A stretch of DNA of 64,000 bases from Gemmatimonadota bacterium (lineage in GTDB: Bacteria; Gemmatimonadota; Gemmatimonadetes; Longimicrobiales; Gaopeijiaceae), in NCBI GenBank assembly GCA_022826005.1, contig JAJDVT010000075.1, forward strand, positions 62,001 to 126,000. Direction: 5' to 3'. The notes under the pieces were generated by a model. That model did not search any database, was not told the DNA's origin, and saw only the letters and a program-made list of their open reading frames with translations. Positions 1-64,000 of the stretch are shown here, in pieces; positions within the stretch are counted from its first letter, which is position 1; each line of letters starts with the position of its first letter. The position numbers and the translations under genes were made by a program.

Positions 1-90
1 AATGGCTCCCGGTACTCCCGGCGCCCACATCATGATTACGCCCCCGCGCGGCGGATAGCCCGGCCACCACCCGTGCGTCGGTAATCCCGC

Positions 91-1533
91 ATGTTCGGCA
101 CGCTTTCAGGGTTCACCCTGGCCGCCGCGGCGCTCGGCCTTCAACTCGTTTTCGTAGTCGCGGTTCTGCTCCGCCCGCGCACCCGGCAGTCATCGTCCAT
201 GGCGTGGATCCTGGTGATCGTCGTGTTGCCGGTGGCCGGGATCATCCTCTACCTGATCGTCGGCGAGGTCCGCTCCGGAAGCAGCCGCAAGCGACGTCAC
301 AGGGTGATTCAGGGCAGCATCCGGGCGGCGCTGCGGCGGGCATGGCGGGACGAGCCGGACGGGGCGATGATCCCGTGGAGTACCGAGGCGGTGGCCCGGC
401 TTGCCCGCCTCGGGAGCGACACGCAGCCGCACCCGGGGAACCGCCTGACGCTCCTGGCAGGAGCCACCGACTTCGCCGAGACGCTGACGGAGGACATCGA
501 CCAAGCCCGGCAGCACGTGCACCTCCTCTTCTACATCTACCTGGACGACGGTACCGGGCGCGCGGTCGCCGATGCGCTGATCCGAGCCGAAGCCAGGGGC
601 GTGGAGTGCCGCCTGCTGGTCGACAACGTGGGTTCCAGCGCTTTCTTGAAGTCCGAACTCCGACGCGAACTCGAGCGCGGGGGCGTTCAGGTTGTCGCGG
701 CGCTGCCGACCCGCATCACGCAGATCGCCTCGATCCGGCTGGACATGCGGAACCACCGGAAGCTCGCGGTGATCGACGGCAGGATCGGGTACACGGGCAG
801 CCACAACGTGGCCGAGGAAGCCTTTCACCCCAAGCCCCGCTTCGCGCCCTGGGTCGATGCGACACTGCGCATCGAAGGGCCGACGGTCCGGGACCTGCAG
901 GCGCTCTTCATCGAGGACTGGTTCATGGACACGGCCGAGAACCTGGACGGACTCGTCGCCATCGCGCCGAAGGGGTTCCCCGATGGACGCATCGTTCAGG
1001 TCGTCGGCACGGGGGTGAATTCGCAGAATCAGGCGCTCGTGCGCGTGGTCCAGTCTGCCGTGCACATGGCCCGCGAGGAGCTCATCCTGACCACGCCCTA
1101 CTTCGTGCCGGACGAGGGCACGCTGGCCGCGATCACCACGGCCGCCGTCCGTGGCGTGCGCACCATCGTCGTTGTTCCCGCCCGGAACGATTCGCCGATC
1201 GTGTCGCTGGCCAGCCGCAGCTTCTACCAGCCGCTGCTGGACGCGGGGGCCGAAGTCCACGAGTACACACGCGGTCTTCTTCACGCCAAGACGATCACGG
1301 TGGACCGCGACTTCGCCCTCGTGAGCACCGCGAATCTTGACCGGCGGAGCTTCGAGATCAACTTCGAGGTGACGACCCTGGTATACGACAGCGACTTCGC
1401 ATCCCAGCTCCGGCTTCTGCAGATGCGGTATCTGGAGGACTGCCAAATGGTGGATGCGGCCAAGTGGTCAGCTCGCCGCTGGCCCCGCCGGCTGGTCGAG
1501 AACGCGGCCGGGCTCTTCAGCCCCCTCCTGTGA
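91..1533 (+). CDS. cls: Cardiolipin synthase (phospholipase D family)
   Basis: 480 residues, the usual length for bacterial ClsA-type enzymes, which join two phosphatidylglycerols into cardiolipin at the inner membrane. Two hydrophobic N-terminal segments (about residues 6-28 and 38-58) anchor it. Two HKD motifs are complete: the first contains HRKLAVIDGRIGYTGSHN (about residue 220), the second HAKTITVDRDFALVSTAN (about residue 398). Between them lies the family linker with NQALVRVVQSAVHMAREEL. The stop codon overlaps a GTG of the next gene by four bases (GTGA), so the pair is probably translationally coupled. The family is certain; the exact phospholipid product is inferred from family. Confidence 0.95.
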   Translation: MFGTLSGFTLAAAALGLQLVFVVAVLLRPRTRQSSSMAWILVIVVLPVAGIILYLIVGEVRSGSSRKRRHRVIQGSIRAALRRAWRDEPDGAMIPWSTEAVARLARLGSDTQPHPGNRLTLLAGATDFAETLTEDIDQARQHVHLLFYIYLDDGTGRAVADALIRAEARGVECRLLVDNVGSSAFLKSELRRELERGGVQVVAALPTRITQIASIRLDMRNHRKLAVIDGRIGYTGSHNVAEEAFHPKPRFAPWVDATLRIEGPTVRDLQALFIEDWFMDTAENLDGLVAIAPKGFPDGRIVQVVGTGVNSQNQALVRVVQSAVHMAREELILTTPYFVPDEGTLAAITTAAVRGVRTIVVVPARNDSPIVSLASRSFYQPLLDAGAEVHEYTRGLLHAKTITVDRDFALVSTANLDRRSFEINFEVTTLVYDSDFASQLRLLQMRYLEDCQMVDAAKWSARRWPRRLVENAAGLFSPLL

Positions 1534-2660
1534 CCCCCCCACACGGTGAAACACCCTCCGAGGTGGCCGCCGAGTGGGCCCGGCGGCGCCCCCCGCGCGG
1601 CGGCGACACAGGTCGCGCATCCGCACCCCACGGCGGCCACCCCCTCGCAACCGGCAACCTCCCCCGCGCGCAACCCGGTGGCGCCACGGCCTCCACGCCC
1701 GCCACCCCACCCCACCCCCCCACCGCCCTCGTGCTGGGCGATCCCGCGCCCCACCTCCCCCGCGCCCTCGTGCAGACCGGCTACGAGGTCACCCGGTGGC
1801 GCCGCAACCTCACGCGTGGCCAGCTCTGCTCGCCGTGGCCCCCATCCGGCCCCTTCGGCGAGGTGTGGGCGCGGATGCCGCGCTCCTCGCTGGAGGCGGC
1901 CATGCTGCTGCACGCCGCCGCGGCGCGGGTCGCCGACGGCGCGCGCATCCACCTCTACGGCGCCACCAGGGAGGGGATCCGCTCGGCAGCGCGGCACTTC
2001 CCGGACGGCACCGAAGCCCCGGTCACCCTCGTCACCAAGCGCCGCTGCCGCGTCCTCGCCGCGGCCCGGCGCGCCCCCCCACCCCGTCCCGACGGCCTGA
2101 GCAGCTGGAAGATCCGCGCCCCTGTGGACTGGGGCACCGGCCCCCGCGACTGGACCTTCTACCCGGGCGTCTTCGCGTGCGGCCGCCTCGACCCTGCAAC
2201 CGCGCTGCTCATCGACTGCCTCCCGTGCCTCCCGGCCGGCGCACGCCTCCTCGACTTCGGCGCGGGAACGGGGATCATCGCGGCGGCGGCCCTGGAGCGC
2301 GCAGCTCCCGGCGCGGAGGCAGTGCTCCTCGAACGCGACGCGATCGCGCTGGTCGCGGCCTCGCGCAACGTTCCCGGCGCGACCCTGGTGCTGGGCCGCA
2401 GCTGCTCCACCCTCCCGCGCCCCTTCGACCTCATCGTCTCCAACCCCCCGATCCACGCGGGGAGCGCGCAGAGCCTGCACACCGTCGAGGAACTCGTCCG
2501 GGAGGCCCCGGGCGTTCTGGCCCCGGGCGGGCGGCTCATGCTGGTCGCGCAGCGCCGCCTGCCCGTCTCACGCATCCTGGAACGCACATTCCCCTTAACA
2601 AATACGATTGCCGACCGCGAATCCTTCAGAGTCTGGGAAGCCGGCGGGCGCCGCCGCTGA
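1530..2660 (+). CDS. RsmC/RlmG-like class I SAM-dependent methyltransferase
   Basis: About 376 residues. The C-terminal half is a Rossmann methyltransferase with the SAM-binding stretch LLDFGAGTGIIAAAAL followed by the catalytic FDLIVSNPPIHAG. NPP[FI]HxG is typical of the RsmC/RlmG enzymes that make m2G in rRNA. The N-terminal half looks like the degenerate first domain of that family. I place the start at GTG 1530 because it overlaps the cls stop as GTGA; ATG 1464 is also in frame but would overlap cls by 70 bases. GTG 1563 is another option. The first 60 residues are Pro/Arg-rich and low complexity, so the true N-terminus is uncertain. Which rRNA base it modifies cannot be told. Confidence 0.8.
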   Translation: MTPPHGETPSEVAAEWARRRPPRGGDTGRASAPHGGHPLATGNLPRAQPGGATASTPATPPHPPTALVLGDPAPHLPRALVQTGYEVTRWRRNLTRGQLCSPWPPSGPFGEVWARMPRSSLEAAMLLHAAAARVADGARIHLYGATREGIRSAARHFPDGTEAPVTLVTKRRCRVLAAARRAPPPRPDGLSSWKIRAPVDWGTGPRDWTFYPGVFACGRLDPATALLIDCLPCLPAGARLLDFGAGTGIIAAAALERAAPGAEAVLLERDAIALVAASRNVPGATLVLGRSCSTLPRPFDLIVSNPPIHAGSAQSLHTVEELVREAPGVLAPGGRLMLVAQRRLPVSRILERTFPLTNTIADRESFRVWEAGGRRR

Positions 2661-2740
2661 GGCAAGGCTTGCGATCCGGCCGGCGTCGGCCATCCAGCGC
2701 GCCGGCTCGCCCAACCCCCGCCCGCGTCCGCCCGTTCGGC

Positions 2741-3547
2741 TCAGCCGTACCGCCCCTCGATGTAGTCCGCGGTCTCCGTGTGCTCCGGCGCCAGGAACAG
2801 CTCCTCGGTGCGCCCGTGCTCGACGATCCGGCCCAGCAGCATGAAGACGCACTCGTCCGACGCCCGCCGCGCCTGGGCCATGTTGTGCGTGACGATGAGG
2901 ATCGTATAGTCGCCCCGCAGCTGCCAGATCATCTCCTCGACGGCCTCGGTGCCGGCCGGATCAAGCGCCGAACAGGGCTCGTCCATCAGCAGCACCTCGG
3001 GCTTCACCGGCAGGAGCCTCGCGATGCACAGCTTCTGCTGCTCTTCGAGGGAAAGGCCGGTCGCGGGCCTGTCCAGGCGGTCCTTGACCGCGTCCCAGAG
3101 GAGCACCTGGCGCAGCGCGGACTCCAGCACCTCGTCCTCCTCGGCGCGGGCCACCTTCCGCAGTCGCGCCTCGTGAAGGCGGAAGCCGAAGAGCACGTTG
3201 TCCCGGACCGAGATCGGGAGCGGATTGGGGCGCTGGAAGACCATGCCGACCTGCTTGCGCACCTGCACGATCTCGACGTCGTCGCCGAAGATGTCGTGAC
3301 CCAGCACGTAAACGCTGCCGGTGGTGCGCACGTACCCCAGCCGTTCGATGATGCGGTTGCAGGTGCGCAGCACCGTGGTCTTTCCACACCCGGAGGGGCC
3401 GATCATCGAGGTGATGATCCCCTTCTTCACCCCGAGGTCGACATCGAAGAGGGCCTGGAAGTCGCCGTACCAGAGGTTGAGGCCCCGGGTCTCGATGGCG
3501 AAGGCTCCCGTGGACGGATACCCCACACTGCTCTCCCCGTCAGCCAT
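2741..3547 (-). CDS. pstB: Phosphate ABC transporter ATP-binding protein PstB, first paralogue (degenerate signature motif)
   Basis: 268 residues, normal PstB length. Walker A GPSGCGKT (about residue 45), Q-loop GMVFQRPNPLPISVRDNV, Walker B VLLMDEPCSALDP and switch-histidine VTHNMAQA are all canonical. The ABC signature, normally LSGGQQQRLCIAR in PstB, reads LSLEEQQKLCIAR, so both glycines are lost. Since a signature works in trans on the partner's ATP site, this defect would disable the site formed with the Walker motifs of the other PstB. It is the last gene of the pst operon and overlaps the upstream pstB2 by eight bases. Function as one half of a heterodimeric motor is inference from the paired defects. 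Confidence 0.93.
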   Translation of the reverse strand: MADGESSVGYPSTGAFAIETRGLNLWYGDFQALFDVDLGVKKGIITSMIGPSGCGKTTVLRTCNRIIERLGYVRTTGSVYVLGHDIFGDDVEIVQVRKQVGMVFQRPNPLPISVRDNVLFGFRLHEARLRKVARAEEDEVLESALRQVLLWDAVKDRLDRPATGLSLEEQQKLCIARLLPVKPEVLLMDEPCSALDPAGTEAVEEMIWQLRGDYTILIVTHNMAQARRASDECVFMLLGRIVEHGRTEELFLAPEHTETADYIEGRYG

Positions 3548-4355
3548 AGCGTCCCTCGATGTATCCGGTGGTGCGCTCGTCCTTCACGTTCCCTTCAAAG
3601 AGATCCTCGGTGGCCCCGATTTCGACCAATTCGCCCGTCAGAAAGAACGCCGTCCGGTCCGCCAGACGGCGCGCCTGCTGCACAAGGTTCGTGACCAGCA
3701 CGATCGTCAGTTCCGAGCGCAGGTCCTTGAGCACGTCCTCGATCCGCATCGTGGTGACCGGATCCACGGCGATCGAGAACTCGTCCAGGAGCAGAAGTTC
3801 GGGCTCCTGCGAAAGCGCACGCGCGATCGTCAGGCGCTGCTGCTGACCCCCGGAGAGCAGACTGCCGAGGGAGCCGAGCCGGTCCTTCACCTCGTCCCAG
3901 AGGGCGGCGCGGGTGAGGCACCGCTCGACGACTTCGTCGAGTTGCGCCTTCTTGCGGATCCCGCGCAGGCGCGGCGAGAAGGCCACATTGTCGTAGACGC
4001 TGAGGGGCAGTCCCACAGGGAGCGGCAACACGACGCCGATCCGGCTGCGCAACGCATACAGGTTGCGCCAGTCGTTGACGTCCTTGCCGTTGATGTGGAT
4101 GCTCCCCCGCACCTCCATCCCCGTGGTGAAGTCGTCCATGCGGTTGAGCGCGCGCAGGAACGAGGTCTTGCCACTGTTGGCCGGCCCGATGATGCCGAAG
4201 ATCTCGTGCCGGTAGATGTCGAAGGAGGCGTCCCGCAGCGCGGGCTTGCCGCCGTAGCTGATGCCCAGATCCCGGACCTCGATGATCGGCGGCCCATCGT
4301 AGAGCGGACCGAAGCTACTGGGCCGTGGCTGCGCCAGGCCCACCCCGTCTACCAC
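3540..4355 (-). CDS. pstB: Phosphate ABC transporter ATP-binding protein PstB, second paralogue (degenerate Q-, D- and H-loops)
   Basis: About 271 residues. Walker A GPANSGKT (about residue 56) and the signature LLSGGQQQRLTIAR (about residue 165) are intact. The Q-loop GMVFQ reads GVVLP, Walker B and D-loop read LLLLDEFSIAVDP instead of DEPTSALDP, and the switch histidine is Asn (IVLVTNLVQQA). The catalytic Glu of Walker B is present. This is the mirror image of the neighbouring paralogue, which keeps Q-, D- and H-loops but loses the signature. The start chosen is GTG 4355, overlapping the pstA stop; GTG 4343 is also possible. It overlaps the next pstB by eight bases (ATGGCTGA). Confidence 0.9.
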   Translation of the reverse strand: MVDGVGLAQPRPSSFGPLYDGPPIIEVRDLGISYGGKPALRDASFDIYRHEIFGIIGPANSGKTSFLRALNRMDDFTTGMEVRGSIHINGKDVNDWRNLYALRSRIGVVLPLPVGLPLSVYDNVAFSPRLRGIRKKAQLDEVVERCLTRAALWDEVKDRLGSLGSLLSGGQQQRLTIARALSQEPELLLLDEFSIAVDPVTTMRIEDVLKDLRSELTIVLVTNLVQQARRLADRTAFFLTGELVEIGATEDLFEGNVKDERTTGYIEGRYG

Positions 4356-5218
4356 TTCTTGAGTCCCCTGAGATAGATCCGGAACCCGATGGAGACCGCG
4401 TTCATCAGCAGCACGATTGCGATCAGGACCAGGGCCACGCCATAGGTGAGCTCCTCGGGCACGTCGGTCAGCTGGGTCGAGACGTTGTACAGATGGTAGG
4501 ACAATGCCATCGTCTGGTCGAAGACGCTCTGGGGCAGGAAGGGCACAAACATGGCGGCCCCCGTGAACATGATGGGAGCGGTTTCTCCGGACGTCCGCGA
4601 AACCTCCAGGATCACACCGGTGAGAATCCCGCTGATCGAATTGGGAAGCACCACCTTGCGGATCGTCTGCCAGCGCGTCGCACCCATGTTCCAGCATGCC
4701 TCCCGGAATGCATGCGGCACCGCCTGGAGCGACTCGCGGGTGGCCACAATGACGACGGGCAGCGTCATGACGGCCAGCGTCAGACTGGCGGCCAGTATCG
4801 ACGCATTGAACCTGAAGAAGAGCACGAAGGCGCCGAATCCGAAGAGTGCATGCACGATCGACGGCACGCCCGCCAGGTTGACGATGGCGAGGTTGATCGC
4901 GCGCGTGAGCAGGTTGTCCGGCGCGTACTCGCTCAGATAGAGGGCCGCGGCCACGCCGATCGGCACCGACGCCAGGAGCGCGACCACCACCAGCCAGATG
5001 GTACCGACCAGCGCGGGGAATATCCCGCCCGCCGTCATGTTGTTCGTCGGCGCCGTGAACAGGAATTCCCACGAGATGGCCGGCGCGCCCTTGACCACCA
5101 GCGTGCCCAGGATCAGCAGCACCGGAATCACGAGAGCCACCGTCATGAGGCAGAACACGGCCTTCGCGACGCTCTGGCGGCGGTAGCTCCGTCGATTCAG
5201 GGCGGTGGCGGTGAACAC
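4349..5218 (-). CDS. pstA: Phosphate ABC transporter permease PstA
   Basis: 289 residues with six hydrophobic segments. The cytoplasmic EAA loop that docks on the ATPase is clear: EACWNMGATRWQTIRKVVLP at about residues 177-196. ALFGFGAFVLFF and SRTSGETAPIMFTGA are typical of PstA, the latter matching the family's phosphate-pathway segment. The GTG start lies seven bases after the pstC stop; its end overlaps the start of the downstream pstB. It forms the channel with PstC. Confidence 0.95.
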   Translation of the reverse strand: MFTATALNRRSYRRQSVAKAVFCLMTVALVIPVLLILGTLVVKGAPAISWEFLFTAPTNNMTAGGIFPALVGTIWLVVVALLASVPIGVAAALYLSEYAPDNLLTRAINLAIVNLAGVPSIVHALFGFGAFVLFFRFNASILAASLTLAVMTLPVVIVATRESLQAVPHAFREACWNMGATRWQTIRKVVLPNSISGILTGVILEVSRTSGETAPIMFTGAAMFVPFLPQSVFDQTMALSYHLYNVSTQLTDVPEELTYGVALVLIAIVLLMNAVSIGFRIYLRGLKKW

Positions 5219-5225
5219 GGGCTGC

Positions 5226-6158
5226 CTACTTCTTCCGTATGCCGCGGACCACGATGTCCGCCGTGAGGTTGATCACGAAGGTGACGACGAAGAGAAGGAT
5301 TCCCAGGGTGAACAGGGAGCCCCAGTGGTCGCCCCCTCTTACGGTGTCCCCGAGTTCGGAGGCGATCGTCGCGGTCAGGGCCCGCACCGAATCGAACGGA
5401 CTCGTGGGAATGTTGATGGCGTGTCCCGAAGCCATCAGCACGGCCATGGTCTCTCCGAATCCCCGCCCCACTCCCAGCAGCACGGCCGCCAGCAGTCCAT
5501 TCCTGGAAGCCGGTATGACCACCTTGAAGATCACCTCCCAGCGCGTGGCCCCCAGGGCCTCCGCAGCCTCCCGGTAGGTGTCCGGCACGGCCTTGAGCGC
5601 GTCCTCCGCAATCGTTGTCATGATGGGCGCGGCCATCAGTCCCAGAATGAGCCCTGCGTTCAATACGCCGAGCCCCAGGGGCACGTCGAAGATCCGCATG
5701 ATCAGCGGGTGCATGATCGACATCCCCACAAACCCCCACACCACCGACGGGATCGCCGCCAGCATCTCCACCAGGACCTTGAGCACCTCCCGGGTCTTGC
5801 CGGTGGCGAACTCCGCAATGAAGAGCGCCGCCCCGAGGGACAGGGGCACCGACAGCAGCATCGCGAAACCCGTCACGCTGGCGGTCCCCACAATCAGGGC
5901 CAGCGCTCCATACGTGGGGTTGTTGGAGGTGGGCCGCCACGCGATCGAGGTAAAGAACTCTCCGAGGTTCAGCGGCCCCAGGACGAAGTCGAGACCTTCC
6001 TTGGTGATGAACACGAAAATCCCGACAATGAAGACGATCGCCGAGATGCCCCCGACGAAGACTACCCACTGGGCGACTTTGTCGATGTACCACGCCGCGT
6101 CCCTGCGGTCCATCGCGCCGTGGCTCGCCACGGCGCCGGATCGAGCCGTCGGCGTCAC
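5226..6158 (-). CDS. pstC: Phosphate ABC transporter permease PstC
   Basis: About 310 residues from GTG 6158, whose GTGA overlaps the phoU stop; ATG 6113 (MDRRDAAWYIDK) gives 295 residues and is the conservative alternative. The first membrane segment is VVFVGGISAIVFIVGIFVFI. The EAA loop EAAEALGATRWEVIFKVVIP and the PstC stretch GFGETMAVLMASGHAINIP are present. It pairs with PstA to form the phosphate channel. Confidence 0.93.
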   Translation of the reverse strand: MTPTARSGAVASHGAMDRRDAAWYIDKVAQWVVFVGGISAIVFIVGIFVFITKEGLDFVLGPLNLGEFFTSIAWRPTSNNPTYGALALIVGTASVTGFAMLLSVPLSLGAALFIAEFATGKTREVLKVLVEMLAAIPSVVWGFVGMSIMHPLIMRIFDVPLGLGVLNAGLILGLMAAPIMTTIAEDALKAVPDTYREAAEALGATRWEVIFKVVIPASRNGLLAAVLLGVGRGFGETMAVLMASGHAINIPTSPFDSVRALTATIASELGDTVRGGDHWGSLFTLGILLFVVTFVINLTADIVVRGIRKK

Positions 6159-7237
6159 TCGTCGTCCCGCACTCCAAGGGTCGCCATGAGGCCGCGAACG
6201 CGATCCATGAGTGCGCGGTACACATCCTCGATCCCCGTTTCGGGCGTGACGCCGTCCTCGTCGAGATCCCACCGCAGGACCGCAGTCAGATAAGGGACGT
6301 CGAAGTGCGGTGACGGATCGACGCCCAGACCCACGACGACGTGGTAGTGAGGACCCACATCAAGCGCCTCGGCGAAGGACCGCGGCTCGTCCCCGCCAAT
6401 GAGCGCGATGCCCCGCCGCCGGCAGAAGCTCACCAGCCGCGGGTCGAAGGCGGTCGCGGGCTCGAGACCCGCCGAGCCGATCTTCCCCACGTGCGGATGG
6501 CTCTCCGAGAGCGCCACCTCGGCCAGCCTGGCGAGCATCGCGTGGTCGCGATCCAGGAAGAGGATGCGGTAGCGCTTCTCCTTCTTGCGCTTGCCCTTGA
6601 CGGCAAACAGGGTCTGCTCGCAGGCGTTGAGCGCCTGTTCCGCGGTCCGCTGCAGGAGGCGGAAGACGAGGAGGGTCCCAAAGAGGTCGCGGGCCGGACG
6701 CCGATCCGAGTCCGCAGCCGTGATGAGCAGCTCAAGCGCATATGGATAGGTCCCGGCGGTCTGCGAGGCGAATCCCCGCGAGACGCGCGCACTGTCCGGA
6801 TCCCCTTTCAGGAAGCCTGCCAGCGCGGTCCCGAGAGCCTTCCCCGCGTGCCTCCCCATCATTTCCATGTTGTTCCGGACCATGTCAGGCAGCGGGGATT
6901 CGATCTGGCGGGCAATCCGGCAGATTGCGACTGAGTAGTCGCCCACCCGCTCCAGCGCCACTCCGAGCCGCAGCACGGCCGAGACGAAACGCAGGTGACT
7001 GCCGCTTGGCAGGTGTCGCGCCACGAAGAGATGGCACAGGTGATCCAGGTCGCGGATCTCCTGGTTCACCGCACGGTCCTTGATCAGGGTCTCGTTGGCC
7101 AGCTTCCGGTCGAGTTCGAGGACCGCCTGCACGGCGTGCCTGAGGTTGTCCTCGACCTGTGCGGCCACCGATCCGAGGTGCGACCGGATGGCTTCGAGGT
7201 CGGCCTCGAGCCGTTCTTCGTAGAGGCTCAAGGGCAC
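6155..7237 (-). CDS. phoU: PhoU-type phosphate regulator fused to an inactive ArsC/low-molecular-weight phosphatase-like domain
   Basis: 360 residues against about 220-240 for ordinary PhoU. Residues 1 to about 220 are PhoU helical bundles, with RFVSAVLRLGVALERVGDYS as the conserved repeat. Residues about 225-355 follow the layout of thioredoxin-coupled arsenate reductases and LMW phosphatases: RILFLDRDHAMLARLAEVAL at the P-loop position, KIGSAGLEP, a middle VVVGLG strand, then a fR.vmDrvrgL-like terminal helix. The P-loop has no cysteine or CX5R, so it cannot be a phosphatase of that class; a ligand sensor is possible. GTG start overlapping the pstS stop by ten bases. Its place between pstS and pstC is unusual; phoU normally ends pst operons. 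The PhoU assignment is firm, the second domain is my reading of fold pattern. Confidence 0.85.
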   Translation of the reverse strand: MPLSLYEERLEADLEAIRSHLGSVAAQVEDNLRHAVQAVLELDRKLANETLIKDRAVNQEIRDLDHLCHLFVARHLPSGSHLRFVSAVLRLGVALERVGDYSVAICRIARQIESPLPDMVRNNMEMMGRHAGKALGTALAGFLKGDPDSARVSRGFASQTAGTYPYALELLITAADSDRRPARDLFGTLLVFRLLQRTAEQALNACEQTLFAVKGKRKKEKRYRILFLDRDHAMLARLAEVALSESHPHVGKIGSAGLEPATAFDPRLVSFCRRRGIALIGGDEPRSFAEALDVGPHYHVVVGLGVDPSPHFDVPYLTAVLRWDLDEDGVTPETGIEDVYRALMDRVRGLMATLGVRDDE

Positions 7238-8100
7238 TCCGTTTCCGTGTAGGGTGCATATCCGCGTTCAAGGATCACGCACTGGCCCTCGGAAGAGAGG
7301 ATCCAGTCCATGTACTCCTTGACCGCGCCCTGGGGCTCGCCCGCGGTGTACATCATCAGCGGTCGGGCGATCGAATAGCTTCCGTCGACGGCCGTGGCGA
7401 TGGTCGGTTCCACGCAGTCCGCGCCCTCTTCCGTAGCGATACAGGGCATGCCGACATACTCGGTGGCATACGCAAGTCCGCTGTAGCCGATCGCGCATGG
7501 GGTGTTTTCCACCAGGTCGACGACATCCTTCGAACCGTGCATGTCGCGCGATCCGAGCTTGTACTCCATGTCGTCCCCGAGCACCGCTTCCTTGAAGTAG
7601 ACGTAAGTGCCCGAGTTGTTCTGGCGGCTCACGAGGACGATCTCGTCCGATCCGCAGCCCGGAACCTCGACCCCGAGGTCGGACCACTTCGTCACGGGGC
7701 CGCCCTCGCCATAGATGGCCTTGAGCTGCTCGAGCGTCAGGACGTCGATCGGGTTGTCCTCGTGCAGATAGACGGCCAGCGCGTCGTATCCGACGATGAA
7801 CTCGATCGGCTCGACACCGTTGCCCCGCGCCGCTTCGATCTCCGATTCGCGCATCCTGCGCGATGCGTTCGCGATGTCGACGGTGCCGTTGATCATCGCC
7901 GAAATGCCGGTGCCGGATCCTCCGCCCGTGACGTTGACGGCGATGTTGGGATTCACCGCGGCGTAGGCCTCCGCCCATGCCTGCGCGACATTCAAGAGGG
8001 TGTCCGAGCCCTTGTTCTGAATGACGGCGCGCTGGTCGCGGCCATCGGCACCGCCGCAGGCCGCGATGGCCAGGGCCACCAGTGGGGCAATTCGCTTCAT
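7228..8100 (-). CDS. pstS: Phosphate-binding lipoprotein PstS
   Basis: 290 residues. Signal peptide with lipobox ALAIAACGG (Cys15), so it is a periplasmic lipoprotein. Mature start VIQNKGSDTLLNVAQAWAE, then TGGGSGTGISAMINGTVDIANASR, the phosphate-loop region of PstS-like proteins, and SRQNNSGTYVYFKEAVLG. It captures phosphate and hands it to PstCA. First gene of the operon, with a Pho box 54-70 bases upstream of the ATG. Confidence 0.93.
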   Translation of the reverse strand: MKRIAPLVALAIAACGGADGRDQRAVIQNKGSDTLLNVAQAWAEAYAAVNPNIAVNVTGGGSGTGISAMINGTVDIANASRRMRESEIEAARGNGVEPIEFIVGYDALAVYLHEDNPIDVLTLEQLKAIYGEGGPVTKWSDLGVEVPGCGSDEIVLVSRQNNSGTYVYFKEAVLGDDMEYKLGSRDMHGSKDVVDLVENTPCAIGYSGLAYATEYVGMPCIATEEGADCVEPTIATAVDGSYSIARPLMMYTAGEPQGAVKEYMDWILSSEGQCVILERGYAPYTETECP

Positions 8101-8153
8101 GTTTCTTCTGTCTCCCTTTCTGGTTGAATCACGTTGTAGTCTACGGGTCGTTT

Positions 8154-8170
8154 GTCACGGTACGGTCACC
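8154..8170 (-). promoter_or_regulatory. Putative Pho box upstream of pstS
   Basis: On the plus strand the sequence GTCACGGTACGGTCACC contains two GTCAC units 11 bases apart, the spacing of the Escherichia coli Pho box (GTCAT units 11 apart). The same arrangement, with nearly the same flanks, precedes the phosphate-porin gene at 9409-9424. A GTGAC nearby (8175-8179) adds an inverted half. The unit orientation is opposite to that of the E. coli box relative to the gene. Binding by PhoB is inferred. Confidence 0.6.
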
Positions 8171-8248
8171 CCTCCGTGACGACACTGTACCGAAGGCCCG
8201 GCAAAGCCGCAAAACTCGCACGCGCGCCCGTCGGCAGTGGAGCGGTTT

Positions 8249-9334
8249 TCAGTAGTAGAGATAGGTCTGCAGCTTGAATGAGAACTCCGTTTCGCCGGAC
8301 CCGGAGCGGTACACGTCCAGATTCGCACCGATCCGGTTCTTGCCCCTGACGTAGAGGAACACGCCAGGCGTCAGGAGCAGCCCGGCGTCATCTTCAGCAC
8401 CCCGGTCGGGATCCCCCCAGCTGACGCGTGCCATCGGCTCGACGCCCTCCCACCCGCTTCCCTCCCAGTCGAAATAGCTGCTGAGGATCGCTTGCGCGGT
8501 GAGGAAACCGGGAATCCCGCCGGGGATCGAATCGGCGAGCCGCCAGTTGCCTCCACTCACCACGCCGATCTGGAGGTGCGCTCCCTCCCGGAAGCGGCCG
8601 ATTTCCAGGTCGCCGCCGACCGCCGTGGCAGCCTCCGTGCCTCCGTGGGCCGCGACGAAATCGTGTCGAGCAACGTTCCCGGACAGCCAGACGTCGTTTG
8701 CCAGCCGAACCGAAAGGCGTCCAGCGAGCGACTTGCCGGAGTTCTCATCTCCGCCACCGGTGCCGGTGCCGTTGGTGACGGTGGCCTGGTAGCGAAGCCC
8801 TTCGCCCAGTGACCCATCGATCTTCACGCCGATATCGCGGTCCGAATAGGCCAGCTTCTCGGTGAAACGGCTCAGCGAACAGACTCCGCCGACCCCCCCA
8901 CATTCGCCGACCCCATCGATCCTGCCTGTTCTCTCCACCACAACGACGTCAGTCGAGCTGTTGAGTTCAAACAGGTCGAAGGCCCTCTTGAACTGGCCCG
9001 CCGAGAGCCGAAAACCCCGATCGAAGTTCAGGCGGAAGTAGGCATCCTTCAGCTCCAGTTTCCCGTCGCCGAAGTCCGGCTGCACTCGCCCGTCGAGCAG
9101 GGGAGACACCTCAACATCGATCGTCAAGCGCGCTCGGCGCGTGAAGAAGTCGGTGGACTTCCCCCCGGCAGCCGAGCTCGTAGCCAGCTGGGAATGGAGT
9201 CGTCCGCCGAACTCCACTTGGGCGAATCGGGCGCCGATCCTTTCCTGGGCGAGAATCGGCCCGGCACCTGCGGTGGCAAGGACTGCGATCAGAGCGATCG
9301 CGCGGAGTCTGAGCACGGAAAGTGACCTCCTCAT
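8249..9334 (-). CDS. Phosphate-selective porin (OprP/OprO-like)
   Basis: 361 residues from ATG 9334, chosen because it begins the signal peptide MRRSLSVLRLRAIALIAVLA ending near AQE; a longer in-frame reading to 9457 would run through the Pho box. The mature protein begins with a beta-barrel pattern (FGGRLHSQL, RRARLTIDVEVSPLL, KDAYFRLNFDRGFRLSAGQF) and ends with the aromatic LQTYLYY expected of outer-membrane barrels. LSAGQFKRAFDLFELNSSTD is like the OprP family. Shared Pho box with pstS supports phosphate or pyrophosphate uptake across the outer membrane. Confidence 0.82.
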   Translation of the reverse strand: MRRSLSVLRLRAIALIAVLATAGAGPILAQERIGARFAQVEFGGRLHSQLATSSAAGGKSTDFFTRRARLTIDVEVSPLLDGRVQPDFGDGKLELKDAYFRLNFDRGFRLSAGQFKRAFDLFELNSSTDVVVVERTGRIDGVGECGGVGGVCSLSRFTEKLAYSDRDIGVKIDGSLGEGLRYQATVTNGTGTGGGDENSGKSLAGRLSVRLANDVWLSGNVARHDFVAAHGGTEAATAVGGDLEIGRFREGAHLQIGVVSGGNWRLADSIPGGIPGFLTAQAILSSYFDWEGSGWEGVEPMARVSWGDPDRGAEDDAGLLLTPGVFLYVRGKNRIGANLDVYRSGSGETEFSFKLQTYLYY

Positions 9335-9408
9335 TGTTAGCGTCGCCTGGCGGCCGCCCTTGCCGGACGCGCCCGCGGAGGGAGAAGTCACGAAGCTAGT
9401 ACGGGTAT

Positions 9409-9424
9409 GTAACGGAACGGTCAC
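9409..9424 (-). promoter_or_regulatory. Putative Pho box upstream of the phosphate porin
   Basis: GTAACGGAACGGTCAC on the plus strand matches the pstS box at 13 or more positions, with GTNAC units 11 bases apart and similar flanks (TGT before, CTTCT/CCCCT after). It lies 75-90 bases before the porin ATG. On the minus strand CCCGTACTAG follows at the distance expected of a -10 region, as CCCGTAGACT does at pstS. Confidence 0.55.
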
Positions 9425-9527
9425 TTCTTCACTGCCGCTCAACAAGCCCGGCGCCAACCCGCGGCGCTGGCGTCACGGGATCGCGCCGGGTTCCATGCGT
9501 GGATGCTGTAGCCCGAGACGCGGCCGC

Positions 9528-10805
9528 CTACTCCTCCCCGTCCCCGACCGCCTTTTTCAGCACCTTCTGGATGTCGAGACCGAGCACCGACGCGAGCCCC
9601 TCCATCGTGCCGTACGCGCCCTTCACGCGCTGGTTCACGGCGTTGGCCACCCCGCCCCCATCCCCGCTGTCCATGACCACCACCCGGTCGATGTCCACGC
9701 CCTCGACCGCGCCCACCGCCGTCTCCAGCAGCTCGGGCAGCTTCTCGGCCAGGAACACGGCGAAGGCCGCGTCGCCACCGGCCTGCACCTCCGCGTACAG
9801 CCGCCTGAGCACCTCCACCTGCGCCTTGCCTCGCTCGAGGATCGGCGCCGCCTCCGCCTCGGCGCGCGCGAACGCGGCCATCTTCTCCGCCTTCGCCGGC
9901 TCGACGATGTCGGCGTGCAGCCGCTGCGCTTCACGCTCCACCCGCTTCTCTTCCAGGATCGTTTCGGCCTCGACCTCCGCCTCCTGCGCCTTCACCCGCG
10001 CGACCTTCTCGGCGGTGTCACCCTCGCGGTCGAGCTCGGCCTGGCGCACCCGGAGCGCGTTGCGCGCTTCGGCCACCTTGATCGACGCGCCCGCCTCCCG
10101 CACCTCGGCGCGGCGGCGTGCCTCGGCGCGCGCCTCACGGGTATCCGCCTCGGCCTGCGCCTCCGCGATCTCCGCCTGGCGGATCGCCTCGGCGGACTTC
10201 TCGCGGCCGATCGCCTCCAGGTAGCCGCGCTCGTCGCTCACGTTCTGGATCTTGAGCACGTCGAGGTGGAATCCCAGCGAAGCCAGGTCTTCGCCGGCGT
10301 CCTCCGAGAGCGCCTTCGCAAAGCCGAGCCGGTCCTCGTTCACCGCCTCCGGGGTCAGCGTGGCCAGCACGCCGCGCAGGTTCCCCGTGAGCGTGTCCTG
10401 GGCCAGGGCGCGGATTTCCTCGTCCGTCTTGCCCAGCAACCGCTCCACCGCGTTGTTGAACACCCACTCCGGCTGCGACGCGATCTTCACGTTCGCGATC
10501 GCCTCGACGTTCAGCGGGATGTTCCCCTTCGAAAAGGCGTTGCTCACGAACACCTCGATCGGGATGGTCTCCAGATTCATGTGCTGCACCGTCTCGATGA
10601 TCGGCACGCGGAAGGTGCGGCCGCCCGATATGGAGCGGTATCCCACCTTGTTTCCGTCCGTGAGCAGACGGTTTCTGCCTGTCAGGACCGCGGCCTCGTT
10701 CGGCGGCGCGATCACGATGAGACTCTTGATGGTCGCGATCACCACGATGATCACGATCACTGCGACCACGCCCAGCACCAGGGCCGCCATTGGACCGGTA
10801 AACAC
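9528..10805 (-). CDS. Flotillin-like SPFH domain protein
   Basis: 425 residues. N-terminal membrane anchor (residues about 8-30), SPFH domain (IVIAPPNEAAVLTGRN to about 190), then a long Ala/Glu/Arg-rich coiled coil (about 195-340) and a C-terminal flotillin region with VDIDRVVVMDSGDGGGVANA. Flotillins scaffold membrane microdomains. GTG 10805 is chosen because AGGAGGT lies eight bases upstream. The gene follows an NfeD-like gene on the same strand, the classical YuaF/FloT pairing. Confidence 0.92.
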   Translation of the reverse strand: MFTGPMAALVLGVVAVIVIIVVIATIKSLIVIAPPNEAAVLTGRNRLLTDGNKVGYRSISGGRTFRVPIIETVQHMNLETIPIEVFVSNAFSKGNIPLNVEAIANVKIASQPEWVFNNAVERLLGKTDEEIRALAQDTLTGNLRGVLATLTPEAVNEDRLGFAKALSEDAGEDLASLGFHLDVLKIQNVSDERGYLEAIGREKSAEAIRQAEIAEAQAEADTREARAEARRRAEVREAGASIKVAEARNALRVRQAELDREGDTAEKVARVKAQEAEVEAETILEEKRVEREAQRLHADIVEPAKAEKMAAFARAEAEAAPILERGKAQVEVLRRLYAEVQAGGDAAFAVFLAEKLPELLETAVGAVEGVDIDRVVVMDSGDGGGVANAVNQRVKGAYGTMEGLASVLGLDIQKVLKKAVGDGEE

Positions 10806-10854
10806 TTCGTCCTACCTCCTGTAGTGAGTGGGGCTCATGCCCCGTTCGATTTGG

Positions 10855-11436
10855 TCAATCCTCCAGTAGCTTCATCTCCACGGGCGCAACCAGGGCCACG
10901 CCCTCCCTGACGTCGACCACCACCACCGGGCGGCCTGCCTCCAGGGTCATTCCAGCGTCTTCCAGGTCGTCGGCGCGGGCGCGCATGCGGAACTGCCGCG
11001 CGCCGCTCTCGATGCGCACCTCGCCGGTCCCCCCTTCCGTGATCGCCATTCGCACCTCGCCGCGCAGGCCGACCAGCGCGTCCCCGCCCTCGATGGCACC
11101 CGACTCGGTGCGCTTCAGGTAGCCGAAGACCGCGCTGATCAGGGCGCCGGACGCCAGGCCCATCCCGCCCGCGAGCACGGCCGTGAGTCCGGGCCGGGCC
11201 CCGCCCCAGACGGCGTGAAGCAACGCGCCGGCCGCGCCGAAGCCGAACAGCGCGTACACGACAGCCCGCAGCGAGAACAGCTTGCCGATGTCGCCGGCGT
11301 CGACGCCCGTGTCCAGGTCCCCGTCGAAGTCGAGTGCGTCGCCTGCGTCGATGTCGCCCTCCAGGAAGTCGCCGAAGAACGACAGGGCGAGCAGGCCTCC
11401 GCCCAGGACCGCGCAAAAGATGTAGGCTGTGAGCAT
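10855..11436 (-). CDS. NfeD/YuaF-like membrane protein with C-terminal OB fold
   Basis: 193 residues. An N-terminal membrane helix, an acidic stretch (EGDIDAGDALDFDGDLDTGVD), two or three further membrane helices around residues 55-105, and a C-terminal beta-rich domain (ALVGLRGEVRMAITEGGTGE onward) as in NfeD OB folds. YuaF-type proteins work with flotillins in membrane organisation. It lies 49 bases before the flotillin gene, so the two form an operon. Divergent from the PQQ dehydrogenase across a 133-base gap. Confidence 0.8.
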   Translation of the reverse strand: MLTAYIFCAVLGGGLLALSFFGDFLEGDIDAGDALDFDGDLDTGVDAGDIGKLFSLRAVVYALFGFGAAGALLHAVWGGARPGLTAVLAGGMGLASGALISAVFGYLKRTESGAIEGGDALVGLRGEVRMAITEGGTGEVRIESGARQFRMRARADDLEDAGMTLEAGRPVVVVDVREGVALVAPVEMKLLED

Positions 11437-11569
11437 TTCAAGGCACTCCGTTCCCGGATACTACTTTCGTACGTGCTGCCCGTGCATCATCTTCACCCGG
11501 TGAGCTACCGGCAAGACGCCTCCGGGTTCCTCGCCGGGCACGAAACATACTCGGAACGGGGGCCAGGCA

Positions 11570-13570
11570 GTGCGCACGCGATTCCTCAAAGCGATGATGA
11601 TGTTCCCGCCTGCGGGGGACGCGGCAGCCGGAGTGCGGCTGGCCACCCTCGCCTTGCTCCTGTGCCTGCCCGCTGCCGCATCCGCGCAGCAGGGGGCCAC
11701 CGCCGGAGAGTGGCGCCACTACGGTGGCGATGCGGGCAGCACCCGCTACTCCGCGCTCGACCAGATCAACAGCGGGAACGTGGGCGACCTGGAGGTGGTC
11801 TGGCGCTGGAGGTCCGACAACTACGGGCCCAGGCCGGAGTTCAACTACCGGACGACTCCGCTGATGGTGGACGGAGTCCTCTACGCGACGGCCGGTTACC
11901 GGCGCACCGTGGTGGCGATCGAGGCCGGCACCGGGGAGACGCTGTGGACCTACCGGCTCGACGAGGGAGTCCGATCCGCGCCGAGGCGCAACTCGGGGAG
12001 GGGGGTGACCTGGTGGGAGTCCGAGGGGAGGGCGCCGCGCATCTTCATGGTCAGCCCGGGGTTCCACCTGGTGGCGCTCGACGCCGCGACGGGGTTGCCG
12101 GTCAGCGGCTTCGGCAACGACGGGGTGGTGGACCTGCGGCTGGAGCTGGGCCGTGAGCTGGACCTGGTGACGGCGCCGATCGGCTCCAGTTCCCCCCCGG
12201 TGGTGGTGGGGAACGTGGTGGTGGTGGGGTCCGCGCTGCCCTCCGGGGGCGCCCCCCGCTCGCCCGAGATGCCGCCGGGGCACGTGCGCGGCTACGACGC
12301 GGTCACGGGTGAGCTGGTCTGGACCTTCCACACCATCCCGCAGTCCGGCGAGTACGGGAACGACACCTGGGAGGACGGGTCCTGGGAGTACACCGGGAAC
12401 GCGGCGGTGTGGCCCCCCTTCAGCGCGGACCCCGAACTGGGATACGTCTATCTCCCGGTCGAGCTGGGGACCGGCGACTTCTACGGCGGCCACAGGCTGG
12501 GCGACAATCTGTTTTCGCAGAGCATCGTGGCCCTCGACGCCGCCACGGGCGAACGGGTGTGGCACTATCAGACGGTCCACCACGGCATCTGGGACTACGA
12601 TCCCCCGACGGCCCCGATCCTGGCCGATCTGGTCGTGGACGGGCGCGAGATCCCGGCGGTCGCTCTCCTCACCAAGCAGACCTTCACCTTCGTTTTCGAC
12701 CGGAGGACCGGGGATCCGGTGTGGCCGATCGAGGAGCGGCCGGTGCCGCAGACCGACGTGCCCGGGGAGCGCACCGCGCCCACGCAGCCCTTCCCCACCA
12801 AGCCGCCTCCCTTCGACCGCCACGGCGTGGACCTCGACGAGATCATCGACTTCACGCCCGAGCTGCGCGCCGAGGCGATGGAGATTCTGGCGCAGCTGCG
12901 TCACGGGCCGCTGTACACGCCGCCCTCCCTGCCCGTTGAAGGCGGCACGCAGGGCACCCTCATGGTTCCGGGCACTCTGGGCGGTGTAAACTGGCCCGGC
13001 GGGGCGCTCGACCCCGCCACGGGCTACCTGTATGTGCAGTCGGCGACCACGGCGAACATCATCGGGCTCGCCGCGGTGCCGGAAGTCTCCGAGATGGACT
13101 ACATCCAGAGCCGCGGGCGGCTGCGGCTCCGTGCGGGCGGCGGTCCGCAGGGCCTCCCCCTCTTCAAGCCGCCGTGGGGCCGGATCACGGCGATCGACCT
13201 GAATGCGGGCGAGATCGCATGGCAGGTGCCCAACGGGGACGCGCCGGACTACGTGAAGAACCATCCCGCCCTGGAGGGGATCGACGTTGGGAGGACGGGA
13301 CGGCCGGACCGGGGCGGGCTCCTGGTGACCGGCACCCTGCTCTTCGCCGGCGAGGGGGGCGGGATGTACGCCGCCTTCGGGTCCGGAGGGAACAAGCTGC
13401 GCGCCCACGACAAGGCTACCGGAGAGATCATCGCGGAGTTCGAGTTGCCGGCGAACCAGACGGGGCTGCCGATGACCTACATGCACGAGGGCCGACAGTT
13501 CATCGTGGTGGCGGTGGGGGCCCGGGGGCACGCGGGCGAACTGGTGGCGCTGGCACTGCCCGAGGGTTGA
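11570..13570 (+). CDS. Secreted PQQ-dependent quinoprotein dehydrogenase
   Basis: 666 residues. N-terminal signal peptide (LATLALLLCLPAAASAQQ) sends it to the periplasm. The mature start EWRHYGGDAGSTRYSALDQI is diagnostic of quinoprotein glucose/alcohol dehydrogenases. Repeated tryptophan-docking blades follow, for example GAGTGETLWTYRLDEG-like segments, WHYQTVHHGIWDYD and GGVNWPGGALDPATGYLYVQ. PQQ binding to Ca-site residues is inferred from family. The substrate is not predictable. No PQQ biosynthesis genes are seen here, so PQQ would come from elsewhere. Starts with GTG; an ATG eight codons later is possible. The next gene starts seven bases after its stop. Confidence 0.9.
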   Translation: MRTRFLKAMMMFPPAGDAAAGVRLATLALLLCLPAAASAQQGATAGEWRHYGGDAGSTRYSALDQINSGNVGDLEVVWRWRSDNYGPRPEFNYRTTPLMVDGVLYATAGYRRTVVAIEAGTGETLWTYRLDEGVRSAPRRNSGRGVTWWESEGRAPRIFMVSPGFHLVALDAATGLPVSGFGNDGVVDLRLELGRELDLVTAPIGSSSPPVVVGNVVVVGSALPSGGAPRSPEMPPGHVRGYDAVTGELVWTFHTIPQSGEYGNDTWEDGSWEYTGNAAVWPPFSADPELGYVYLPVELGTGDFYGGHRLGDNLFSQSIVALDAATGERVWHYQTVHHGIWDYDPPTAPILADLVVDGREIPAVALLTKQTFTFVFDRRTGDPVWPIEERPVPQTDVPGERTAPTQPFPTKPPPFDRHGVDLDEIIDFTPELRAEAMEILAQLRHGPLYTPPSLPVEGGTQGTLMVPGTLGGVNWPGGALDPATGYLYVQSATTANIIGLAAVPEVSEMDYIQSRGRLRLRAGGGPQGLPLFKPPWGRITAIDLNAGEIAWQVPNGDAPDYVKNHPALEGIDVGRTGRPDRGGLLVTGTLLFAGEGGGMYAAFGSGGNKLRAHDKATGEIIAEFELPANQTGLPMTYMHEGRQFIVVAVGARGHAGELVALALPEG

Positions 13571-13577
13571 GCGGCGA

Positions 13578-15104
13578 GTGACTCCTCCGGCTCACATCTC
13601 CGCACTGCTTCGCTCGGGAGCGGCCAACGCGGTGGCGCTCTCAGCTCCGGACCGTCCCGACCTCACATATAGCGGGTTGAGGCGGCAGGTGGAACGGACG
13701 GTGGACGGGTTGAACGCGCGTGGCATCGGGTGTGGCGACCGGGTGGCGATCGTGCTGCCCAACGGACCCGAGATGGCGAGCGCTTTCGTGTCCATCGCCG
13801 CGGGTGCCACTACCGCACCGCTCAATCCCGCGTACCGGCAGCCCGAGTTCGAGTTCTACCTGGAGGATCTGCGAGCGAAGACGCTTCTCCTGGCCGCGGG
13901 CGACGACTCCCCGGCGCGGGCCGCGGCCGCCGCGCTCGGCATTCCCGTGCTGGAGATCCGGACGGAGGATCGGTGGCCCGCAGGCGTCTTCGACTTCGTG
14001 ACCGCGCCCACTGGCGCCATCGCCCGCCGCAGGGGCATTGCCGGACCCGACGATGTCGCCCTTGTGCTTCACACCTCCGGGACCACGTCACGCCCCAAGA
14101 TCGTGCCGCTGATCCACAGCAATGTTTGCGCGACCGCCGAGAACATCCGGCAGACGCTGCGGCTGGAGCCCGCCGACCGCTGCCTGAACGTGATGCCGCT
14201 CTTCCACATTCACGGGCTGATGGCGTGTGTACTATCCACACTGCACACGGGCGGCAGCGTGTACTGCGCGCCCGGGTTCAACGCGCTCAAGGTCTTCGGA
14301 TGGATCGAGGACGCGGATCCGACGTGGTACTCGGCGGTCCCGACCATGCACCAGGCGATCCTGGCGCGCGCGTCGCGGAACGCCGGGATCGTGGAGCGGC
14401 TGCGGCTGCGGTTCATCCGGTCGTCGTCCGCGGCGCTGCCGGCGCGGGTGATGGCGGAGCTGGAGGAGCTCTTCGGCGCACCCGTCGTGGAGGCCTACGC
14501 GATGACCGAAGCCGCGCACCAGATGACCTGCAACCCCCTTCCCCCCGCGCCCCGCAAGCCCGGCACGGTCGGGATCGCAGCCGGCCCCGATGTCTCGGTG
14601 ATGGACGCCGCCGGCAACCACCGGGCGCCTGGCGAGGAGGGCGAGATCGTCATCCGGGGACCGAACGTCACCCCCGGCTACGAGAACAACGAGGCCGCGA
14701 ACCGGGAGGCCTTCACGGCCGGGTGGTTTCGCACCGGCGATCAGGGTTTCCGCGACGGGGACGGCTACTTCACGATCACGGGCCGGCTCAAGGAGATCAT
14801 CAACCGGGGCGGGGAGAAGATCTCGCCGCGCGAGGTGGACGAGGTGCTGATGGACCACCCGGCCGTGCAGCAGGTGGTCACCTTCGCGATGCCGCACCCG
14901 AAGCTTGGCGAGGAGGTGGCCGCGGCGGTGGTGCTGCGGGAGGGGGCGGAGGCCGGCCCGGGCGAGGTGCGCGACTTCGCGGCGGAGCGGCTGGCCGGGT
15001 TCAAGGTGCCGCGCAGGGTGGTGATCCTGGACGAGATCCCGAAGGGGCCGACGGGGAAGCTGCGCAGGATCGGGCTGGCGGAGCAGCTGGGGCTGGGTGG
15101 ATGA
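13578..15104 (+). CDS. AMP-forming acyl-CoA synthetase, oxalyl-CoA-synthetase-like
   Basis: 508 residues with the full ANL adenylate-forming layout: P-loop LHTSGTTSRPKIVPL (about residue 170), A5 motif EAYAMTEAAHQM, A7 GWFRTGDQGF and the terminal Lys segment PKGPTGKLRR. The SGTTSRPK form of the P-loop and the short overall length resemble plant and fungal oxalate-CoA ligases (AAE3/Pcs60) more than long-chain acyl-CoA ligases. GTG start. Probably one transcription unit with the PQQ dehydrogenase upstream. Acid specificity is a guess from motif likeness. Confidence 0.85.
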   Translation: MTPPAHISALLRSGAANAVALSAPDRPDLTYSGLRRQVERTVDGLNARGIGCGDRVAIVLPNGPEMASAFVSIAAGATTAPLNPAYRQPEFEFYLEDLRAKTLLLAAGDDSPARAAAAALGIPVLEIRTEDRWPAGVFDFVTAPTGAIARRRGIAGPDDVALVLHTSGTTSRPKIVPLIHSNVCATAENIRQTLRLEPADRCLNVMPLFHIHGLMACVLSTLHTGGSVYCAPGFNALKVFGWIEDADPTWYSAVPTMHQAILARASRNAGIVERLRLRFIRSSSAALPARVMAELEELFGAPVVEAYAMTEAAHQMTCNPLPPAPRKPGTVGIAAGPDVSVMDAAGNHRAPGEEGEIVIRGPNVTPGYENNEAANREAFTAGWFRTGDQGFRDGDGYFTITGRLKEIINRGGEKISPREVDEVLMDHPAVQQVVTFAMPHPKLGEEVAAAVVLREGAEAGPGEVRDFAAERLAGFKVPRRVVILDEIPKGPTGKLRRIGLAEQLGLGG

Positions 15105-15202
15105 ACCCGCGTGAGCACCGAGAGCGGCGAGGCGCCGGGGTGGCAAGGCGCGACGAGAGGGGAATAGCAGGGCTATTCGCCCGAGGAGCAACGCTGAGCG
15201 AA

Positions 15203-15237
15203 GCGGTCCAGCCCGGATGCAACGCCGCTCGAATGCC
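15203..15237 (-). repeat. Short interspersed repeat, copy 1
   Basis: On the minus strand GGCATTCGAGCGGCG, one variable base, TGCAT, a short gap, GGACCGC. The same string occurs in plus orientation at 35874-35908. Both copies are intergenic. Next to it at 15159-15182 lies an imperfect hairpin (GGGGAATAGC against GCTATTCGCC). Confidence 0.5.
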
Positions 15238-15273
15238 GGGCGGGTTTCTTCCTCGGACCCCCTTGGGGCTGGT

Positions 15274-16251
15274 GTGAAAGTCGCCATCTACGGGGCGGGC
15301 GCGACGGGCGGCTACCTCGGCGTGAAGCTGGCGCTGGCTGGGGTGGACACCACGCTGATCGCGCGGGGGCCTCACCTGGAGGCGATGCGGCGGGGAGGGG
15401 TGCGGCTGCTGATCGACGGCGAGGAGCTGGGGGCGCGGCCGTTCTGCACGGAGGATCCCGCCGAGGCTGGCCCGCAGAACTTCGTGATCGTGACGCTGAA
15501 GGCCCACTCCACGCCGGGCGTGGTCGACGCCATGCAGCCGCTGCTCGGACCTCACACGGCGGTGGTCACCGCGCAGAACGGCGTGCCGTGGTGGTACTTT
15601 CACGGTGTCGGCGGCGACTGGGAGGGCACGCGCCTGGAGAGTGCGGACCCGGGCGGCCGCCAGTGGGACGGCATCGGGCCCGAGCGGGCGATCGGGTGCG
15701 TGGTGTACGTGGCCACCGAAATCGCGGAGCCCGGGGTGATCCGCCACTCCTACGGCAACCGCTGCACGCTCGGAGAACCTTCCGGTGAGAAGACCGACCG
15801 GATCCGCGCGCTCAGCAAGGCACTGATCTCGGCCGGGGTGCGGGCGCCCGTCCGCAAGATCCGCCAGGAGATGTGGATCAAGCTGCTCGGCAACGTCTCC
15901 TTCAATCCCATCAGCGCGCTCACTTTGGCAACCCTGGACACCGTCGCCACCGAGCCGGGGACGCGGGGGGTCGCCCGGGCCATGATGGAGGAGACGCGCG
16001 CGATCGCCGAGGCGCTGGGCGTCCGCATCCGCATCGACATTGAGCGGCGCATCGACGGGGCCGCGGCGGTGGGCGCCCACCGCACCTCGATGCTGCAGGA
16101 CCTGGAGCGTGGCCGCCCGATGGAGATCGACGCGCTGGTCACCTCGGTGCAGGAGCTGGGGCGGCTGGTGGGGGTGCCGACGCCGACCATCGATGTGGTG
16201 CTGGCGCTCGTGCGGCAGCGGGCGGGGGTGGCGGAGCTGTATGGGGGGTAG
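15274..16251 (+). CDS. Ketopantoate reductase (PanE/ApbA)-like NADPH-dependent 2-oxoacid reductase
   Basis: 325 residues. Start GTG 15274 is fixed by the Rossmann fingerprint VKVAIYGAGATGGYLGVKLA directly at the N-terminus. The catalytic-lysine region KIRQEMWIKLLGNVSFNPIS and the C-terminal HRTSMLQDLERGRPMEIDAL are typical of 2-dehydropantoate 2-reductases. Canonical PanE makes pantoate for coenzyme A, but many homologues act on other 2-oxoacids; next to an acyl-CoA synthetase either is possible. The 169-base space before it holds a hairpin and an interspersed repeat. Confidence 0.87.
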   Translation: MKVAIYGAGATGGYLGVKLALAGVDTTLIARGPHLEAMRRGGVRLLIDGEELGARPFCTEDPAEAGPQNFVIVTLKAHSTPGVVDAMQPLLGPHTAVVTAQNGVPWWYFHGVGGDWEGTRLESADPGGRQWDGIGPERAIGCVVYVATEIAEPGVIRHSYGNRCTLGEPSGEKTDRIRALSKALISAGVRAPVRKIRQEMWIKLLGNVSFNPISALTLATLDTVATEPGTRGVARAMMEETRAIAEALGVRIRIDIERRIDGAAAVGAHRTSMLQDLERGRPMEIDALVTSVQELGRLVGVPTPTIDVVLALVRQRAGVAELYGG

Positions 16252-16286
16252 GGTGCGGCGCCAGGGATCCCGGTTCCTCAGGAACA

Positions 16287-17385
16287 TGAAGAGCCACCGC
16301 GCGGCGTTCATCGCCCTGCTAACCACTGCTTGCGGGGGGCAGGGCGATTTCGCCCCCCTGTACGTCGCCATCGAACCTGTTGCGTCCGTCGAGGCGCCGG
16401 CGAGCGATTCCTACGCGCTGGTTCTGCTTGAAGACGGCACGGCCTGTGTCGCGGAGACGTACTGGTATCGGATCGTCTGCAATGATCCGGGTGGCGAGTC
16501 GCTCATGTTCGGCGCCAAGGGTGAGGGTCCGGGCGAGTTCCTGTTCCCCCACTCTGTCCTGCGGGCACCGGACGGAATGATCGGGGTCATGGACAGCGAC
16601 CTGGGCCGACTGTCTCTGTTCACCGAAACGGGGGAGTTCGTCAGCGCTACATCGAGCTTCCCGTCCACCCCGTCCACGTTCTTCATAGGCCCACAGAAGG
16701 TGGTGGGGGAGACCCTGGCCGGCATGTCACGCGATTTTTTTTCGGCGATCCGCAGGGACCTGGAGATCGAATTGGCGACCGGTCATGTCCTGTGGGAGCG
16801 GAGCTTCCCCCTCGAAAGAGATGTGGTGGACTGCGCGTCGCCGGGAAGGACGGACTGGCAGCTTGGTGGGGGACACACAGGGCCTGGTTCAAGTCACCTG
16901 TTCGTAGCGTGCTACGGCGAGTACCTGGTGTGGTACGCACACCGTGACGATGCGGAACCGGCGGCCATCGTCCGGACGACCTATGTCGAGCGGTACCCGA
17001 GCGACAGTGAGGTGGCCTCCGAAATGCGCCTGCTGCAATCGCGCCCTGGCGCGTAAGTGAGGACGAGATACGGGCCAGACCCCTCGCTTGGTATGGAGCG
17101 AGGGTCCTGGACGACCGGCAACGGTTCTGGGCGGTGTCGCGTGCGGAGTCTCAGTTCATCGAGCTGATTCCCGGCACAAGCTACATCGACCTGTTCTGTC
17201 TCACGAACGATCCGCAGTACGCGCTCACGCTGGAAGTGAAGGACGATGTGCTGGGGATGGATGTGCTCGGCGATACGCTCGTCGTCCTCGTGCAGCGGGA
17301 CATCGGGGGCGTGCTGCCGGAGCACCGCATGTATTGGTACGATGTCTCGACCGTGGAACCGACATCGTGCGGTGGGACGCCGTAG
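16287..17385 (+). pseudogene. 6-bladed beta-propeller lipoprotein, frameshifted
   Basis: Starts at ATG 16287 with MKSHRAAFIALLTTACGG, a lipoprotein signal. The propeller hallmark GAKGEGPGEFLFPHSVLRAPDG follows. The frame stops at TAA 17054-17056, but the next frame, read from about 17041, continues without a break through ARPLAWYGARVLDDRQRFWA to a TAG at 17383-17385. The end matches the C-terminus of the related protein at 30920-32053 (LGFDLVGSTLAVVVER against LGMDVLGDTLVVLVQR). A one-base indel near 17035-17050 therefore breaks the gene, unless it is a sequence error. Confidence 0.8.
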
Positions 17386-17400
17386 CAGGGTGGAGGTAGC

Positions 17401-17482
17401 GCGCAACGGATTCTGTTGCGCAGCATCGTAAATTCCAACAAATCCGCACAATTGCGCCCATCGCGCAACGTTTTCTGTTGCG
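17401..17482. repeat. Two tandem near-identical inverted repeats
   Basis: GCGCAACGGATTCTGTTGCGC (17401-17421, one base over a 7-7-7 stem-loop) and GCGCAACGTTTTCTGTTGCG (17463-17482) share both arms and most of the loop, 62 bases apart. They lie between the broken propeller gene and the higA remnant. They could be paired operators or RNA hairpins; no T-run follows, so a terminator is unlikely. Confidence 0.6.
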
Positions 17483-17500
17483 AGTGTTGCTGACCGGCGG

Positions 17501-17743
17501 TCACGCCGTCACGAAGCGCTCAACCGCTATCTCACCCGCGCGGCTACGGACCTGCCAGAGATCGTACGCCATCTGCATCCCGAGCCAGACTTCCGGCGTC
17601 GAGCCGAAGGCCTTCGACAGCCGGATCGCCATCTCGACCGAGACCCCGGTGTGCCCGTTCAACAGCTCCGACAGCGCCTGACGGGTGACGCCCAGCCCCT
17701 CGGCCGCCCGCGTCACGGTCAGCACCAACGGTTCAAGGCACCT
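17501..17743 (-). pseudogene. HigA-type antitoxin, N-terminally truncated
   Basis: The reading RCLEPLVLTVTRAAEGLGVT...QALSELLNGHTGVSV followed by AIRLSKAFGSTPEVWLGMQM is the HigA/VapI XRE family (HTH plus the PEVWL..Q signature). The usual N-terminal HPGE..RE part is absent: the frame is closed by a stop at 17756-17758 and the upstream DNA is the HigB remnant. A TTG at 17728 could still start a 75-residue protein. The deletion joins the middle of higB directly to codon about 20 of higA. Confidence 0.75.
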
Positions 17744-17874
17744 CCGGCCCCCGGCTCAGGTCAAGCGCCGCCAGAATGTCCTGCAGCTTCGCTCCGTGCT
17801 CCGGCGCGACCCGCCGCGCCGTCCGGCCCTCGCAGAGCGCCTTCAGGCCGCGATGGCGGGAACGACGAGATCAT
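17733..17874 (-). pseudogene. HigB-type toxin remnant
   Basis: Minus-strand ATG 17874 begins MISSF, then a one-base insertion breaks the frame; the next frame continues RHRGLKALCEGRTARRVAPE and HGAKLQDILAALDLSRGPEVP before a stop. Intact HigB/RelE proteins have MI.SFRHRGL..LFE at the N-terminus and KL..ILAALD about 25 residues on. The C-terminal half, including the catalytic end, is gone. Confidence 0.65.
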
Positions 17875-17922
17875 CCTCGAAGTCGAGACCGTCACCCGCC
17901 GGACGATAACCGGCCCTCCGCC

Positions 17923-19392
17923 CTATCCCCCGAACAGCGTCACCTCGAAGATCCTGCCCAGAATCAGGATCAGGCTCATCCCCGTGAAGACCACGATGCT
18001 GATCCAGGTGAACGCCCGCGCAAAGGCCGACGGGTAGAAGTGCGGGTCGTCCTTCGGGATCACCTTCAGGCAGTAATGGAAGTTGAGGCAGAAGATGACC
18101 GGCGCGACGAAGTACGCCAGCGCCGACGCCACCAGCACCAGGAACACCGGCCGCGGCACCACGGCGATGAAGATCACCGCCGCCACCAGCGAGAACAGCA
18201 TCGTCATCCGGTAGATGTTGTACTCGGAGTACCACCGGCTGCGGCGTTCGGAGGTCAGCCGGTCCGCCGACGTCCCCGCCAGCGCCGCCGTCGGCCGGAA
18301 GAGGTTGCGGCAGCACGCGCCCACGATCCGCGGCCACCCGTCGAAGTAGTTGAAGGCGGTCGAGAAGGTCGCGGCGAAGGCGCCGAGCATGAAGATCGTC
18401 ATCATCCACGGGCCCACGCTCTCGGTGAAGATCCCCGCGATCTCGCCCATGACCGCGCGGCCTTCGATGGGGCTCGGGTACAGCCACACCGCGGCCAGCA
18501 GCACGAAGATGGTCGCGATGATGAACGACACCACGTGGCCAAGCCGGAAGTCCCACAGGCTGATCCTGAAGCAGCGCCGGCTGTACTCCACCGCGCGCTC
18601 CGGCAGGCGGCGCACATCGACCGTCAGGTCCGTCATCCTCGGCGCGAACGGATCGAATGACGGCGCCAGGCCCGCGGACTCCAGCCGGTCGCGGATCCGG
18701 GCCATCCCGGTGCGCTTCGCCTTGCCCCACTCCGACGCCTGCAGCGACACGTCGATCCCGGTCGGCAGCAGCCCCAGGAATCCGGCGATCACCAGCCACG
18801 ACCCCGGCGGCGCGTCAAGCAGCAGGAAGTGCTCAAGCTCCCCGATCGGCGCGGGCCGCACGAAGTACACCACCACCGCCGAAACGAAGAGCAGGCCGCC
18901 CGCGATCTTGGCCCCGGCTTCGAGTGCGGCGTAGCGGCCCCACAGCAGGATGACCACCGACAGCACGCCCAGGAACGCCCCCCATCCCCACAGCGGCACC
19001 GGCAGCCCCATCTGTGCTGAGAACAGGTAGTACATCACCGCGGCCGCCGCGATCAGGCGCCCCGCCTGCCCCACCGCGCACTGGACCAGCGTGGTCACCA
19101 GCACATACCACACCGGCAGCTTCTTCCACGCCGTCGCGTAGGCCGCCATCAGGCTCTTGCCCGTCGCGTTGGTGAACCGGAAGGCCAGCTCGAAGCCGTA
19201 GTACTTGAAGACGTACGCCAGCAGGATGCACCACAGCAGCGCGAACTCGAAGCGCCCGCCCGCCGTCGGCGCCGTGACCAGATGGCTGGTGCCGATCCCC
19301 GTCATCATGAGGATCATCCCCGGCCCGAACTGGCGCAGCAGGCTGCGCGGGCTCATGTCGGGAATCTTCAGGTCGTCGAAGGAATCAGTCAT
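17923..19392 (-). CDS. Nramp (SLC11)-like membrane transporter without the DPGN metal motif
   Basis: 489 residues, about eleven membrane segments. The opening RQFGPGMILMMTGIGTSHLV aligns with the first Nramp helix (FGPG...), and GLLPTGIDVSLQASEWGKA corresponds to the helix-6 region. The metal-binding DPGN of true Mn/Fe transporters is replaced by GTSH, so the substrate is open. ATG 19392 is chosen because the hydrophobic core starts soon after; in-frame codons upstream lie inside the preceding gene. It sits 28 bases after a TonB_C lipoprotein gene on the same strand; a TTACA-rich segment (19399-19425) fills the junction. Confidence 0.8.
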   Translation of the reverse strand: MTDSFDDLKIPDMSPRSLLRQFGPGMILMMTGIGTSHLVTAPTAGGRFEFALLWCILLAYVFKYYGFELAFRFTNATGKSLMAAYATAWKKLPVWYVLVTTLVQCAVGQAGRLIAAAAVMYYLFSAQMGLPVPLWGWGAFLGVLSVVILLWGRYAALEAGAKIAGGLLFVSAVVVYFVRPAPIGELEHFLLLDAPPGSWLVIAGFLGLLPTGIDVSLQASEWGKAKRTGMARIRDRLESAGLAPSFDPFAPRMTDLTVDVRRLPERAVEYSRRCFRISLWDFRLGHVVSFIIATIFVLLAAVWLYPSPIEGRAVMGEIAGIFTESVGPWMMTIFMLGAFAATFSTAFNYFDGWPRIVGACCRNLFRPTAALAGTSADRLTSERRSRWYSEYNIYRMTMLFSLVAAVIFIAVVPRPVFLVLVASALAYFVAPVIFCLNFHYCLKVIPKDDPHFYPSAFARAFTWISIVVFTGMSLILILGRIFEVTLFGG

Positions 19393-19420
19393 GTATACCT
19401 TACAAGTTGTCGTGTTTACA

Positions 19421-20278
19421 TTACATTTCACGAAGCGTGAACCTGCCCGCCCTGAAAGTGATCGGCAACTCGATCCACAGTGCGACGTTCCGGTCCCGGT
19501 TTCTCGCCGGACTGAACCTGGCAACCCTGACCGCTCTGAGTGCCGCACTGTCGAGATCAGCGTTCCCGGAGCTTTCCTTCACCACCTGCTCCTGGACACG
19601 CCCCTCCTCGCTGACCAGGACGTGGACCACGGTTGTGCCCCCGACACCTGCCTCCCTCAGCTCCCGGGGATACTCCTGTTGAATGACGCGGCCCAATCGG
19701 TCCGCATTCAGCAACCTGGGTTGCTCGGTGTGTACGACGAACCGTACCGTCCGCGTGGTGTCCACCTCCCCGCTGTCACACATTTCGATCCTGTCGGCCA
19801 GGCCGTCCATGTCCAGGCGAAAGTAGTGACTCCTACCGCCAGGGGGCTGGAACGACACGATGGCGTCACCACTTCCGGTCAACATGGCGGTCAATTCCTC
19901 CTGCCCTTCGTCGCTGGACCGGTCCAGGGCGGTGTCGCCAGCACGCAGTTCGAGGAGCCCGACGCCTCGGTGCGCAGCCCACAAGAGCGCCGTTTCCTCC
20001 CCGCCGTCGATCTGGATCGTCGCGGGCGCGTCTGCTGAAGGCGCCCCGTTCAGCCCAACACCAATGCCGGTATCGGAAGGACCCCCTCCGCAGGTCAGGA
20101 ACATCACGACCGACAGTTCCGAGTCGCCGGGCTCGATTGCGGTCGCCGGCAGCGCGAAAGTGACGGATCCCGGCCCGCCGAAAGAGGCCGGCAGACGCGC
20201 GCTTTCACGCGACTCGCGGACTCCTGCGGGTACAGCACAGGATAGCGCCAGCGCGGTTGTAAGAATCGCCAGTTTCAA
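19421..20278 (-). CDS. TonB C-terminal-domain lipoprotein, tandem copy 1
   Basis: About 285 residues from TTG 20278. This start is favoured because GGAGC lies just upstream at the same distance as in the paralogues, one of which has ATG there, and because it opens the signal LKLAILTTALALSC with a lipobox cysteine. Residues about 30-180 form an unassigned beta-rich domain also present in copy 3 (ALLWAAHRGVGLLELRAGDT). The C-terminal 90 residues are a TonB_C domain (QQEYPRELREAGVGGTTVVH, then FSPARNRDRNVALWIELP). Without a proline-rich stalk or ExbB contact helix it is not a classical TonB. Confidence 0.75.
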   Translation of the reverse strand: MKLAILTTALALSCAVPAGVRESRESARLPASFGGPGSVTFALPATAIEPGDSELSVVMFLTCGGGPSDTGIGVGLNGAPSADAPATIQIDGGEETALLWAAHRGVGLLELRAGDTALDRSSDEGQEELTAMLTGSGDAIVSFQPPGGRSHYFRLDMDGLADRIEMCDSGEVDTTRTVRFVVHTEQPRLLNADRLGRVIQQEYPRELREAGVGGTTVVHVLVSEEGRVQEQVVKESSGNADLDSAALRAVRVARFSPARNRDRNVALWIELPITFRAGRFTLREM

Positions 20279-20339
20279 GCTGCTTGCTCCTGAGGTTTTC
20301 GACCCGCCCTCGACCGGCCAAATCGGCACCTTGACGAAC

Positions 20340-20792
20340 CTATCGCGCAGTGAAGGTGATTGGCATCTCGATCCAGATCGGGTACTCCTCCCTGCCTTTT
20401 GTCGCCGGACTGAACCGGGCGAACCTTACGACCGTGAGCGCCGCAGTGTCGAGCGCCGGGCTGCTGGAACTCCGTTTCACGAGCTGGTTCAGGACACAGC
20501 CCTCCTCGCTGATCAGCAGGTGGACCACGGTCGTCCCGCCGATCCCGGCTTCTCTGAGATCCCGAGGATACTCTCCGATGGAGGCGCGAACCAGCTCCTC
20601 CAGGTTCAGAAGGACGGGTCTCTCGGTGTTCGTCGGTTCGTCCGGAGCTCGCCCACTATCCAGAGAGTCCGACACCACACCGACCTCAGCCAGTTGCCGG
20701 GCCGACTCGCATTCGGGCACCGGCACTCGGGACCGCGCAGCGCAGGCGAAGCAGGTCAACGCCAACATACATGTCACAACCGCACGTATCAT
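20340..20792 (-). CDS. TonB C-terminal-domain lipoprotein, tandem copy 2 (short form)
   Basis: 150 residues from ATG 20792 (MIRAVVTCMLALTCFACAAR, lipoprotein signal), preceded by GGAGC. It lacks the middle domain of its neighbours and has a 50-residue linker, then TonB_C (GEYPRDLREAGIGGTTVVHL ... FSPATKGREEYPIWIEMP). The family normally contributes a beta strand to outer-membrane receptor boxes; here the role is unknown. Confidence 0.75.
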   Translation of the reverse strand: MIRAVVTCMLALTCFACAARSRVPVPECESARQLAEVGVVSDSLDSGRAPDEPTNTERPVLLNLEELVRASIGEYPRDLREAGIGGTTVVHLLISEEGCVLNQLVKRSSSSPALDTAALTVVRFARFSPATKGREEYPIWIEMPITFTAR

Positions 20793-20962
20793 CCCGCTCG
20801 CTCCATTGGTGTCGAACCCGCCTCCAAGCCACAGGGCAACTCGCTCACTTTGGGGACCCGGAGAGGGGCGCACCTGCGACCGTTTCCGGTAGGGAATTGC
20901 GATTGTGTCAATTGGAGCTTACAAATCGTCATGCACACCTTACGTCCAGACAGGGGATGAAC

Positions 20963-21799
20963 CTACCTCGCCTCGAAAGTGATCGGAATCTCGATCCACA
21001 GCGCAACTTTCCGGTGCCGGTTTATCGCCGGAGTGAACCTGGCGACCGTGACCGCCCTGAGTGCCGCACTGTCGACCTCCGCGTCGCCGGCACTCTCCTT
21101 CACCAACTGGTTCTCTACACGCCCTTCCTCGCTGACAAAGACGTGGACGACGGTGGTGGCCCCGATACCGGCCCGCCTCAGCTCCCGAGGATACTCCTGC
21201 CAAATGGCGCGACCCAATCGCTCGGGATTCAGCAACCTGGGGTACGCCGTGGGTGTCGCGAACCACACGGTCTGCGACTTGTCCACGGACCCGCTGTCAC
21301 ACATTTCGATCCGGTCGGCCAGGCCGTCCATGTCCAGGCGAAAGTAGGAACTCGCACCGCCAGGGGGCTCGAACGACACGATGGCGTCACCACTACCGGT
21401 CAGCATGGCGGTCAACTCCTCCTGCCCTTCGTCGCTGGACCGGTCCAGGGCGGTGTCGGCGGCACGCAGTTCGAGGAGCCCGACACCCTGGTGCGCAGCC
21501 CACAAGAGCGCCGTTGCCTCGCCACCGTCGATCCGGATTGTCGCGGGCGCGTCTGCCAAAGGCGCCCCGTTCAGTCCAACACCAATGCCGACCCTGGAGG
21601 GACCCGCTCCGCAGGTAACGAACATCTCGACCGACAGTTCCGAGTCGGCGGGCTCGACTGCGGTCGCCGGCAGCGCGAAAGTGACGGATCCGATCCCGCC
21701 GAATGAGGCGGGTAAGAGCGCGATCTCACGCGCCTCACGGACTCCTGCCGGTGTAGCGCAGGACAACGCCATCATGCTTGCCAGAGTCGCTCGTTTCAA
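20963..21799 (-). CDS. TonB C-terminal-domain lipoprotein, tandem copy 3
   Basis: About 278 residues from TTG 21799 with GGGAGC upstream; signal LKRATLASMMALSCATPAG. The middle and C-terminal domains are nearly the same as copy 1. Upstream, in the same frame, MPLTFTARW (21886-21863) matches the last residues of a TonB_C domain, so a fourth copy once preceded it. The leader before copy 2 and the DNA upstream of this gene share GGGGACCCGGAGAGG. Confidence 0.75.
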   Translation of the reverse strand: MKRATLASMMALSCATPAGVREAREIALLPASFGGIGSVTFALPATAVEPADSELSVEMFVTCGAGPSRVGIGVGLNGAPLADAPATIRIDGGEATALLWAAHQGVGLLELRAADTALDRSSDEGQEELTAMLTGSGDAIVSFEPPGGASSYFRLDMDGLADRIEMCDSGSVDKSQTVWFATPTAYPRLLNPERLGRAIWQEYPRELRRAGIGATTVVHVFVSEEGRVENQLVKESAGDAEVDSAALRAVTVARFTPAINRHRKVALWIEIPITFEAR

Positions 21800-21952
21800 G
21801 CTGCTCGCTCCCGAGTGTCCGATCCGCCAACGACCAGCCGCATCGGCACCTCGACGGACCCATCGCGCCGTGAAGGTGAGCGGCACCCGCTCACATTGGG
21901 GACCCGGAGAGGCCGTCGCAAGCCGGGGAGCAGGACGCCAGGGGCAAGGCCG

Positions 21953-22126
21953 TTCGCCACGCCCGAGTGCCGAGACCCCCGGGATCGCCCCTTCCTCGAC
22001 CTGGCCCTTGCCGGCGACGCTGACGCTCTCGTGACCGGCGACAGGGACCTCCTCGCACTGGCCGACGCGTTCGCAATCCCCATAGTGACACCCACCGCCG
22101 CCCTTGCCACGCTCCCCACCCGGTGA
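21953..22126 (+). pseudogene. C-terminal fragment of a PIN_3-type toxin
   Basis: FATPECRDPRDRPFLDLALA then GDADALVTGDRDLLAL and IVTPTAALATL is the C-terminal half of PIN_3 (VapC-like) RNases: D.DD.fL..A..g.AD.LVTGD.DLL. The N-terminal DTNV part is missing; the fragment abuts the duplicated TonB_C region. Not expected to be active. Confidence 0.6.
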
Positions 22127-22165
22127 TTATTTCGTGACGGCCATTCAACGGGCTAGATTCCTGCC

Positions 22166-24013
22166 ATGAAACCGACCGACACCCGGAACCCCGACCACTA
22201 CCACCGCGTGGTCGACTGCCAGTGGGGATGTCCCGCGCACACGAACGTGCCCGAGTACATCCGCCTGATCGCCAACGGGCAGTACACGGAGTCGTACCTG
22301 CTGAACCGGAAGTCGAACATCTTCCCGGGGATTCTGGGACGTACATGCGACCGCCCCTGCGAGCCGGTCTGCCGGCGGGTACGCCTGGACGGGGAGCCGG
22401 TGGCGATCTGCCGGCTCAAGCGTGTCGCATCCGACCTGCGCGACGACATCACCGGTTATCTCCCGACGATCCCCGAGGAGAAGAACGGGAAGCGCATAGC
22501 GTGCATCGGCGCGGGCTGCGCGTCGCTGACGGTCGCCAACGACCTGCTGCCGCTCGGCTACGAGGTCACGATCTTTGAGAAGCTGGCCAAGCCCGGCGGG
22601 CTGATGTGGACGAACATCCCCGAGTTCCGGCTGCCGGCCGAGGTCCTCTGGGAGGAGATCGACTACATCCTCGACATGGGGGTGGACCTGCGGCTGAACC
22701 ATCCCATCGACAGCCTGGCGGCGCTGCTGGAGGAGGACTACGACGCGTTCTTCATCGGTTCCGGGGCGCCCAAGGGCAAGGAGCTGAACATTCCCGGGCG
22801 TTGGGACGCCGACCGGATACACATCGGGATCGAGTGGCTGGAGTCGGTCCGCTTCGGGCACATCGACAGCTGCGGGGACCGGGTGCTGGTGATCGGCGTG
22901 GGGAACACCGCCATGGACTGCTGCCGCACCGCCCAGCGCCTGGGCGCCAGCGACGTGAAGGTCATGGCGCGCAAGACCAAGCCGCACTTCAAGGCGTCGC
23001 CGTGGGAGCTGGAGGACGCGATCGAGGAGCAGGTCGAGATTCTGGAGAACCATTCGCCGTCGCGTTTCATCGTGGAGGACGGGAAGGTGAAGGGGATGGA
23101 GTTCGACCTGGTCACCTGGCATTTGGGCGACAACGGGCGGCTGAAGGCGGAGGTGCACGGCAGCAAGGTGATCGAGTGCGACGAGGTGATCCTCGCAATC
23201 GGGCAGGACACGGCGTTCCCGTGGATCGAGCGCGACATCGGGATCGATTTCAACGACTGGGACATGCCGATCGTCGACAAGACAACGTTCATGACGTCGG
23301 TGCCCGGCGTCTTCATGGGCGGGGACGCGGCGTGGGGGCCCGAGAACATCATCTGGGGGGTCGAGCACGGCCATCAGGCCGCAATCTCGATCCACGCCTG
23401 GTGCGAGGGCCGCCCGCTCACCGACCGGCCGCCCCAGAAGATGAACCTGATCAGCCAGAAGATGGGGCTGCACGAGTGGTCGTACTCGAACGACTACGAC
23501 GAGGCCCAGCGCGTGAAGATGCGCCACGTCGACCTGCAGGAGCGCTTCAAGCGGCTCGACATCGAGGTCGAGGAGGGCTTCGACATCGAGCAGACGCTCA
23601 CGGAGGTGGAGCGCTGCTTGAACTGCGACATCCAGACCGAGTTCGAGGCGCATCTGTGCATCGAGTGCGACGCGTGCATAGACATTTGCCCGCTGGACTG
23701 CCTTACCATCACGCACAACGGCGCCGAGGAGGAGCTCACCCAGCGGCTCACGGCGCCGTTGCTGAACTACCCGGAAGAGCCTCTCTTCATTTCGGAAGAC
23801 CTGCCCCAGACCGGGAGGATCATGGTCAAGGACGAAGACCTCTGCATTCACTGCGGACTTTGCGCCGAGCGGTGTCCGACGGCGGCCTGGGACATGCGCC
23901 AGTCGGATCTGCTGGTGCCGTATGCGGGTCTGAAGGCGGGCGACTCCCATCCCAGCCCGCTTTCGGTGGCGCTGGGGGGTCCGGTGGTGCTGGCGGGGGC
24001 TGAGATCGGCTGA
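22166..24013 (+). CDS. GltD-like FAD/Fe-S NAD(P)-oxidoreductase subunit of a 2-oxoacid oxidoreductase
   Basis: 615 residues. N-terminal Fe-S region of the GltD/DPD type (CQWGCPAHTNVPEYI; GRTCDRPCEPVCRR), FAD fold ACIGAGCASLTVANDLLPLG, second Rossmann site VIGVGNTAMDCCRTAQRLGA, and C-terminal ferredoxin-like clusters (CIECDACIDICPLDC; CIHCGLCAERCP). It probably moves electrons between NAD(P)H and the oxidoreductase encoded by the next two genes. Its TGA overlaps the following ATG by one base, so the three genes are one operon. The pairing with Kor-type subunits in one operon is the main clue to its job. Confidence 0.9.
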   Translation: MKPTDTRNPDHYHRVVDCQWGCPAHTNVPEYIRLIANGQYTESYLLNRKSNIFPGILGRTCDRPCEPVCRRVRLDGEPVAICRLKRVASDLRDDITGYLPTIPEEKNGKRIACIGAGCASLTVANDLLPLGYEVTIFEKLAKPGGLMWTNIPEFRLPAEVLWEEIDYILDMGVDLRLNHPIDSLAALLEEDYDAFFIGSGAPKGKELNIPGRWDADRIHIGIEWLESVRFGHIDSCGDRVLVIGVGNTAMDCCRTAQRLGASDVKVMARKTKPHFKASPWELEDAIEEQVEILENHSPSRFIVEDGKVKGMEFDLVTWHLGDNGRLKAEVHGSKVIECDEVILAIGQDTAFPWIERDIGIDFNDWDMPIVDKTTFMTSVPGVFMGGDAAWGPENIIWGVEHGHQAAISIHAWCEGRPLTDRPPQKMNLISQKMGLHEWSYSNDYDEAQRVKMRHVDLQERFKRLDIEVEEGFDIEQTLTEVERCLNCDIQTEFEAHLCIECDACIDICPLDCLTITHNGAEEELTQRLTAPLLNYPEEPLFISEDLPQTGRIMVKDEDLCIHCGLCAERCPTAAWDMRQSDLLVPYAGLKAGDSHPSPLSVALGGPVVLAGAEIG

Positions 24014-25968
24014 TGTCGGAATCTGTCCCTGGCGCTTCCGGGGCTGCCCTCGGCGGGTTTGCGAGCGCGGACGCCACGGCCCCCGGTGCCGGTGCCGGCG
24101 ACATCCCCGCGAGCCCCAACGGCGGCCCTCCTGCGCACCGCATCAACGACCTCGCCTTCAAGATCGGGACGGTCAACGGGACCGGGTCGGCCAGCGCCAA
24201 CGGCCTGCTGCGCAGCGCGATCTTCCGGATGGGGATCCCCGTGTCTGGGAAGAACCTCTTTCCGTCGAACATCCAGGGGCTGCCGACGTGGTACGAGATC
24301 CGTGCGAACGGCAAGGGACACACGGCGCGCACCGCCCGCTTCGACCTCACCGTCGCGATGAACCCGGCGACCTACAAACGTGACATCGAGGAGGTCACGA
24401 CGGGCGGCTGGGTCCTGCACGACTCGAGCTGGCCGCTGCCGCGCGACCTGAACCGCGACGACGTCACCTTCCTCGGCGTCCCGCTCGCGAAGATGACGGT
24501 CGACAACTTTCAGGGATCGCGGGTCCGGATCCTGATGAAGAACATCTGCTACGTGGGAGCGCTGGCGGCCCTGCTCAGGATCGACCTCGACATCGTCCGC
24601 GGCCTGCTGAACGAGACCTTCGCGGCCAAGGCGAAGCTGCTCGACGCGAACCAGCTCGCGATCGACCTGGGCTACGACTACGCGATGAAGCACTTCGACT
24701 GCCCGCTCCCCGTCCACCTCGAGCCGATGGACGGCAACCGCGACTCGATCGTGATCGACGGGAACACGGCGGCGGCGCTGGGGTGCGTCTACGCGGGCGC
24801 GACGGTCGCCGCGTGGTACCCCATCACGCCGTCCACCTCGCTGGTCGACGCCTTCACCGCCTTCTGCCACCAGTTCCGCAAGGACCCCGAGACGGGGAAG
24901 AACCGCTTCGCGATCATCCAAGCCGAGGACGAGCTGGCGGCCGCGGGGATGGTGATCGGGGCCGCGTGGGCGGGGGCCCGCGCGTTTACATCGACGAGCG
25001 GGGCCGGCCTGTCGCTGATGAGCGAGTTCATCGGGCTGGCGTACTACGCGGAGATCCCTTCCGTGTTCTTCGACGTGCAGCGGGTGGGGCCGTCGACGGG
25101 GATGCCGACGCGGACGCAGCAGGGTGACATCCAGTTCGCGGCGTACGCTTCGCACGGGGACACGCGGCACGTCGTCATCTTCCCGGCGAATCCGCACGAG
25201 TGCTTCGAGATGGCGGTGGAGGCGTTCGACCTGGCGGAGCGGTTCCAGACGCCGGTCTTCGTGCTGACCGACTTGGACATCGGGATGAACGACTGGGTCG
25301 TGCCGAAGCTCGAATGGGACGATTCCTACCGGCCGGATCGCGGCAAGGTGCTGACCGCGGAGGAGCTGGAGGAGGCGACGGGCCCCTTCCACCGCTACCT
25401 GGACGTGGACGGCGACGGGATCCCCTGGCGGACGCTGCCTGGGGTGCACCCAAAGGGCGCCTACCTGACGCGCGGCTCGGGCCACGACCGGTACGGCAAC
25501 TACACCGAGGACTCGGAGCCGTACGCGGATGTGCTGGCGCGCGTGGGGCGGAAGATCGACGGAGCGGCGCAGCATCTGCCCGCGCCCGAGATCAGGCTTG
25601 CGGAGGGCGCGGGGATCGGGCTGGTGACGATCGGGGGGTGCCGCGGGGCGGTGCTGGAGGCGGTGGACGAGCTGGCCGAGCGCGGGATCGCGGCCAACTA
25701 CATGCGCGTCCGCGCCTTCCCGTTCCACCCCGATGTCGAGACGTTCCTGGCCGGCCATGACGTGAACTTCGTGGTGGAGCAGAACCGGGACGGGCAACTC
25801 AGGAAGCTGCTGATCGCGGAGACGCAAGCCATGAAGGAGTCGCTGGTGTCGATCCTGTACTACGGGGGATATCCGATGAGCTGTCATCACGTGATGGACG
25901 GGTTGGCGGCCCATATGGACATCGGATCGCCCGCCGCGGCCGCCCAGCCCAGCGGAGTCGCCCCATGA
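24013..25968 (+). CDS. 2-oxoacid:acceptor oxidoreductase, fused gamma-alpha subunit (KorA-like)
   Basis: 651 residues. Residues about 35-230 are the gamma (catalytic, CoA-interacting) domain (FKIGTVNGTGSASANGLLRS); about 235-650 are the alpha domain with the pyrimidine-binding YPITPSTSLVDAF and TSTSGAGLSLMSEFIGLAYY. Such enzymes interconvert 2-oxoacids such as 2-oxoglutarate with acyl-CoA, CO2 and reduced carrier. The first 35 residues are Ala/Gly/Pro-rich. It overlaps the beta subunit start by four bases (ATGA). Confidence 0.92.
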   Translation: MSESVPGASGAALGGFASADATAPGAGAGDIPASPNGGPPAHRINDLAFKIGTVNGTGSASANGLLRSAIFRMGIPVSGKNLFPSNIQGLPTWYEIRANGKGHTARTARFDLTVAMNPATYKRDIEEVTTGGWVLHDSSWPLPRDLNRDDVTFLGVPLAKMTVDNFQGSRVRILMKNICYVGALAALLRIDLDIVRGLLNETFAAKAKLLDANQLAIDLGYDYAMKHFDCPLPVHLEPMDGNRDSIVIDGNTAAALGCVYAGATVAAWYPITPSTSLVDAFTAFCHQFRKDPETGKNRFAIIQAEDELAAAGMVIGAAWAGARAFTSTSGAGLSLMSEFIGLAYYAEIPSVFFDVQRVGPSTGMPTRTQQGDIQFAAYASHGDTRHVVIFPANPHECFEMAVEAFDLAERFQTPVFVLTDLDIGMNDWVVPKLEWDDSYRPDRGKVLTAEELEEATGPFHRYLDVDGDGIPWRTLPGVHPKGAYLTRGSGHDRYGNYTEDSEPYADVLARVGRKIDGAAQHLPAPEIRLAEGAGIGLVTIGGCRGAVLEAVDELAERGIAANYMRVRAFPFHPDVETFLAGHDVNFVVEQNRDGQLRKLLIAETQAMKESLVSILYYGGYPMSCHHVMDGLAAHMDIGSPAAAAQPSGVAP

Positions 25969-27035
25969 CCTACATCAAGAAGCCGCGCATCCACCACCCG
26001 GGCCTGACCCGCAACCGGCTGGGTCTCACCCGCCGCGACTACGAGGGCACGATGTCCACGCTGTGCGCCGGGTGCGGCCACGACTCGATCACGGCGGCGA
26101 TCATCGAGGCCTTCTGGGAGTTGGAGATCGCGCCCCACGAGGTGGCCAAGACGTCGGGGATCGGGTGCAGCGGCAAGACGCCGACCTACTTCCTGAAGGA
26201 GGCGCACGGCTTCAACGGCGTGCACGGGCGCATGCCGTCGATCACGACCGGCGCGCACGCGGCCAACCGCGACCTCATCTGCATCGGGGTCTCCGGCGAC
26301 GGCGACAGCCTCTCGATCGGTATGGGCCAGTTCGCCCATGTCGTCCGCCGCAACGTGGACATGCTGTACATCATCGAGAACAACGGGGTGTACGGGCTCA
26401 CCAAGGGCCAGTTCTCGGCGTCAGCGGACCTGGGCTCGACCGCCAAGCGCGGCCAGATCAACCGCGAGCACCCCATCGACTCGGTCCTCCTGGCCCTGAA
26501 CCTGGGCGCCGGCTTCGTGGCCCGGAGCTTCTCGGGCGACAAGGAACAGCTCGTCCCCATCCTCAAGGCCGGCCTGCGCCACCGCGGCTTCGCGCTGATC
26601 GACATCATCTCGCCCTGCGTCACCTTCAACGACCACCGCGGGTCGACCAAGAGCTACCAGTACACCCGCGACAACTACAACCAGCTGGTGTACGCCGACT
26701 TCGTGCCCCCCGCCGAGGAGATCGCGGCGTCCTACGAATCCGGCGATGCCCGCTCGGTCCAGATGCACGACGGGAGCCGGATCGCGTTCCGCAAGGTACC
26801 GGAGGACTACGACCCCACCGACCGCGACGCGGTGTACGGCTACATCAGGGAGCGTCAGCGGGCGGGCGAGGTGGCGACGGGGCTGCTGTACGTGGAGGAG
26901 GCGCCGGACGCGGGTGACGAGGCAGACTTCCACGTGATTCAGGGCACGGTGGCGGAGCCGCTGGCCGGATATCCGTTCGAGGGGCTGTGTCCGGGGGCGG
27001 AGAGGCTCGAGGAATTGCAGGGGCGGTTTCGGTAG
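25965..27035 (+). CDS. 2-oxoacid:acceptor oxidoreductase, beta (TPP) subunit (KorB-like)
   Basis: 356 residues. Thiamine diphosphate site: LCAGCGHDSITAAIIEAFWE, GIGCSGKTPTYF, and the Mg-TPP motif GVSGDGDSLSIGMGQFAHVV with ENNGVYGLTKGQ. CAGCGH and GIGCSG are typical of 2-oxoglutarate/2-oxoacid:ferredoxin enzymes. The last 50 residues are present a second time as a remnant at 30757-30909. Confidence 0.92.
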   Translation: MTYIKKPRIHHPGLTRNRLGLTRRDYEGTMSTLCAGCGHDSITAAIIEAFWELEIAPHEVAKTSGIGCSGKTPTYFLKEAHGFNGVHGRMPSITTGAHAANRDLICIGVSGDGDSLSIGMGQFAHVVRRNVDMLYIIENNGVYGLTKGQFSASADLGSTAKRGQINREHPIDSVLLALNLGAGFVARSFSGDKEQLVPILKAGLRHRGFALIDIISPCVTFNDHRGSTKSYQYTRDNYNQLVYADFVPPAEEIAASYESGDARSVQMHDGSRIAFRKVPEDYDPTDRDAVYGYIRERQRAGEVATGLLYVEEAPDAGDEADFHVIQGTVAEPLAGYPFEGLCPGAERLEELQGRFR

Positions 27036-27096
27036 GGGGGGATCTCCAGACCGCACCGAGGTGGAGAGTGAGCCCCGTCGTGTTCACCGTCTTGCG

Positions 27097-27107
27097 ATTC
27101 GTCGAAT
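27097..27107. promoter_or_regulatory. Possible operator palindrome before the XRE-M78 gene
   Basis: ATTCGTCGAAT is a perfect 11-base palindrome (5-1-5) 20 bases before the ATG of an XRE regulator. Autoregulation at such a place is common in the family. A single short palindrome is weak evidence. Confidence 0.3.
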
Positions 27108-27126
27108 GTAACGTCAACTTGCATCC

Positions 27127-28251
27127 ATGCCAATGGAATCCGCTGTCCGCGTAGGGGTGCGCCTCAAGGCGGCTCGCGATCAGTCTGGACTTACCCAGCA
27201 GCAGCTGGCTGACGCGCTGGGGCTACGGCACCGCCAGACCGTGGCGAGCATCGAAAGCGGGGAGCGCCAGCTGCGCGCGACCGAACTCGTCCGGGCCATG
27301 GATGTCCTGTCAGTCGACTTGGACTATTTCACCGACCCGTTCTTGCTGGTGGGCGAAGGACAATTCTCGTTCAGGACCAGCAAGGGCGTCGAGGCAACGG
27401 TGCTTGATCGGTTCGAGCGGCGCGCCGGGAGATGGCTGGCCATGTACCGCGAACTGTCTCGGGAACAGGGCCACCCGCCGAGCTGGCTGGGTTATAAGCT
27501 GCACCTGAGTCCGCGTTCCTCCTTCGAGGATGCCGAGGCCGCAGGTGAGGCAACGGTCAGGGCATGGAACCTTGGGTCCTATCCGGCGGGGCGGTTGCGA
27601 TCCGTGATGGAAAAGCGGCTCCGCGCACTGGTGCTGTACGTCGACATGCCACCCGGCGTATCGGGCGCGGCTTCCCAGGTGCCAGGGCTGAACTGCGCGC
27701 TGATCAATCGTCAAGAGTCGGAAGGCCGGAGGAACTTCGACCTGGCCCACGAGTTGTTCCACCTGCTCACGTGGGACGCGCTGCCGCCCGAGCGCGCAAC
27801 CGTGGTCGACAAGCGTCGGAGCGGCAAGCAATGGCGTGTGGAGCGACTGGCAGAGAAATTCGCGGCGGCGCTCCTGATGCCTGCGGCGGTCCTGAAGCCG
27901 GCCTGGGAAGTGGACACCAGTGCGGGCGAGCTGCACGACCGGATCAACGAGGTGGCCGAGCGATTCCGGGTCTCTTCGCAGGCGTGCAGGTGGCGCCTTT
28001 ACAATCTTGGGCTGCTCTCCAAGAGGGATCCAAGCGGGATCGACGACCGACGCCTCTCCCGCAACGGTAGCCTGCGGTGCCTCGATCAAGAGCCGTCCCT
28101 GTTCAGCGAGCCGTTCCTGGAGCGGCTGAGCGTGGCCCTTGACGACGGTCGGCTGTCGGTCAAGCGGGCGACGAGTCTTCTCGGGGTTTCCGTGACCAAG
28201 TTGGCGGAGATCCTGCAAGATCACGGCCATCAGACGTATTTCGAGGCTTGA
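27127..28251 (+). CDS. XRE-family regulator with ImmA/IrrE-type M78 metallopeptidase domain
   Basis: 374 residues. N-terminal HTH (RLKAARDQSGLTQQQLADAL, about 10-65), a linker, then the zinc-protease motif FDLAHELFHLLTW (HELFH, about residue 211) with the downstream Glu-containing helix AEKFAAALLMPAA. Proteins of this build are one-component regulators or antitoxin-like partners that cleave themselves or a repressor. The next gene, eleven bases on, is a shortened PIN protein, so this was probably the controlling half of a two-gene stress or toxin-antitoxin module. Confidence 0.87.
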   Translation: MPMESAVRVGVRLKAARDQSGLTQQQLADALGLRHRQTVASIESGERQLRATELVRAMDVLSVDLDYFTDPFLLVGEGQFSFRTSKGVEATVLDRFERRAGRWLAMYRELSREQGHPPSWLGYKLHLSPRSSFEDAEAAGEATVRAWNLGSYPAGRLRSVMEKRLRALVLYVDMPPGVSGAASQVPGLNCALINRQESEGRRNFDLAHELFHLLTWDALPPERATVVDKRRSGKQWRVERLAEKFAAALLMPAAVLKPAWEVDTSAGELHDRINEVAERFRVSSQACRWRLYNLGLLSKRDPSGIDDRRLSRNGSLRCLDQEPSLFSEPFLERLSVALDDGRLSVKRATSLLGVSVTKLAEILQDHGHQTYFEA

Positions 28252-28261
28252 GGGTATTCTT

Positions 28262-28429
28262 GTGGCTGCGGCTGGCATCGTGCTGGTCGACACGATGATC
28301 ATTATCGAAGCGGTTGAGACAGGTTGCTGGAACGCGATCACGGGCCAGAGGCGATTGGTCACAGTGGTCGAGTGCGAGCGAATCCTGCGCGAGTGGCGGA
28401 CGTCATTGTTGCTTGGGACTGGCCTTTGA
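28262..28429 (+). pseudogene. Truncated PIN-domain partner of the XRE-M78 protein
   Basis: GTG start; 55 residues, VAAAGIVLVDTMIIIEAVET then GCWNAITGQRRLVTVVECER. This is the first strand and helix of a PIN RNase (acidic D in VDT, E in IIEA) as found downstream of XRE-M78 genes; full-length partners are much longer. The reading ends at TGA 28427, overlapping the 3' end of the convergent methyltransferase gene, so the rest was lost at a rearrangement there. Confidence 0.6.
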
Positions 28430-29446
28430 GCTCTTGCGGGCCAGAAAGAAGAACATCGGGGTGAAGATCCCCGTCTTGCCACCCTCAACCAGCGCGTCCG
28501 CCGTCCTGTTCAAGAGCGAGCTGACCGCGGCAGCGCCATCGGGGAATACGCGTAACTTCTCGCCGACCCTCAGGACCCGATTCGTCAAGGCGCGTCCAAT
28601 GGGCGTGCGCGGGATGCTCCTGAGGCTGAAGTCGCGACCCTGCAGGGCACGATACCAGGGCGTGGTCGGGTCCGACGCGGAGGCACGGTCGCCGGACTCG
28701 ACGACTTCGAATCCGGCCGCGCGCAGTGCCGCATCGATCTCAGGCGCCAGTGGGAGGTCCGGAAGCGCATTCCCCACCACGATATCCCCCTTGACCCGCA
28801 TGTGCTCTGCGTCCCGTGGATCGAACGCCTCGGTAAGGCACCAGTCGTAGCCCGCAAGGCTGGCCCCCGGCCGCAGGACGCGGAAGATCTCCCGGAACGC
28901 CGCTGCCTTTTGCGGTGCATGCGGCATGGACTCGATGGAGATCGCGGCATCGTAGCGGTTGTCGCCGTCGGGGATCCGCATGTAGTCGCCGTGGATGAAA
29001 CGGCACAGGAATTCGACATCCCGGGTGTGCGCTTTCGCACGCTCGATCTGGTAGGCGTTGTTGTTGAGCCCGACGAAGCCGGCCCCGGAATGGCGGGCGA
29101 GCGCGGCCATCGGCCCGCCTACGCCGCACCCCACATCGAGGACCCGCATTCCCGGTTTCAGAGTCAGCCGATCGGCCAGAAAGCGCTGGTGCCTCAGCAG
29201 CGACGCCTTGAAGCTCTCGCCCCGGCGCCGCGGAGCAAAGTGAAAGGACTGCCCCCAGCCGAACTCGTAGAAATCCGTCACCAGGTCGTAGTAGTGATTG
29301 ACGAACGACCGATAGTGCGCTCTTCTGCGCTCCAGACCGGCATCGTGAATCCCGGTGTACTCGTCGACCACGGACTTCACTTCATCCGGAGCCAGGTCCG
29401 CGAGGGAACGAGGATTCGGTTTTTGGGCAGCCGGCATACCGATCAT
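28403..29446 (-). CDS. Sterol C-24 methyltransferase homologue (Erg6/SMT family)
   Basis: 347 residues from ATG 29446, preceded by AGGGG. All the SMT landmarks are here: sterol-binding region I YDLVTDFYEFGWGQSFHF (about residue 49; yeast YEYGWGSSFHF), SAM motif MRVLDVGCGVGGPMAALARH, GLNNNAYQIERAK, region ISIESMPHAP (yeast IEATCHAP), AGYDWCLTE (yeast YEWVMTD), and the C-terminal GGKTGIFTPMFFFLARK (yeast GGKSKLFTPM). This is closer to eukaryotic SMT than to general bacterial methyltransferases. It would transfer a methyl from SAM to the sterol side chain. No other sterol gene is adjacent. Bacterial SMTs are rare. Family is near certain; substrate is inference. Confidence 0.88.
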   Translation of the reverse strand: MIGMPAAQKPNPRSLADLAPDEVKSVVDEYTGIHDAGLERRRAHYRSFVNHYYDLVTDFYEFGWGQSFHFAPRRRGESFKASLLRHQRFLADRLTLKPGMRVLDVGCGVGGPMAALARHSGAGFVGLNNNAYQIERAKAHTRDVEFLCRFIHGDYMRIPDGDNRYDAAISIESMPHAPQKAAAFREIFRVLRPGASLAGYDWCLTEAFDPRDAEHMRVKGDIVVGNALPDLPLAPEIDAALRAAGFEVVESGDRASASDPTTPWYRALQGRDFSLRSIPRTPIGRALTNRVLRVGEKLRVFPDGAAAVSSLLNRTADALVEGGKTGIFTPMFFFLARKSSKASPKQQ

Positions 29447-29610
29447 CCGACCCCTGCCTTGTTCATGAACTGATGGTCCATGGGTTAGGGTGGTGGGCGG
29501 AGTGGCTTCCCACAAGGGGGGGAAGGCGACCGCCGAGGACGGAGTTCGCAGGCCATCCCTGAGGGTACACGGGTTTCCATTACCGGGGCCGATGGCATGC
29601 TGCGGGGCCC

Positions 29611-30723
29611 TCACCTTGAAGGAACGCGAATCTCCAGTCTGTGAATCGACACGATCGGATTCCCGACCTGATCGGTGTCATTGCGGACCGCCAAGCCGCC
29701 CTCCAGCAGGTCGGTGAACCGTAGCGGCATGCGTTGAGAGGCGATTACTACCCCTCGATTGAGATCTACGGCCTCCACGACGGAATTGCGGTACACGTCG
29801 CGGTCGGTGACCCTGTAGGAACGCTCATCCGGCTCCACACCCGCTCGCCACCCTTCCCCGGGCACGCTCGTCAGCACCCAAAGGGTATCGCCCACCTGTT
29901 CGATGGCGATCATTGTGGGGACGGGCGGCGTGTCGGCATCTGCCTGATACTCCCACCACACTTGAAACCACGGTGGCTCCCGATGGAATGTCTCAAGTAA
30001 CCGGCCGTCCACCGTCCACCGTTCGATCAGGTACTGATTGGTCCGCGCCGCCCAGAACGAGGCTGTGTCCGACCGGGCCAGGCGCCTCCCGTCCCTGACA
30101 TATCGATCAACGGTCAGGTCAGCGCCGTCCGCCGACCCGAAGGAGCGCGTCATGCGCCCATTCCGATCAAGCACATGAAAAGGCAGCCCCACCAGGTCTC
30201 CCCTGCGGAAGGGGGTGTTGATCAGGAGCGAGGCACCAAAGAGAAGCTCGGGTCCATCGGGAGAAAAGCTCAGCTGGAACGAGCGGGCGAACTCAAGATC
30301 GGGCGTGTAGACCGATGCAAGAAGACGGATGGGGTCCAGGACGAAAACCGAGTCGGCCTCGCCGCTCGCGATCCCTGTTATGACGGAAAACTCTCCCGGC
30401 CCCTCACCGCTACGCCCGATCCGGTGAGTGACATTTCCCGTACGGTCGAACACCCAGAAGTAGGGCCGCCGGGCGGCAACGAAATACCGGCCCTGCCGGT
30501 CCAGGGAAACGACGTTGTAGTCGTCCTCGAGCATTCCGGGGCCTTCCGCGTCGCCGAACGTTACGACCGGAACGGCAACGATCTCGCAGGCCTCGCATTC
30601 AGGCCCGGTCAGCTCGGTCTGCGAGCCGCTCTCTTGCGGGCTGGCCTCTCCCGCCGACAGGCAGATCAACGCCACGAGGGTGACCGCGCCCGCAGGGGCG
30701 GCCAACCAACCGGGCGCGGTCAT
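29611..30723 (-). CDS. Secreted 6-bladed beta-propeller protein
   Basis: 370 residues from ATG 30723, with a signal peptide (AGAVTLVALICLSAGEASPQ). The family core is DRQGRYFVAARRPYFWVFDR, then GNVTHRIGRSGEGPGEFSVI. The GEGPGEF turn marks the 6-bladed propeller family. No catalytic residues are recognisable; members are thought to bind ligands or serve as surface proteins. A korB 3'-end remnant lies directly upstream in the opposite orientation. Confidence 0.8.
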   Translation of the reverse strand: MTAPGWLAAPAGAVTLVALICLSAGEASPQESGSQTELTGPECEACEIVAVPVVTFGDAEGPGMLEDDYNVVSLDRQGRYFVAARRPYFWVFDRTGNVTHRIGRSGEGPGEFSVITGIASGEADSVFVLDPIRLLASVYTPDLEFARSFQLSFSPDGPELLFGASLLINTPFRRGDLVGLPFHVLDRNGRMTRSFGSADGADLTVDRYVRDGRRLARSDTASFWAARTNQYLIERWTVDGRLLETFHREPPWFQVWWEYQADADTPPVPTMIAIEQVGDTLWVLTSVPGEGWRAGVEPDERSYRVTDRDVYRNSVVEAVDLNRGVVIASQRMPLRFTDLLEGGLAVRNDTDQVGNPIVSIHRLEIRVPSR

Positions 30724-30756
30724 GAAGCGCAACCGTGTTCGCCGCTGTAGGAGCGA

Positions 30757-30909
30757 CTGCCGGACGTGGAGCCGGCCGCGGAAGAGGGCGAGGAAGCCGA
30801 CTTCCACGGGATCCAGGGCACGGTGGAGGAGCCGCTGGCCGGGTATCCGTTCGAGGGGCTGTGTCCAGGGGCGGAGAAGCTGGAGAGGTCACAGGTGCGG
30901 GTTCGATAG
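30757..30909 (+). pseudogene. Remnant of a korB 3' end
   Basis: The plus strand reads LPDVEPAAEEGEEADFHGIQ, GTVEEPLAGYPFEGLCPGAE, KLERSQVRVR and a TAG. This matches the last 50 codons of the intact KorB-like gene (EADFHVIQGTVAEPLAGYPF) at both protein and DNA level. No upstream part of korB is present, so it is a displaced tail of a duplicate. Confidence 0.75.
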
Positions 30910-30919
30910 GCGCGTGGAC

Positions 30920-32053
30920 TCAACGCCATTCTCCCACATCGTACCAGTCCACGGCCCGGTCCGTGATGCCACTTGGATCCTCCGGGGTGATCTGGCGCTC
31001 AACCACCACGGCCAGAGTGGATCCGACAAGGTCAAAACCCAGCATGCGGCCATCGATCCGGACACTGCCGAAAAAGGTCGCTTCCCGCGGCAAGTAGACG
31101 TCGATATAGGAGAACTCGTCGCGGTCGCGCTGAGTGGCAATCCACAGCCGGCCCTCTTCGTCGAAGCTCTGTTGCCCAGCCAACAAATGGTAGTTCTTCG
31201 GCGTCGTCCGGTATCTCTCGATAGCTGTGTGATCGCCCGCGAGCCCGTATCGCGCCAACACCCTATTGAATTGGTTCAAGCCTTCGCTCCGATCGGCGAT
31301 ATCACGTTCGCCAGGCAGCTCACCGGTGTACGTAGGCGCCTGGGTCACCGTGGTCTCTCCGTCGTCCCGGACGAAGACCAAATGGCCCTCGCACGCAACG
31401 AAGACCCAGCCGCCAGCCGAATCAGGGAAACCGTAGTAGATCCTGCCGCATCCCACCTGGGCGTCTACCGGAGGTAAGCCTACCTTACGGACGAGTTCAC
31501 CCGATGCGATATCGACTTCTACCAAGGTAAGCACCCCGCCGGTTCCGGCTCCTTCCAGCACCACGCGGGGATCCCAGGTCGATCGGCCCAGGACCGATAC
31601 GGTCTCTCCAAACCGCCCCACCGGGTGGAAAAGAGAGGCAAGGCCAAAAAGCGACACGTCGGTCAGCAGGGTTCCGTTCGCCTCGAACACGGAGAAACGA
31701 AACAGGTTAGCGTCGAGCGCGCCCACCGTTCCCCCGGTCCCCGCTACGAGCCTGCTCAAACGTCCAAACTCCCCTGGGCCCTCCCCCTCTCTTCCAAACA
31801 CCCCCACAGTCGCGCCCGCTCGGTTCACGCAATGAACCCTCACCTCATGGGAATCAATCGTACAGGCCGTGGTTTCGTCAGCAAGGAGGGCGATGCTGCC
31901 ATTCTCACTCGGTGGTAGCTCGGCAGTCCCGATCCGCTCGGGTACCAACGTTTGGGCGATGACGGCAGGTACCTCCCACCCGCTCAGCGCGAGCGCGGAA
32001 CTCAAGAGGATCGTTGCCCGAAGCGTGGGTCCCCCAACCCTGCCACCGGTCAT
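30920..32053 (-). CDS. Secreted 6-bladed beta-propeller protein
   Basis: 377 residues from ATG 32053; an earlier in-frame ATG is at 32089. Signal-type N-terminus (TILLSSALALSGWEVPAVIA). Core motif VGVFGREGEGPGEFGRLSRL at about residue 80. Its C-terminus (DGRMLGFDLVGSTLAVVVER, then DRAVDWYDVGEWR) is homologous to that of the broken gene at 16287-17385. Function unknown. Confidence 0.8.
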   Translation of the reverse strand: MTGGRVGGPTLRATILLSSALALSGWEVPAVIAQTLVPERIGTAELPPSENGSIALLADETTACTIDSHEVRVHCVNRAGATVGVFGREGEGPGEFGRLSRLVAGTGGTVGALDANLFRFSVFEANGTLLTDVSLFGLASLFHPVGRFGETVSVLGRSTWDPRVVLEGAGTGGVLTLVEVDIASGELVRKVGLPPVDAQVGCGRIYYGFPDSAGGWVFVACEGHLVFVRDDGETTVTQAPTYTGELPGERDIADRSEGLNQFNRVLARYGLAGDHTAIERYRTTPKNYHLLAGQQSFDEEGRLWIATQRDRDEFSYIDVYLPREATFFGSVRIDGRMLGFDLVGSTLAVVVERQITPEDPSGITDRAVDWYDVGEWR

Positions 32054-32105
32054 ATCGGTCCCCCTGCGAATCTCAACGCGGTCATGCATCTCATACGCAG
32101 TCCCG

Positions 32106-32513
32106 CTACCCCCGCCTCAACACCAACGTCCCCACCGCGCCCGCCGCCCCCATCATGACCGCCGTGATGGCCACGTCCGCCAGCGCCGCGTTCATCGTGC
32201 TGGTGTTCATGGTGCCCAGGTTCATGAATCCGTAGAACAGGCTGAGGAGCAGGCCGAAGACGGCGCCGCCCTTGAACCCGTCCGCGGCGCTCTCCACGCC
32301 CTTCCAGGACAGCACCGTGATCAGCAGCCCGGCCCCGCACAGCTGGCCGACGATGATCTGCCAGAAGACCGGATTCTCCTTGATCACACCCGTGGCGGTG
32401 CCCGCGTTGGCGGCGAAGAAGTCACCCAGCAGCGGTTCGTAGATCGTGTAGCCCAGCACGAACATGACGGCGAAGGCGGCGAGGGTTGCGAGGATGCATT
32501 TCGGCTTGATCAC
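32106..32513 (-). CDS. Small four-helix membrane protein, DUF1761-like
   Basis: 135 residues from GTG 32513, with AGGAGGAAAG ten bases upstream. Four hydrophobic segments: ILATLAAFAVMFVLGYTIYE, IIVGQLCGAGLLITVLSW, GAVFGLLLSLFYGFMNLG and ALADVAITAVMMGAAGAVGT. The lay-out resembles DUF1761-type proteins but I am not sure. Function unknown. Confidence 0.6.
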   Translation of the reverse strand: MIKPKCILATLAAFAVMFVLGYTIYEPLLGDFFAANAGTATGVIKENPVFWQIIVGQLCGAGLLITVLSWKGVESAADGFKGGAVFGLLLSLFYGFMNLGTMNTSTMNAALADVAITAVMMGAAGAVGTLVLRRG

Positions 32514-32630
32514 GGGATCTTTCCTCCTGGATTCGGACGCTTCGCCACGGGCGTTCCGCAGCGTCGCGGGAACTTGCCGACCGTCTGCCCGCCGCCGCAA
32601 GTCAGGCGCCGGAAACAGGGCCGCCGCAAG

Positions 32631-32972
32631 TCATCCCCCAAACGCCCGGTCCGTCTTCGCCGCCATGACGAAGTCGTTCACATGCAGATTCCGGATCTTG
32701 TGCGTCCACCAGGTCACCGTGACGCGCCCCCACTCGGTCAGTAGCGCGGGGTGATGGCCCTCCTCCTCGGCGAGCTCGCCCACGCGGTTGGTAAACTCCA
32801 GCGCGGCGGCGAAGTTCCCGAACTGGAAGACCCGCTCAAGCGTCGGGATCCCGTCACGGTCGACGATCGCCCAGTCGGGGATCTGCTCGCTGAACTCCGC
32901 GATCTCGGCGGCGCTGGCAGGCGGCGCCCCCACCCGGCACGCCTCGCACCTCTGCGCGACCAGCTCGGTCAT
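32631..32972 (-). CDS. Pterin-4a-carbinolamine dehydratase
   Basis: 113 residues, normal for PhhB/PCD. The active-site histidines are in [20 protein letters not shown] followed by WTH, the [E]xxxH[P]..., H triad of the family; [20 protein letters not shown]-like helix precedes it. The enzyme dehydrates the carbinolamine formed during pterin-dependent hydroxylation. No aromatic amino acid hydroxylase is in the window. It starts with ATGA overlapping the stop of the upstream membrane-protein gene. Confidence 0.9.
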
Positions 32973-33529
32973 GGCCACAGCCACCCGAAGGCGCCTCCGG
33001 TGAGCAGCCCATAGATCAGCCCGTCGACCATGCTGCGGACCGTCGCGGGCCATCCCTGCGACATCCAGATCGCGTCCTGGGCGTGCGCGAGCGAGTACCC
33101 CATGAAGGCGGCGGTCGACGCGACCCCGAATACCGTCAGGTACTCGGTGCCCGGCGCGAGCGCGAGACCGGCCACGAACGCCGTCAGCCCACTTGCGGCC
33201 ACGCAGTACACGAACCAGTGGGCCAGCTGCCTGCCCATCGCCGACGGGTCGCCGGGACTCAGCACCGTCATGAACAGGCACGGACCGCGTTTGGCCTTCG
33301 CCTGGAACTCCGCACTCTTCATGACCTCGGTGCTCTCCGGCCGCGGGATCAGGTAGTTGCCAGGCGGAATGCCGAATCCGCGCAGCGCGTCCATGAAGCC
33401 GTCCTCGTCGGGGACGGGCCGGAAGTCGTTCCTGTGCCAGTTGAACGCCATGTGGATGACCGAACTCGCCACGAAGACGAGCCCGGCCGCAAGCAGGATG
33501 GGTGCCCAGAGGGAAAGGATGGAGACCAT
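32969..33529 (-). CDS. Membrane protein of unknown function
   Basis: 186 residues. An N-terminal membrane helix ([20 protein letters not shown]), a soluble part with [20 protein letters not shown] and [19 protein letters not shown], then three more helices ([56 protein letters not shown]). I do not recognise a named family with certainty. It is translationally coupled to the carbinolamine dehydratase. Confidence 0.7.
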
Positions 33530-33699
33530 GGCGGGTCCTCCTTGTGGGGGTGATTTGCCAGGACGCCGTCAAGGATAGGGTGCGGGTGGGACCGGGACCA
33601 ATCCGGCTTGACGGCGGCCTGCGGCATTGGTCGCGCGACGAGCCCGGCCGACAGCCCGTCAACCGCTCCTTTCCGCGACCGAAATCCCGCCACTACACC

Positions 33700-34563
33700 C
33701 TACCAGTTCGGTTTCTCCAGCCCCTCGATCAGGTCGGCGTAGACGTGCTGCACCCCGTCTCCGATGATGAGCGGCATCACGGTGAAGTGGTCTCGGTCGG
33801 TGTAGAGCCGGGTGCGCAGATCCAGGCTCGGATAGCCGCGCAGCCGCAGGTTCTCCGCGAGCAGGGTCGTGCGGCTGATCAGGCGCTGGGCGCAAAGCGG
33901 CGCGTGGTTGATCTCGCCGTCCGCCATGCCGATGAAGACCTTCGCGTCGAGATCATCGTGGTCCTTCGCGTACTCCGCCTCCAGATCGATGGTGAGGCCG
34001 TTGGTCCCGCTGCCGATGATGAAGCGGCCGAATGCGCCCGGCTGCGCGAGGAGCGCATAGCTGACGAACGCGCCGCCCGCGGAGTGCCCCCAGAGCGCGT
34101 GATCGTCGGCCATGCGGTACTTCTCGCTCAGCAGCGGCCGCATCTGGTCCACCAGAAAGTCCAGGAACAGGTCGCCCTTATTGAAGGGCAGCGCCATCTC
34201 GAAGTTGAATCCCATCTCCTTCATGTACTCGCTCCCCAGACCCGGATCCGTCCAGACACTGCCCGGCGGAAACAGGTCAAAGGTGCGGTGGGCGAGCCCC
34301 AACGTCCCTCCCTGGCTCCTGTGGCCGATTCCGACCACGATGATCTCCGGGATGCGCTTGCCCACGGTGTAGAGATTGACGACTCCGGACGTTACGGCGA
34401 AGGCCATCGCCCCATCCATCGACCAGAGGACGGGGTAGCGCCGCTCCGGCGACACGTGGTAGGAGGGGGGAAGGGCGACGAGGATCTCGTGGTCGTAGTC
34501 GTAACCCCTGGCGCGCGCATAGGCGGGCTCTTCCCAGGACATGGCGTAGGGGATGGTCGTCAT
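33700..34563 (-). CDS. Putative esterase, alpha/beta hydrolase of the esterase D type
   Basis: 287 residues from ATG 34563; longer in-frame readings overlap the divergent gene and are Pro-rich. Nucleophile elbow ALWGHSAGGAFVSYALLAQP, oxyanion region RRYPVLWSMDGAMAF, acid GMADGEINH and a C-terminal His in RDHFTVMP. It matches the PF00756/IroE-like esterases. No signal peptide, so it is probably cytoplasmic. Substrate unknown. Confidence 0.85.
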   Translation of the reverse strand: MTTIPYAMSWEEPAYARARGYDYDHEILVALPPSYHVSPERRYPVLWSMDGAMAFAVTSGVVNLYTVGKRIPEIIVVGIGHRSQGGTLGLAHRTFDLFPPGSVWTDPGLGSEYMKEMGFNFEMALPFNKGDLFLDFLVDQMRPLLSEKYRMADDHALWGHSAGGAFVSYALLAQPGAFGRFIIGSGTNGLTIDLEAEYAKDHDDLDAKVFIGMADGEINHAPLCAQRLISRTTLLAENLRLRGYPSLDLRTRLYTDRDHFTVMPLIIGDGVQHVYADLIEGLEKPNW

Positions 34564-34702
34564 TGGTGGCTGCGGAGGCTCGGGGGACTTGGGACTGGCG
34601 ATCGCCTGCGATGGCTTGGCGGCTGTTTCATCTTGCCCCCTGCCGTCCGGACCGCAAGTGTAGCAGTCCGTGGTGAATCCCTTCGAGTCCGGAGTCTCCG
34701 AC

Positions 34703-35851
34703 ATGCGAACCCGACCCCCCGGCGCCACCGGCACCGGCAACGCCGCACCGTTCGCCCTTGCCGGCCCAATCACCCTGACCGCCCTCCTGGCTCTCGCCGG
34801 CTGCCAGGCCGCCGACTCATCGGGCGACGCCGCCCCACCCCCGGGATCCGACTTCGAGGGCCTCGCCTTCGAATTCGAGGAGGTCGTGCCCGGCGTCTAT
34901 CACGCGCGCGGGACCGGCAGCCTGTCGGTCGGCTCCCACGGCGCGGTCATCGTCAACGAGGAGGACGTGCTGCTGGTCGAGTCGCACATTTCGCCGGCGG
35001 CCGCGTATGCCGTGGTCGAGGAGATCGAGGCGCTCACCGACAAGCCGGTCCGGTACGTGGTCAACACGCACTACCACTTCGATCACGCGCACGGCAACCA
35101 GATCTACCCCGACGACGTGCACGTGATCGGCCACGAGGTCACCCGCGAGATGCTGGAGAGCGGGGCTTCGATGGGCCGGTCGTACGAGCTGTTCGTCGGG
35201 AGGTTGCCGGACCAGATCGCGGTGATGGAGGGCGCGATCGCGCAGTGGCAGCGCAGCGTCGACGAGGCCGAGGACGAAGCGGCACGCGAGGAAGCGGCGG
35301 CAATGCTAGCGGCATTCGAATCCCGCCTGGCCTACACACGCAACTACGCCGCCGGCCAGGATGCCCTGGTGCCCAGGGGCCCCAACACCACCCTGTCGCA
35401 GCGCATGACCCTGTTCCGCGGCGACCGCGAGATCCGCATCCTCTTCTTCGGGCGCGGCCACACCGGCGGCGACGTGGTGGTCCACCTGCCGCAGGAGCGC
35501 GTCATCGTCACCGGCGACCTGCTGATCCCCGGACTGCCGTACATGGGCGACGGATACCTGGCCGAGTGGGTCGAGACGCTGGAGCATGTGAAGGCGCTGG
35601 ACTTCGACTGGGTGCTGCCGGGCCACGGCGACCCGTTCCAGGGCAAGGAGAGGATCACGTACCTGCAAGACTACATGCGCGACCTGCAGGAGCGGGCCGC
35701 CGCGCTCCACGCCCAGGGGATGTCATATGAGGAGGCCGCCGCGCAGATCGACATGACTGATCACGCGGAGCATTACCCGCAGATTCGATTCCCCGGGGTG
35801 TCGGCGGTGGCGGTGCAGCGCGTGTTCGAGTTGCTGGATGAGGGGAGTTAG
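34703..35851 (+). CDS. MBL-fold metallo-hydrolase, lipoprotein
   Basis: 382 residues from ATG 34703. Lipoprotein signal LTALLALAGC. The Zn motif THYHFDHAHGN (HxHxDH, about residue 122), a third ligand in FGRGHTGGDVVVHLP, the Asp in VIVTGDLL and the last His in LPGHGDPF complete the binuclear site. C-terminal helices about 320-380 are unassigned. Members include lactonases, thioesterases and beta-lactamases; the substrate cannot be told. Divergent from the esterase across 139 bases. Confidence 0.87.
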   Translation: MRTRPPGATGTGNAAPFALAGPITLTALLALAGCQAADSSGDAAPPPGSDFEGLAFEFEEVVPGVYHARGTGSLSVGSHGAVIVNEEDVLLVESHISPAAAYAVVEEIEALTDKPVRYVVNTHYHFDHAHGNQIYPDDVHVIGHEVTREMLESGASMGRSYELFVGRLPDQIAVMEGAIAQWQRSVDEAEDEAAREEAAAMLAAFESRLAYTRNYAAGQDALVPRGPNTTLSQRMTLFRGDREIRILFFGRGHTGGDVVVHLPQERVIVTGDLLIPGLPYMGDGYLAEWVETLEHVKALDFDWVLPGHGDPFQGKERITYLQDYMRDLQERAAALHAQGMSYEEAAAQIDMTDHAEHYPQIRFPGVSAVAVQRVFELLDEGS

Positions 35852-35873
35852 AGACCGTGGGCAGGATTCATGG

Positions 35874-35908
35874 GGCATTCGAGCGGCGATGCATTGGTGG
35901 CGGACCGC
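35874..35908 (+). repeat. Short interspersed repeat, copy 2
   Basis: GGCATTCGAGCGGCG, one base, TGCAT, gap, GGACCGC: the inverted counterpart of 15203-15237. It lies between the MBL hydrolase stop and the amidohydrolase start. Confidence 0.5.
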
Positions 35909-35961
35909 CCCCTTCGCCAGTGGCGCTGGCCGAGTGCGGGGCCACGCCCACTGGTCAAACT

Positions 35962-35993
35962 GTAATGTCCGCTTGGCATAGTGTAATGTTCTC
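35962..35993. promoter_or_regulatory. 21-bp-period direct repeat GTAATGTCYGC at the amidohydrolase start
   Basis: GTAATGTCCGC (35962-35972) and GTAATGTTCTC (35983-35993) stand 21 bases apart and straddle two candidate start codons. The same pair, with the same inter-repeat bases, occurs at 58251-58282 before an unrelated propeller gene, in the other orientation relative to the gene. A partial copy is at 63580-63611. Confidence 0.5.
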
Positions 35994-37458
35994 TTTACTT
36001 TTGTTGCTGGCGACGGTCGTGGTGCTGGCGGTCCCGATCGGACCACTGCACGCGCAGGCCGCGGGGGCTGCGGAGACCGAAGCACCGGCCCGGATCATCT
36101 TCGAAGGGGTCACCGTCATCGACGGCACCGGCGCCGAGCCGCGGGCCGGCATGGCCATCGTCGTGGAGGGGGAAGAGATCGTCGCCGTGGTTCCGGTCGG
36201 AGAGCTGGCCGACGAGCAGCGCGATGGTGCCGAGGTGGTGGACGGGAACGCTTGGTTCGCCATCCCGGGTCTGATCGAGTCGCACACCCACCTGGCTACG
36301 ATGGCCGACCGCGCGCAGGCCGAATTCCTCCTCAACCGGATGCTCTACGGCGGTATCACCACGGCGCGGGACATGGCGGGCGACATCCGGTCGCTCATGG
36401 ACCTGCAGCGGGCCTCGCTGGTCAGGGAGATCGACGCGCCCGACCTCCACTTTTCGGCGCTGATGGCCGGCCCCAGGTTCTTCACCGACCGGCGCACGGT
36501 CGCTTCGGCGGCCGGGGAGACGCCGGGCGAGGTGTCGTGGATGCAGTCCGTCACCGAAGACACGGATCTCGTCGAGGCCGTGACGCTGGCGCGGGGAACC
36601 TGGGCGACGGGGATCAAGACCTATGCGGCGATCGAGGGTGATCTCCTCACCGCGATCGCGGCCGAGGCGCGCAGACAGGGGATTCCGGTGTGGTCGCATG
36701 CGCATGTCGGCCCCGCGCGGGCACTGGAGGTGGCACGCGCCGGAGTGCGCGCAATGTCTCACGTGTGCGGCATCGGGAGCGCGGCGATTCCCGACGATCT
36801 GTTCAGGGAAGGCCAGGAAGGGCTGCTCTGGGGGTACTTCGATGTCGACCTCGAAGATCCGGTCATCGACTCGGTGTACGCCGCGATGAAGCGGAACGGG
36901 ACGGTTCTCGACGCGACTCTCCTTCTGGAGATCGGGGCGGATCAGCGGCCCCTGGCGGAAACCGACACGGCCGCCGCGCGGCGACGCAGTGAGTTCAGGG
37001 ACAGCCTGCGCGCGCGGCAGGGCCCCCGCCCGACCGAACCGGTCGACCGCCAACGGCTGGGTGTCCAGGCGAGCTGCGAGAACGACGACGCCTTCGCGCT
37101 CACCCGCCGCGCCTACGAGGCCGGCGTGATGATCGCGGCGGGTACCGACGAGAGGGCCCCGCCCGATTCCGTCTTCCCTGCTCTGTACGATGGAATCCGC
37201 CTTCTCAATGAAGAAGTCGGGATGCCCATGCCGGAAGTCCTGAAGGCGGCTTCCCTGCACGGGGCCGTCGCGCTGGGAATGGAGAACCGCATCGGCACCC
37301 TCGAGCCCGGCAAGCACGCCAATATCGTCTTCCTGAGCGAAGACCCGCTTGCCGGTGCCGAGAGCCTCCGTTCGGTGCAGCTTACCGTCAAGCGCGGCAC
37401 ACTCTACTACCGCGACGAATTCGTGCTGGGGGAGCCGCCGGGGAGACCGCCGGGCTAA
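35965..37458 (+). CDS. Secreted metal-dependent amidohydrolase (imidazolonepropionase/prolidase-like)
   Basis: 497 residues from ATG 35965, or 490 from ATG 35986. Signal peptide SLLLLLATVVVLAVPIGPLH ending near AQA. Amidohydrolase-superfamily metal site: IPGLIESHTHLA (HxH), TGIKTYAAIEGDL (bridging Lys), PVWSHAHVGP and AMSHVCG (His ligands), and IAAGTDERAP (Asp). The C-terminal beta-sandwich closes with LEPGKHANIVFLSEDPLAGA. Likely a periplasmic peptidase or amidase; substrate unknown. The start region is inside a repeated element that may be an operator. Confidence 0.87.
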   Translation: MSAWHSVMFSLLLLLATVVVLAVPIGPLHAQAAGAAETEAPARIIFEGVTVIDGTGAEPRAGMAIVVEGEEIVAVVPVGELADEQRDGAEVVDGNAWFAIPGLIESHTHLATMADRAQAEFLLNRMLYGGITTARDMAGDIRSLMDLQRASLVREIDAPDLHFSALMAGPRFFTDRRTVASAAGETPGEVSWMQSVTEDTDLVEAVTLARGTWATGIKTYAAIEGDLLTAIAAEARRQGIPVWSHAHVGPARALEVARAGVRAMSHVCGIGSAAIPDDLFREGQEGLLWGYFDVDLEDPVIDSVYAAMKRNGTVLDATLLLEIGADQRPLAETDTAAARRRSEFRDSLRARQGPRPTEPVDRQRLGVQASCENDDAFALTRRAYEAGVMIAAGTDERAPPDSVFPALYDGIRLLNEEVGMPMPEVLKAASLHGAVALGMENRIGTLEPGKHANIVFLSEDPLAGAESLRSVQLTVKRGTLYYRDEFVLGEPPGRPPG

Positions 37459-37459
37459 G

Positions 37460-38839
37460 CTAAGGCGGACCCCCGCGTTCCAGACCGTACAAGTGCACGT
37501 ACTCCACGCCCATTTCGTCTCGAGCGACGCCGAGCACATAGTCCGTGCCGATCTCCATCACGTCGAGGTCGTGCGGCAGCTTCACCGTTCCGAGATACAC
37601 GCCGTCCGGCCGAAAGACGTCATGAAGGCCCGAGGGAAGCCACACCACCCAACCGGACGGCTCCTCATAGTCGGGAGGAGCAGGCACCTCCCAACGCCTT
37701 CCCTCGTCATCGCCGACCGGCAACCGGCGAACCCACAGGAATCCCCGGTCGTCCAGGAAGAAGCTCTCGGCGATGGACAGCGAATCGACCACCGGCTGCC
37801 GGCCATTCGTCAGACTCAGCTCTGAGCGGTCGGGTTCGCGGCGCATCAACAGTCCCTGCCAAACCGCGACGAAGATGTCCGCTTCCGTTCGAGCTTTTCG
37901 GGGGGTTCGCCGCTCGACCACCATCGAGAGGGTGGCGTCCAGGAGGTCCCATACCTCGATGCGGTAGGCGTCGTTGCGGGCGTACAGGAGCCTGGGCTGC
38001 TGGCGGCCGCCGATCCAGAGCCTGCCCTTGAGACCCAGCGCGGCCACCACTGGTGAAGTTCTCCCGGCAGGAAGGGGAGGGGGAAGAGGAATGGTTGTTT
38101 CCCATTTCTCGTTCCGAAGGAAGGTTCCGACGGTATCCACCCGGTCCAGCGTCCACGGAATCTGCACGACAGTCGTATACGAGGTCTCCCAGCGGCGGCC
38201 GGGCTGCGGCGAACCGTCGCTGGGCGTGCAGATCACAATCAGGTCCTTGAAGTAGGACCGTCCCTCGGGGCATCGGCCGACGTAGTACCTGCCCAGCCCC
38301 TGAAGGAGCCGCGCGACATCCACCCGGCGGTGATCAAGCAACGCGCCCCCGGGACCGAAGCGGATGCGCTCCCATCCGTTGTCGATCACCAGGGTGTCGC
38401 CCGCGCGCCGCTGGAGACGCGGCCGCTGGTCCTGCTGCGTACGCATCTCGCCCGGACCGTCGCCAGGTCCCCCGGCGGTCCACAGGTGGCGGCCGGAGTA
38501 GTCGAAGGCGCGGAGCTCGCCGCTCCCGCTGTTGAGAACGACGATCGTGCTGTCGCGCAGCCGCGTCACCCCTCTGATCTCATGGAACTGCTGCGCAAAC
38601 GGGGTGTCCACCACCCCCAGGGTCAGCAACGGCTCCGGGGTGAGGTCCCATCCCTCTCCGGGGCCCCACAGCGGCTCGTTGTTCACGACCATGCGGACGC
38701 GCGCGCTGTCCGTCACGCTGTATCCGGGCGCCTGGAGCGACTCCACGACACCTTCGGAGCAGCCCCAGGCGGTCACAACCAGCCACAACACCGTGAGCGA
38801 TTCGAAGCGAAGTCTCCGATGTCCCGTCGGCGCGTTCAT
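37460..38839 (-). CDS. 6-bladed beta-propeller lipoprotein
   Basis: 459 residues from ATG 38839 (38857 also possible). Lipobox VVTAWGCSEG. Core GRHLWTAGGPGDGPGEMRTQ at about residue 105. Longer than its relatives, with an insertion around 290-350 (RRTPRKARTEADIFVAVWQG). Ends ADYVLGVARDEMG-like, the closing blade shared with the plus-strand trio downstream (DDYILGIHKDE). Convergent with the amidohydrolase gene, with one base between stops. Confidence 0.8.
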   Translation of the reverse strand: MNAPTGHRRLRFESLTVLWLVVTAWGCSEGVVESLQAPGYSVTDSARVRMVVNNEPLWGPGEGWDLTPEPLLTLGVVDTPFAQQFHEIRGVTRLRDSTIVVLNSGSGELRAFDYSGRHLWTAGGPGDGPGEMRTQQDQRPRLQRRAGDTLVIDNGWERIRFGPGGALLDHRRVDVARLLQGLGRYYVGRCPEGRSYFKDLIVICTPSDGSPQPGRRWETSYTTVVQIPWTLDRVDTVGTFLRNEKWETTIPLPPPLPAGRTSPVVAALGLKGRLWIGGRQQPRLLYARNDAYRIEVWDLLDATLSMVVERRTPRKARTEADIFVAVWQGLLMRREPDRSELSLTNGRQPVVDSLSIAESFFLDDRGFLWVRRLPVGDDEGRRWEVPAPPDYEEPSGWVVWLPSGLHDVFRPDGVYLGTVKLPHDLDVMEIGTDYVLGVARDEMGVEYVHLYGLERGGPP

Positions 38840-38964
38840 CGACCGCGTGTCTCCCAAGTCAGCAACTTCACAGGTGGCGCAGGGGTATCAGAAGCGTAGG
38901 CGCCGGCCCGCTGGCAGCAACACATTGCGGGTTGACACTGTTTCATTTCATTTCATTCCGGACT

Positions 38965-40224
38965 ATGGCAACAACTGCGGAGGAGTTCGTGAGTATCCCG
39001 GTCAACACGGCCGCGGAGTCGGCAGAGCGCCTGCTTCGATGGTCGCGGCTCGTCCTGCTCTCGTCGGTTCTCGTCTCCGCATCGTGCGGCGACGGAGGGT
39101 CGCCCGGCTCCGGGGATGTGCTCGCAAGCTGGAGCCTGTCCGCCGAGCCCATCGTCTCAATCGGCGGGGCCGACGAGCGCGAGGGCTACCTGCTGCACCG
39201 CGTCGTCGGCGCGACCCGTCTCGGGGACGGCCGCATCGTCGTCGCCAACGGAAGCAGTCTGCAACTGCGGTACTACGATCGGCAAGGGAACCACCTCTTC
39301 GACGCCGGGGGCGAGGGCGAGGGGCCGGGCGAGCTGCAACCGCCCCTCGACCACTTCACCCGCCTTCCCGGAGACTCGGTCCTGGTGGCTTCCTTTCAGT
39401 CCGGATTCACTCGATTCGGACCTGACGGCCAGTACGCAAGTTCGATTCCGTACATGCTGCCTTCGCGCGGAGACTGCTGGTCCTTCGAGGGCAACCACCT
39501 GCTGCCCGATGGCTCGCACCTGCTGGGCTACTCGGGCAACAGTCGCTTCACCGACACCAATCAGCCGTGCCCGAACACCAGCGAGACACGGCCACCGGTG
39601 GTGATCGGGCGGTTCATCCCCACTACCGACTACATCGATACGATCGCCGTACTGCCTGGCGGGGAGCGGACCGATGACCCGTTGTCGAGCTTGCACGCCT
39701 ATCCGAAGGACCTGGTCCTCGGGATTGCGCAAGACCGCATCTACCTCGGGGACACCGGGTCCGACAACATCGTCGTGGTTGGCTTCCTCGGTGACACCAT
39801 CGGAGTCATTCCCGTCCCCTTTGAGCCGGTTCCCGTGCCCGCCGACGCCAGGGAAAAGCAGTTCGAGGATGTGGAGTTGACCAGCGGGGAACTGGCCTTC
39901 ACGGAGCGCTGGACCTTCATCTATCCGGATCACTATCCCCTCTACGCCAGACTTGTGGCGGCTCCCGCGCATCGGGTCTGGGTGATGGCCTATCCACCGC
40001 TGAGGGAGTGGGCGTTCTCGCAGATGCTGACCCATCCGACCGTTTTCCGCCGGCTGGACGGCAAAGCAAAGTGGAGAATCGTCCGTCCCGACGGGTTGCC
40101 GATCGCCGAGGTGAGAACGCCTCCCGGGTTCTTCCTGCTTGAGGTGGGCGACGACTACATCCTGGGCATCCACAAGGACGAACTCGATCGGGAAAGTGTG
40201 CAGCTCTATCGCTTGATGCGGTGA
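38965..40224 (+). CDS. 6-bladed beta-propeller lipoprotein, trio copy 1
   Basis: 419 residues from ATG 38965; lipobox VLVSASCGDG. Signature GADEREGYLLHRVVGATRLG and FDAGGEGEGPGELQPPLDHF; ends VGDDYILGIHKDELDRESVQ, then LYRLMR. Three paralogues lie head to tail from here to 42688, with spaces of 60 and 10 bases, probably one operon. The divergent propeller gene on the other side may share its promoter region. Confidence 0.82.
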   Translation: MATTAEEFVSIPVNTAAESAERLLRWSRLVLLSSVLVSASCGDGGSPGSGDVLASWSLSAEPIVSIGGADEREGYLLHRVVGATRLGDGRIVVANGSSLQLRYYDRQGNHLFDAGGEGEGPGELQPPLDHFTRLPGDSVLVASFQSGFTRFGPDGQYASSIPYMLPSRGDCWSFEGNHLLPDGSHLLGYSGNSRFTDTNQPCPNTSETRPPVVIGRFIPTTDYIDTIAVLPGGERTDDPLSSLHAYPKDLVLGIAQDRIYLGDTGSDNIVVVGFLGDTIGVIPVPFEPVPVPADAREKQFEDVELTSGELAFTERWTFIYPDHYPLYARLVAAPAHRVWVMAYPPLREWAFSQMLTHPTVFRRLDGKAKWRIVRPDGLPIAEVRTPPGFFLLEVGDDYILGIHKDELDRESVQLYRLMR

Positions 40225-40284
40225 AATCGCGACTATTGCCCGGAGTGCTCCATTCCCTATCCGTCACTGCTCACGCGCCCGTGG

Positions 40285-41475
40285 TTGCGCGCCCTCCTCT
40301 TCGGGTCGTTGCTCCACTCCGCATCATGCGACACCGACGATGCACCCGGCCCTGGCGGCGCGCCGCCAGGCTGGCGCCTCTCCGACGAGCCCATCGTCGT
40401 CATCGGCGGCGCCGACGAACGCGAGGGCTACCTTCTCCACTGGGTCACCGGAGCGACACGTCTGAGCGACGGCCGCATCGTCGTCGCAAACGAAAGCACC
40501 TCCGAGCTGAAGTACTACGATCCGGAGGGGACGCACCTCTTCGACGTCGGAGGCGAGGGCGGTGGCCCAGGCGAATTTGCCGGGTCGTTGGCGCGTCTCG
40601 TCCGCACTCGCGGCGACTCCGTCCTGGTGCTTACCACGCAGTCGGAGATCACTCGGTTCGGGCCTGATGGACGGTACGCAGCCTCGAGTCGCTACCGTTT
40701 GCCGCCGTCCGGACACTGCCGAGTGATCGAGGGTCGCGAACGCCTGCTTCCCGATGGTTCGATCGTGCTCGGTTACGGAGTCTTCATCGGTAGCAACAGT
40801 CTTGGCGAGGAATGCCCGCCCCCGACGCCCGGCGAGGCGCGCCAACCCATGGTGGTCGGGCGATTCGTCCCGGCGACCGGAGGCTTCGATACCATCGCGG
40901 AGCTGCCCGCCGCGGAGAGGACCTCCGATCCCCAGACCATGCATGCCTATCCGAGGAACCGGGTCTACGGAATCGGACACGACCGCATCTATCTCGGCGA
41001 CACCGGCTCGGACACCGTCCTCGCGATGAGCTTGAGCGGCGACCTGATCGCACTGCTTCCGGTTCCCTTCGAGCCGCGTCCCGTTCCCGACGACGCCAGG
41101 GAGCAGTTGTTCCGGGAGATGGAGTTCACGAGGCCAGGCCAGAGCATGACGCTCCGCTGGACCCTGATCTATCCGGACCAATATCCCCGCTACGCGCGGC
41201 TTGTGGCGGCCCCCGGGGAGCGGGTCTGGGTAATGGCCTATCCGCCGTTGAGGGAACCGGGGTTTCCGTGGCATCTGGAGAGCCCGATATCCTTCCGGCG
41301 CCTGGACGACGGAGGTGCCCGGTGGAGCGTCCTGAATCGTGAGGGAGTCGCGATCGCCGAGTTGCAGACGCCGCCGGGCTTTTTTCTGCTCGAAGTGGGA
41401 GACGACGACATCCTCGGGATCCACAAGGACGAGTTCGAGCGCGAGAGCGTCCGGGTTTATGGGCTGATTCGATAA
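40285..41475 (+). CDS. 6-bladed beta-propeller lipoprotein, trio copy 2
   Basis: 396 residues from TTG 40285, which gives a short lipoprotein signal LRALLFGSLLHSASCDTDD. No ATG or GTG is in frame upstream, so the start rests on position and signal. GADEREGYLLHWVTGATRLS and DVGGEGGGPGEFAGSLARLV mark the family. Ends VYGLIR. Function unknown. Confidence 0.8.
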   Translation: MRALLFGSLLHSASCDTDDAPGPGGAPPGWRLSDEPIVVIGGADEREGYLLHWVTGATRLSDGRIVVANESTSELKYYDPEGTHLFDVGGEGGGPGEFAGSLARLVRTRGDSVLVLTTQSEITRFGPDGRYAASSRYRLPPSGHCRVIEGRERLLPDGSIVLGYGVFIGSNSLGEECPPPTPGEARQPMVVGRFVPATGGFDTIAELPAAERTSDPQTMHAYPRNRVYGIGHDRIYLGDTGSDTVLAMSLSGDLIALLPVPFEPRPVPDDAREQLFREMEFTRPGQSMTLRWTLIYPDQYPRYARLVAAPGERVWVMAYPPLREPGFPWHLESPISFRRLDDGGARWSVLNREGVAIAELQTPPGFFLLEVGDDDILGIHKDEFERESVRVYGLIR

Positions 41476-41485
41476 GAGCGGGAGT

Positions 41486-42688
41486 ATGAATACGCCGACA
41501 CATGTCACCGCAGCTTCGGCAACCCGCCTACCCCAGGCCATGAAGCTCCTTTTGTTCGCGCCGGTACTCGCCACAGCGTCATGTGGCGGCGACACGGGCT
41601 CCGGTTCGCCGGACGCGCTCGCAAGCTGGACGCTGTCCGAGGAGCCCATCGTCGTCGTGGGAGGTGCCGACGAACGCGAGGGCTACCTTCTTCACCAGGT
41701 CATCGGAGCGACGCGACTCGGTGATGGCCGCATCGTCATCGCGAACGGAAGCACTCTGCAACTGCGGTACTACGATCCGCAGGGGAACCACCTCTTCGAC
41801 GCCGGTGGCAAGGGCGAGGGGCCGGGTGAGTTTCAAACGCTGGACCACTTCACCCGCCTTCCCGGAGACTCGGTCGTGGCGCTCTCCCGGGCGCGGCAGC
41901 TCGTTCGATTCGGTCCCGACGGCCGGTACGCAGGTTCGAGTCCCTACGAACCGTCACCCTGCCAGGGATGCATGTGTCACGACGGCTTCCTTGTCCCCGA
42001 TGGTTCGCTCCTGCTGGTCTACTCTCTCTATGCAGGTGGCTTGCAGTCCCGGGATTGCCCGATTCCGAGCGAGCTGCGGCCCACGGCGGTGATCGGACGA
42101 TTCGACCCTGCGACCGGGGTTCTCGATTCAATCGCTGAATTGCCCGGGGCGGAGCTGAGCTACCCGGTCGAGGGCAGGATGTTTGCCTACCCGGGGAATC
42201 TGGTCCAGGGGATCGCGCCCGACCGAGTCTACCTCGGGGACACCGAGTCGGACGTCATTCTCGAGATGAGTTTCCGCGGTGACACCATCGCGACCCTGCC
42301 GGTCCCCTTCGATCCGGCCCCCGTGTCCGCCGACGCCAGGCAACAGCCCGACGAGCCGGAGTCCCGCTGGACGTACACCTACCCGGATCGCTACCCCCGC
42401 TACGCGCGACTTGTCGCGGCGCCCGGCGAACGGGTCTGGGTGATGGCGTATCCACACGCCAGGGAGCCAATGTTGATTCACGGTTACCTGGTGAGTCCCA
42501 CCCTGTTCCGTCGGTTTGAGGACGGCGGGGCGCTGTGGAGGGTGGTGGCCCGCGATGGATTGTCGGTCGCAGAATTGCGAACGCCGGAAGGGTTCTTTCT
42601 GTTGGAAGTCGGTGCCGGCTACATCCTGGGAACCCACAAGGACGAGTTCGAGCGCGAGAGCGTGCAGCTCTATCGGTTGATGCGTTGA
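41486..42688 (+). CDS. 6-bladed beta-propeller lipoprotein, trio copy 3
   Basis: 400 residues; ATG start, or ATG 18 codons on (MKLLLFAPVLATASCGGD, a clean lipoprotein signal that I find equally likely). GADEREGYLLHQVIGATRLG and DAGGKGEGPGEFQTLDHFTR. More like copy 1 than copy 2 in the first blades. Its stop adjoins the PIN remnant. Confidence 0.82.
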   Translation: MNTPTHVTAASATRLPQAMKLLLFAPVLATASCGGDTGSGSPDALASWTLSEEPIVVVGGADEREGYLLHQVIGATRLGDGRIVIANGSTLQLRYYDPQGNHLFDAGGKGEGPGEFQTLDHFTRLPGDSVVALSRARQLVRFGPDGRYAGSSPYEPSPCQGCMCHDGFLVPDGSLLLVYSLYAGGLQSRDCPIPSELRPTAVIGRFDPATGVLDSIAELPGAELSYPVEGRMFAYPGNLVQGIAPDRVYLGDTESDVILEMSFRGDTIATLPVPFDPAPVSADARQQPDEPESRWTYTYPDRYPRYARLVAAPGERVWVMAYPHAREPMLIHGYLVSPTLFRRFEDGGALWRVVARDGLSVAELRTPEGFFLLEVGAGYILGTHKDEFERESVQLYRLMR

Positions 42689-42752
42689 CACCCCAGAGCA
42701 ACCTGTCGGCAATCACCAGCGCAAGTCCATGGGCGATCGCGGTCGCCAGCGG
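42689..42752 (-). pseudogene. Remnant of a PIN toxin 3' end (left flank of the TrlF module)
   Basis: On the minus strand PLATAIAHGLALVIADRLLW matches the C-terminal part of the intact VapC at 47023-47415 (FIAATAMVHGLTLVTADRSL). The DNA agrees at about four positions in five with 47050-47113. Together the two make imperfect direct repeats around 42.8-47.0 kb. Confidence 0.6.
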
Positions 42753-42766
42753 ACCCTGCCCCCCCC

Positions 42767-42803
42767 TCACCACCCCATCATCGCCACCGCCTCACCCGGC
42801 TAC
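42767..42803 (-). pseudogene. Remnant of the sortilin-like gene 3' end
   Basis: The minus strand reads PGEAVAMMGW and a stop, against KPGEAVMMVGR and a stop at the end of the gene finishing at 47998. 32 of 37 bases agree. It lies 14 bases from the PIN remnant; the intact counterparts are about 0.9 kb apart, so a deletion followed duplication. Confidence 0.6.
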
Positions 42804-42820
42804 TGAATCCCTTTCCACGA

Positions 42821-44050
42821 CTAACTCGCTGCCCACACGACCAGTCGGAGCTCGCTCTCGTCGATGATGGTGTACTCGGGCACCCGCCCGGAAAGGTCGG
42901 TGCTATCGCCGAGAATGATCGGCACGCCATCCCCCCGCCGGTCCATGATCCGCGATCGACCCAGACTCTCGTCGGCCGGGACCGAACAACGGGCCAGCAT
43001 CGAAACGATCAGTTCGTTCCGGCTGTACTGCCGGAGGTGCATGCTGTCGGTAGTCAACGTGTTGGCGAGCGACCCCGGTACGTAGAGTTCGAGGCGGTCC
43101 GCAAACATGTGAAGGCGGATCCTCGCGCCGGCCATCGAGTAGTCGCGGTGGGCGACGGCGTTGGCGAGCGCCTCGAACACCGCCCTCTCACTGAACTGCG
43201 GGCGGTCCACACGGGCGGTCTTCTTCGTGGCCCGAACAAGCATGTTGCGTCGCACGAAGCGCAGGGCCTGGAAGATCTGGTTGTCCAGCGGCCCGCCGAT
43301 GTCCCTCGCGTCGGTCTGGTAGTTCACGTCACGACGCTCGCCTGCGTAGCTCACTGCCTGCACATAGGCGTGGGGCATCCAGTCCGTCGGTGACGACGAG
43401 CACAGCAACGCTCCGCTCACGGTGATCCGAGCCACATCGTCTTCGTCATACGCGACAAGGCGAAGTTTGCGCAGAGCGGTCGGCGTGACCTCGGCATCCG
43501 GCGACAGAAAACGGCGAACCAGCCGCCCGCTCAGGTCCTCCGGGGTGGACCCCGGGATTGGGGTTTCGTCAAACCGGATGATGCGGGACTGGCTTCGTTC
43601 CTGGAGAAGACGAGCAAGCACCTCGGCAGGGAGTCTTCTCTTCGAACTCCCAATGCGCCGAAAGTAGCCCCCAGGGCTCTCATGCACGAAGAGGCTCCGC
43701 GGCACGACAACCTCGATGACGCTGCGAAGTTCGCCGTCGCTGTCGGACAGCTCCAGCTTGTTGATCTCGGCATCAAGGGGCGGTTTGACCGAGTCATTGC
43801 ACATTTGCCTGACCCAGGCTTCGACGATGTCCAGCCTCTTCAAAGGGATTCCCACGACTTCCCGGGTCTTGTCCGCTACGCCCAGAACCAGCGTCCCTCC
43901 TCTGGAGTTGGCCATGGCGGCCATCTCGTCGGCAAGGTCGTTACGCTTTGGCCCCGCAACCTCATTGCCGGCGATCAGTATCCGCTTCAGCTCCAGCGTC
44001 GAATCCTCGCCGAGCCGAATTCGACGTGCCAGGGCCTCTGTGTCCCTCAC
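42821..44050 (-). CDS. AlbA_2 (Schlafen-type) and HATPase-like DNA-binding/ATPase protein
   Basis: 409 residues. N-terminal AlbA_2 domain (EDSTLELKRIL and NSRGGTLVLGVADKTREVVG, residues about 14-65), then a C-terminal GHKL-like ATP-binding part of the RecG-C/HATPase_c_4 type (ERAVFEALANAVAHRDYSMA, then DRLELYVPGSL and RRGDGVPII). Such proteins are found as regulators and in phage defence. It starts with ATGA overlapping the stop of the TrlF-like gene, so it is made from the same message. Its exact activity is unknown. Confidence 0.85.
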   Translation of the reverse strand: MRDTEALARRIRLGEDSTLELKRILIAGNEVAGPKRNDLADEMAAMANSRGGTLVLGVADKTREVVGIPLKRLDIVEAWVRQMCNDSVKPPLDAEINKLELSDSDGELRSVIEVVVPRSLFVHESPGGYFRRIGSSKRRLPAEVLARLLQERSQSRIIRFDETPIPGSTPEDLSGRLVRRFLSPDAEVTPTALRKLRLVAYDEDDVARITVSGALLCSSSPTDWMPHAYVQAVSYAGERRDVNYQTDARDIGGPLDNQIFQALRFVRRNMLVRATKKTARVDRPQFSERAVFEALANAVAHRDYSMAGARIRLHMFADRLELYVPGSLANTLTTDSMHLRQYSRNELIVSMLARCSVPADESLGRSRIMDRRGDGVPIILGDSTDLSGRVPEYTIIDESELRLVVWAAS

Positions 44051-46785
44051 GGCGCGACCTTTTCAGGCGGCATGATCCGCCTGTAGCGACTCTTGAAGGC
44101 TTCCCTTCCTCCCTCCATCACCTTGCAGATCTCGTCTCTCACCTTCTGTTCCTGAAGTCCGCCTTCACATGCCTTCCGGCTCTCGCCGTTTCCGGCGTCC
44201 AGCGACAGCACGAACTCGGCATCCCCGTGCACGACGATGTTGGGATTGTGAGTAACCACAATCACCTGGCGCCTGAGCTTCGTTTCCTTGAGTTGCCTGA
44301 CCAGGAGATCGTAGATCAGCGTGTTGTCCAGGTCATCCTCTGGCTGATCGAGGATGATCGGCTCTTCGCCATGGCCCAGAACGAAGGCCAGGAGGGCGGC
44401 GGTCTGCTGCCCTGGCGATCCCTTGCTGAGTCGCTGCCAGCCCTTCTGGCGATCTCGGAACTCGACCCAAACCGTATCCGCGGGAGCGTAAAGCGCCAAA
44501 CGGTCTATGTTCTCCGGCGGTATCTTCCTCAGTGTGTCGTCGAATCGCCAGTCTTCGGAAGGCCACGAAGTAGAGTCTCCTGCCTGGAACCGTCGAATGT
44601 CGGTCACCAGCTCATCCAGGCCTTCCCAACTCCAAGGCGTGTCGGCCGCAAGCCGGATCCTGTCGGCCAATGCCCTGCGGTCAGCTTCAAAACGTTCTGT
44701 AGCCAATACCTCCACCAGGTCGCCAGCGAGCCTCCGGTGGTTCCTGAAAGCGGTAACTTCTACACTAATACCTTCACCGGTGGCCGCTGCGGCGAAAGCG
44801 CTTCTGGCCGTGCTCAGATCCACGCGTCGCTGACGGTATTTCGCAAGGGTTAGCGCCGCCTCACGCTCGAGTTCGCGGGCGCGGCTTCGCTGTTGCTCCA
44901 ATCCCTCGATTTCGCGTTGCAGACGGGTCGCATCCGCTACCAGTTCGCGATACTGCGCTGGATCACGGATGCCCCGCTCCGCAAGTTGCGCTGTGGCTTT
45001 CTGGAACCGACCCTCGCTGGCCTCCAGAGCCTGACTCCACCGTTGGACCAACTCCCCTGTCAGGATCTGTTCGATTTCATCTTGTGCGCCTTCGACGCCG
45101 CCAATCACGGATTGCCTCAACTGCCGAATCGTCCGGCCCATCGCCTCGTGAGCCATCCCGAGGTCGGCCAATGATGGATCGGCGGCCGGGGTACCGTCGA
45201 GGTCGAGATCGGCCACGGAAAGCCCCTCGGCAGCCCCCGCCACAGCCCGAACACTCTCCCAGGCGGCGGCCACCACCGCCTGCCACGCATCGTCCTGATG
45301 GCGTCGTCGGCGGTATTCGGTCAGTAGCCGTGTCTGCCCCCCCTCCTGAAGGAAGTCCAACTTGTGTTGAACGTCACTCAGTTCTGCCAGCCGCGCGCTC
45401 AAGCCCTTCGCCCGCGCAGCTGCCGTGCGCGCCTGCGCCCGTAGCGCCAGATACCTGGACTTCAAATGTTCGGTCTGGCGATTCCGTTCCGCCGCCTGCA
45501 CATCCGGGCTGTCATCAATGATCCGGAGCAGAGCATCTGGATTCTGGGCCAGCGCGAAGAGCTGCTTCTGGCTGTAGATCCGCACCGGGAATCTCTCCGA
45601 GACCGCGCCTTCCTCGGGCGTCGCGCCGTCCGCCTTCAGACGGCTGATAGAAGACGCTCCTCCGGATGGACTCCACTTCAGCGCGAATCGCTCAGACTGC
45701 TTTCGGTAAACCACCTCGATACAGGTGTCCCTGGTCAGCAGTCCGTCTCGTCCGGGTATGGGTGCGTCCGGCACGCGGCGGTCGAAGAGCTTCCTCAATG
45801 AGCCTTCTTCTCCACGCGCTTCCCCCCGCGTGCGCTCGCCAAGCTCCCCGTCGCGCCGCAATGTCTTGCGGCAGAAATCGACCAGCGTGGACTTCCCTGT
45901 CCCCCGGCCACCGATGATGGCGTTCAGCCAAGGATTGAACCGGACGATCATCGGTTTCCGTCGACCCATGAACCGAGCGTTGGTGACCACGATGCGCTCG
46001 ATGAGCAGCTCTCCATGTTGGCTATTGGGGTCATCCGGGTCGGAGTCCTTCACGGGCTGGAGCGAATCGGTCCCATCCAGCAGCGCCAAGCCCAATCCTT
46101 CGATGTCGGGGCGCGTCATCTTCACCCAGGTGAACCGCCGCCCCAACTCCTCGAAGCTGTGGGCGTCCGAAGACCATATCTGCGAAATCCTGCGGCCCAC
46201 TTCGGGTTTGCTTCCGTCCAGCCAACTCTGGTCAACTTCCCGTTCCGGATCGACCTCCACGGCGGACAGTCGCGGGTCTCTCAGCACCGCCAATCTCTCA
46301 CGGCCATCATGGACGGTCAGAAGCCCTTTGGGGCCGTTAACGTGCGGACCGAGGATGAGTGCGTCTCCGCCGATTCTCTCAAGGATTTGCTCAACGTTGA
46401 GCTTCGACCGAGCGAGGTCCGTCCCACGCTCGTCCACCGCGATTTCCACTCGCGAGAAGAGATCCTCTACGTGTTCCTCACTACGAGATGGATCCATCAG
46501 TACAAGCAGATGGACCCCATCACTGGCCGTGATCTCCGCACCGGGGAAGAAAACCGGACAACCCGACACCTTGCTGGCAGCCAACTTGATCTCGGAGATG
46601 GCACCGGCCGTGTTGTGGTCGGTGATCGCTACGGCATCAAGATTGGCCTCGGCAGCAGCTGTGATCCATCCCTCCCAGTCCTTCTCACCCTCGGACTCCG
46701 GTCGAAAGTCCCTGGACTCGGGGGAGTGCGCATGCAGATCCACGCGCCACCACCGTGAGCCTGGCCAGTCGTGTTTTCGCCTCAT
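44047..46785 (-). CDS. TrlF-family PHP-domain and SMC-like ATPase
   Basis: 912 residues. Residues about 12-225 are a PHP phosphoesterase domain with metal-ligand motifs VDLHAHSPES, AITDHNTAG, LGPHVNGP and WSSDAHS, all kept. An ABC/SMC-type ATPase follows: Walker A IIGGRGTGKSTLVDF (about residue 290), a long coiled coil (about 420-700), Walker B PIILDQPEDDLDN (about 806) and VTHNPNIVVHG. Fusion of a possible nuclease with an SMC-like motor is typical of anti-phage or DNA-surveillance proteins. First gene of a two-gene operon; AAAGGAA lies upstream of the ATG. I know of the family as TrlF; its role in defence is inference. Confidence 0.87.
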   Translation of the reverse strand: MRRKHDWPGSRWWRVDLHAHSPESRDFRPESEGEKDWEGWITAAAEANLDAVAITDHNTAGAISEIKLAASKVSGCPVFFPGAEITASDGVHLLVLMDPSRSEEHVEDLFSRVEIAVDERGTDLARSKLNVEQILERIGGDALILGPHVNGPKGLLTVHDGRERLAVLRDPRLSAVEVDPEREVDQSWLDGSKPEVGRRISQIWSSDAHSFEELGRRFTWVKMTRPDIEGLGLALLDGTDSLQPVKDSDPDDPNSQHGELLIERIVVTNARFMGRRKPMIVRFNPWLNAIIGGRGTGKSTLVDFCRKTLRRDGELGERTRGEARGEEGSLRKLFDRRVPDAPIPGRDGLLTRDTCIEVVYRKQSERFALKWSPSGGASSISRLKADGATPEEGAVSERFPVRIYSQKQLFALAQNPDALLRIIDDSPDVQAAERNRQTEHLKSRYLALRAQARTAAARAKGLSARLAELSDVQHKLDFLQEGGQTRLLTEYRRRRHQDDAWQAVVAAAWESVRAVAGAAEGLSVADLDLDGTPAADPSLADLGMAHEAMGRTIRQLRQSVIGGVEGAQDEIEQILTGELVQRWSQALEASEGRFQKATAQLAERGIRDPAQYRELVADATRLQREIEGLEQQRSRARELEREAALTLAKYRQRRVDLSTARSAFAAAATGEGISVEVTAFRNHRRLAGDLVEVLATERFEADRRALADRIRLAADTPWSWEGLDELVTDIRRFQAGDSTSWPSEDWRFDDTLRKIPPENIDRLALYAPADTVWVEFRDRQKGWQRLSKGSPGQQTAALLAFVLGHGEEPIILDQPEDDLDNTLIYDLLVRQLKETKLRRQVIVVTHNPNIVVHGDAEFVLSLDAGNGESRKACEGGLQEQKVRDEICKVMEGGREAFKSRYRRIMPPEKVAP

Positions 46786-46934
46786 GCGCGTTCCTTTGGT
46801 AACGGGATCCCCATCGGTATCCGCGGTTCGGGGAAGTCCCGGTCGTCCTGTTGGAATATAGAGAGTCAGGCAACCTCACCAACGCCCGTCCCGCTCTGCG
46901 TCGCAACGCAGCTGGTTCAACGCGGAGGGACACC

Positions 46935-46981
46935 GGACCATTCACATCATGAATGATCATCACTCGCGCCGTGAATGGTCC
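46935..46981. repeat. Perfect 11-bp inverted repeat upstream of the TrlF operon
   Basis: GGACCATTCAC (46935-46945) and GTGAATGGTCC (46971-46981) are exact inverted copies 25 bases apart. The spacer holds the smaller palindrome ATGATCAT. It lies 150-196 bases before the TrlF start. It could be an operator, a recombination site or a scar. Confidence 0.6.
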
Positions 46982-47022
46982 TTGTTATCGACCATCGAGA
47001 CGCGGGTAGTTCCGTGTCCGAA

Positions 47023-47415
47023 TCATCCCCGCACCACCTCGATGTCGGGACACCGCAGGAGCGACCTGTCCGCGGTCACCAGCGTGAGTCCGTGCACCAT
47101 CGCGGTCGCCGCGATGAAGCGATCGGCGGGGTCGTCATGCCCGAGTCGGATGCTGCGGCTGCCGAACGCGATGTCGAACGTCACCGGGACTGCCTGCATG
47201 GGCCGGACGCTCAGGGCGGTGCGAATCCAGCTCCAGGGGTCGGGATGGAGCAGGACGCGCTCCTTTTCGGCGAGCACGAGTGCTTCCCAAATGCTGACGG
47301 GGGACAGCGCCAGCGTGTTGGCCGGATCGGTCAGCCGTTCGCGCGCGCGACGCGAAAGGCGATCCGGCTCAAGCAGGCTCCAGAGCCAGATGTGGGTGTC
47401 GAGGATGAGGTTCAC
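47023..47415 (-). CDS. VapC-family PIN-domain toxin
   Basis: 130 residues, full length for VapC. Acidic residues in place: LILDTHIWLW (first Asp), SIWEALVL (Glu), HDDPADRFIAATA (Asp) and LVTADRSLL (last Asp). PIN toxins cleave specific RNAs and are blocked by the antitoxin encoded just upstream (six bases away). Its 3' end is repeated in decayed form at 42689-42752. Confidence 0.88.
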   Translation of the reverse strand: MNLILDTHIWLWSLLEPDRLSRRARERLTDPANTLALSPVSIWEALVLAEKERVLLHPDPWSWIRTALSVRPMQAVPVTFDIAFGSRSIRLGHDDPADRFIAATAMVHGLTLVTADRSLLRCPDIEVVRG

Positions 47416-47421
47416 GTGCCG

Positions 47422-47850
47422 TCAATGGCTTTCGGCTGGACCGTTTTCCGGGCGCAGGGCGTCCCAGTCGGATGGGTCGGCTGCCGGAGAGACGATGTCC
47501 CCGAGGATTTCACCTAGGTCGCTCATCGCGCCCATCCAGTCCGCTTCGTGTGGCCGGTCATCCGCGCAGGGGTCGGCGGAGTCCTCGGGAGTGTCGGCGG
47601 TGCCCCCCGCGGCGTCGCCGGTGTCGGTGACGCTCCTGGCGTCCGGGCCCCCTCGAAGGGTCGATTTGGTGCTCATCGCGGCGGCCAACCGGGCCCGCTC
47701 GCGCACCAGGCCGAGCGTCGGGGCCGGGATGGCATAGCGGCCCAGCAGGTAGCGCAGCTCACCTTCCAGCGAGCGATGGTTGGCCTTGGCGCGTGCCTTG
47801 AGCGCGACGATCACATCGTCGTCCACGTTGCGGATGGTCAGGACTCCCAT
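47422..47850 (-). CDS. FitA/VapB-type ribbon-helix-helix antitoxin with long C-terminal tail
   Basis: 142 residues from ATG 47850. Residues 1-45 are an RHH antitoxin (GVLTIRNVDDDVIVALKARA, then HRSLEGELRYLL) like FitA. Known FitA proteins are about 80 residues; here an Ala/Asp/Thr-rich extension of some 60 residues (about 65-125) follows before DWDALRPENG. It neutralises the PIN toxin of the next gene and probably represses the operon. Tail function unknown. Confidence 0.8.
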   Translation of the reverse strand: MGVLTIRNVDDDVIVALKARAKANHRSLEGELRYLLGRYAIPAPTLGLVRERARLAAAMSTKSTLRGGPDARSVTDTGDAAGGTADTPEDSADPCADDRPHEADWMGAMSDLGEILGDIVSPAADPSDWDALRPENGPAESH

Positions 47851-47997
47851 TGTGTCCCCGAATGCCGAGGTGACTGCGTGATGATAGCGTAATGTAGCAG
47901 TACAGCATGCATAATGCCAGCACAATTCCTGGGCAACGGCTAGCCTGAAGGGCGGGGCGCGGCGGCGCCCTGGAGAAACGGAGCGTACCCCCTCCCC

Positions 47998-50900
47998 TCA
48001 CCGCCCCACCATCATCACCGCCTCACCCGGCTTCGGCCTCACGCCCTCCGCGTAGAGCTTCGCGTTGAGATCCGGCACGCGCGACGTAATCAGCACGTTG
48101 AGCGCCTCGATCGCATCGGGCATCACCTCCCAGGCGCGCTCGACCTGCCACATCTGGTCCTCGGTCGGCAGCGTTGACGATTGCTGGATGGCCCGCGCCA
48201 CCCCTGCGTTGCGGCGCGCCTCCGCCACGTCGCTCTGGACCTCCTCGAGCGCTTCGCGGATCGCTTCCAGCTCCTCCTCGAGGCCTTCGGGGGCCTCCGC
48301 CGCCTCGCCGATCACCTCCTCGGCGGCGTCGAGCTGTTCCTCGAGGCGCTGGATCGCGCGGCCGGCCTCGTAGATCGGCACCGCGAGCTTGTGCAGGCTC
48401 ATCAGCGCGGCCTGCCGGGCCATGCGATCGGCCCGGGTCATGGGGCGGCGCGGATCGGCCTGGATCTCGACGGTTGAGGAGTAGGTCTCGCCGGCGACGG
48501 TCATGCTCACCGTGTAGACGCCCGGGAGCACGATCGGGCCCGAGGGCACGCCGCCACCGCCGAATCCGCCGCCGCCGCCACCGGGCCCCCCACCACCCTG
48601 CCGCGGTTCCGGCTCGTAGGGCGGATCGTGGCGCCATTCCCAGATCACCTCGTTGATGCCGGACTCGCCTGTGGCTTCCAGGGTACGGATGTGGTTGCCG
48701 TCGGCGTCGGTGATCGTCAGCGCGAAGGTGTCGTTGTCGCGGGCATCTCCAGCACCGTCGCCATCAGCCGCACCATTCCCACCGCCCCCCTCCCCACCCC
48801 CCTCCGCCGCCATCGGCGCCTCCCACGCATCGCGCAGATAGTACCGGATCCTCGCGCCCCGCGGTGGATTCGGCGCCGAATACGTCGCACCCTGGAAGGG
48901 CCAGTCGCCGCGTTCCGCCCACATGATCGACGCGCGCGCCGAGGGGAAGACCCGCCCGGCCTCGGCCAGCATCTCGTCTGACAGGTGCTCCAGCGGGCTC
49001 ACATCGGCCAGGATCCAGAAAGAACGGCCGTGCGTGCCCACCAGCAGGTCGTTGTCGCGGGGGTGCACCAGGATGTCGTCGACCGGGACCGTCGGGAGGT
49101 TGTTCTTGAGCTGTACCCAACGGGCGCCGCGGTCCACCGACACGAACACGCCGACCTCGTTGCCGACGAAGAGCAGGTTGGGGGCGCGGTGGTGCTCGGT
49201 GATCACGTTGACAGATCAGCCGTCGGGCAGGCCCTCGGTGATCTGCGTCCAGTTCTGGCCGTAATCCTCGCTAACGTACACGTACGCGGCATAGTCACCG
49301 TTGCGGTGGCCGTCGAAGCTGGCGTACACGCGGCCCTCCACATGCGCGGACGGCTCGATGCGGCTGACGTAGGTCCGCTCGGGCAGGTCCGGCACACGGT
49401 CGGCCACATTGGTCCAAGTTGCGCCATCGTTGCGGCTCACCTGGACATTGCCATCGTCGGTGCCGACATAAAGCAGCCCGCGCGCGACCGGCGATTCCGC
49501 GAACGCCGTGATGTTGCCGTAGTTCGAAATCCCGTCGTTGGCCGACATCTGGGGCGCCGAGCCGAGCACTCCCATGATCTCCAGCTCGGTCCGGTCGATC
49601 TGCCGGCTGAGGTCGATACCGCCGACCTCCTCCCAGGACATCCCCCGGTCGCGGGAACGCATCAGGTAGTTCGCGCCGAGGTACACGGTCGAGGGGTCGT
49701 GGGGGGAGAGCTGCAGCGCCGAGTTCCAGTTGAAGCGGTAGGTCTTGGTGGTGTCGCCATCCTCGCGCGGGCCCGTGATCGGGCGCATCGGGATCTTCTC
49801 GCCGGTGACCAGGTCGTATCGGTTCATGTTGCCGCCCTGGGACTCGGAATACACGATGCTCGAATCGGTCGGGTCGACGATGGTGAAGAAGCCGTCGCCG
49901 TAGACGGTCTCGTACCAGTCCTGGTGGCGGATGCCGTGGAAGGAGCGCGTGTTCGACGGGCCGCACCAGGCGTCGTTGTCCTGGAGACCGCCGCAGACGA
50001 AGTAGGGATCGCGCATGTCGAAGCCGATCGCGTAGAACTGTCCCAGCGCGAGGTTGTCGAACATGCGCCAGTGCGCGGTGCCGTCCCAGGAGGCGGAGAC
50101 GCCGCCGTCGCTGCCCAGGATGAGGTGGTCGGGGTCGTTCGGGTTGATCCAGAGCGCGTGGTGGTCGACGTGGATCTGGGTCGCGCCGTCGCTGCGGAAG
50201 TTGCGCCCCCCGTCGTCGGAGACCATCAGCTGGGTGCCCAGGACGTAGATGCGGTCGACGTTGCCCGGGTCGATGCGGACCTGGGAGTAGTACATCGGCC
50301 GCGGGTTGGTATTGGACATCCGCTCCCAGGTTTCGCCGCGGTCGAGGGATCGGTAGAGGCCGCTCCGGTTCTGGCCACCTCCACCTCCACCTCCACCACC
50401 GCCTCCACCCGCACCCGGCCGCCGGGGCGTACGCGCGTTCGCCTCGATCAGCGCGTACACCACGTTGCCGTCTTGCCGGAAGATGTCTACACCGATGCGA
50501 CCCTTGTCGCCATCCGGCAGCCCCTCGGTGAGCTCGGTCCAGCTGTCGCCGCCGTCGAGGGTGCGGTGGAGGCCGCTCCCCGGACCGCCGCCGTTGAACC
50601 CCCATCCCGTCCGCTGGCGCTGGTACATCGCCGCGAAGATCGTGTTCGGATCGCCCGGGTCCATCGCGAGGTCGATCGCACCGGTGTGCTCATCGATGTA
50701 GAGGACCTTCTCCCAGGTCTCGCCGCCGTCGGTCGTGCGGAAGACGCCGCGCTCCTCGTTCGGCCCCCACAGGTCGCCGACCGCCGCAACGTACACCACA
50801 TCCGGATTGCGCGGATGAATCAGGATGCGGCCGATGTGCTTCGTCTCCGTGAGCCCCATGTGCCGCCAGGTGTTCCCGGCGTCGGTCGACTTGTAGACGC

Positions 50901-51351
50901 CGTTGCCCCAGCCGGAGGACTGGCGGTTCTGCGGTTCGCCGGTGCCGACCCAGACGAGGTTGGGGTTCGACTGGTCGAGGGTGACGTCGCCGATCGAGCT
51001 GGTGGGCTGGTCATCGAAGAGCGGCGTCCACGAGGTGCCGTGGTTCTCCGTCTTCCACACGCCGCCGGTGCCGGTGCCGATGTAGAAGACCTGCGGCTTC
51101 GCTTCGACGACGGCGAGGTCCGCGATGCGCCCGCCCATCAGCGCCGGGCCGAGCTCGCGGTACTCAAGGTGCGAGATGGCGGTTTCGAGGGGGGTCTGGG
51201 CGGTGGCTGGGGACGGGGCCGTGACTGCTGCGGCGGTGCAGAGGGCCGCGGGCACCGCTAACTTCGTGCCCGCGCGGAGGGCGGTTGCCGCAGGAAGGGC
51301 GTTGGCGCCATTTAGGGCGGTCAAGCGAAGGAGGTGGCGACGGATCTTCAT
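47998..51351 (-). pseudogene. VPS10/sortilin-like beta-propeller protein, split by one in-frame TGA
   Basis: Read through a single TGA (49216-49218, codon 712) the frame gives about 1,117 residues. The first 711 carry a signal peptide and BNR/sortilin-type repeats (GTGTGGVWKTENHGTSWTPL, YKSTDAGNTWRHMG, FRTTDGGETWEKV, YVSEDYGQNWTQITEGLPDG); the rest continues VNVITEHHRAPNLLFVGNEV directly after the stop. CGA to TGA would explain it. A GTG at 49206 could restart translation, giving two proteins. A run of twelve or more glycines is at about 50,390. Whole-length relatives are common secreted proteins of unknown role. Confidence 0.8.
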
Positions 51352-51401
51352 TGCTGGGCTCCCGGGTTGGCACGGCAAACGGTGAGAGGGGATAATAGAG
51401 A

Positions 51402-52667
51402 ATGGCATTGAGGAACGCGATTGCGGGGGCGGTCAGGTCGGCCTACATCCATGTGCGCCTGGCCGAGGAGCGGTTGCGAACAGGGGTCGCGTGGTGGCCG
51501 CTCGCTCCTTCCTTCGTCGCCGACCCCTACCCCGTCTACCGCAGGCTCCGCGAACGGGATCCGGTCCACTACAGCGCCCTCACCGAGCAGTTCGTGGTGT
51601 CCCGCTACGCCGATCTGGACCGAATCCTCCGGGACCACCGAAACTTCTCCAACGACCTGCAGAGGGCGCGTTCCTCGCGTGGCTCGGTGGGGACGCGCAA
51701 GAAGCTCAAGCCAAGCATGCTGGTGCAGGATCCGCCGGACCACACGCGGCTGCGCGGGCTCGTCAACAAGGCATTCACCCCGCGTTCGGTCGCGAAGATG
51801 GAGGACTACATCCGGGCCACCGCTCACCGCCTCCTCGACGAGGTCGAAGGCACCGATGAGTTCGACTTGATGAAGGGCTTTGCCATCCCGCTCCCCACGA
51901 TCGTGATCGCGAGAATGATCGGCGTGCCCGAGCGCGACCTCGACCGCTTCAAGGTCTGGTCGGACCGGCTGGCGCGCGCACTGGAGCCCCTCCTCACTCC
52001 GGAGGAACAGGAGCAGGTGTTCCAAAGCGACCGAAAGCTCGCCGAGTACCACACGGCCATCATCGACCAGCGCCGCCGCGAGCCCCGCGACGACCTCGTG
52101 TCGCGGCTTGTGGAAGCCGAGGAGCAGGGAGACAAGCTCACTTCCGACGAGACGATCGTGATGCTGCGCCTTCTTCTGATCGCCGGAAACGAGACAACCA
52201 CGAATCTGATCGGCAACGGAGTCCGGGCGCTTCTGCAGAGCCCCGACCAGCTCGTCCTGCTTCGGGAGGAGCCGGACCTGTTGCCTTCGGCCGTGGAAGA
52301 ACTTCTGCGCTTCGATTCGCCGGTGCAGCTGGACATGCGCATCGCCCGCCGCGATGTAGAGATCGGCGGCCGCGCCGTACGTGAAGGCACGATGATCTCC
52401 CTGGCGATCGGATCGGCCAACCACGACCCGGAGCGCTTCCAGCGACCCGATGAACTCGACATCACCCGGTCCGATCAGGGAAACATCTCGTTCGGCCGCG
52501 GCATTCATCACTGCCTGGGTTCCCCGCTCGCCCGGCTCGAAGGGCGGATCGCGCTGGAGGTGCTGCTGGAGCGCTTCGACAGGATCGGGTTCGGCGCGCG
52601 GCCACCGAAGTACCGGCCCAGCGTCGTGCTTCGGGGGCTCGAGCATTTCGACCTGCGGGTGGCTTGA
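51402..52667 (+). CDS. Cytochrome P450
   Basis: 421 residues, soluble bacterial class. I-helix AGNETTTNL (about residue 261), ExxR as EELLR (about 298) and heme loop FGRGIHHCLG with the Cys ligand at residue 371. No redox partner is next to it. The substrate cannot be predicted; a sterol methyltransferase homologue is 22 kb away, too far to imply a shared pathway. Divergent from the sortilin-like gene with 50 bases between starts. Confidence 0.95.
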   Translation: MALRNAIAGAVRSAYIHVRLAEERLRTGVAWWPLAPSFVADPYPVYRRLRERDPVHYSALTEQFVVSRYADLDRILRDHRNFSNDLQRARSSRGSVGTRKKLKPSMLVQDPPDHTRLRGLVNKAFTPRSVAKMEDYIRATAHRLLDEVEGTDEFDLMKGFAIPLPTIVIARMIGVPERDLDRFKVWSDRLARALEPLLTPEEQEQVFQSDRKLAEYHTAIIDQRRREPRDDLVSRLVEAEEQGDKLTSDETIVMLRLLLIAGNETTTNLIGNGVRALLQSPDQLVLLREEPDLLPSAVEELLRFDSPVQLDMRIARRDVEIGGRAVREGTMISLAIGSANHDPERFQRPDELDITRSDQGNISFGRGIHHCLGSPLARLEGRIALEVLLERFDRIGFGARPPKYRPSVVLRGLEHFDLRVA

Positions 52668-52674
52668 CGAGCGC

Positions 52675-52887
52675 GGCGAGTTCATTCGCGTAGTGACGCA
52701 CCGGCGGGTTTTCAATCCACCGTCAACGCTGTCCCAGGCGACCGGATTCCTCACGGACGTCATCGCGTCGCCATCCTGCCGCATCGTCGCCTTGTGCCGC
52801 GAGCACGGGATCGCGACCATTCTGACGAACGACCGCGACTTCGATCGCTTCCACGACTTGAACGTCCGAGTCCTGGGGCGATCCTGA
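52675..52887 (+). pseudogene. PIN-domain toxin remnant with internal deletion
   Basis: GEFIRVVTHRRVFNPPSTLS, QATGFLTDVIASPSCR, IVALCREHGIATILTNDRDF and DRFHDLNVRVL. These are the middle and C-terminal pieces of a VapC-like PIN protein; the N-terminal Asp strand is missing and the central helix (usually ending VHDAH) is deleted between SPSCR and IVALC. It starts in the P450 stop region. Confidence 0.6.
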
Positions 52888-52915
52888 CACACACGCCAAC
52901 CGCCGGTAGCCGCCC

Positions 52916-53866
52916 GTGCCCGAATCCATCGACCCCCGCGTCTTCCTGTTCACGGCCCTCGCGCTGCTGACGGTCTACCTCCTCCTCACCTGGTACCGCA
53001 CCGCGGTGGCCGCCACCCGAGCGGGCCGCCGCGTCGACGGCTGGAGCGAACCGCCCAACTTCTACGAGAACGCGGTCGGCTTCGTCACCAACTTCTTCGA
53101 CACCCTGGGGATCGGGTCGTTCGCGCCGACCACTTCCCTCTTCAAGCTGAGGCAGGTGGTCTCCGACGAGAACATCCCCGGGACGATGATGATCGGCCAC
53201 ACGCCGCCGGTCGTAATCCAGGCCTTCATCTTCATCGCGATCATCACAGTGGACCCGGTCACGCTCATCACGATGCTGGTCGCCGCGGTGCTCGGGGCGT
53301 GGCTGGGCGCGGGCGTGGTCGCGCGGCTACCCCGCTACAAGATCCAGGTCGGGATGGGGATCGCGCTGCTGATCGCGGCCGTGACCTTCGTGCTGGCCAT
53401 CTTCGAGATCACCGCTGTGGGGGGCGAGGCCACGGGGCTCTCCGGCACGAACCTCGCGATTGCCTTCGCGTGCCTCTTCGTCCTCGGCGCCCTCATGACC
53501 ATCGGGATCGGCATGTACGCCCCCACCATGATCATCATCAGCCTCATGGGGATGAACCCCGTTGTCGCCTTCCCGATCATGATGGGCGCGTCGGCGTTCC
53601 TGATGCCGGTGGCGGGTCTGCGGTTCCTCAAGGCCGGGCGCTACGGGCTGAAGGCGGCACTGGGGCTCGCGATCGGGGGCGTGCCGGCCGTGCTCATCGC
53701 GGCGTTCATCGTAAAGTCGCTGCCGCTGAACTACATGCGCTGGCTGGTGGTAGTGGTGGTGCTGTACGCTGCGATCCTGATGCTGAGGTCGGCGGTGCAG
53801 GAGCGGCGGGTGATGCAGGGGCGCGGGCCGCACACAGGTGGGTTTTCGGGTGGGGGCTCCGCATAG
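52916..53866 (+). CDS. TauE/SafE-family membrane permease
   Basis: 316 residues from GTG 52916. About eight membrane segments. NAVGFVTNFFDTLGIGSFAP near residue 45 and the second half GMYAPTMIIISLMGMNPVVA are the two TauE/SafE repeats. The family exports sulfite, sulfonates or other small anions; substrate unknown. The last 15 residues are Gly-rich. Confidence 0.85.
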   Translation: MPESIDPRVFLFTALALLTVYLLLTWYRTAVAATRAGRRVDGWSEPPNFYENAVGFVTNFFDTLGIGSFAPTTSLFKLRQVVSDENIPGTMMIGHTPPVVIQAFIFIAIITVDPVTLITMLVAAVLGAWLGAGVVARLPRYKIQVGMGIALLIAAVTFVLAIFEITAVGGEATGLSGTNLAIAFACLFVLGALMTIGIGMYAPTMIIISLMGMNPVVAFPIMMGASAFLMPVAGLRFLKAGRYGLKAALGLAIGGVPAVLIAAFIVKSLPLNYMRWLVVVVVLYAAILMLRSAVQERRVMQGRGPHTGGFSGGGSA

Positions 53867-53888
53867 CGCCAACCGCCGGAGCGACCGG

Positions 53889-55352
53889 CTACCGCACCTT
53901 CCGCGAGTAGTTACCGTGCACGCTGAGGCGGTCGATCGCGCCACCGTCCCGGTGAAAGATGTAGGCCTCACCCAGCTCCCCGTCGTCTCGCACCCGCCGG
54001 AAGATGTCGCGCTCGTCATCGTCGCGGCGGAGCTTTCTCATCGCTCCCAGCGGGTTGTCGGTGGGGACGCCGATCGCGACCAGGCTGTCGTTCCAGCGCA
54101 GGATCACCGTCTCGCCCCAAGTGGACTCGTAGAGCCCCTCGTACTCGGCCAGTGACGCGGGGCGGGCGGTGCCGCCATCCGGGTTGTCCTGAACCGACTC
54201 CAGCGCCGATCCCACGATCTCGATCAGCTTCGAATACACGTCACCCGGACTGGTCCCCTGGGCGCTCACCAGCACGATGCCCGCCAGCTTCTTCGCCGGA
54301 ATCAGCTGCAACGTCGACCGGAAGCCCGGACAGCTGCCCCCATGTCCCACCACGCGCTGGTCGTCTCGTTCTGACACCGAAAAGCCCAGCCCCCACATGG
54401 CGTCGAAATCGGGGTCAACCCAGTGGACGCGGTGCATCTCGCGCAGCGTATTCACGCCGAGGATCTCGGTGCCGCCGTTTTCGAGGAGCCGGAACTGCCA
54501 GGAGGCCAGGCGCGCGAGGTCCTCGACGGTCGAGGAAAAGCCGGCTGCCGGGGCGATGCCGTGGGTCTGGAAGAAGGTGGCCGGGACGCGCTCGCCGTCG
54601 CGCCGCATGCGGGTGTAGCCGGTGGCGAAGCGGTCTCCCCGGTGCTCGTCGGGGATGTCGGTGTATGTGTCGGACATGCCGAGCGGGTCGAGGATCTCGG
54701 CGCGCACATAGTCGTCGTAGGTCATTCCGGACGCCTCCTCGATCAGCTGCCCCGCCAGCGCCATCCCCAGATTCGAGTACTGGAAGTAGCGGTCGCCCGG
54801 GTAGAGGGTCTCCTGCTCGGCGAGCCCCTCGATGATCTCGTCCCGTGTCGGGAACGGGAACTCGGGGCCGGTCCAGTACGGGTGGGCCGACTCGCGCGGA
54901 AGCCCGGACGAGTGCGTCAGGATACCCTCCACGCTCACCGTCGGGCCGTCCGGGTACGCTTGCTCGACGTCGTACCAGGGCAGCAGGTCGGAGACCGGGT
55001 CGTCGAGCCGCAGCTTCCCCGCGTCGCGCTGCTGCATCACCCCGATCGAGGTGAAGAGCTTCGAGATCGAGCAGATCGAGTACATGGTGGACGGGGTCGC
55101 CGCGACTTTCGCGTCCGGATGCGCGTACCCGTACCCCTTCGCCCACACCAGCTCCTGGTCGTGGACGAGTCCGACCGACATTCCCGGGATCTTCTCGTAG
55201 TCCATCCTGGCGTCGAGCCAGACCTCGAAGATGTCGACGGCCTGCTCGAAGCGGGGGTCCCGGGTGGGGTCGCCGGTCTGGGCGCAGCCGGATGAGGGGG
55301 TGAGCAGGAGGGCGAGCAGGACGATGTGGGACGGTCGGGTAACGCGGATCAT
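53889..55352 (-). CDS. Serine hydrolase of the class C beta-lactamase/PBP4* type, lipoprotein
   Basis: 487 residues from ATG 55352. Lipobox-like TPSSGCAQ (Cys23). Active site S95-I-S-K98 (YSICSISKLF), Y192-S-N194 (RYFQYSNLGM), third motif HGG in VVGHGGSCPG. A C-terminal domain of about 100 residues (LAEYEGLYESTWGETVILRW) is the lipocalin-like tail seen in these hydrolases. Could be a peptidase or esterase; not evidence of drug resistance. Confidence 0.87.
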   Translation of the reverse strand: MIRVTRPSHIVLLALLLTPSSGCAQTGDPTRDPRFEQAVDIFEVWLDARMDYEKIPGMSVGLVHDQELVWAKGYGYAHPDAKVAATPSTMYSICSISKLFTSIGVMQQRDAGKLRLDDPVSDLLPWYDVEQAYPDGPTVSVEGILTHSSGLPRESAHPYWTGPEFPFPTRDEIIEGLAEQETLYPGDRYFQYSNLGMALAGQLIEEASGMTYDDYVRAEILDPLGMSDTYTDIPDEHRGDRFATGYTRMRRDGERVPATFFQTHGIAPAAGFSSTVEDLARLASWQFRLLENGGTEILGVNTLREMHRVHWVDPDFDAMWGLGFSVSERDDQRVVGHGGSCPGFRSTLQLIPAKKLAGIVLVSAQGTSPGDVYSKLIEIVGSALESVQDNPDGGTARPASLAEYEGLYESTWGETVILRWNDSLVAIGVPTDNPLGAMRKLRRDDDERDIFRRVRDDGELGEAYIFHRDGGAIDRLSVHGNYSRKVR

Positions 55353-55458
55353 TCTGATTCCTCCGGCAAGGGTTGTTTGCGGTTGACGCCGGCCAAGGAC
55401 ACTGTTCAGCCCTCCGACAGTATCACCCCGGCCCGGGAACCAGAAAGCGAGGGACAGC

Positions 55459-56688
55459 GTGCCGAGTCCGCGTCGCGTGAGCATTCGCCGGTGTGAGGGC
55501 CTGATCCGGCGGCTCCCCCCCTCGCTGGCCGCCCTTTGCGCTGCCCTCGCATATGGCCTGACCCCTGCGGTAGCCGCCCCGGCCTCCACCCTCTCCGCCC
55601 AGACCCCCACCCCGGTCTCCGGCGAGGTGAGCTGCGCCGACTGCGTGATCACCCTGGACACCATCGCCACCATCGGAGGATGGGAGGACGCCGGCCTCCA
55701 CGTCATCACCCCCTTCTCCCAGGTCGCCGTCGATCGCCGCGGCCGTATCCTCGTCACGCACCTCAGATACCCGGAGATCTCGGTGTTCACGCCGGAGGGC
55801 GACTACGCCGGGACCGTCGGACGGGGCGGGGCTGCAGACGGTGAATACGAGGCGATCGCGCACGTCAATGTCGGCGGGCGATACATCCACGTCTTCGAGT
55901 TCCAGCGGGGACGCACGGTGCTGGACCACGACTTCGAGGTCGTGCGCACGGACCGGTCGATCCCGCAGGTGCTGTCGTCGGTCGTCACGGACACGGACGA
56001 CGTCGCGTTCGCGCTGCACGTCCCCGGAGCGACCGGCGTCGCACACCAGCGCCTGGTCCTGGACATGATGGGGAGGACCGTATCGTTCGGCGGCGCGGAG
56101 CCAGTGCGCCGGGGGCCGCAGATGCAGCGGTTCGTGGTGGCTGGCGACGAGGACACCTTCTGGGCCGTGCGCCAACGGGCCAACCGGATCGTGCGGTGGT
56201 ATCTGGGCCCGGAACCAGCAATCGCGCGCGTGTTCGACCGGACCGTCGATGCGTTCGAACGCGACAACCCGACCGACCGGAGCTGGCCCCGGTCCCTCAA
56301 TGTGGGCGCCTTGCTCGATGACAACGGGCTCTGGATTGCGTGGCAGACCCCCGACGCGGAGTGGACGGAGCGAATCAGCCCCGGGGAACCGATCCCCGAG
56401 GTCCCCTGGCAGACGGTGCTCGACGGATGGCTGGACCTGGTCGATCCGTCAACGGGGCGAACGATCGCTCGCTACCAGGGTGACGACGCGCTGCTGGGGT
56501 TCGCGCACGGATCGCGGTACCTGGTGTCGTACCACGAGCCGAGGGCGGGCGGGGCGTATATTCATCTGCTGGAGCCGAGCATCACTCGCTCCGCTCGGTC
56601 GGGCCGCGGACCCCCGGCGACGAGACGGCCCGATAGGACGAACTCGGCTCGGGCCGGTCGGTCAACAGTCCCGACAACGCCACCGTAA
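55459..56688 (+). CDS. Secreted 6-bladed beta-propeller protein with run-on C-terminus
   Basis: 409 residues. Signal peptide with SLAALCAALAYGLTPAVAAP. Begins CADCVITLDTIATIGGWEDA and has the turn GTVGRGGAADGEYEAIAHVN, a weak form of GEGPGEF. The real domain seems to end at GGAYIHLLEPS (about residue 373); the last 36 residues (Arg/Ser/Pro-rich) are antisense to hicB, so the native stop was probably lost where the hicAB locus joined. Confidence 0.78.
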   Translation: MPSPRRVSIRRCEGLIRRLPPSLAALCAALAYGLTPAVAAPASTLSAQTPTPVSGEVSCADCVITLDTIATIGGWEDAGLHVITPFSQVAVDRRGRILVTHLRYPEISVFTPEGDYAGTVGRGGAADGEYEAIAHVNVGGRYIHVFEFQRGRTVLDHDFEVVRTDRSIPQVLSSVVTDTDDVAFALHVPGATGVAHQRLVLDMMGRTVSFGGAEPVRRGPQMQRFVVAGDEDTFWAVRQRANRIVRWYLGPEPAIARVFDRTVDAFERDNPTDRSWPRSLNVGALLDDNGLWIAWQTPDAEWTERISPGEPIPEVPWQTVLDGWLDLVDPSTGRTIARYQGDDALLGFAHGSRYLVSYHEPRAGGAYIHLLEPSITRSARSGRGPPATRRPDRTNSARAGRSTVPTTPP

Positions 56689-56926
56689 CAATGGCCCACA
56701 CCCCGTCCCTGTAGTCGTCGTTACCCTGGTGTGTTTCGAGCGCTGCACGCGCCGGGACCGGTTCGCCGTCCATCAGCAGCCCCTCGATATGGCACGCGAT
56801 CGCCTCCCGGGCCGACTCGATTGCCTCGTCCAGCGATTCACCCGCGGAAAAACAGCCGGGCAGGTCGGGCACCGTGACTCCGTACCCGCTACACGCGTCC
56901 TTGTGGACGACGATCGGAAAGCGCAT
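56582..56926 (-). CDS. HicB-family antitoxin
   Basis: 114 residues from ATG 56926. MRFPIVVHKDACSGYGVTVP, DLPGCFSAGESLDEAIESAR and EAIACHIEGLLMDGEPVPA form the partial RNase-H-like HicB fold. The C-terminal 40 residues are not conserved. hicA, expected just upstream, is broken, leaving an orphan antitoxin. Overlaps the run-on end of the convergent propeller gene by 107 bases. Confidence 0.85.
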   Translation of the reverse strand: MRFPIVVHKDACSGYGVTVPDLPGCFSAGESLDEAIESAREAIACHIEGLLMDGEPVPARAALETHQGNDDYRDGVWAIVTVALSGLLTDRPEPSSSYRAVSSPGVRGPTERSE

Positions 56927-57040
56927 CAGCGGTCCTCCCATTCCCAGTCGGCTTGCCGGTAGATGGTGCGAAGAGTCAACGATCGGGATGTCCCAGCCGG
57001 GATGCTTCACGGTCACTCGGCCCTGGCAAGGGAAGTCGTC
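56925..57040 (-). pseudogene. HicA toxin remnant, frameshifted
   Basis: The minus strand reads QGRVTVKHPGWDIPI in one frame, then LTLRTIYRQADWEWEDR and a TGA in another. Intact HicA ends ...GRVTV.HP...IP.GTL.SIYRQAG.... The N-terminal half with the active-site His is missing, cut off near the end of the next propeller gene. Its TGA overlaps the hicB ATG, the normal hicAB arrangement. Confidence 0.7.
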
Positions 57041-57071
57041 GCCCGACCGCCACGTTGGCCTTACCCCGCAC

Positions 57072-58313
57072 TCACCTCCCCACCACCCGCTTCACCACCA
57101 CCCTCTCCACATCCAGTTCGCCCCGCTCGATGAAGGCCACGAGACCGCCGGGACCAAAGGCATCGGGTATCTCGACCGCACCCGCGGGGTAGCTGCCGAG
57201 GTACCTGCCATCCATCGTCAGCACATCGATGGGGCCGGTGTCGTCGCTCGGCTCCTCGCCGTGGCGCTGCACCCAGATCTCGCCATCCCAGCTCGTCCCC
57301 AGGTCGCGAAGCATAGTGACAACTTCGTAGAACTCGAGGTTCGCGTTCCGTTCGCGTTCGATTCGCAACGCTTCCTCCGACCGTGCTTCGGCGGCCCTTA
57401 GACGACGTTCCCTTTCGGCGTCCCTCACCGCGCGCGTCACCGGGACCGATTGAAGCGGCCGCTTCAGGATCCGCCACACGCCCTCCCCGGGACGCGCGAT
57501 CTTGATCACATAGGCCAACGAATCGGAGAACGCGACGCTCCCGTCGGGCAGTACGCCCGGGAGCATCCGCGGGGCGAAGGCCCAGCCCCAACCGACGCTC
57601 AGGTCTATCGGATTGAATCCCTCGGGCAGCCAGCCCTTGGCGACCGTATCCCTGGTGACCACATCGCCGGCGAGGTTGAGCCGTTCCACCGGCCGGGCAG
57701 TGGGCAAGGCGATGACGCCCCTTCTATTGACCATCTCCAGGGCCCGAATCGGAGCACCCGTCGCCACGAAGAGACCTTCCCCCTGCGGATCCGGCATCAG
57801 ACCCGCCGACACGGCCACCGCCCATGGCTGTGCCCAGCCTACCCTGCGTTCGTAGGCTCCGCTCGCGTCGAATACCTGGTATGCCGAGTAGCCCCAGTCG
57901 GAAACCACCACCGACCCGTCCCGCATGACCGCGAATTCCGCAGCGTGGCGGAACTCCCCGGGCCCTTCGCCCCGTCCGCCGAATGCGCGGCGGTACTCGC
58001 CGTCCGGGCCCACTACGAAGATGCTGTCGACGTGATGATCCAGCAGGTAGAGCTGTCCCGCCTGATCGAAGGCCACCTCCCCGATGTTTCCGAACTGTTC
58101 CCACACCTCGCCGGAGAGGGATCCGAGGCGGTAGACCTGTTCGAATTGCGGGGTGAGCCAGCGGTCCTCGGCGGGGAGTTCAACGATCTCCTGAGCACCC
58201 GCCGACGCCGCGAACAAGAGCCATAGTGACGATATCCGGCATCTCCACTGTAATGTCTGCTTTACAATTCGTAATGTCTGCATGACTTTCTGCGAAGTGC
58301 GAGCCTTGTTCAT
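57072..58313 (-). CDS. 6-bladed beta-propeller protein, array member 1
   Basis: 413 residues from ATG 58313, which overlaps the upstream stop (ATGA); ATG 58283 ([15 protein letters not shown]) also gives a good signal peptide ending SAGAQE. Shared array core: [48 protein letters not shown] and [21 protein letters not shown]-terminus [18 protein letters not shown]. Last gene of the six-gene array. A 21-bp-period repeat lies inside its first codons. Confidence 0.83.
58251..58282. promoter_or_regulatory. 21-bp-period direct repeat GTAATGTCYGC at the start of array member 1
   Basis: GTAATGTCTGC at 58251-58261 and again at 58272-58282, exact copies 21 bases apart. Between them TTACAATTCGTAA is near-palindromic. 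It precedes ATG 58283 on the minus strand, or lies within codons 11-21 if translation starts at 58313. Nearly the same sequence is at 35962-35993. Confidence 0.5.
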
Positions 58314-59569
58314 GATCCCGTCGCCCGCTTCACCACCACGGTCCTGACACCCAGTTCGTCCTCCTCTACGAACGCGACCACTCCGTCCGGGCCGAAGGCG
58401 GCCGGCATCTCGAGCGCGCCCGCCCGATAGCTGCCCAGATACCCGCCGTCCATCGTGATCAGATCGATGGGCCCGTTGTCGTCAAACGGGTCCGCACCGT
58501 GCCGCTGCGCCCAGATCTCGCCGTCCCAGCCCGTCCGGAGATGGCGCAGGATCGAAACCTCCTCGGAGAACTCCAGGTTGGCGATCCGCATCCGTTCGGA
58601 CGCCAGAAACGATTCCGCGCCACCCAGTATTTGTTCGGCGACGACGGCCACTCTCTCCCGCTGGCGGTCCCTTTCGGCGTCCATCAGCCGGCTCGTAACC
58701 GGGATCGGCTGCAGCGGCCGTTTCAGAATGCGCCACACGCCCGCGTCCGCGCTCGCGATCTTGATTGCGTAGGCGGAGGAGTCGGAGAACGCGACACTCC
58801 CGTCCGGCAGCACCCCGAGCAGGATCCTCGGACCGAACACCCTTTCCTGCAGTTCGCCGCCAGGGGGCAGCCACCCCTCGGCAACCGTGTCCGTGGTGAC
58901 CTCGTCGCCGGTGAGAACCAGTCGTTCGACCGGGCGGGACCTCTGGACCCGGCTCTCGGTGCCGCTCTGTACGACGAGCACCATCGGCTCGTATCCCACG
59001 GCGGATATGATGGCCTGGCCCCCCGGATCCGGCAGGTAGTTCGTCAGGACCAGCAAACCCGACCCGGACATCCGGACGCGGCGCTCGTAGCCCCCGTCCG
59101 CGCTGAAGAGGTGGTATGCGCGGTACCCCATGTCCGCGATCACCATCCGACCGTCCCGCATCACGGCAAGTCCATGGGCGTCGCGAAACTCGCCGGGGCC
59201 GTCGCCCCAGCCGCCGACGGTGCGCCGCAGTTCGCCGTCCTGGCCCACGACGAAGACGCGCGGCGCCAGGTTGTCAAAGACGTACAGCTGCCCCGCCCCA
59301 TCGAAGGCAACCCTGTGGACGTTGCCGAACTGTTCCCAGTCCGCGCCGCTCAGGGATCCGACCCGGTAGACTTCTTCGAATTCCGGCTCCAGCCAGCGGT
59401 CCTCGGCGGGGAGGCGGATGACTTGCTGGGCGGTCAGCGCGGTCGTCGCGCAGGGGCAGCCGGCGATGACGGCACCCGCGACAGATGACAGCAGAAGGGA
59501 GACGGACGCAGCAAGAGCCAGACCGCCAGAGCCAGTGCCGGCCACCGGGTGCGATGCCCTGTTCTTCAT
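58310..59569 (-). CDS. 6-bladed beta-propeller protein, array member 2
   Basis: 419 residues. Signal peptide [15 protein letters not shown] then a hydrophobic stretch to [47 protein letters not shown], ending [15 protein letters not shown]. Its leader differs from those of members 1, 3 and 5, so the signal regions have been exchanged or replaced. Four-base overlap with member 1; 19 bases after member 3. Confidence 0.83.
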
Positions 59570-59588
59570 GCGACACGTCCTGCTGTCG

Positions 59589-60830
59589 TTACCGCCCCGC
59601 CATCCTCTTCACCACCACCGTGTGAACACCGAGTTCGTCCGTCTCGACGAACGCCATCAGGCCATCAGGGCCGAAGGCGTCCGGGACTTCGATCGTCCCC
59701 GCCCGATAGCTGCCCAGGTAGCGGCCGTCCATCGTCAGAACGTCGATCGGGCCGTTGTCGTCGCCAGGTTCCTCGCCGTGCCGCTGCACCCAGATCTCGC
59801 CATCCCAACCCGTCTTCAGGTCACGAACAAGCGAGACAACGTCGAAGAACTCCAGATTCGCAATCCGTTCGCGCGTCGTCCGGCCAACTACCTCCGAGCG
59901 TCCCTCGGCGGCCGTCAGGCGGCGCTCCCTCTCGGCGTCCCTCACTCTGCCCGTGACGGGAATGGGTTGAAGCGGTCGCTTCAGGACCCGCCATACCCCG
60001 ACTCCCATCCGCGCGATCTTTATCGAATAGGCCAACGAGTCGGAAAAAGCCACGCTGCCGTCAGGAAGAACGCCCGCGAGCATCCGCGGCGGGAAGGCCC
60101 TCGCGACCGCAGTCCGCCCGCGCGATCCCCTCATGCCGGTATCGAACCTCTCTATCCCTATGGCCATGGGGTCACTGGCCTCGGGCAGCCACCCGACAGC
60201 CACGGTGTCCCTGATGACCACGTATCCACTGACGTCCAGGCGTTCGATGGGCCGGGCGGTGTGCGATATCAGGACACCCCCTCGGTTCACCATCGCGAAG
60301 GCCTGCAACGGAGCTCCCACCGCGACGAACACGGCGCCGCCCTGAGGATCCGGCATCAGACCCGACGCCGTTGCGACGACCCACCGCTGATCCCATTCCA
60401 CCCTGCGCACCGATTCCCCGTTTGCGGCGAAGACCTGGTACGCCGGGTACCCGAAGTCGGCAACCACGACCTCTCCGTCCCGCATGACCGTGAATTCGGC
60501 AACGTTGCGAAACTCCCCGGGGCCTTCCCCCGGTCCCCCGAATGCCCGACGGTATTCGCCCTCGGGTCCCACCACGAAGATGCTGTCCACGTGGTAATCC
60601 AGAACGTACAGCTGACCTGCGCCGTCGAATGCCACGTCCACGTACCCGAACTGCTCCCACTCGGGGCCCGAGAGCGTTCCGAGTCGGTACACCTCTTCGA
60701 AATCGGAGGTGAGCCAGCGGTCCTCGGCGGGAAGCAGGATGATCTCCTGGGCGGGAGCAGGGATCACGGCCAGCAGCCAGACCGAGCCGGCCCAACAGAG
60801 GGTGCGGAGCACTGTCGACGGGTTGTTCAT
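59589..60830 (-). CDS. 6-bladed beta-propeller protein, array member 3
   Basis: 413 residues from ATG 60830 (TTG 60842 in frame). Leader [20 protein letters not shown] ending [46 protein letters not shown], and closing [15 protein letters not shown]. An insert [18 protein letters not shown] is specific to it. Ligand unknown. Confidence 0.83.
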
Positions 60831-60842
60831 CTGGACGATCAA

Positions 60843-61009
60843 TCAAGGCGGATGAGGCGGCCATCGGGACCTATACGAGGAAGATCCCGTGGAACTCGAA
60901 CAGCAGGCGGTCGAATACCAGCAGGTTGGCAGGGTCGAAGGCCACGCTCATCTGACCGCGAATGCAACTATGGATTATCGATTCGTGCGTTCACACTACC
61001 GACGGGCGT
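60843..61009. other. Intergenic space within the propeller array
   Basis: The longest gap inside the array. On the minus strand MSVAFDPANLLVFDRLLFEF and a few more codons can be read before a TAG; I do not recognise it and it may be chance or a gene scrap. No clear promoter or hairpin. Confidence 0.3.
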
Positions 61010-62209
61010 TCACCTGGACAACACCCGCTTCACCACCACGGTCTGCACCCCCAACTCGTCCTCTTCGATGAACGCCACCAGCCGATCCGGGCCGAAAGCG
61101 TCCGGCATCATCGTTCCCGCCCGGTAGCTCCCGAGATACCGCCCGTCCTCTGTCAGGACATCGATGGGCCCGTCGTCGTCGAGCTGTCCCTCGCCGCGCC
61201 GCTGCACCCAGATCTCGCCGTCCAAACTGGTTCCCAGTTCACGGACGATCGAAACCGCTTCGGAGAACACCAGGCCGTCGATGTGCTCGCGCATCATGCG
61301 CTCCTGTCCGGGCGGAACCGGCTGCTGCCGTTGACGGTCCTTCTCGGCGTCGATCATCCGGTTGGTGACCCGGACCGGCTGTAGCGGCCGCCTAAGAATC
61401 CGCCGCACGCCCGTGCCCGGCCGCACGATCTTGATCGCGTAGGCCAGCGAATCCGAAAACGCCACGGTCCCGTCCGGCAGCGCCCCCAGCAGCATGCGGG
61501 GACCGAACACCGTCGGCTCCCGGCTGCCGCTCATCAGCCATTCCACGCCCGGGGGCAGCCAGCCGTGGGCGATGGTGTCCCTCCTGACGACATCGCCGGT
61601 AAGGTCAAGGCGCTCGATTGGGCGCGTCGTATGTGAGGGAGCGTTCTGGAGGAACTTGAAGAGCAGCATCCGGGATCCCACCGCGGAGAACAATGCGCCA
61701 CCAGCCGGATCGGGCGTGAAATCCCATAGCGCTCCCCCCACATCCTCCAGACCCATCCCCACGCGGCGTTCGTAGTCCCCGTTCGCGTCGAAGATCTGGT
61801 ATGCCAGGTACCCGGTGTCACCGACCACTACGCGGCCGTCCGGCATGACGGTGAACGATGATGTGCTCCGGAACTCGCCCGGGCCGTCCCCCCGGCCTCC
61901 CAGGGTGCGGAGCAATCCGCCGCTGCCGTCGACTACATGGATATGCAGCGCCTGCCAGTCGAAGACGTACAGCTGCCCCGCACCGTCGAAGGCGACCTTG
62001 TGGACGTTCCCGAACTGCTCCCAGCCCTCCCCGGATGGGGATCCGATCCGGTAGACTTCCTCGAACCGCGGCTGAAGCCAGCGGTCCTCGGCAGGGAGGT
62101 CGATGATCTCTTGCCCCCTCAGGGCCGCTGACGTGAACAGAACAGACCCGGCGGCAGCCAGGGCGAATGCTCTTGTGCGACCGCTCCTCGTGAGCTTCCC
62201 TGCCGACAT
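61010..62209 (-). CDS. 6-bladed beta-propeller protein, array member 4
   Basis: 399 residues from ATG 62209, chosen because GGAGGAG is nine bases upstream and the signal [20 protein letters not shown] begins there. [40 protein letters not shown], ending [15 protein letters not shown]. Its own ribosome site and the gap downstream suggest it may end one transcription unit or begin another. Confidence 0.83.
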
Positions 62210-62338
62210 GGCGATCTCCTCCCGCGCAGCGAGTGAGTCTGCGAGACCGTACCGGCGCACCGCCGCAGACACTGGCTCCTAATGAATTAGTTGACGCTAA
62301 CGCGTGCGGGCTCCCACGTCAATCACCGGGGCGCACCC

Positions 62339-63643
62339 TCAATTCACATCGAGCGGCAGCCTCTTCACGACCACCGTGTGCACATCGAATTCGTCGTACT
62401 CGATATACGCTGCCAGCCCGTTCGGGCCGAATGCCTCTGGGGCTCGTGTCGTTTCCGTGGAGTAGCTGCCCACATAAGTGCCCTCCATGTCGAGCACATC
62501 TATCGCGCCGGGCCCGTCCTGACCCCGGCGCGACACCCATATCTTCCCGTTCCAGGTCGTGGACAGGCTCCAGACGATGGACTGGTGGGGGTAGAACTGC
62601 GTGTTCTCGATGAGCTGCCGTCGCCGCCTCCGCTCTTCGTTCGCATTGGGCCGCACCCACCTCCCGTCGACCCGCCTTCGCCTTTCCAGTGATTCGTCGG
62701 ACCTCTCCTCGAGGCTTTCCAGCCGGGCGTCCTTCCAATCCCGGATATCGTCACCGGGGATCGGTTCAGGCTGGAATGGACGTGTCAGAATGCGGGTGAC
62801 CCCCGTGCCCTCCGCGGCGATCTTGATCGCGTATGCCGATGAGTCCGAGAAGGCCACTCGTCGGTCCGGAAGGGAACCCCAGTGAAGTCGTGGGCGCCGC
62901 TCGACGTACCGAGGCAGCCACTCGCCGCGGAACTCTCCGCCGTCAGGCGGCTGGAGAGGAGGAGAATACCCTTCCACGATCGTGTCGTAGACGACCTCGT
63001 CGCCGGAGAGAGAGACGCGCTCGATCGGTCGTGAGACCGGATCGGGCCACTTCGGAGGCTCGCCCGACCAGAAGGTATTCGTGGGCTGAATCGTCACGGT
63101 GATCAACCCGTTGGACCCGCGCTCGGCCATGTGTTCGCCGATCATCGCGAAGGACGGGTCGCCGAATCGCACCGAGCGCTCGAAGCGGCCGTTCGCATCG
63201 AAGAGCTTGTAGGCGCGGCCAAGGAAGTCGATGACGACAGTGCGCCCATCCTCCATCACCAGCAATTGGACGGCCTGGAAGAAATCCCCGGGTCCGCGTC
63301 CCTGCTGCCCAAACTGGTGAATCAGGTTGCCATCGGTACCGACAACAAAGACGGTGCCGATCTGACTGTCCAGCACGTAGAGTCGGCCCAAGCCGTCGAA
63401 GGCCACTGCGCTCACGTGCCCGAACTGCTCCCACCTCTCGCCGGTCGGCAGACCGATGTGGTACACCTCCTCGAAATCGGCGTCCAGCCAGCGGTCCTCG
63501 GCGGGCAGGTGGATGATCTCCTGAGCGGCGGTCGGAACCACGGTGAGCAGGCAGCATGCCCAAGTGTAGGAGCCGAAAAGTAAGCTTCGGTTTACATAAT
63601 GTAATGTCCGCATGACAGTCGACAGCAAGGGTGGCTTATTCAC
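62339..63643 (-). CDS. 6-bladed beta-propeller protein, array member 5
   Basis: 434 residues from GTG 63643, which forms a GTGA overlap with the stop of an upstream tail remnant and aligns its leader (VNKPPLLSTVMRTL) with member 3 ([11 protein letters not shown]). [40 protein letters not shown]. About 25 residues longer than its neighbours, with an Arg/Glu-rich insert (LESLEERSDESLERRRRVDG) near residue 320. ATG 63613 is the alternative start. Confidence 0.83.
   Translation of the reverse strand: MNKPPLLSTVMRTLHYVNRSLLFGSYTWACCLLTVVPTAAQEIIHLPAEDRWLDADFEEVYHIGLPTGERWEQFGHVSAVAFDGLGRLYVLDSQIGTVFVVGTDGNLIHQFGQQGRGPGDFFQAVQLLVMEDGRTVVIDFLGRAYKLFDANGRFERSVRFGDPSFAMIGEHMAERGSNGLITVTIQPTNTFWSGEPPKWPDPVSRPIERVSLSGDEVVYDTIVEGYSPPLQPPDGGEFRGEWLPRYVERRPRLHWGSLPDRRVAFSDSSAYAIKIAAEGTGVTRILTRPFQPEPIPGDDIRDWKDARLESLEERSDESLERRRRVDGRWVRPNANEERRRRRQLIENTQFYPHQSIVWSLSTTWNGKIWVSRRGQDGPGAIDVLDMEGTYVGSYSTETTRAPEAFGPNGLAAYIEYDEFDVHTVVVKRLPLDVN
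63580..63611. promoter_or_regulatory. Partial 21-bp-period repeat at the start of array member 5
   Basis: GTAATGTCCGC at 63601-63611 is intact; the partner 21 bases away (63580-63590) reads GTAAGCTTCGG. The perfect palindrome TTACATAATGTAA covers 63592-63604, resembling BlaI/MecI-type operators (TACA..TGTA). It overlaps the signal-peptide codons of the gene. Confidence 0.4.
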
Positions 63644-63708
63644 GACCCCACCATCCTCTTCACTACTACCGTCTGGATGGCCGTTTCGTTCCGCTCGGTG
63701 AAGGCCGC
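63640..63708 (-). pseudogene. Orphan 3' tail of a beta-propeller gene
   Basis: Directly after the stop of the next propeller gene, the minus strand reads AAFTERNETAIQTVVVKRMV, GS and TGA, the standard C-terminus of this array (for example [20 protein letters not shown]). The TGA overlaps the GTG start of member 5. A recombination between paralogues must have replaced the body of the upstream gene and left its old tail. Confidence 0.7.
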
Positions 63709-64000
63709 TCACCGCCCCCGCAGGCGCTTCACCACCACGTACCTCACGTCCATTTCGTCCCGTTCGATGAACGCGACCAGGCCGTCCGGCCCGAAAGCGG
63801 CCGGCAACGCGACCTCACCCGCAGGGTAGGTGCCGATGTAGCGCCCGTCCATGGTCAGGACATCGATGGGGCCGGCGTCGTCACCCGGCTCCTCGCCGTG
63901 GCGCCGCACCCAGATCTCGCCGTCCCAGCCGGTCCTCAGTCCCCGCACGATCGAGACCTCGTCGAAAAAGCCGAACGTGTCCCCCCTCGTGACACCGCTG
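63709..64000 (-). CDS. 6-bladed beta-propeller protein, array member 6 (5' end outside the window)
   Basis: Only the C-terminal 96 residues are here: [57 protein letters not shown] and [16 protein letters not shown]. It is nearest to member 1 in this part. The frame is open to the window edge. Confidence 0.8.

What the first reader, a model, noticed from the sequence alone, without database searches (positions are those of the whole stretch)
28403..29446. A eukaryote-like sterol C-24 methyltransferase in a bacterial genome
The protein matches yeast Erg6 and plant SMT across all sterol-contact regions, not only the SAM fold: FYEFGWGQSFHF, IESMPHAP, YDWCLTE and the FTPM terminus. C-24-alkylated steranes are used as biomarkers of eukaryotes and sponges, so bacterial SMTs matter for reading the fossil record. 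Bacterial examples are few and mostly from uncultured groups. No squalene cyclase or other sterol gene is next to it, so the host may alkylate acquired sterols or make them from genes elsewhere.
Basis: partly seen in the sequence, partly recalled or inferred. Interest (0 to 1): 0.8.

Follow-up and report, generated by a model that had tools for sequence, protein, structure and literature searches.

The report
Stand-alone sterol methyltransferase in sponge symbiont
The gene is a genuine sterol side-chain (C-24) methyltransferase of a kind already reported from many sponge-associated bacteria; here it sits alone in a Gemmatimonadota genome whose sterol-making gene set looks partly lost, so what it methylates is an open, testable question.

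Summary
An intact 347-codon ORF (28403-29446, minus strand) matches Pfam Sterol_MT_C, keeps the aromatic Region I (YEFGWG; yeast YEYGWG) and the SAM motif, and is under purifying selection. It is not exceptional: its relatives form a tight bacterial clade in MAGs, largely sponge-associated, of at least nine phyla, published by Kelly 2022 (horizontally moving steroid clusters, Gemmatimonadota included) and Brown 2023 (such enzymes are active in vitro). Most relatives flank a cassette: squalene-monooxygenase/oxidosqualene-cyclase fusion, CYP51, ERG24, Rieske oxygenase, SDR. Here the gene stands alone, beside a 2-oxoacid:ferredoxin oxidoreductase gene and between two 154-bp copies of that gene's 3' end. 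Elsewhere the genome holds the fusion's C-terminal end (cut by a contig end), a squalene-synthase-like gene and a distant ERG24-like gene; no CYP51 or SdmA-type oxygenase was found. Two congeners carry the whole fusion (1,125 aa, DCTAE motif) next to a decayed CYP51. Best reading: a C-24 sterol methyltransferase acquired with the sponge-symbiont cassette and kept while the rest decayed, acting on the bacterium's own 4,4,14-trimethylsterol or on sponge or neighbour sterols.

The parts
28403..29446 (-). sterol C-24 methyltransferase (SMT/ERG6-type), 347 aa
   Evidence: dN/dS 0.17-0.26 against six Gemmatimonadota relatives
25965..27035 (+). 2-oxoacid:ferredoxin oxidoreductase beta subunit (PorB/KorB type); in a congener the SMT follows its 3' end directly
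   Evidence: (synteny with L002/L126)
26883..27036 (+). 154-bp repeat, copy 1: 3' end of the porB-like gene
30757..30910 (+). 154-bp repeat, copy 2 (82% identical): stray copy of the same 3' end on the far side of the SMT; start-to-start spacing 3,874 bp
27127..28251 (+). HTH plus M78 (ImmA/IrrE-like) peptidase gene between the repeats, absent at this place in the congener
29611..30807 (-). 6-bladed beta-propeller protein between the repeats (the 5' end as called overlaps repeat copy 2; the true start may lie further in)

Best explanation
A SAM-dependent sterol C-24 methyltransferase. It binds a Delta24 sterol, the aromatic Region I steadies the carbocation, and a methyl group from SAM goes onto C-24 (mechanism known for the family; inferred here). 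The gene belongs to the steroid cassette that has spread among sponge symbionts. In this Gemmatimonadota genus the cassette appears to have decayed: the SMO-OSC fusion survives in some species and CYP51 is a relic in those seen, while the SMT persists in two species at the porB locus. Its substrate is therefore either the bacterium's own cyclisation product (a lanosterol- or cycloartenol-like 4,4,14-trimethylsterol) or a Delta24 sterol from the sponge or its other bacteria. Shown: family, motifs, clade, purifying selection, genome context. Inferred: catalysis, substrate, order of events.
For: Sterol_MT_C well over cut-off. YEFGWG Region I; nematode C4-methyltransferases are reported to lack these aromatic residues (PMC6997595). 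In a careful tree it lies in a Gemmatimonadota clade (98/94) inside a bacterial clade (100/100) separate from myxobacterial SMTs. About 50 relatives sit beside the fusion, CYP51, ERG24, Rieske and SDR genes. SMT and fusion distances correlate over 50 loci (Mantel r 0.86, 0 of 999 permutations as high). Own genome: 109 residues of the fusion's C-terminus, 75% identical to L054, at the end of contig C79; SQS_PSY match, best NCBIfam hit squal_synth though under its cut-off. Congeners G209 and G096: full fusion of 1,125 aa, DCTAE, dN/dS 0.23 between them, with a CYP51 remnant upstream lacking its heme-cysteine loop. Bacterial SMTs from sponge metagenomes methylate desmosterol in vitro (Brown 2023).
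Against: No activity data for this protein. The fusion in the host is seen only as a fragment; the contig that seems to continue it was binned with another genome. C79 could be a mis-binned contig (MAG contamination 3.9%), although its 369-bp fusion end is 98-99% identical to a congener's. Congener G187 has the SMT and no fusion. In Brown 2023 two of ten sponge-metagenome SMTs and two of fourteen others showed no activity on the two substrates tested.
Confidence: 0.85

Rival explanations
1. Same enzyme, but the bacterium makes no sterol: the SMT alkylates sterols taken from the sponge or from neighbouring symbionts (a sub-case of the best explanation).
For: SMT stands alone in the window; CYP51 and SdmA-type oxygenase not found in the genome; congener G187 has the SMT and no fusion; Brown 2023 argues likewise for a Chlamydiae SMT without other sterol genes.
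Against: A fusion C-terminus nearly identical to intact congener genes is in the assembly; a squalene-synthase-like gene is present.
Confidence: 0.4
2. Same enzyme acting on the bacterium's own C30 sterol (the other sub-case): the fusion makes a 4,4,14-trimethylsterol and the SMT turns it into a C31 24-methylene sterol.
For: Intact fusion with DCTAE motif under purifying selection in congeners G209 and G096; the window's genome holds the SMT and a piece of the fusion while CYP51 and SdmA were not found; a distant ERG24-like reductase is present.
Against: Within the genus the fusion occurs in 4 of 23 genomes and this SMT type in only 2, and only the window's genome has both.
Confidence: 0.35
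3. A different methyltransferase (nematode-type sterol C4-methyltransferase, tocopherol/quinone methyltransferase or natural-product methyltransferase) that merely shares the fold.
For: Closest solved structures are natural-product and sarcosine/dimethylglycine methyltransferases.
Against: Sterol_MT_C match; 24-SMT Region I present; all NCBIfam hits far below cut-offs; cassette neighbourhood of the clade. No sterol methyltransferase was recognised among the solved structures listed, so the structural neighbours are not informative.
Confidence: 0.05
4. Dead or decaying gene left over from the cassette.
For: The rest of the cassette has decayed in the genus.
Against: Open reading frame intact; dN/dS 0.17-0.26; all sequence motifs kept.
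Confidence: 0.07

Closest known systems
Bacterial SMTs of sponge symbionts, Brown et al. 2023 (PMC10070321)
   Same: Same family and habitat; several tested enzymes make 24-methyl, 24-ethyl or 24-isopropyl sterols in vitro
   Different: The sequences they tested were not available here, so which is closest is unknown; theirs often lie in sterol clusters, this one does not
Clusters of steroid genes (CSGs) in Ircinia symbionts, Kelly et al. 2022 (PMC9531527)
   Same: SMT flanking ERG24-CYP51-LSS clusters in 10 phyla including Gemmatimonadota, with evidence of horizontal transfer and purifying selection
   Different: They report SMT as a common flank, and scattered genes too; here it is an orphan in a genus with a CYP51 relic. 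Their text does not mention the monooxygenase half of the LSS gene; Brown 2023 mentions fused SMO/OSC in its methods
Yeast Erg6 (24-SMT)
   Different: Bacterial clade; Region I Y83 is F; substrate unknown

Membership tests
Sterol C-24 methyltransferase (SMT/Erg6) | Sterol_MT_C domain after a SAM-binding domain | tested here: met
   72.1 bits, cut-off 21.7
Sterol C-24 methyltransferase (SMT/Erg6) | Aromatic Region I (Y81EYGWG86 in Erg6) | tested here: met
   YEFGWG; significance from PMC6997595
Sterol C-24 methyltransferase (SMT/Erg6) | Groups with SMTs, not with other methyltransferases, in a tree | tested here: inconclusive
   Groups with bacterial SMT-like proteins of sterol clusters; no panel of eukaryotic SMTs or of tocopherol/quinone methyltransferases was included
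Sterol C-24 methyltransferase (SMT/Erg6) | Methylates a Delta24 sterol at C-24 | not testable with these tools
   needs an enzyme assay
Nematode sterol C4-methyltransferase | Region I lacks the signature aromatic residues | tested here: not met
   YEFGWG present
Tocopherol/quinone and other NCBIfam small-molecule methyltransferases | Score over curated cut-off | tested here: not met
   best 60.9 bits against a cut-off of 155
Sponge-symbiont steroid gene cluster (CSG) | SMT adjacent to ERG24-CYP51-OSC | tested here: not met
   no such genes in the window
Sponge-symbiont SMT clade | Nested in the clade of cassette-borne SMTs | tested here: met

The most novel reading that the evidence does not exclude
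A Gemmatimonadota sponge symbiont with a stripped-down sterol pathway (squalene monooxygenase-cyclase fusion plus SMT, without C-14 and C-4 demethylation) makes a 24-alkylated 4,4,14-trimethylsterol, or upgrades sponge sterols, so that side-chain alkylated steranes could stem from a bacterium without a full sterol pathway.
Probability: 0.3. Interest if true: 0.6.

Novelty: new member of a known kind. Interest (0 to 1): 0.4.

Why it matters
C-24 alkylated steranes, 24-isopropylcholestane above all, are read as signs of early algae and sponges. Each further bacterial lineage with an intact SMT widens the list of possible sources. This case adds that the SMT may outlive most of the cassette it came with, so a genome without a sterol cluster may still alkylate sterols.

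Tried and rejected
Mobile carriage: no match in the plasmid, phage or viral collections. Eukaryotic contamination: rejected, since the SMT sits beside 5 kb of synteny with a congener and among bacterial genes. In-frame stops reported in some relatives are only the natural 3' ends caught by the alignment. The structure model (mean pLDDT 74) and Foldseek gave only the general class I methyltransferase fold. Promoter scan found nothing. Look-up of Hoshino and Gaucher 2021 failed.

Full report
Observation. The ORF at 28403-29446 (minus strand) is intact, 347 aa, starting at ATG 29446. Pfam gives Sterol_MT_C at E 4e-20 after a SAM-binding domain; no NCBIfam methyltransferase model comes near its cut-off. 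It is the only Sterol_MT_C match in the host genome. PMC6997595 ties this aromatic Region I to C-24 chemistry and says nematode C4-methyltransferases lack it.

Relatives. One scan of 84,980 species genomes returned 79 loci, 51-94% identical, in MAGs titled Gemmatimonadetes, Alpha- and Gammaproteobacteria, Nitrospira, Chloroflexi, Acidobacteria, Binatota, Rhodothermales, Opitutales, Acidimicrobiia and, further off, Myxococcota. Some titles name sponges (e.g. L045, L046); for most the sponge origin is from my knowledge of the bin names and was not checked one by one. In a 64-row careful tree the window SMT is sister to L002 (100/99) in a Gemmatimonadota clade (98/94), inside a clade of 58 rows (100/100) separate from the myxobacterial rows (bootstrap not fully settled). 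Phylum labels need 14 changes where 8 is the least, which fits transfer between phyla but does not prove it. dN/dS against six Gemmatimonadota relatives is 0.17-0.26. The phylum survey found close relatives (78-93%) in four of 395 genomes besides the host, and a second, 42-48% identical type in others.

Cassette. In about 50 of these loci the SMT lies beside a conserved set: a protein of about 1,115 aa or more joining squalene epoxidase and squalene/oxidosqualene cyclase domains, a P450 (CYP51 position), an ERG4/ERG24 reductase, a Rieske oxygenase, an SDR and sometimes ERG2. SMT and fusion protein distances correlate (Mantel r 0.86), so they have largely travelled together. This matches the CSG of Kelly 2022; Brown 2023 mentions fused SMO/OSC in its methods and shows that bacterial SMTs work in vitro. 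The cassette, its spread and the enzyme activity are therefore known.

The host. No other cassette gene is in the window. Elsewhere in the genome: the last 109 residues of the fusion at the end of contig C79, a squalene-synthase-like gene on C137, a 34%-identical ERG4/ERG24-family gene on C81; CYP51 only as generic 26% P450s; no SdmA-type match. PF08491 alone was also negative, as expected if the N-terminal half is not in the bin. C79 has GC and tetranucleotide make-up near the window's (correlation 0.85-0.90 against 0.88-0.94 within the window), not decisive by itself.

Congeners. Of 23 genomes of the genus, four hold the fusion (G000 as a fragment, G133 cut, G209 and G096 whole); two hold the sponge-type SMT (G000, G187). 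The 369 bp at the end of C79 are 98.6% and 97.6% identical to G209 and G096. The whole fusions are 1,125 aa with DCTAE and dN/dS 0.23. Just upstream is a CYP51 remnant with the heme-cysteine loop gone. A 3,698-bp contig binned in G035 (another family) carries a fusion very close to these (dN 0.017) and begins with exactly the last 141 bp of C79. Related MAG contigs are named k141, so this looks like a k=141 assembly overlap, the missing part of the host's gene binned elsewhere; that the two come from one assembly is inference.

Local anatomy. In L002 the SMT follows the 3' end of the porB-like gene directly. In the window a 154-bp copy of that 3' end (82%) recurs at 30757-30910, so that an HTH/M78-peptidase gene, the SMT and a beta-propeller gene lie between two copies.

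Mechanism. The most likely reaction is transfer of the SAM methyl group to C-24 of a Delta24 sterol; whether the enzyme stops at one methyl or goes on to ethyl and isopropyl cannot be read from the sequence (Brown 2023 states that predictive residues are not yet known). The substrate is the open point: own trimethylsterol or acquired sterol.

Verdict. What is left of interest is the orphan state: an SMT under selection in a genus whose CYP51 has decayed.

Noticed in passing
L115:1501-2397, L117, L118, L016:6103-6984, L022:11303-12196, L011, L015: A second, divergent Sterol_MT_C-positive methyltransferase (about 44% identical) in many Gemmatimonadota and as a second copy in Nitrospira; its Region I reads LMVFHWGES or LMVYHWGES, without the YExGWG pattern, on a long branch. 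Substrate unknown.
   Followed up: partly
L018:2333-3265 and 3422-4333; L027; L034; L112-L114: A third SMT group (about 44-48% identical), in L018 two copies directly after the main SMT: three SMTs in tandem in one alphaproteobacterial cassette.
   Followed up: partly
window 26883-27036 and 30757-30910: 154-bp direct repeat made of the 3' end of the porB-like gene, 82% identical, flanking the SMT region.
   Followed up: partly
L083 1-141 and L106 12703-12843: Two contigs binned in different MAGs share exactly 141 identical bases at their ends, probably a k=141 assembly overlap and so a binning error in public MAGs.
   Followed up: partly
L038:11017-12646: A Gemmatimonadota relative with a fusion fragment 2 kb from its SMT, split between frames (aa 572-837 and 818-1113): another decaying cassette.
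   Followed up: no
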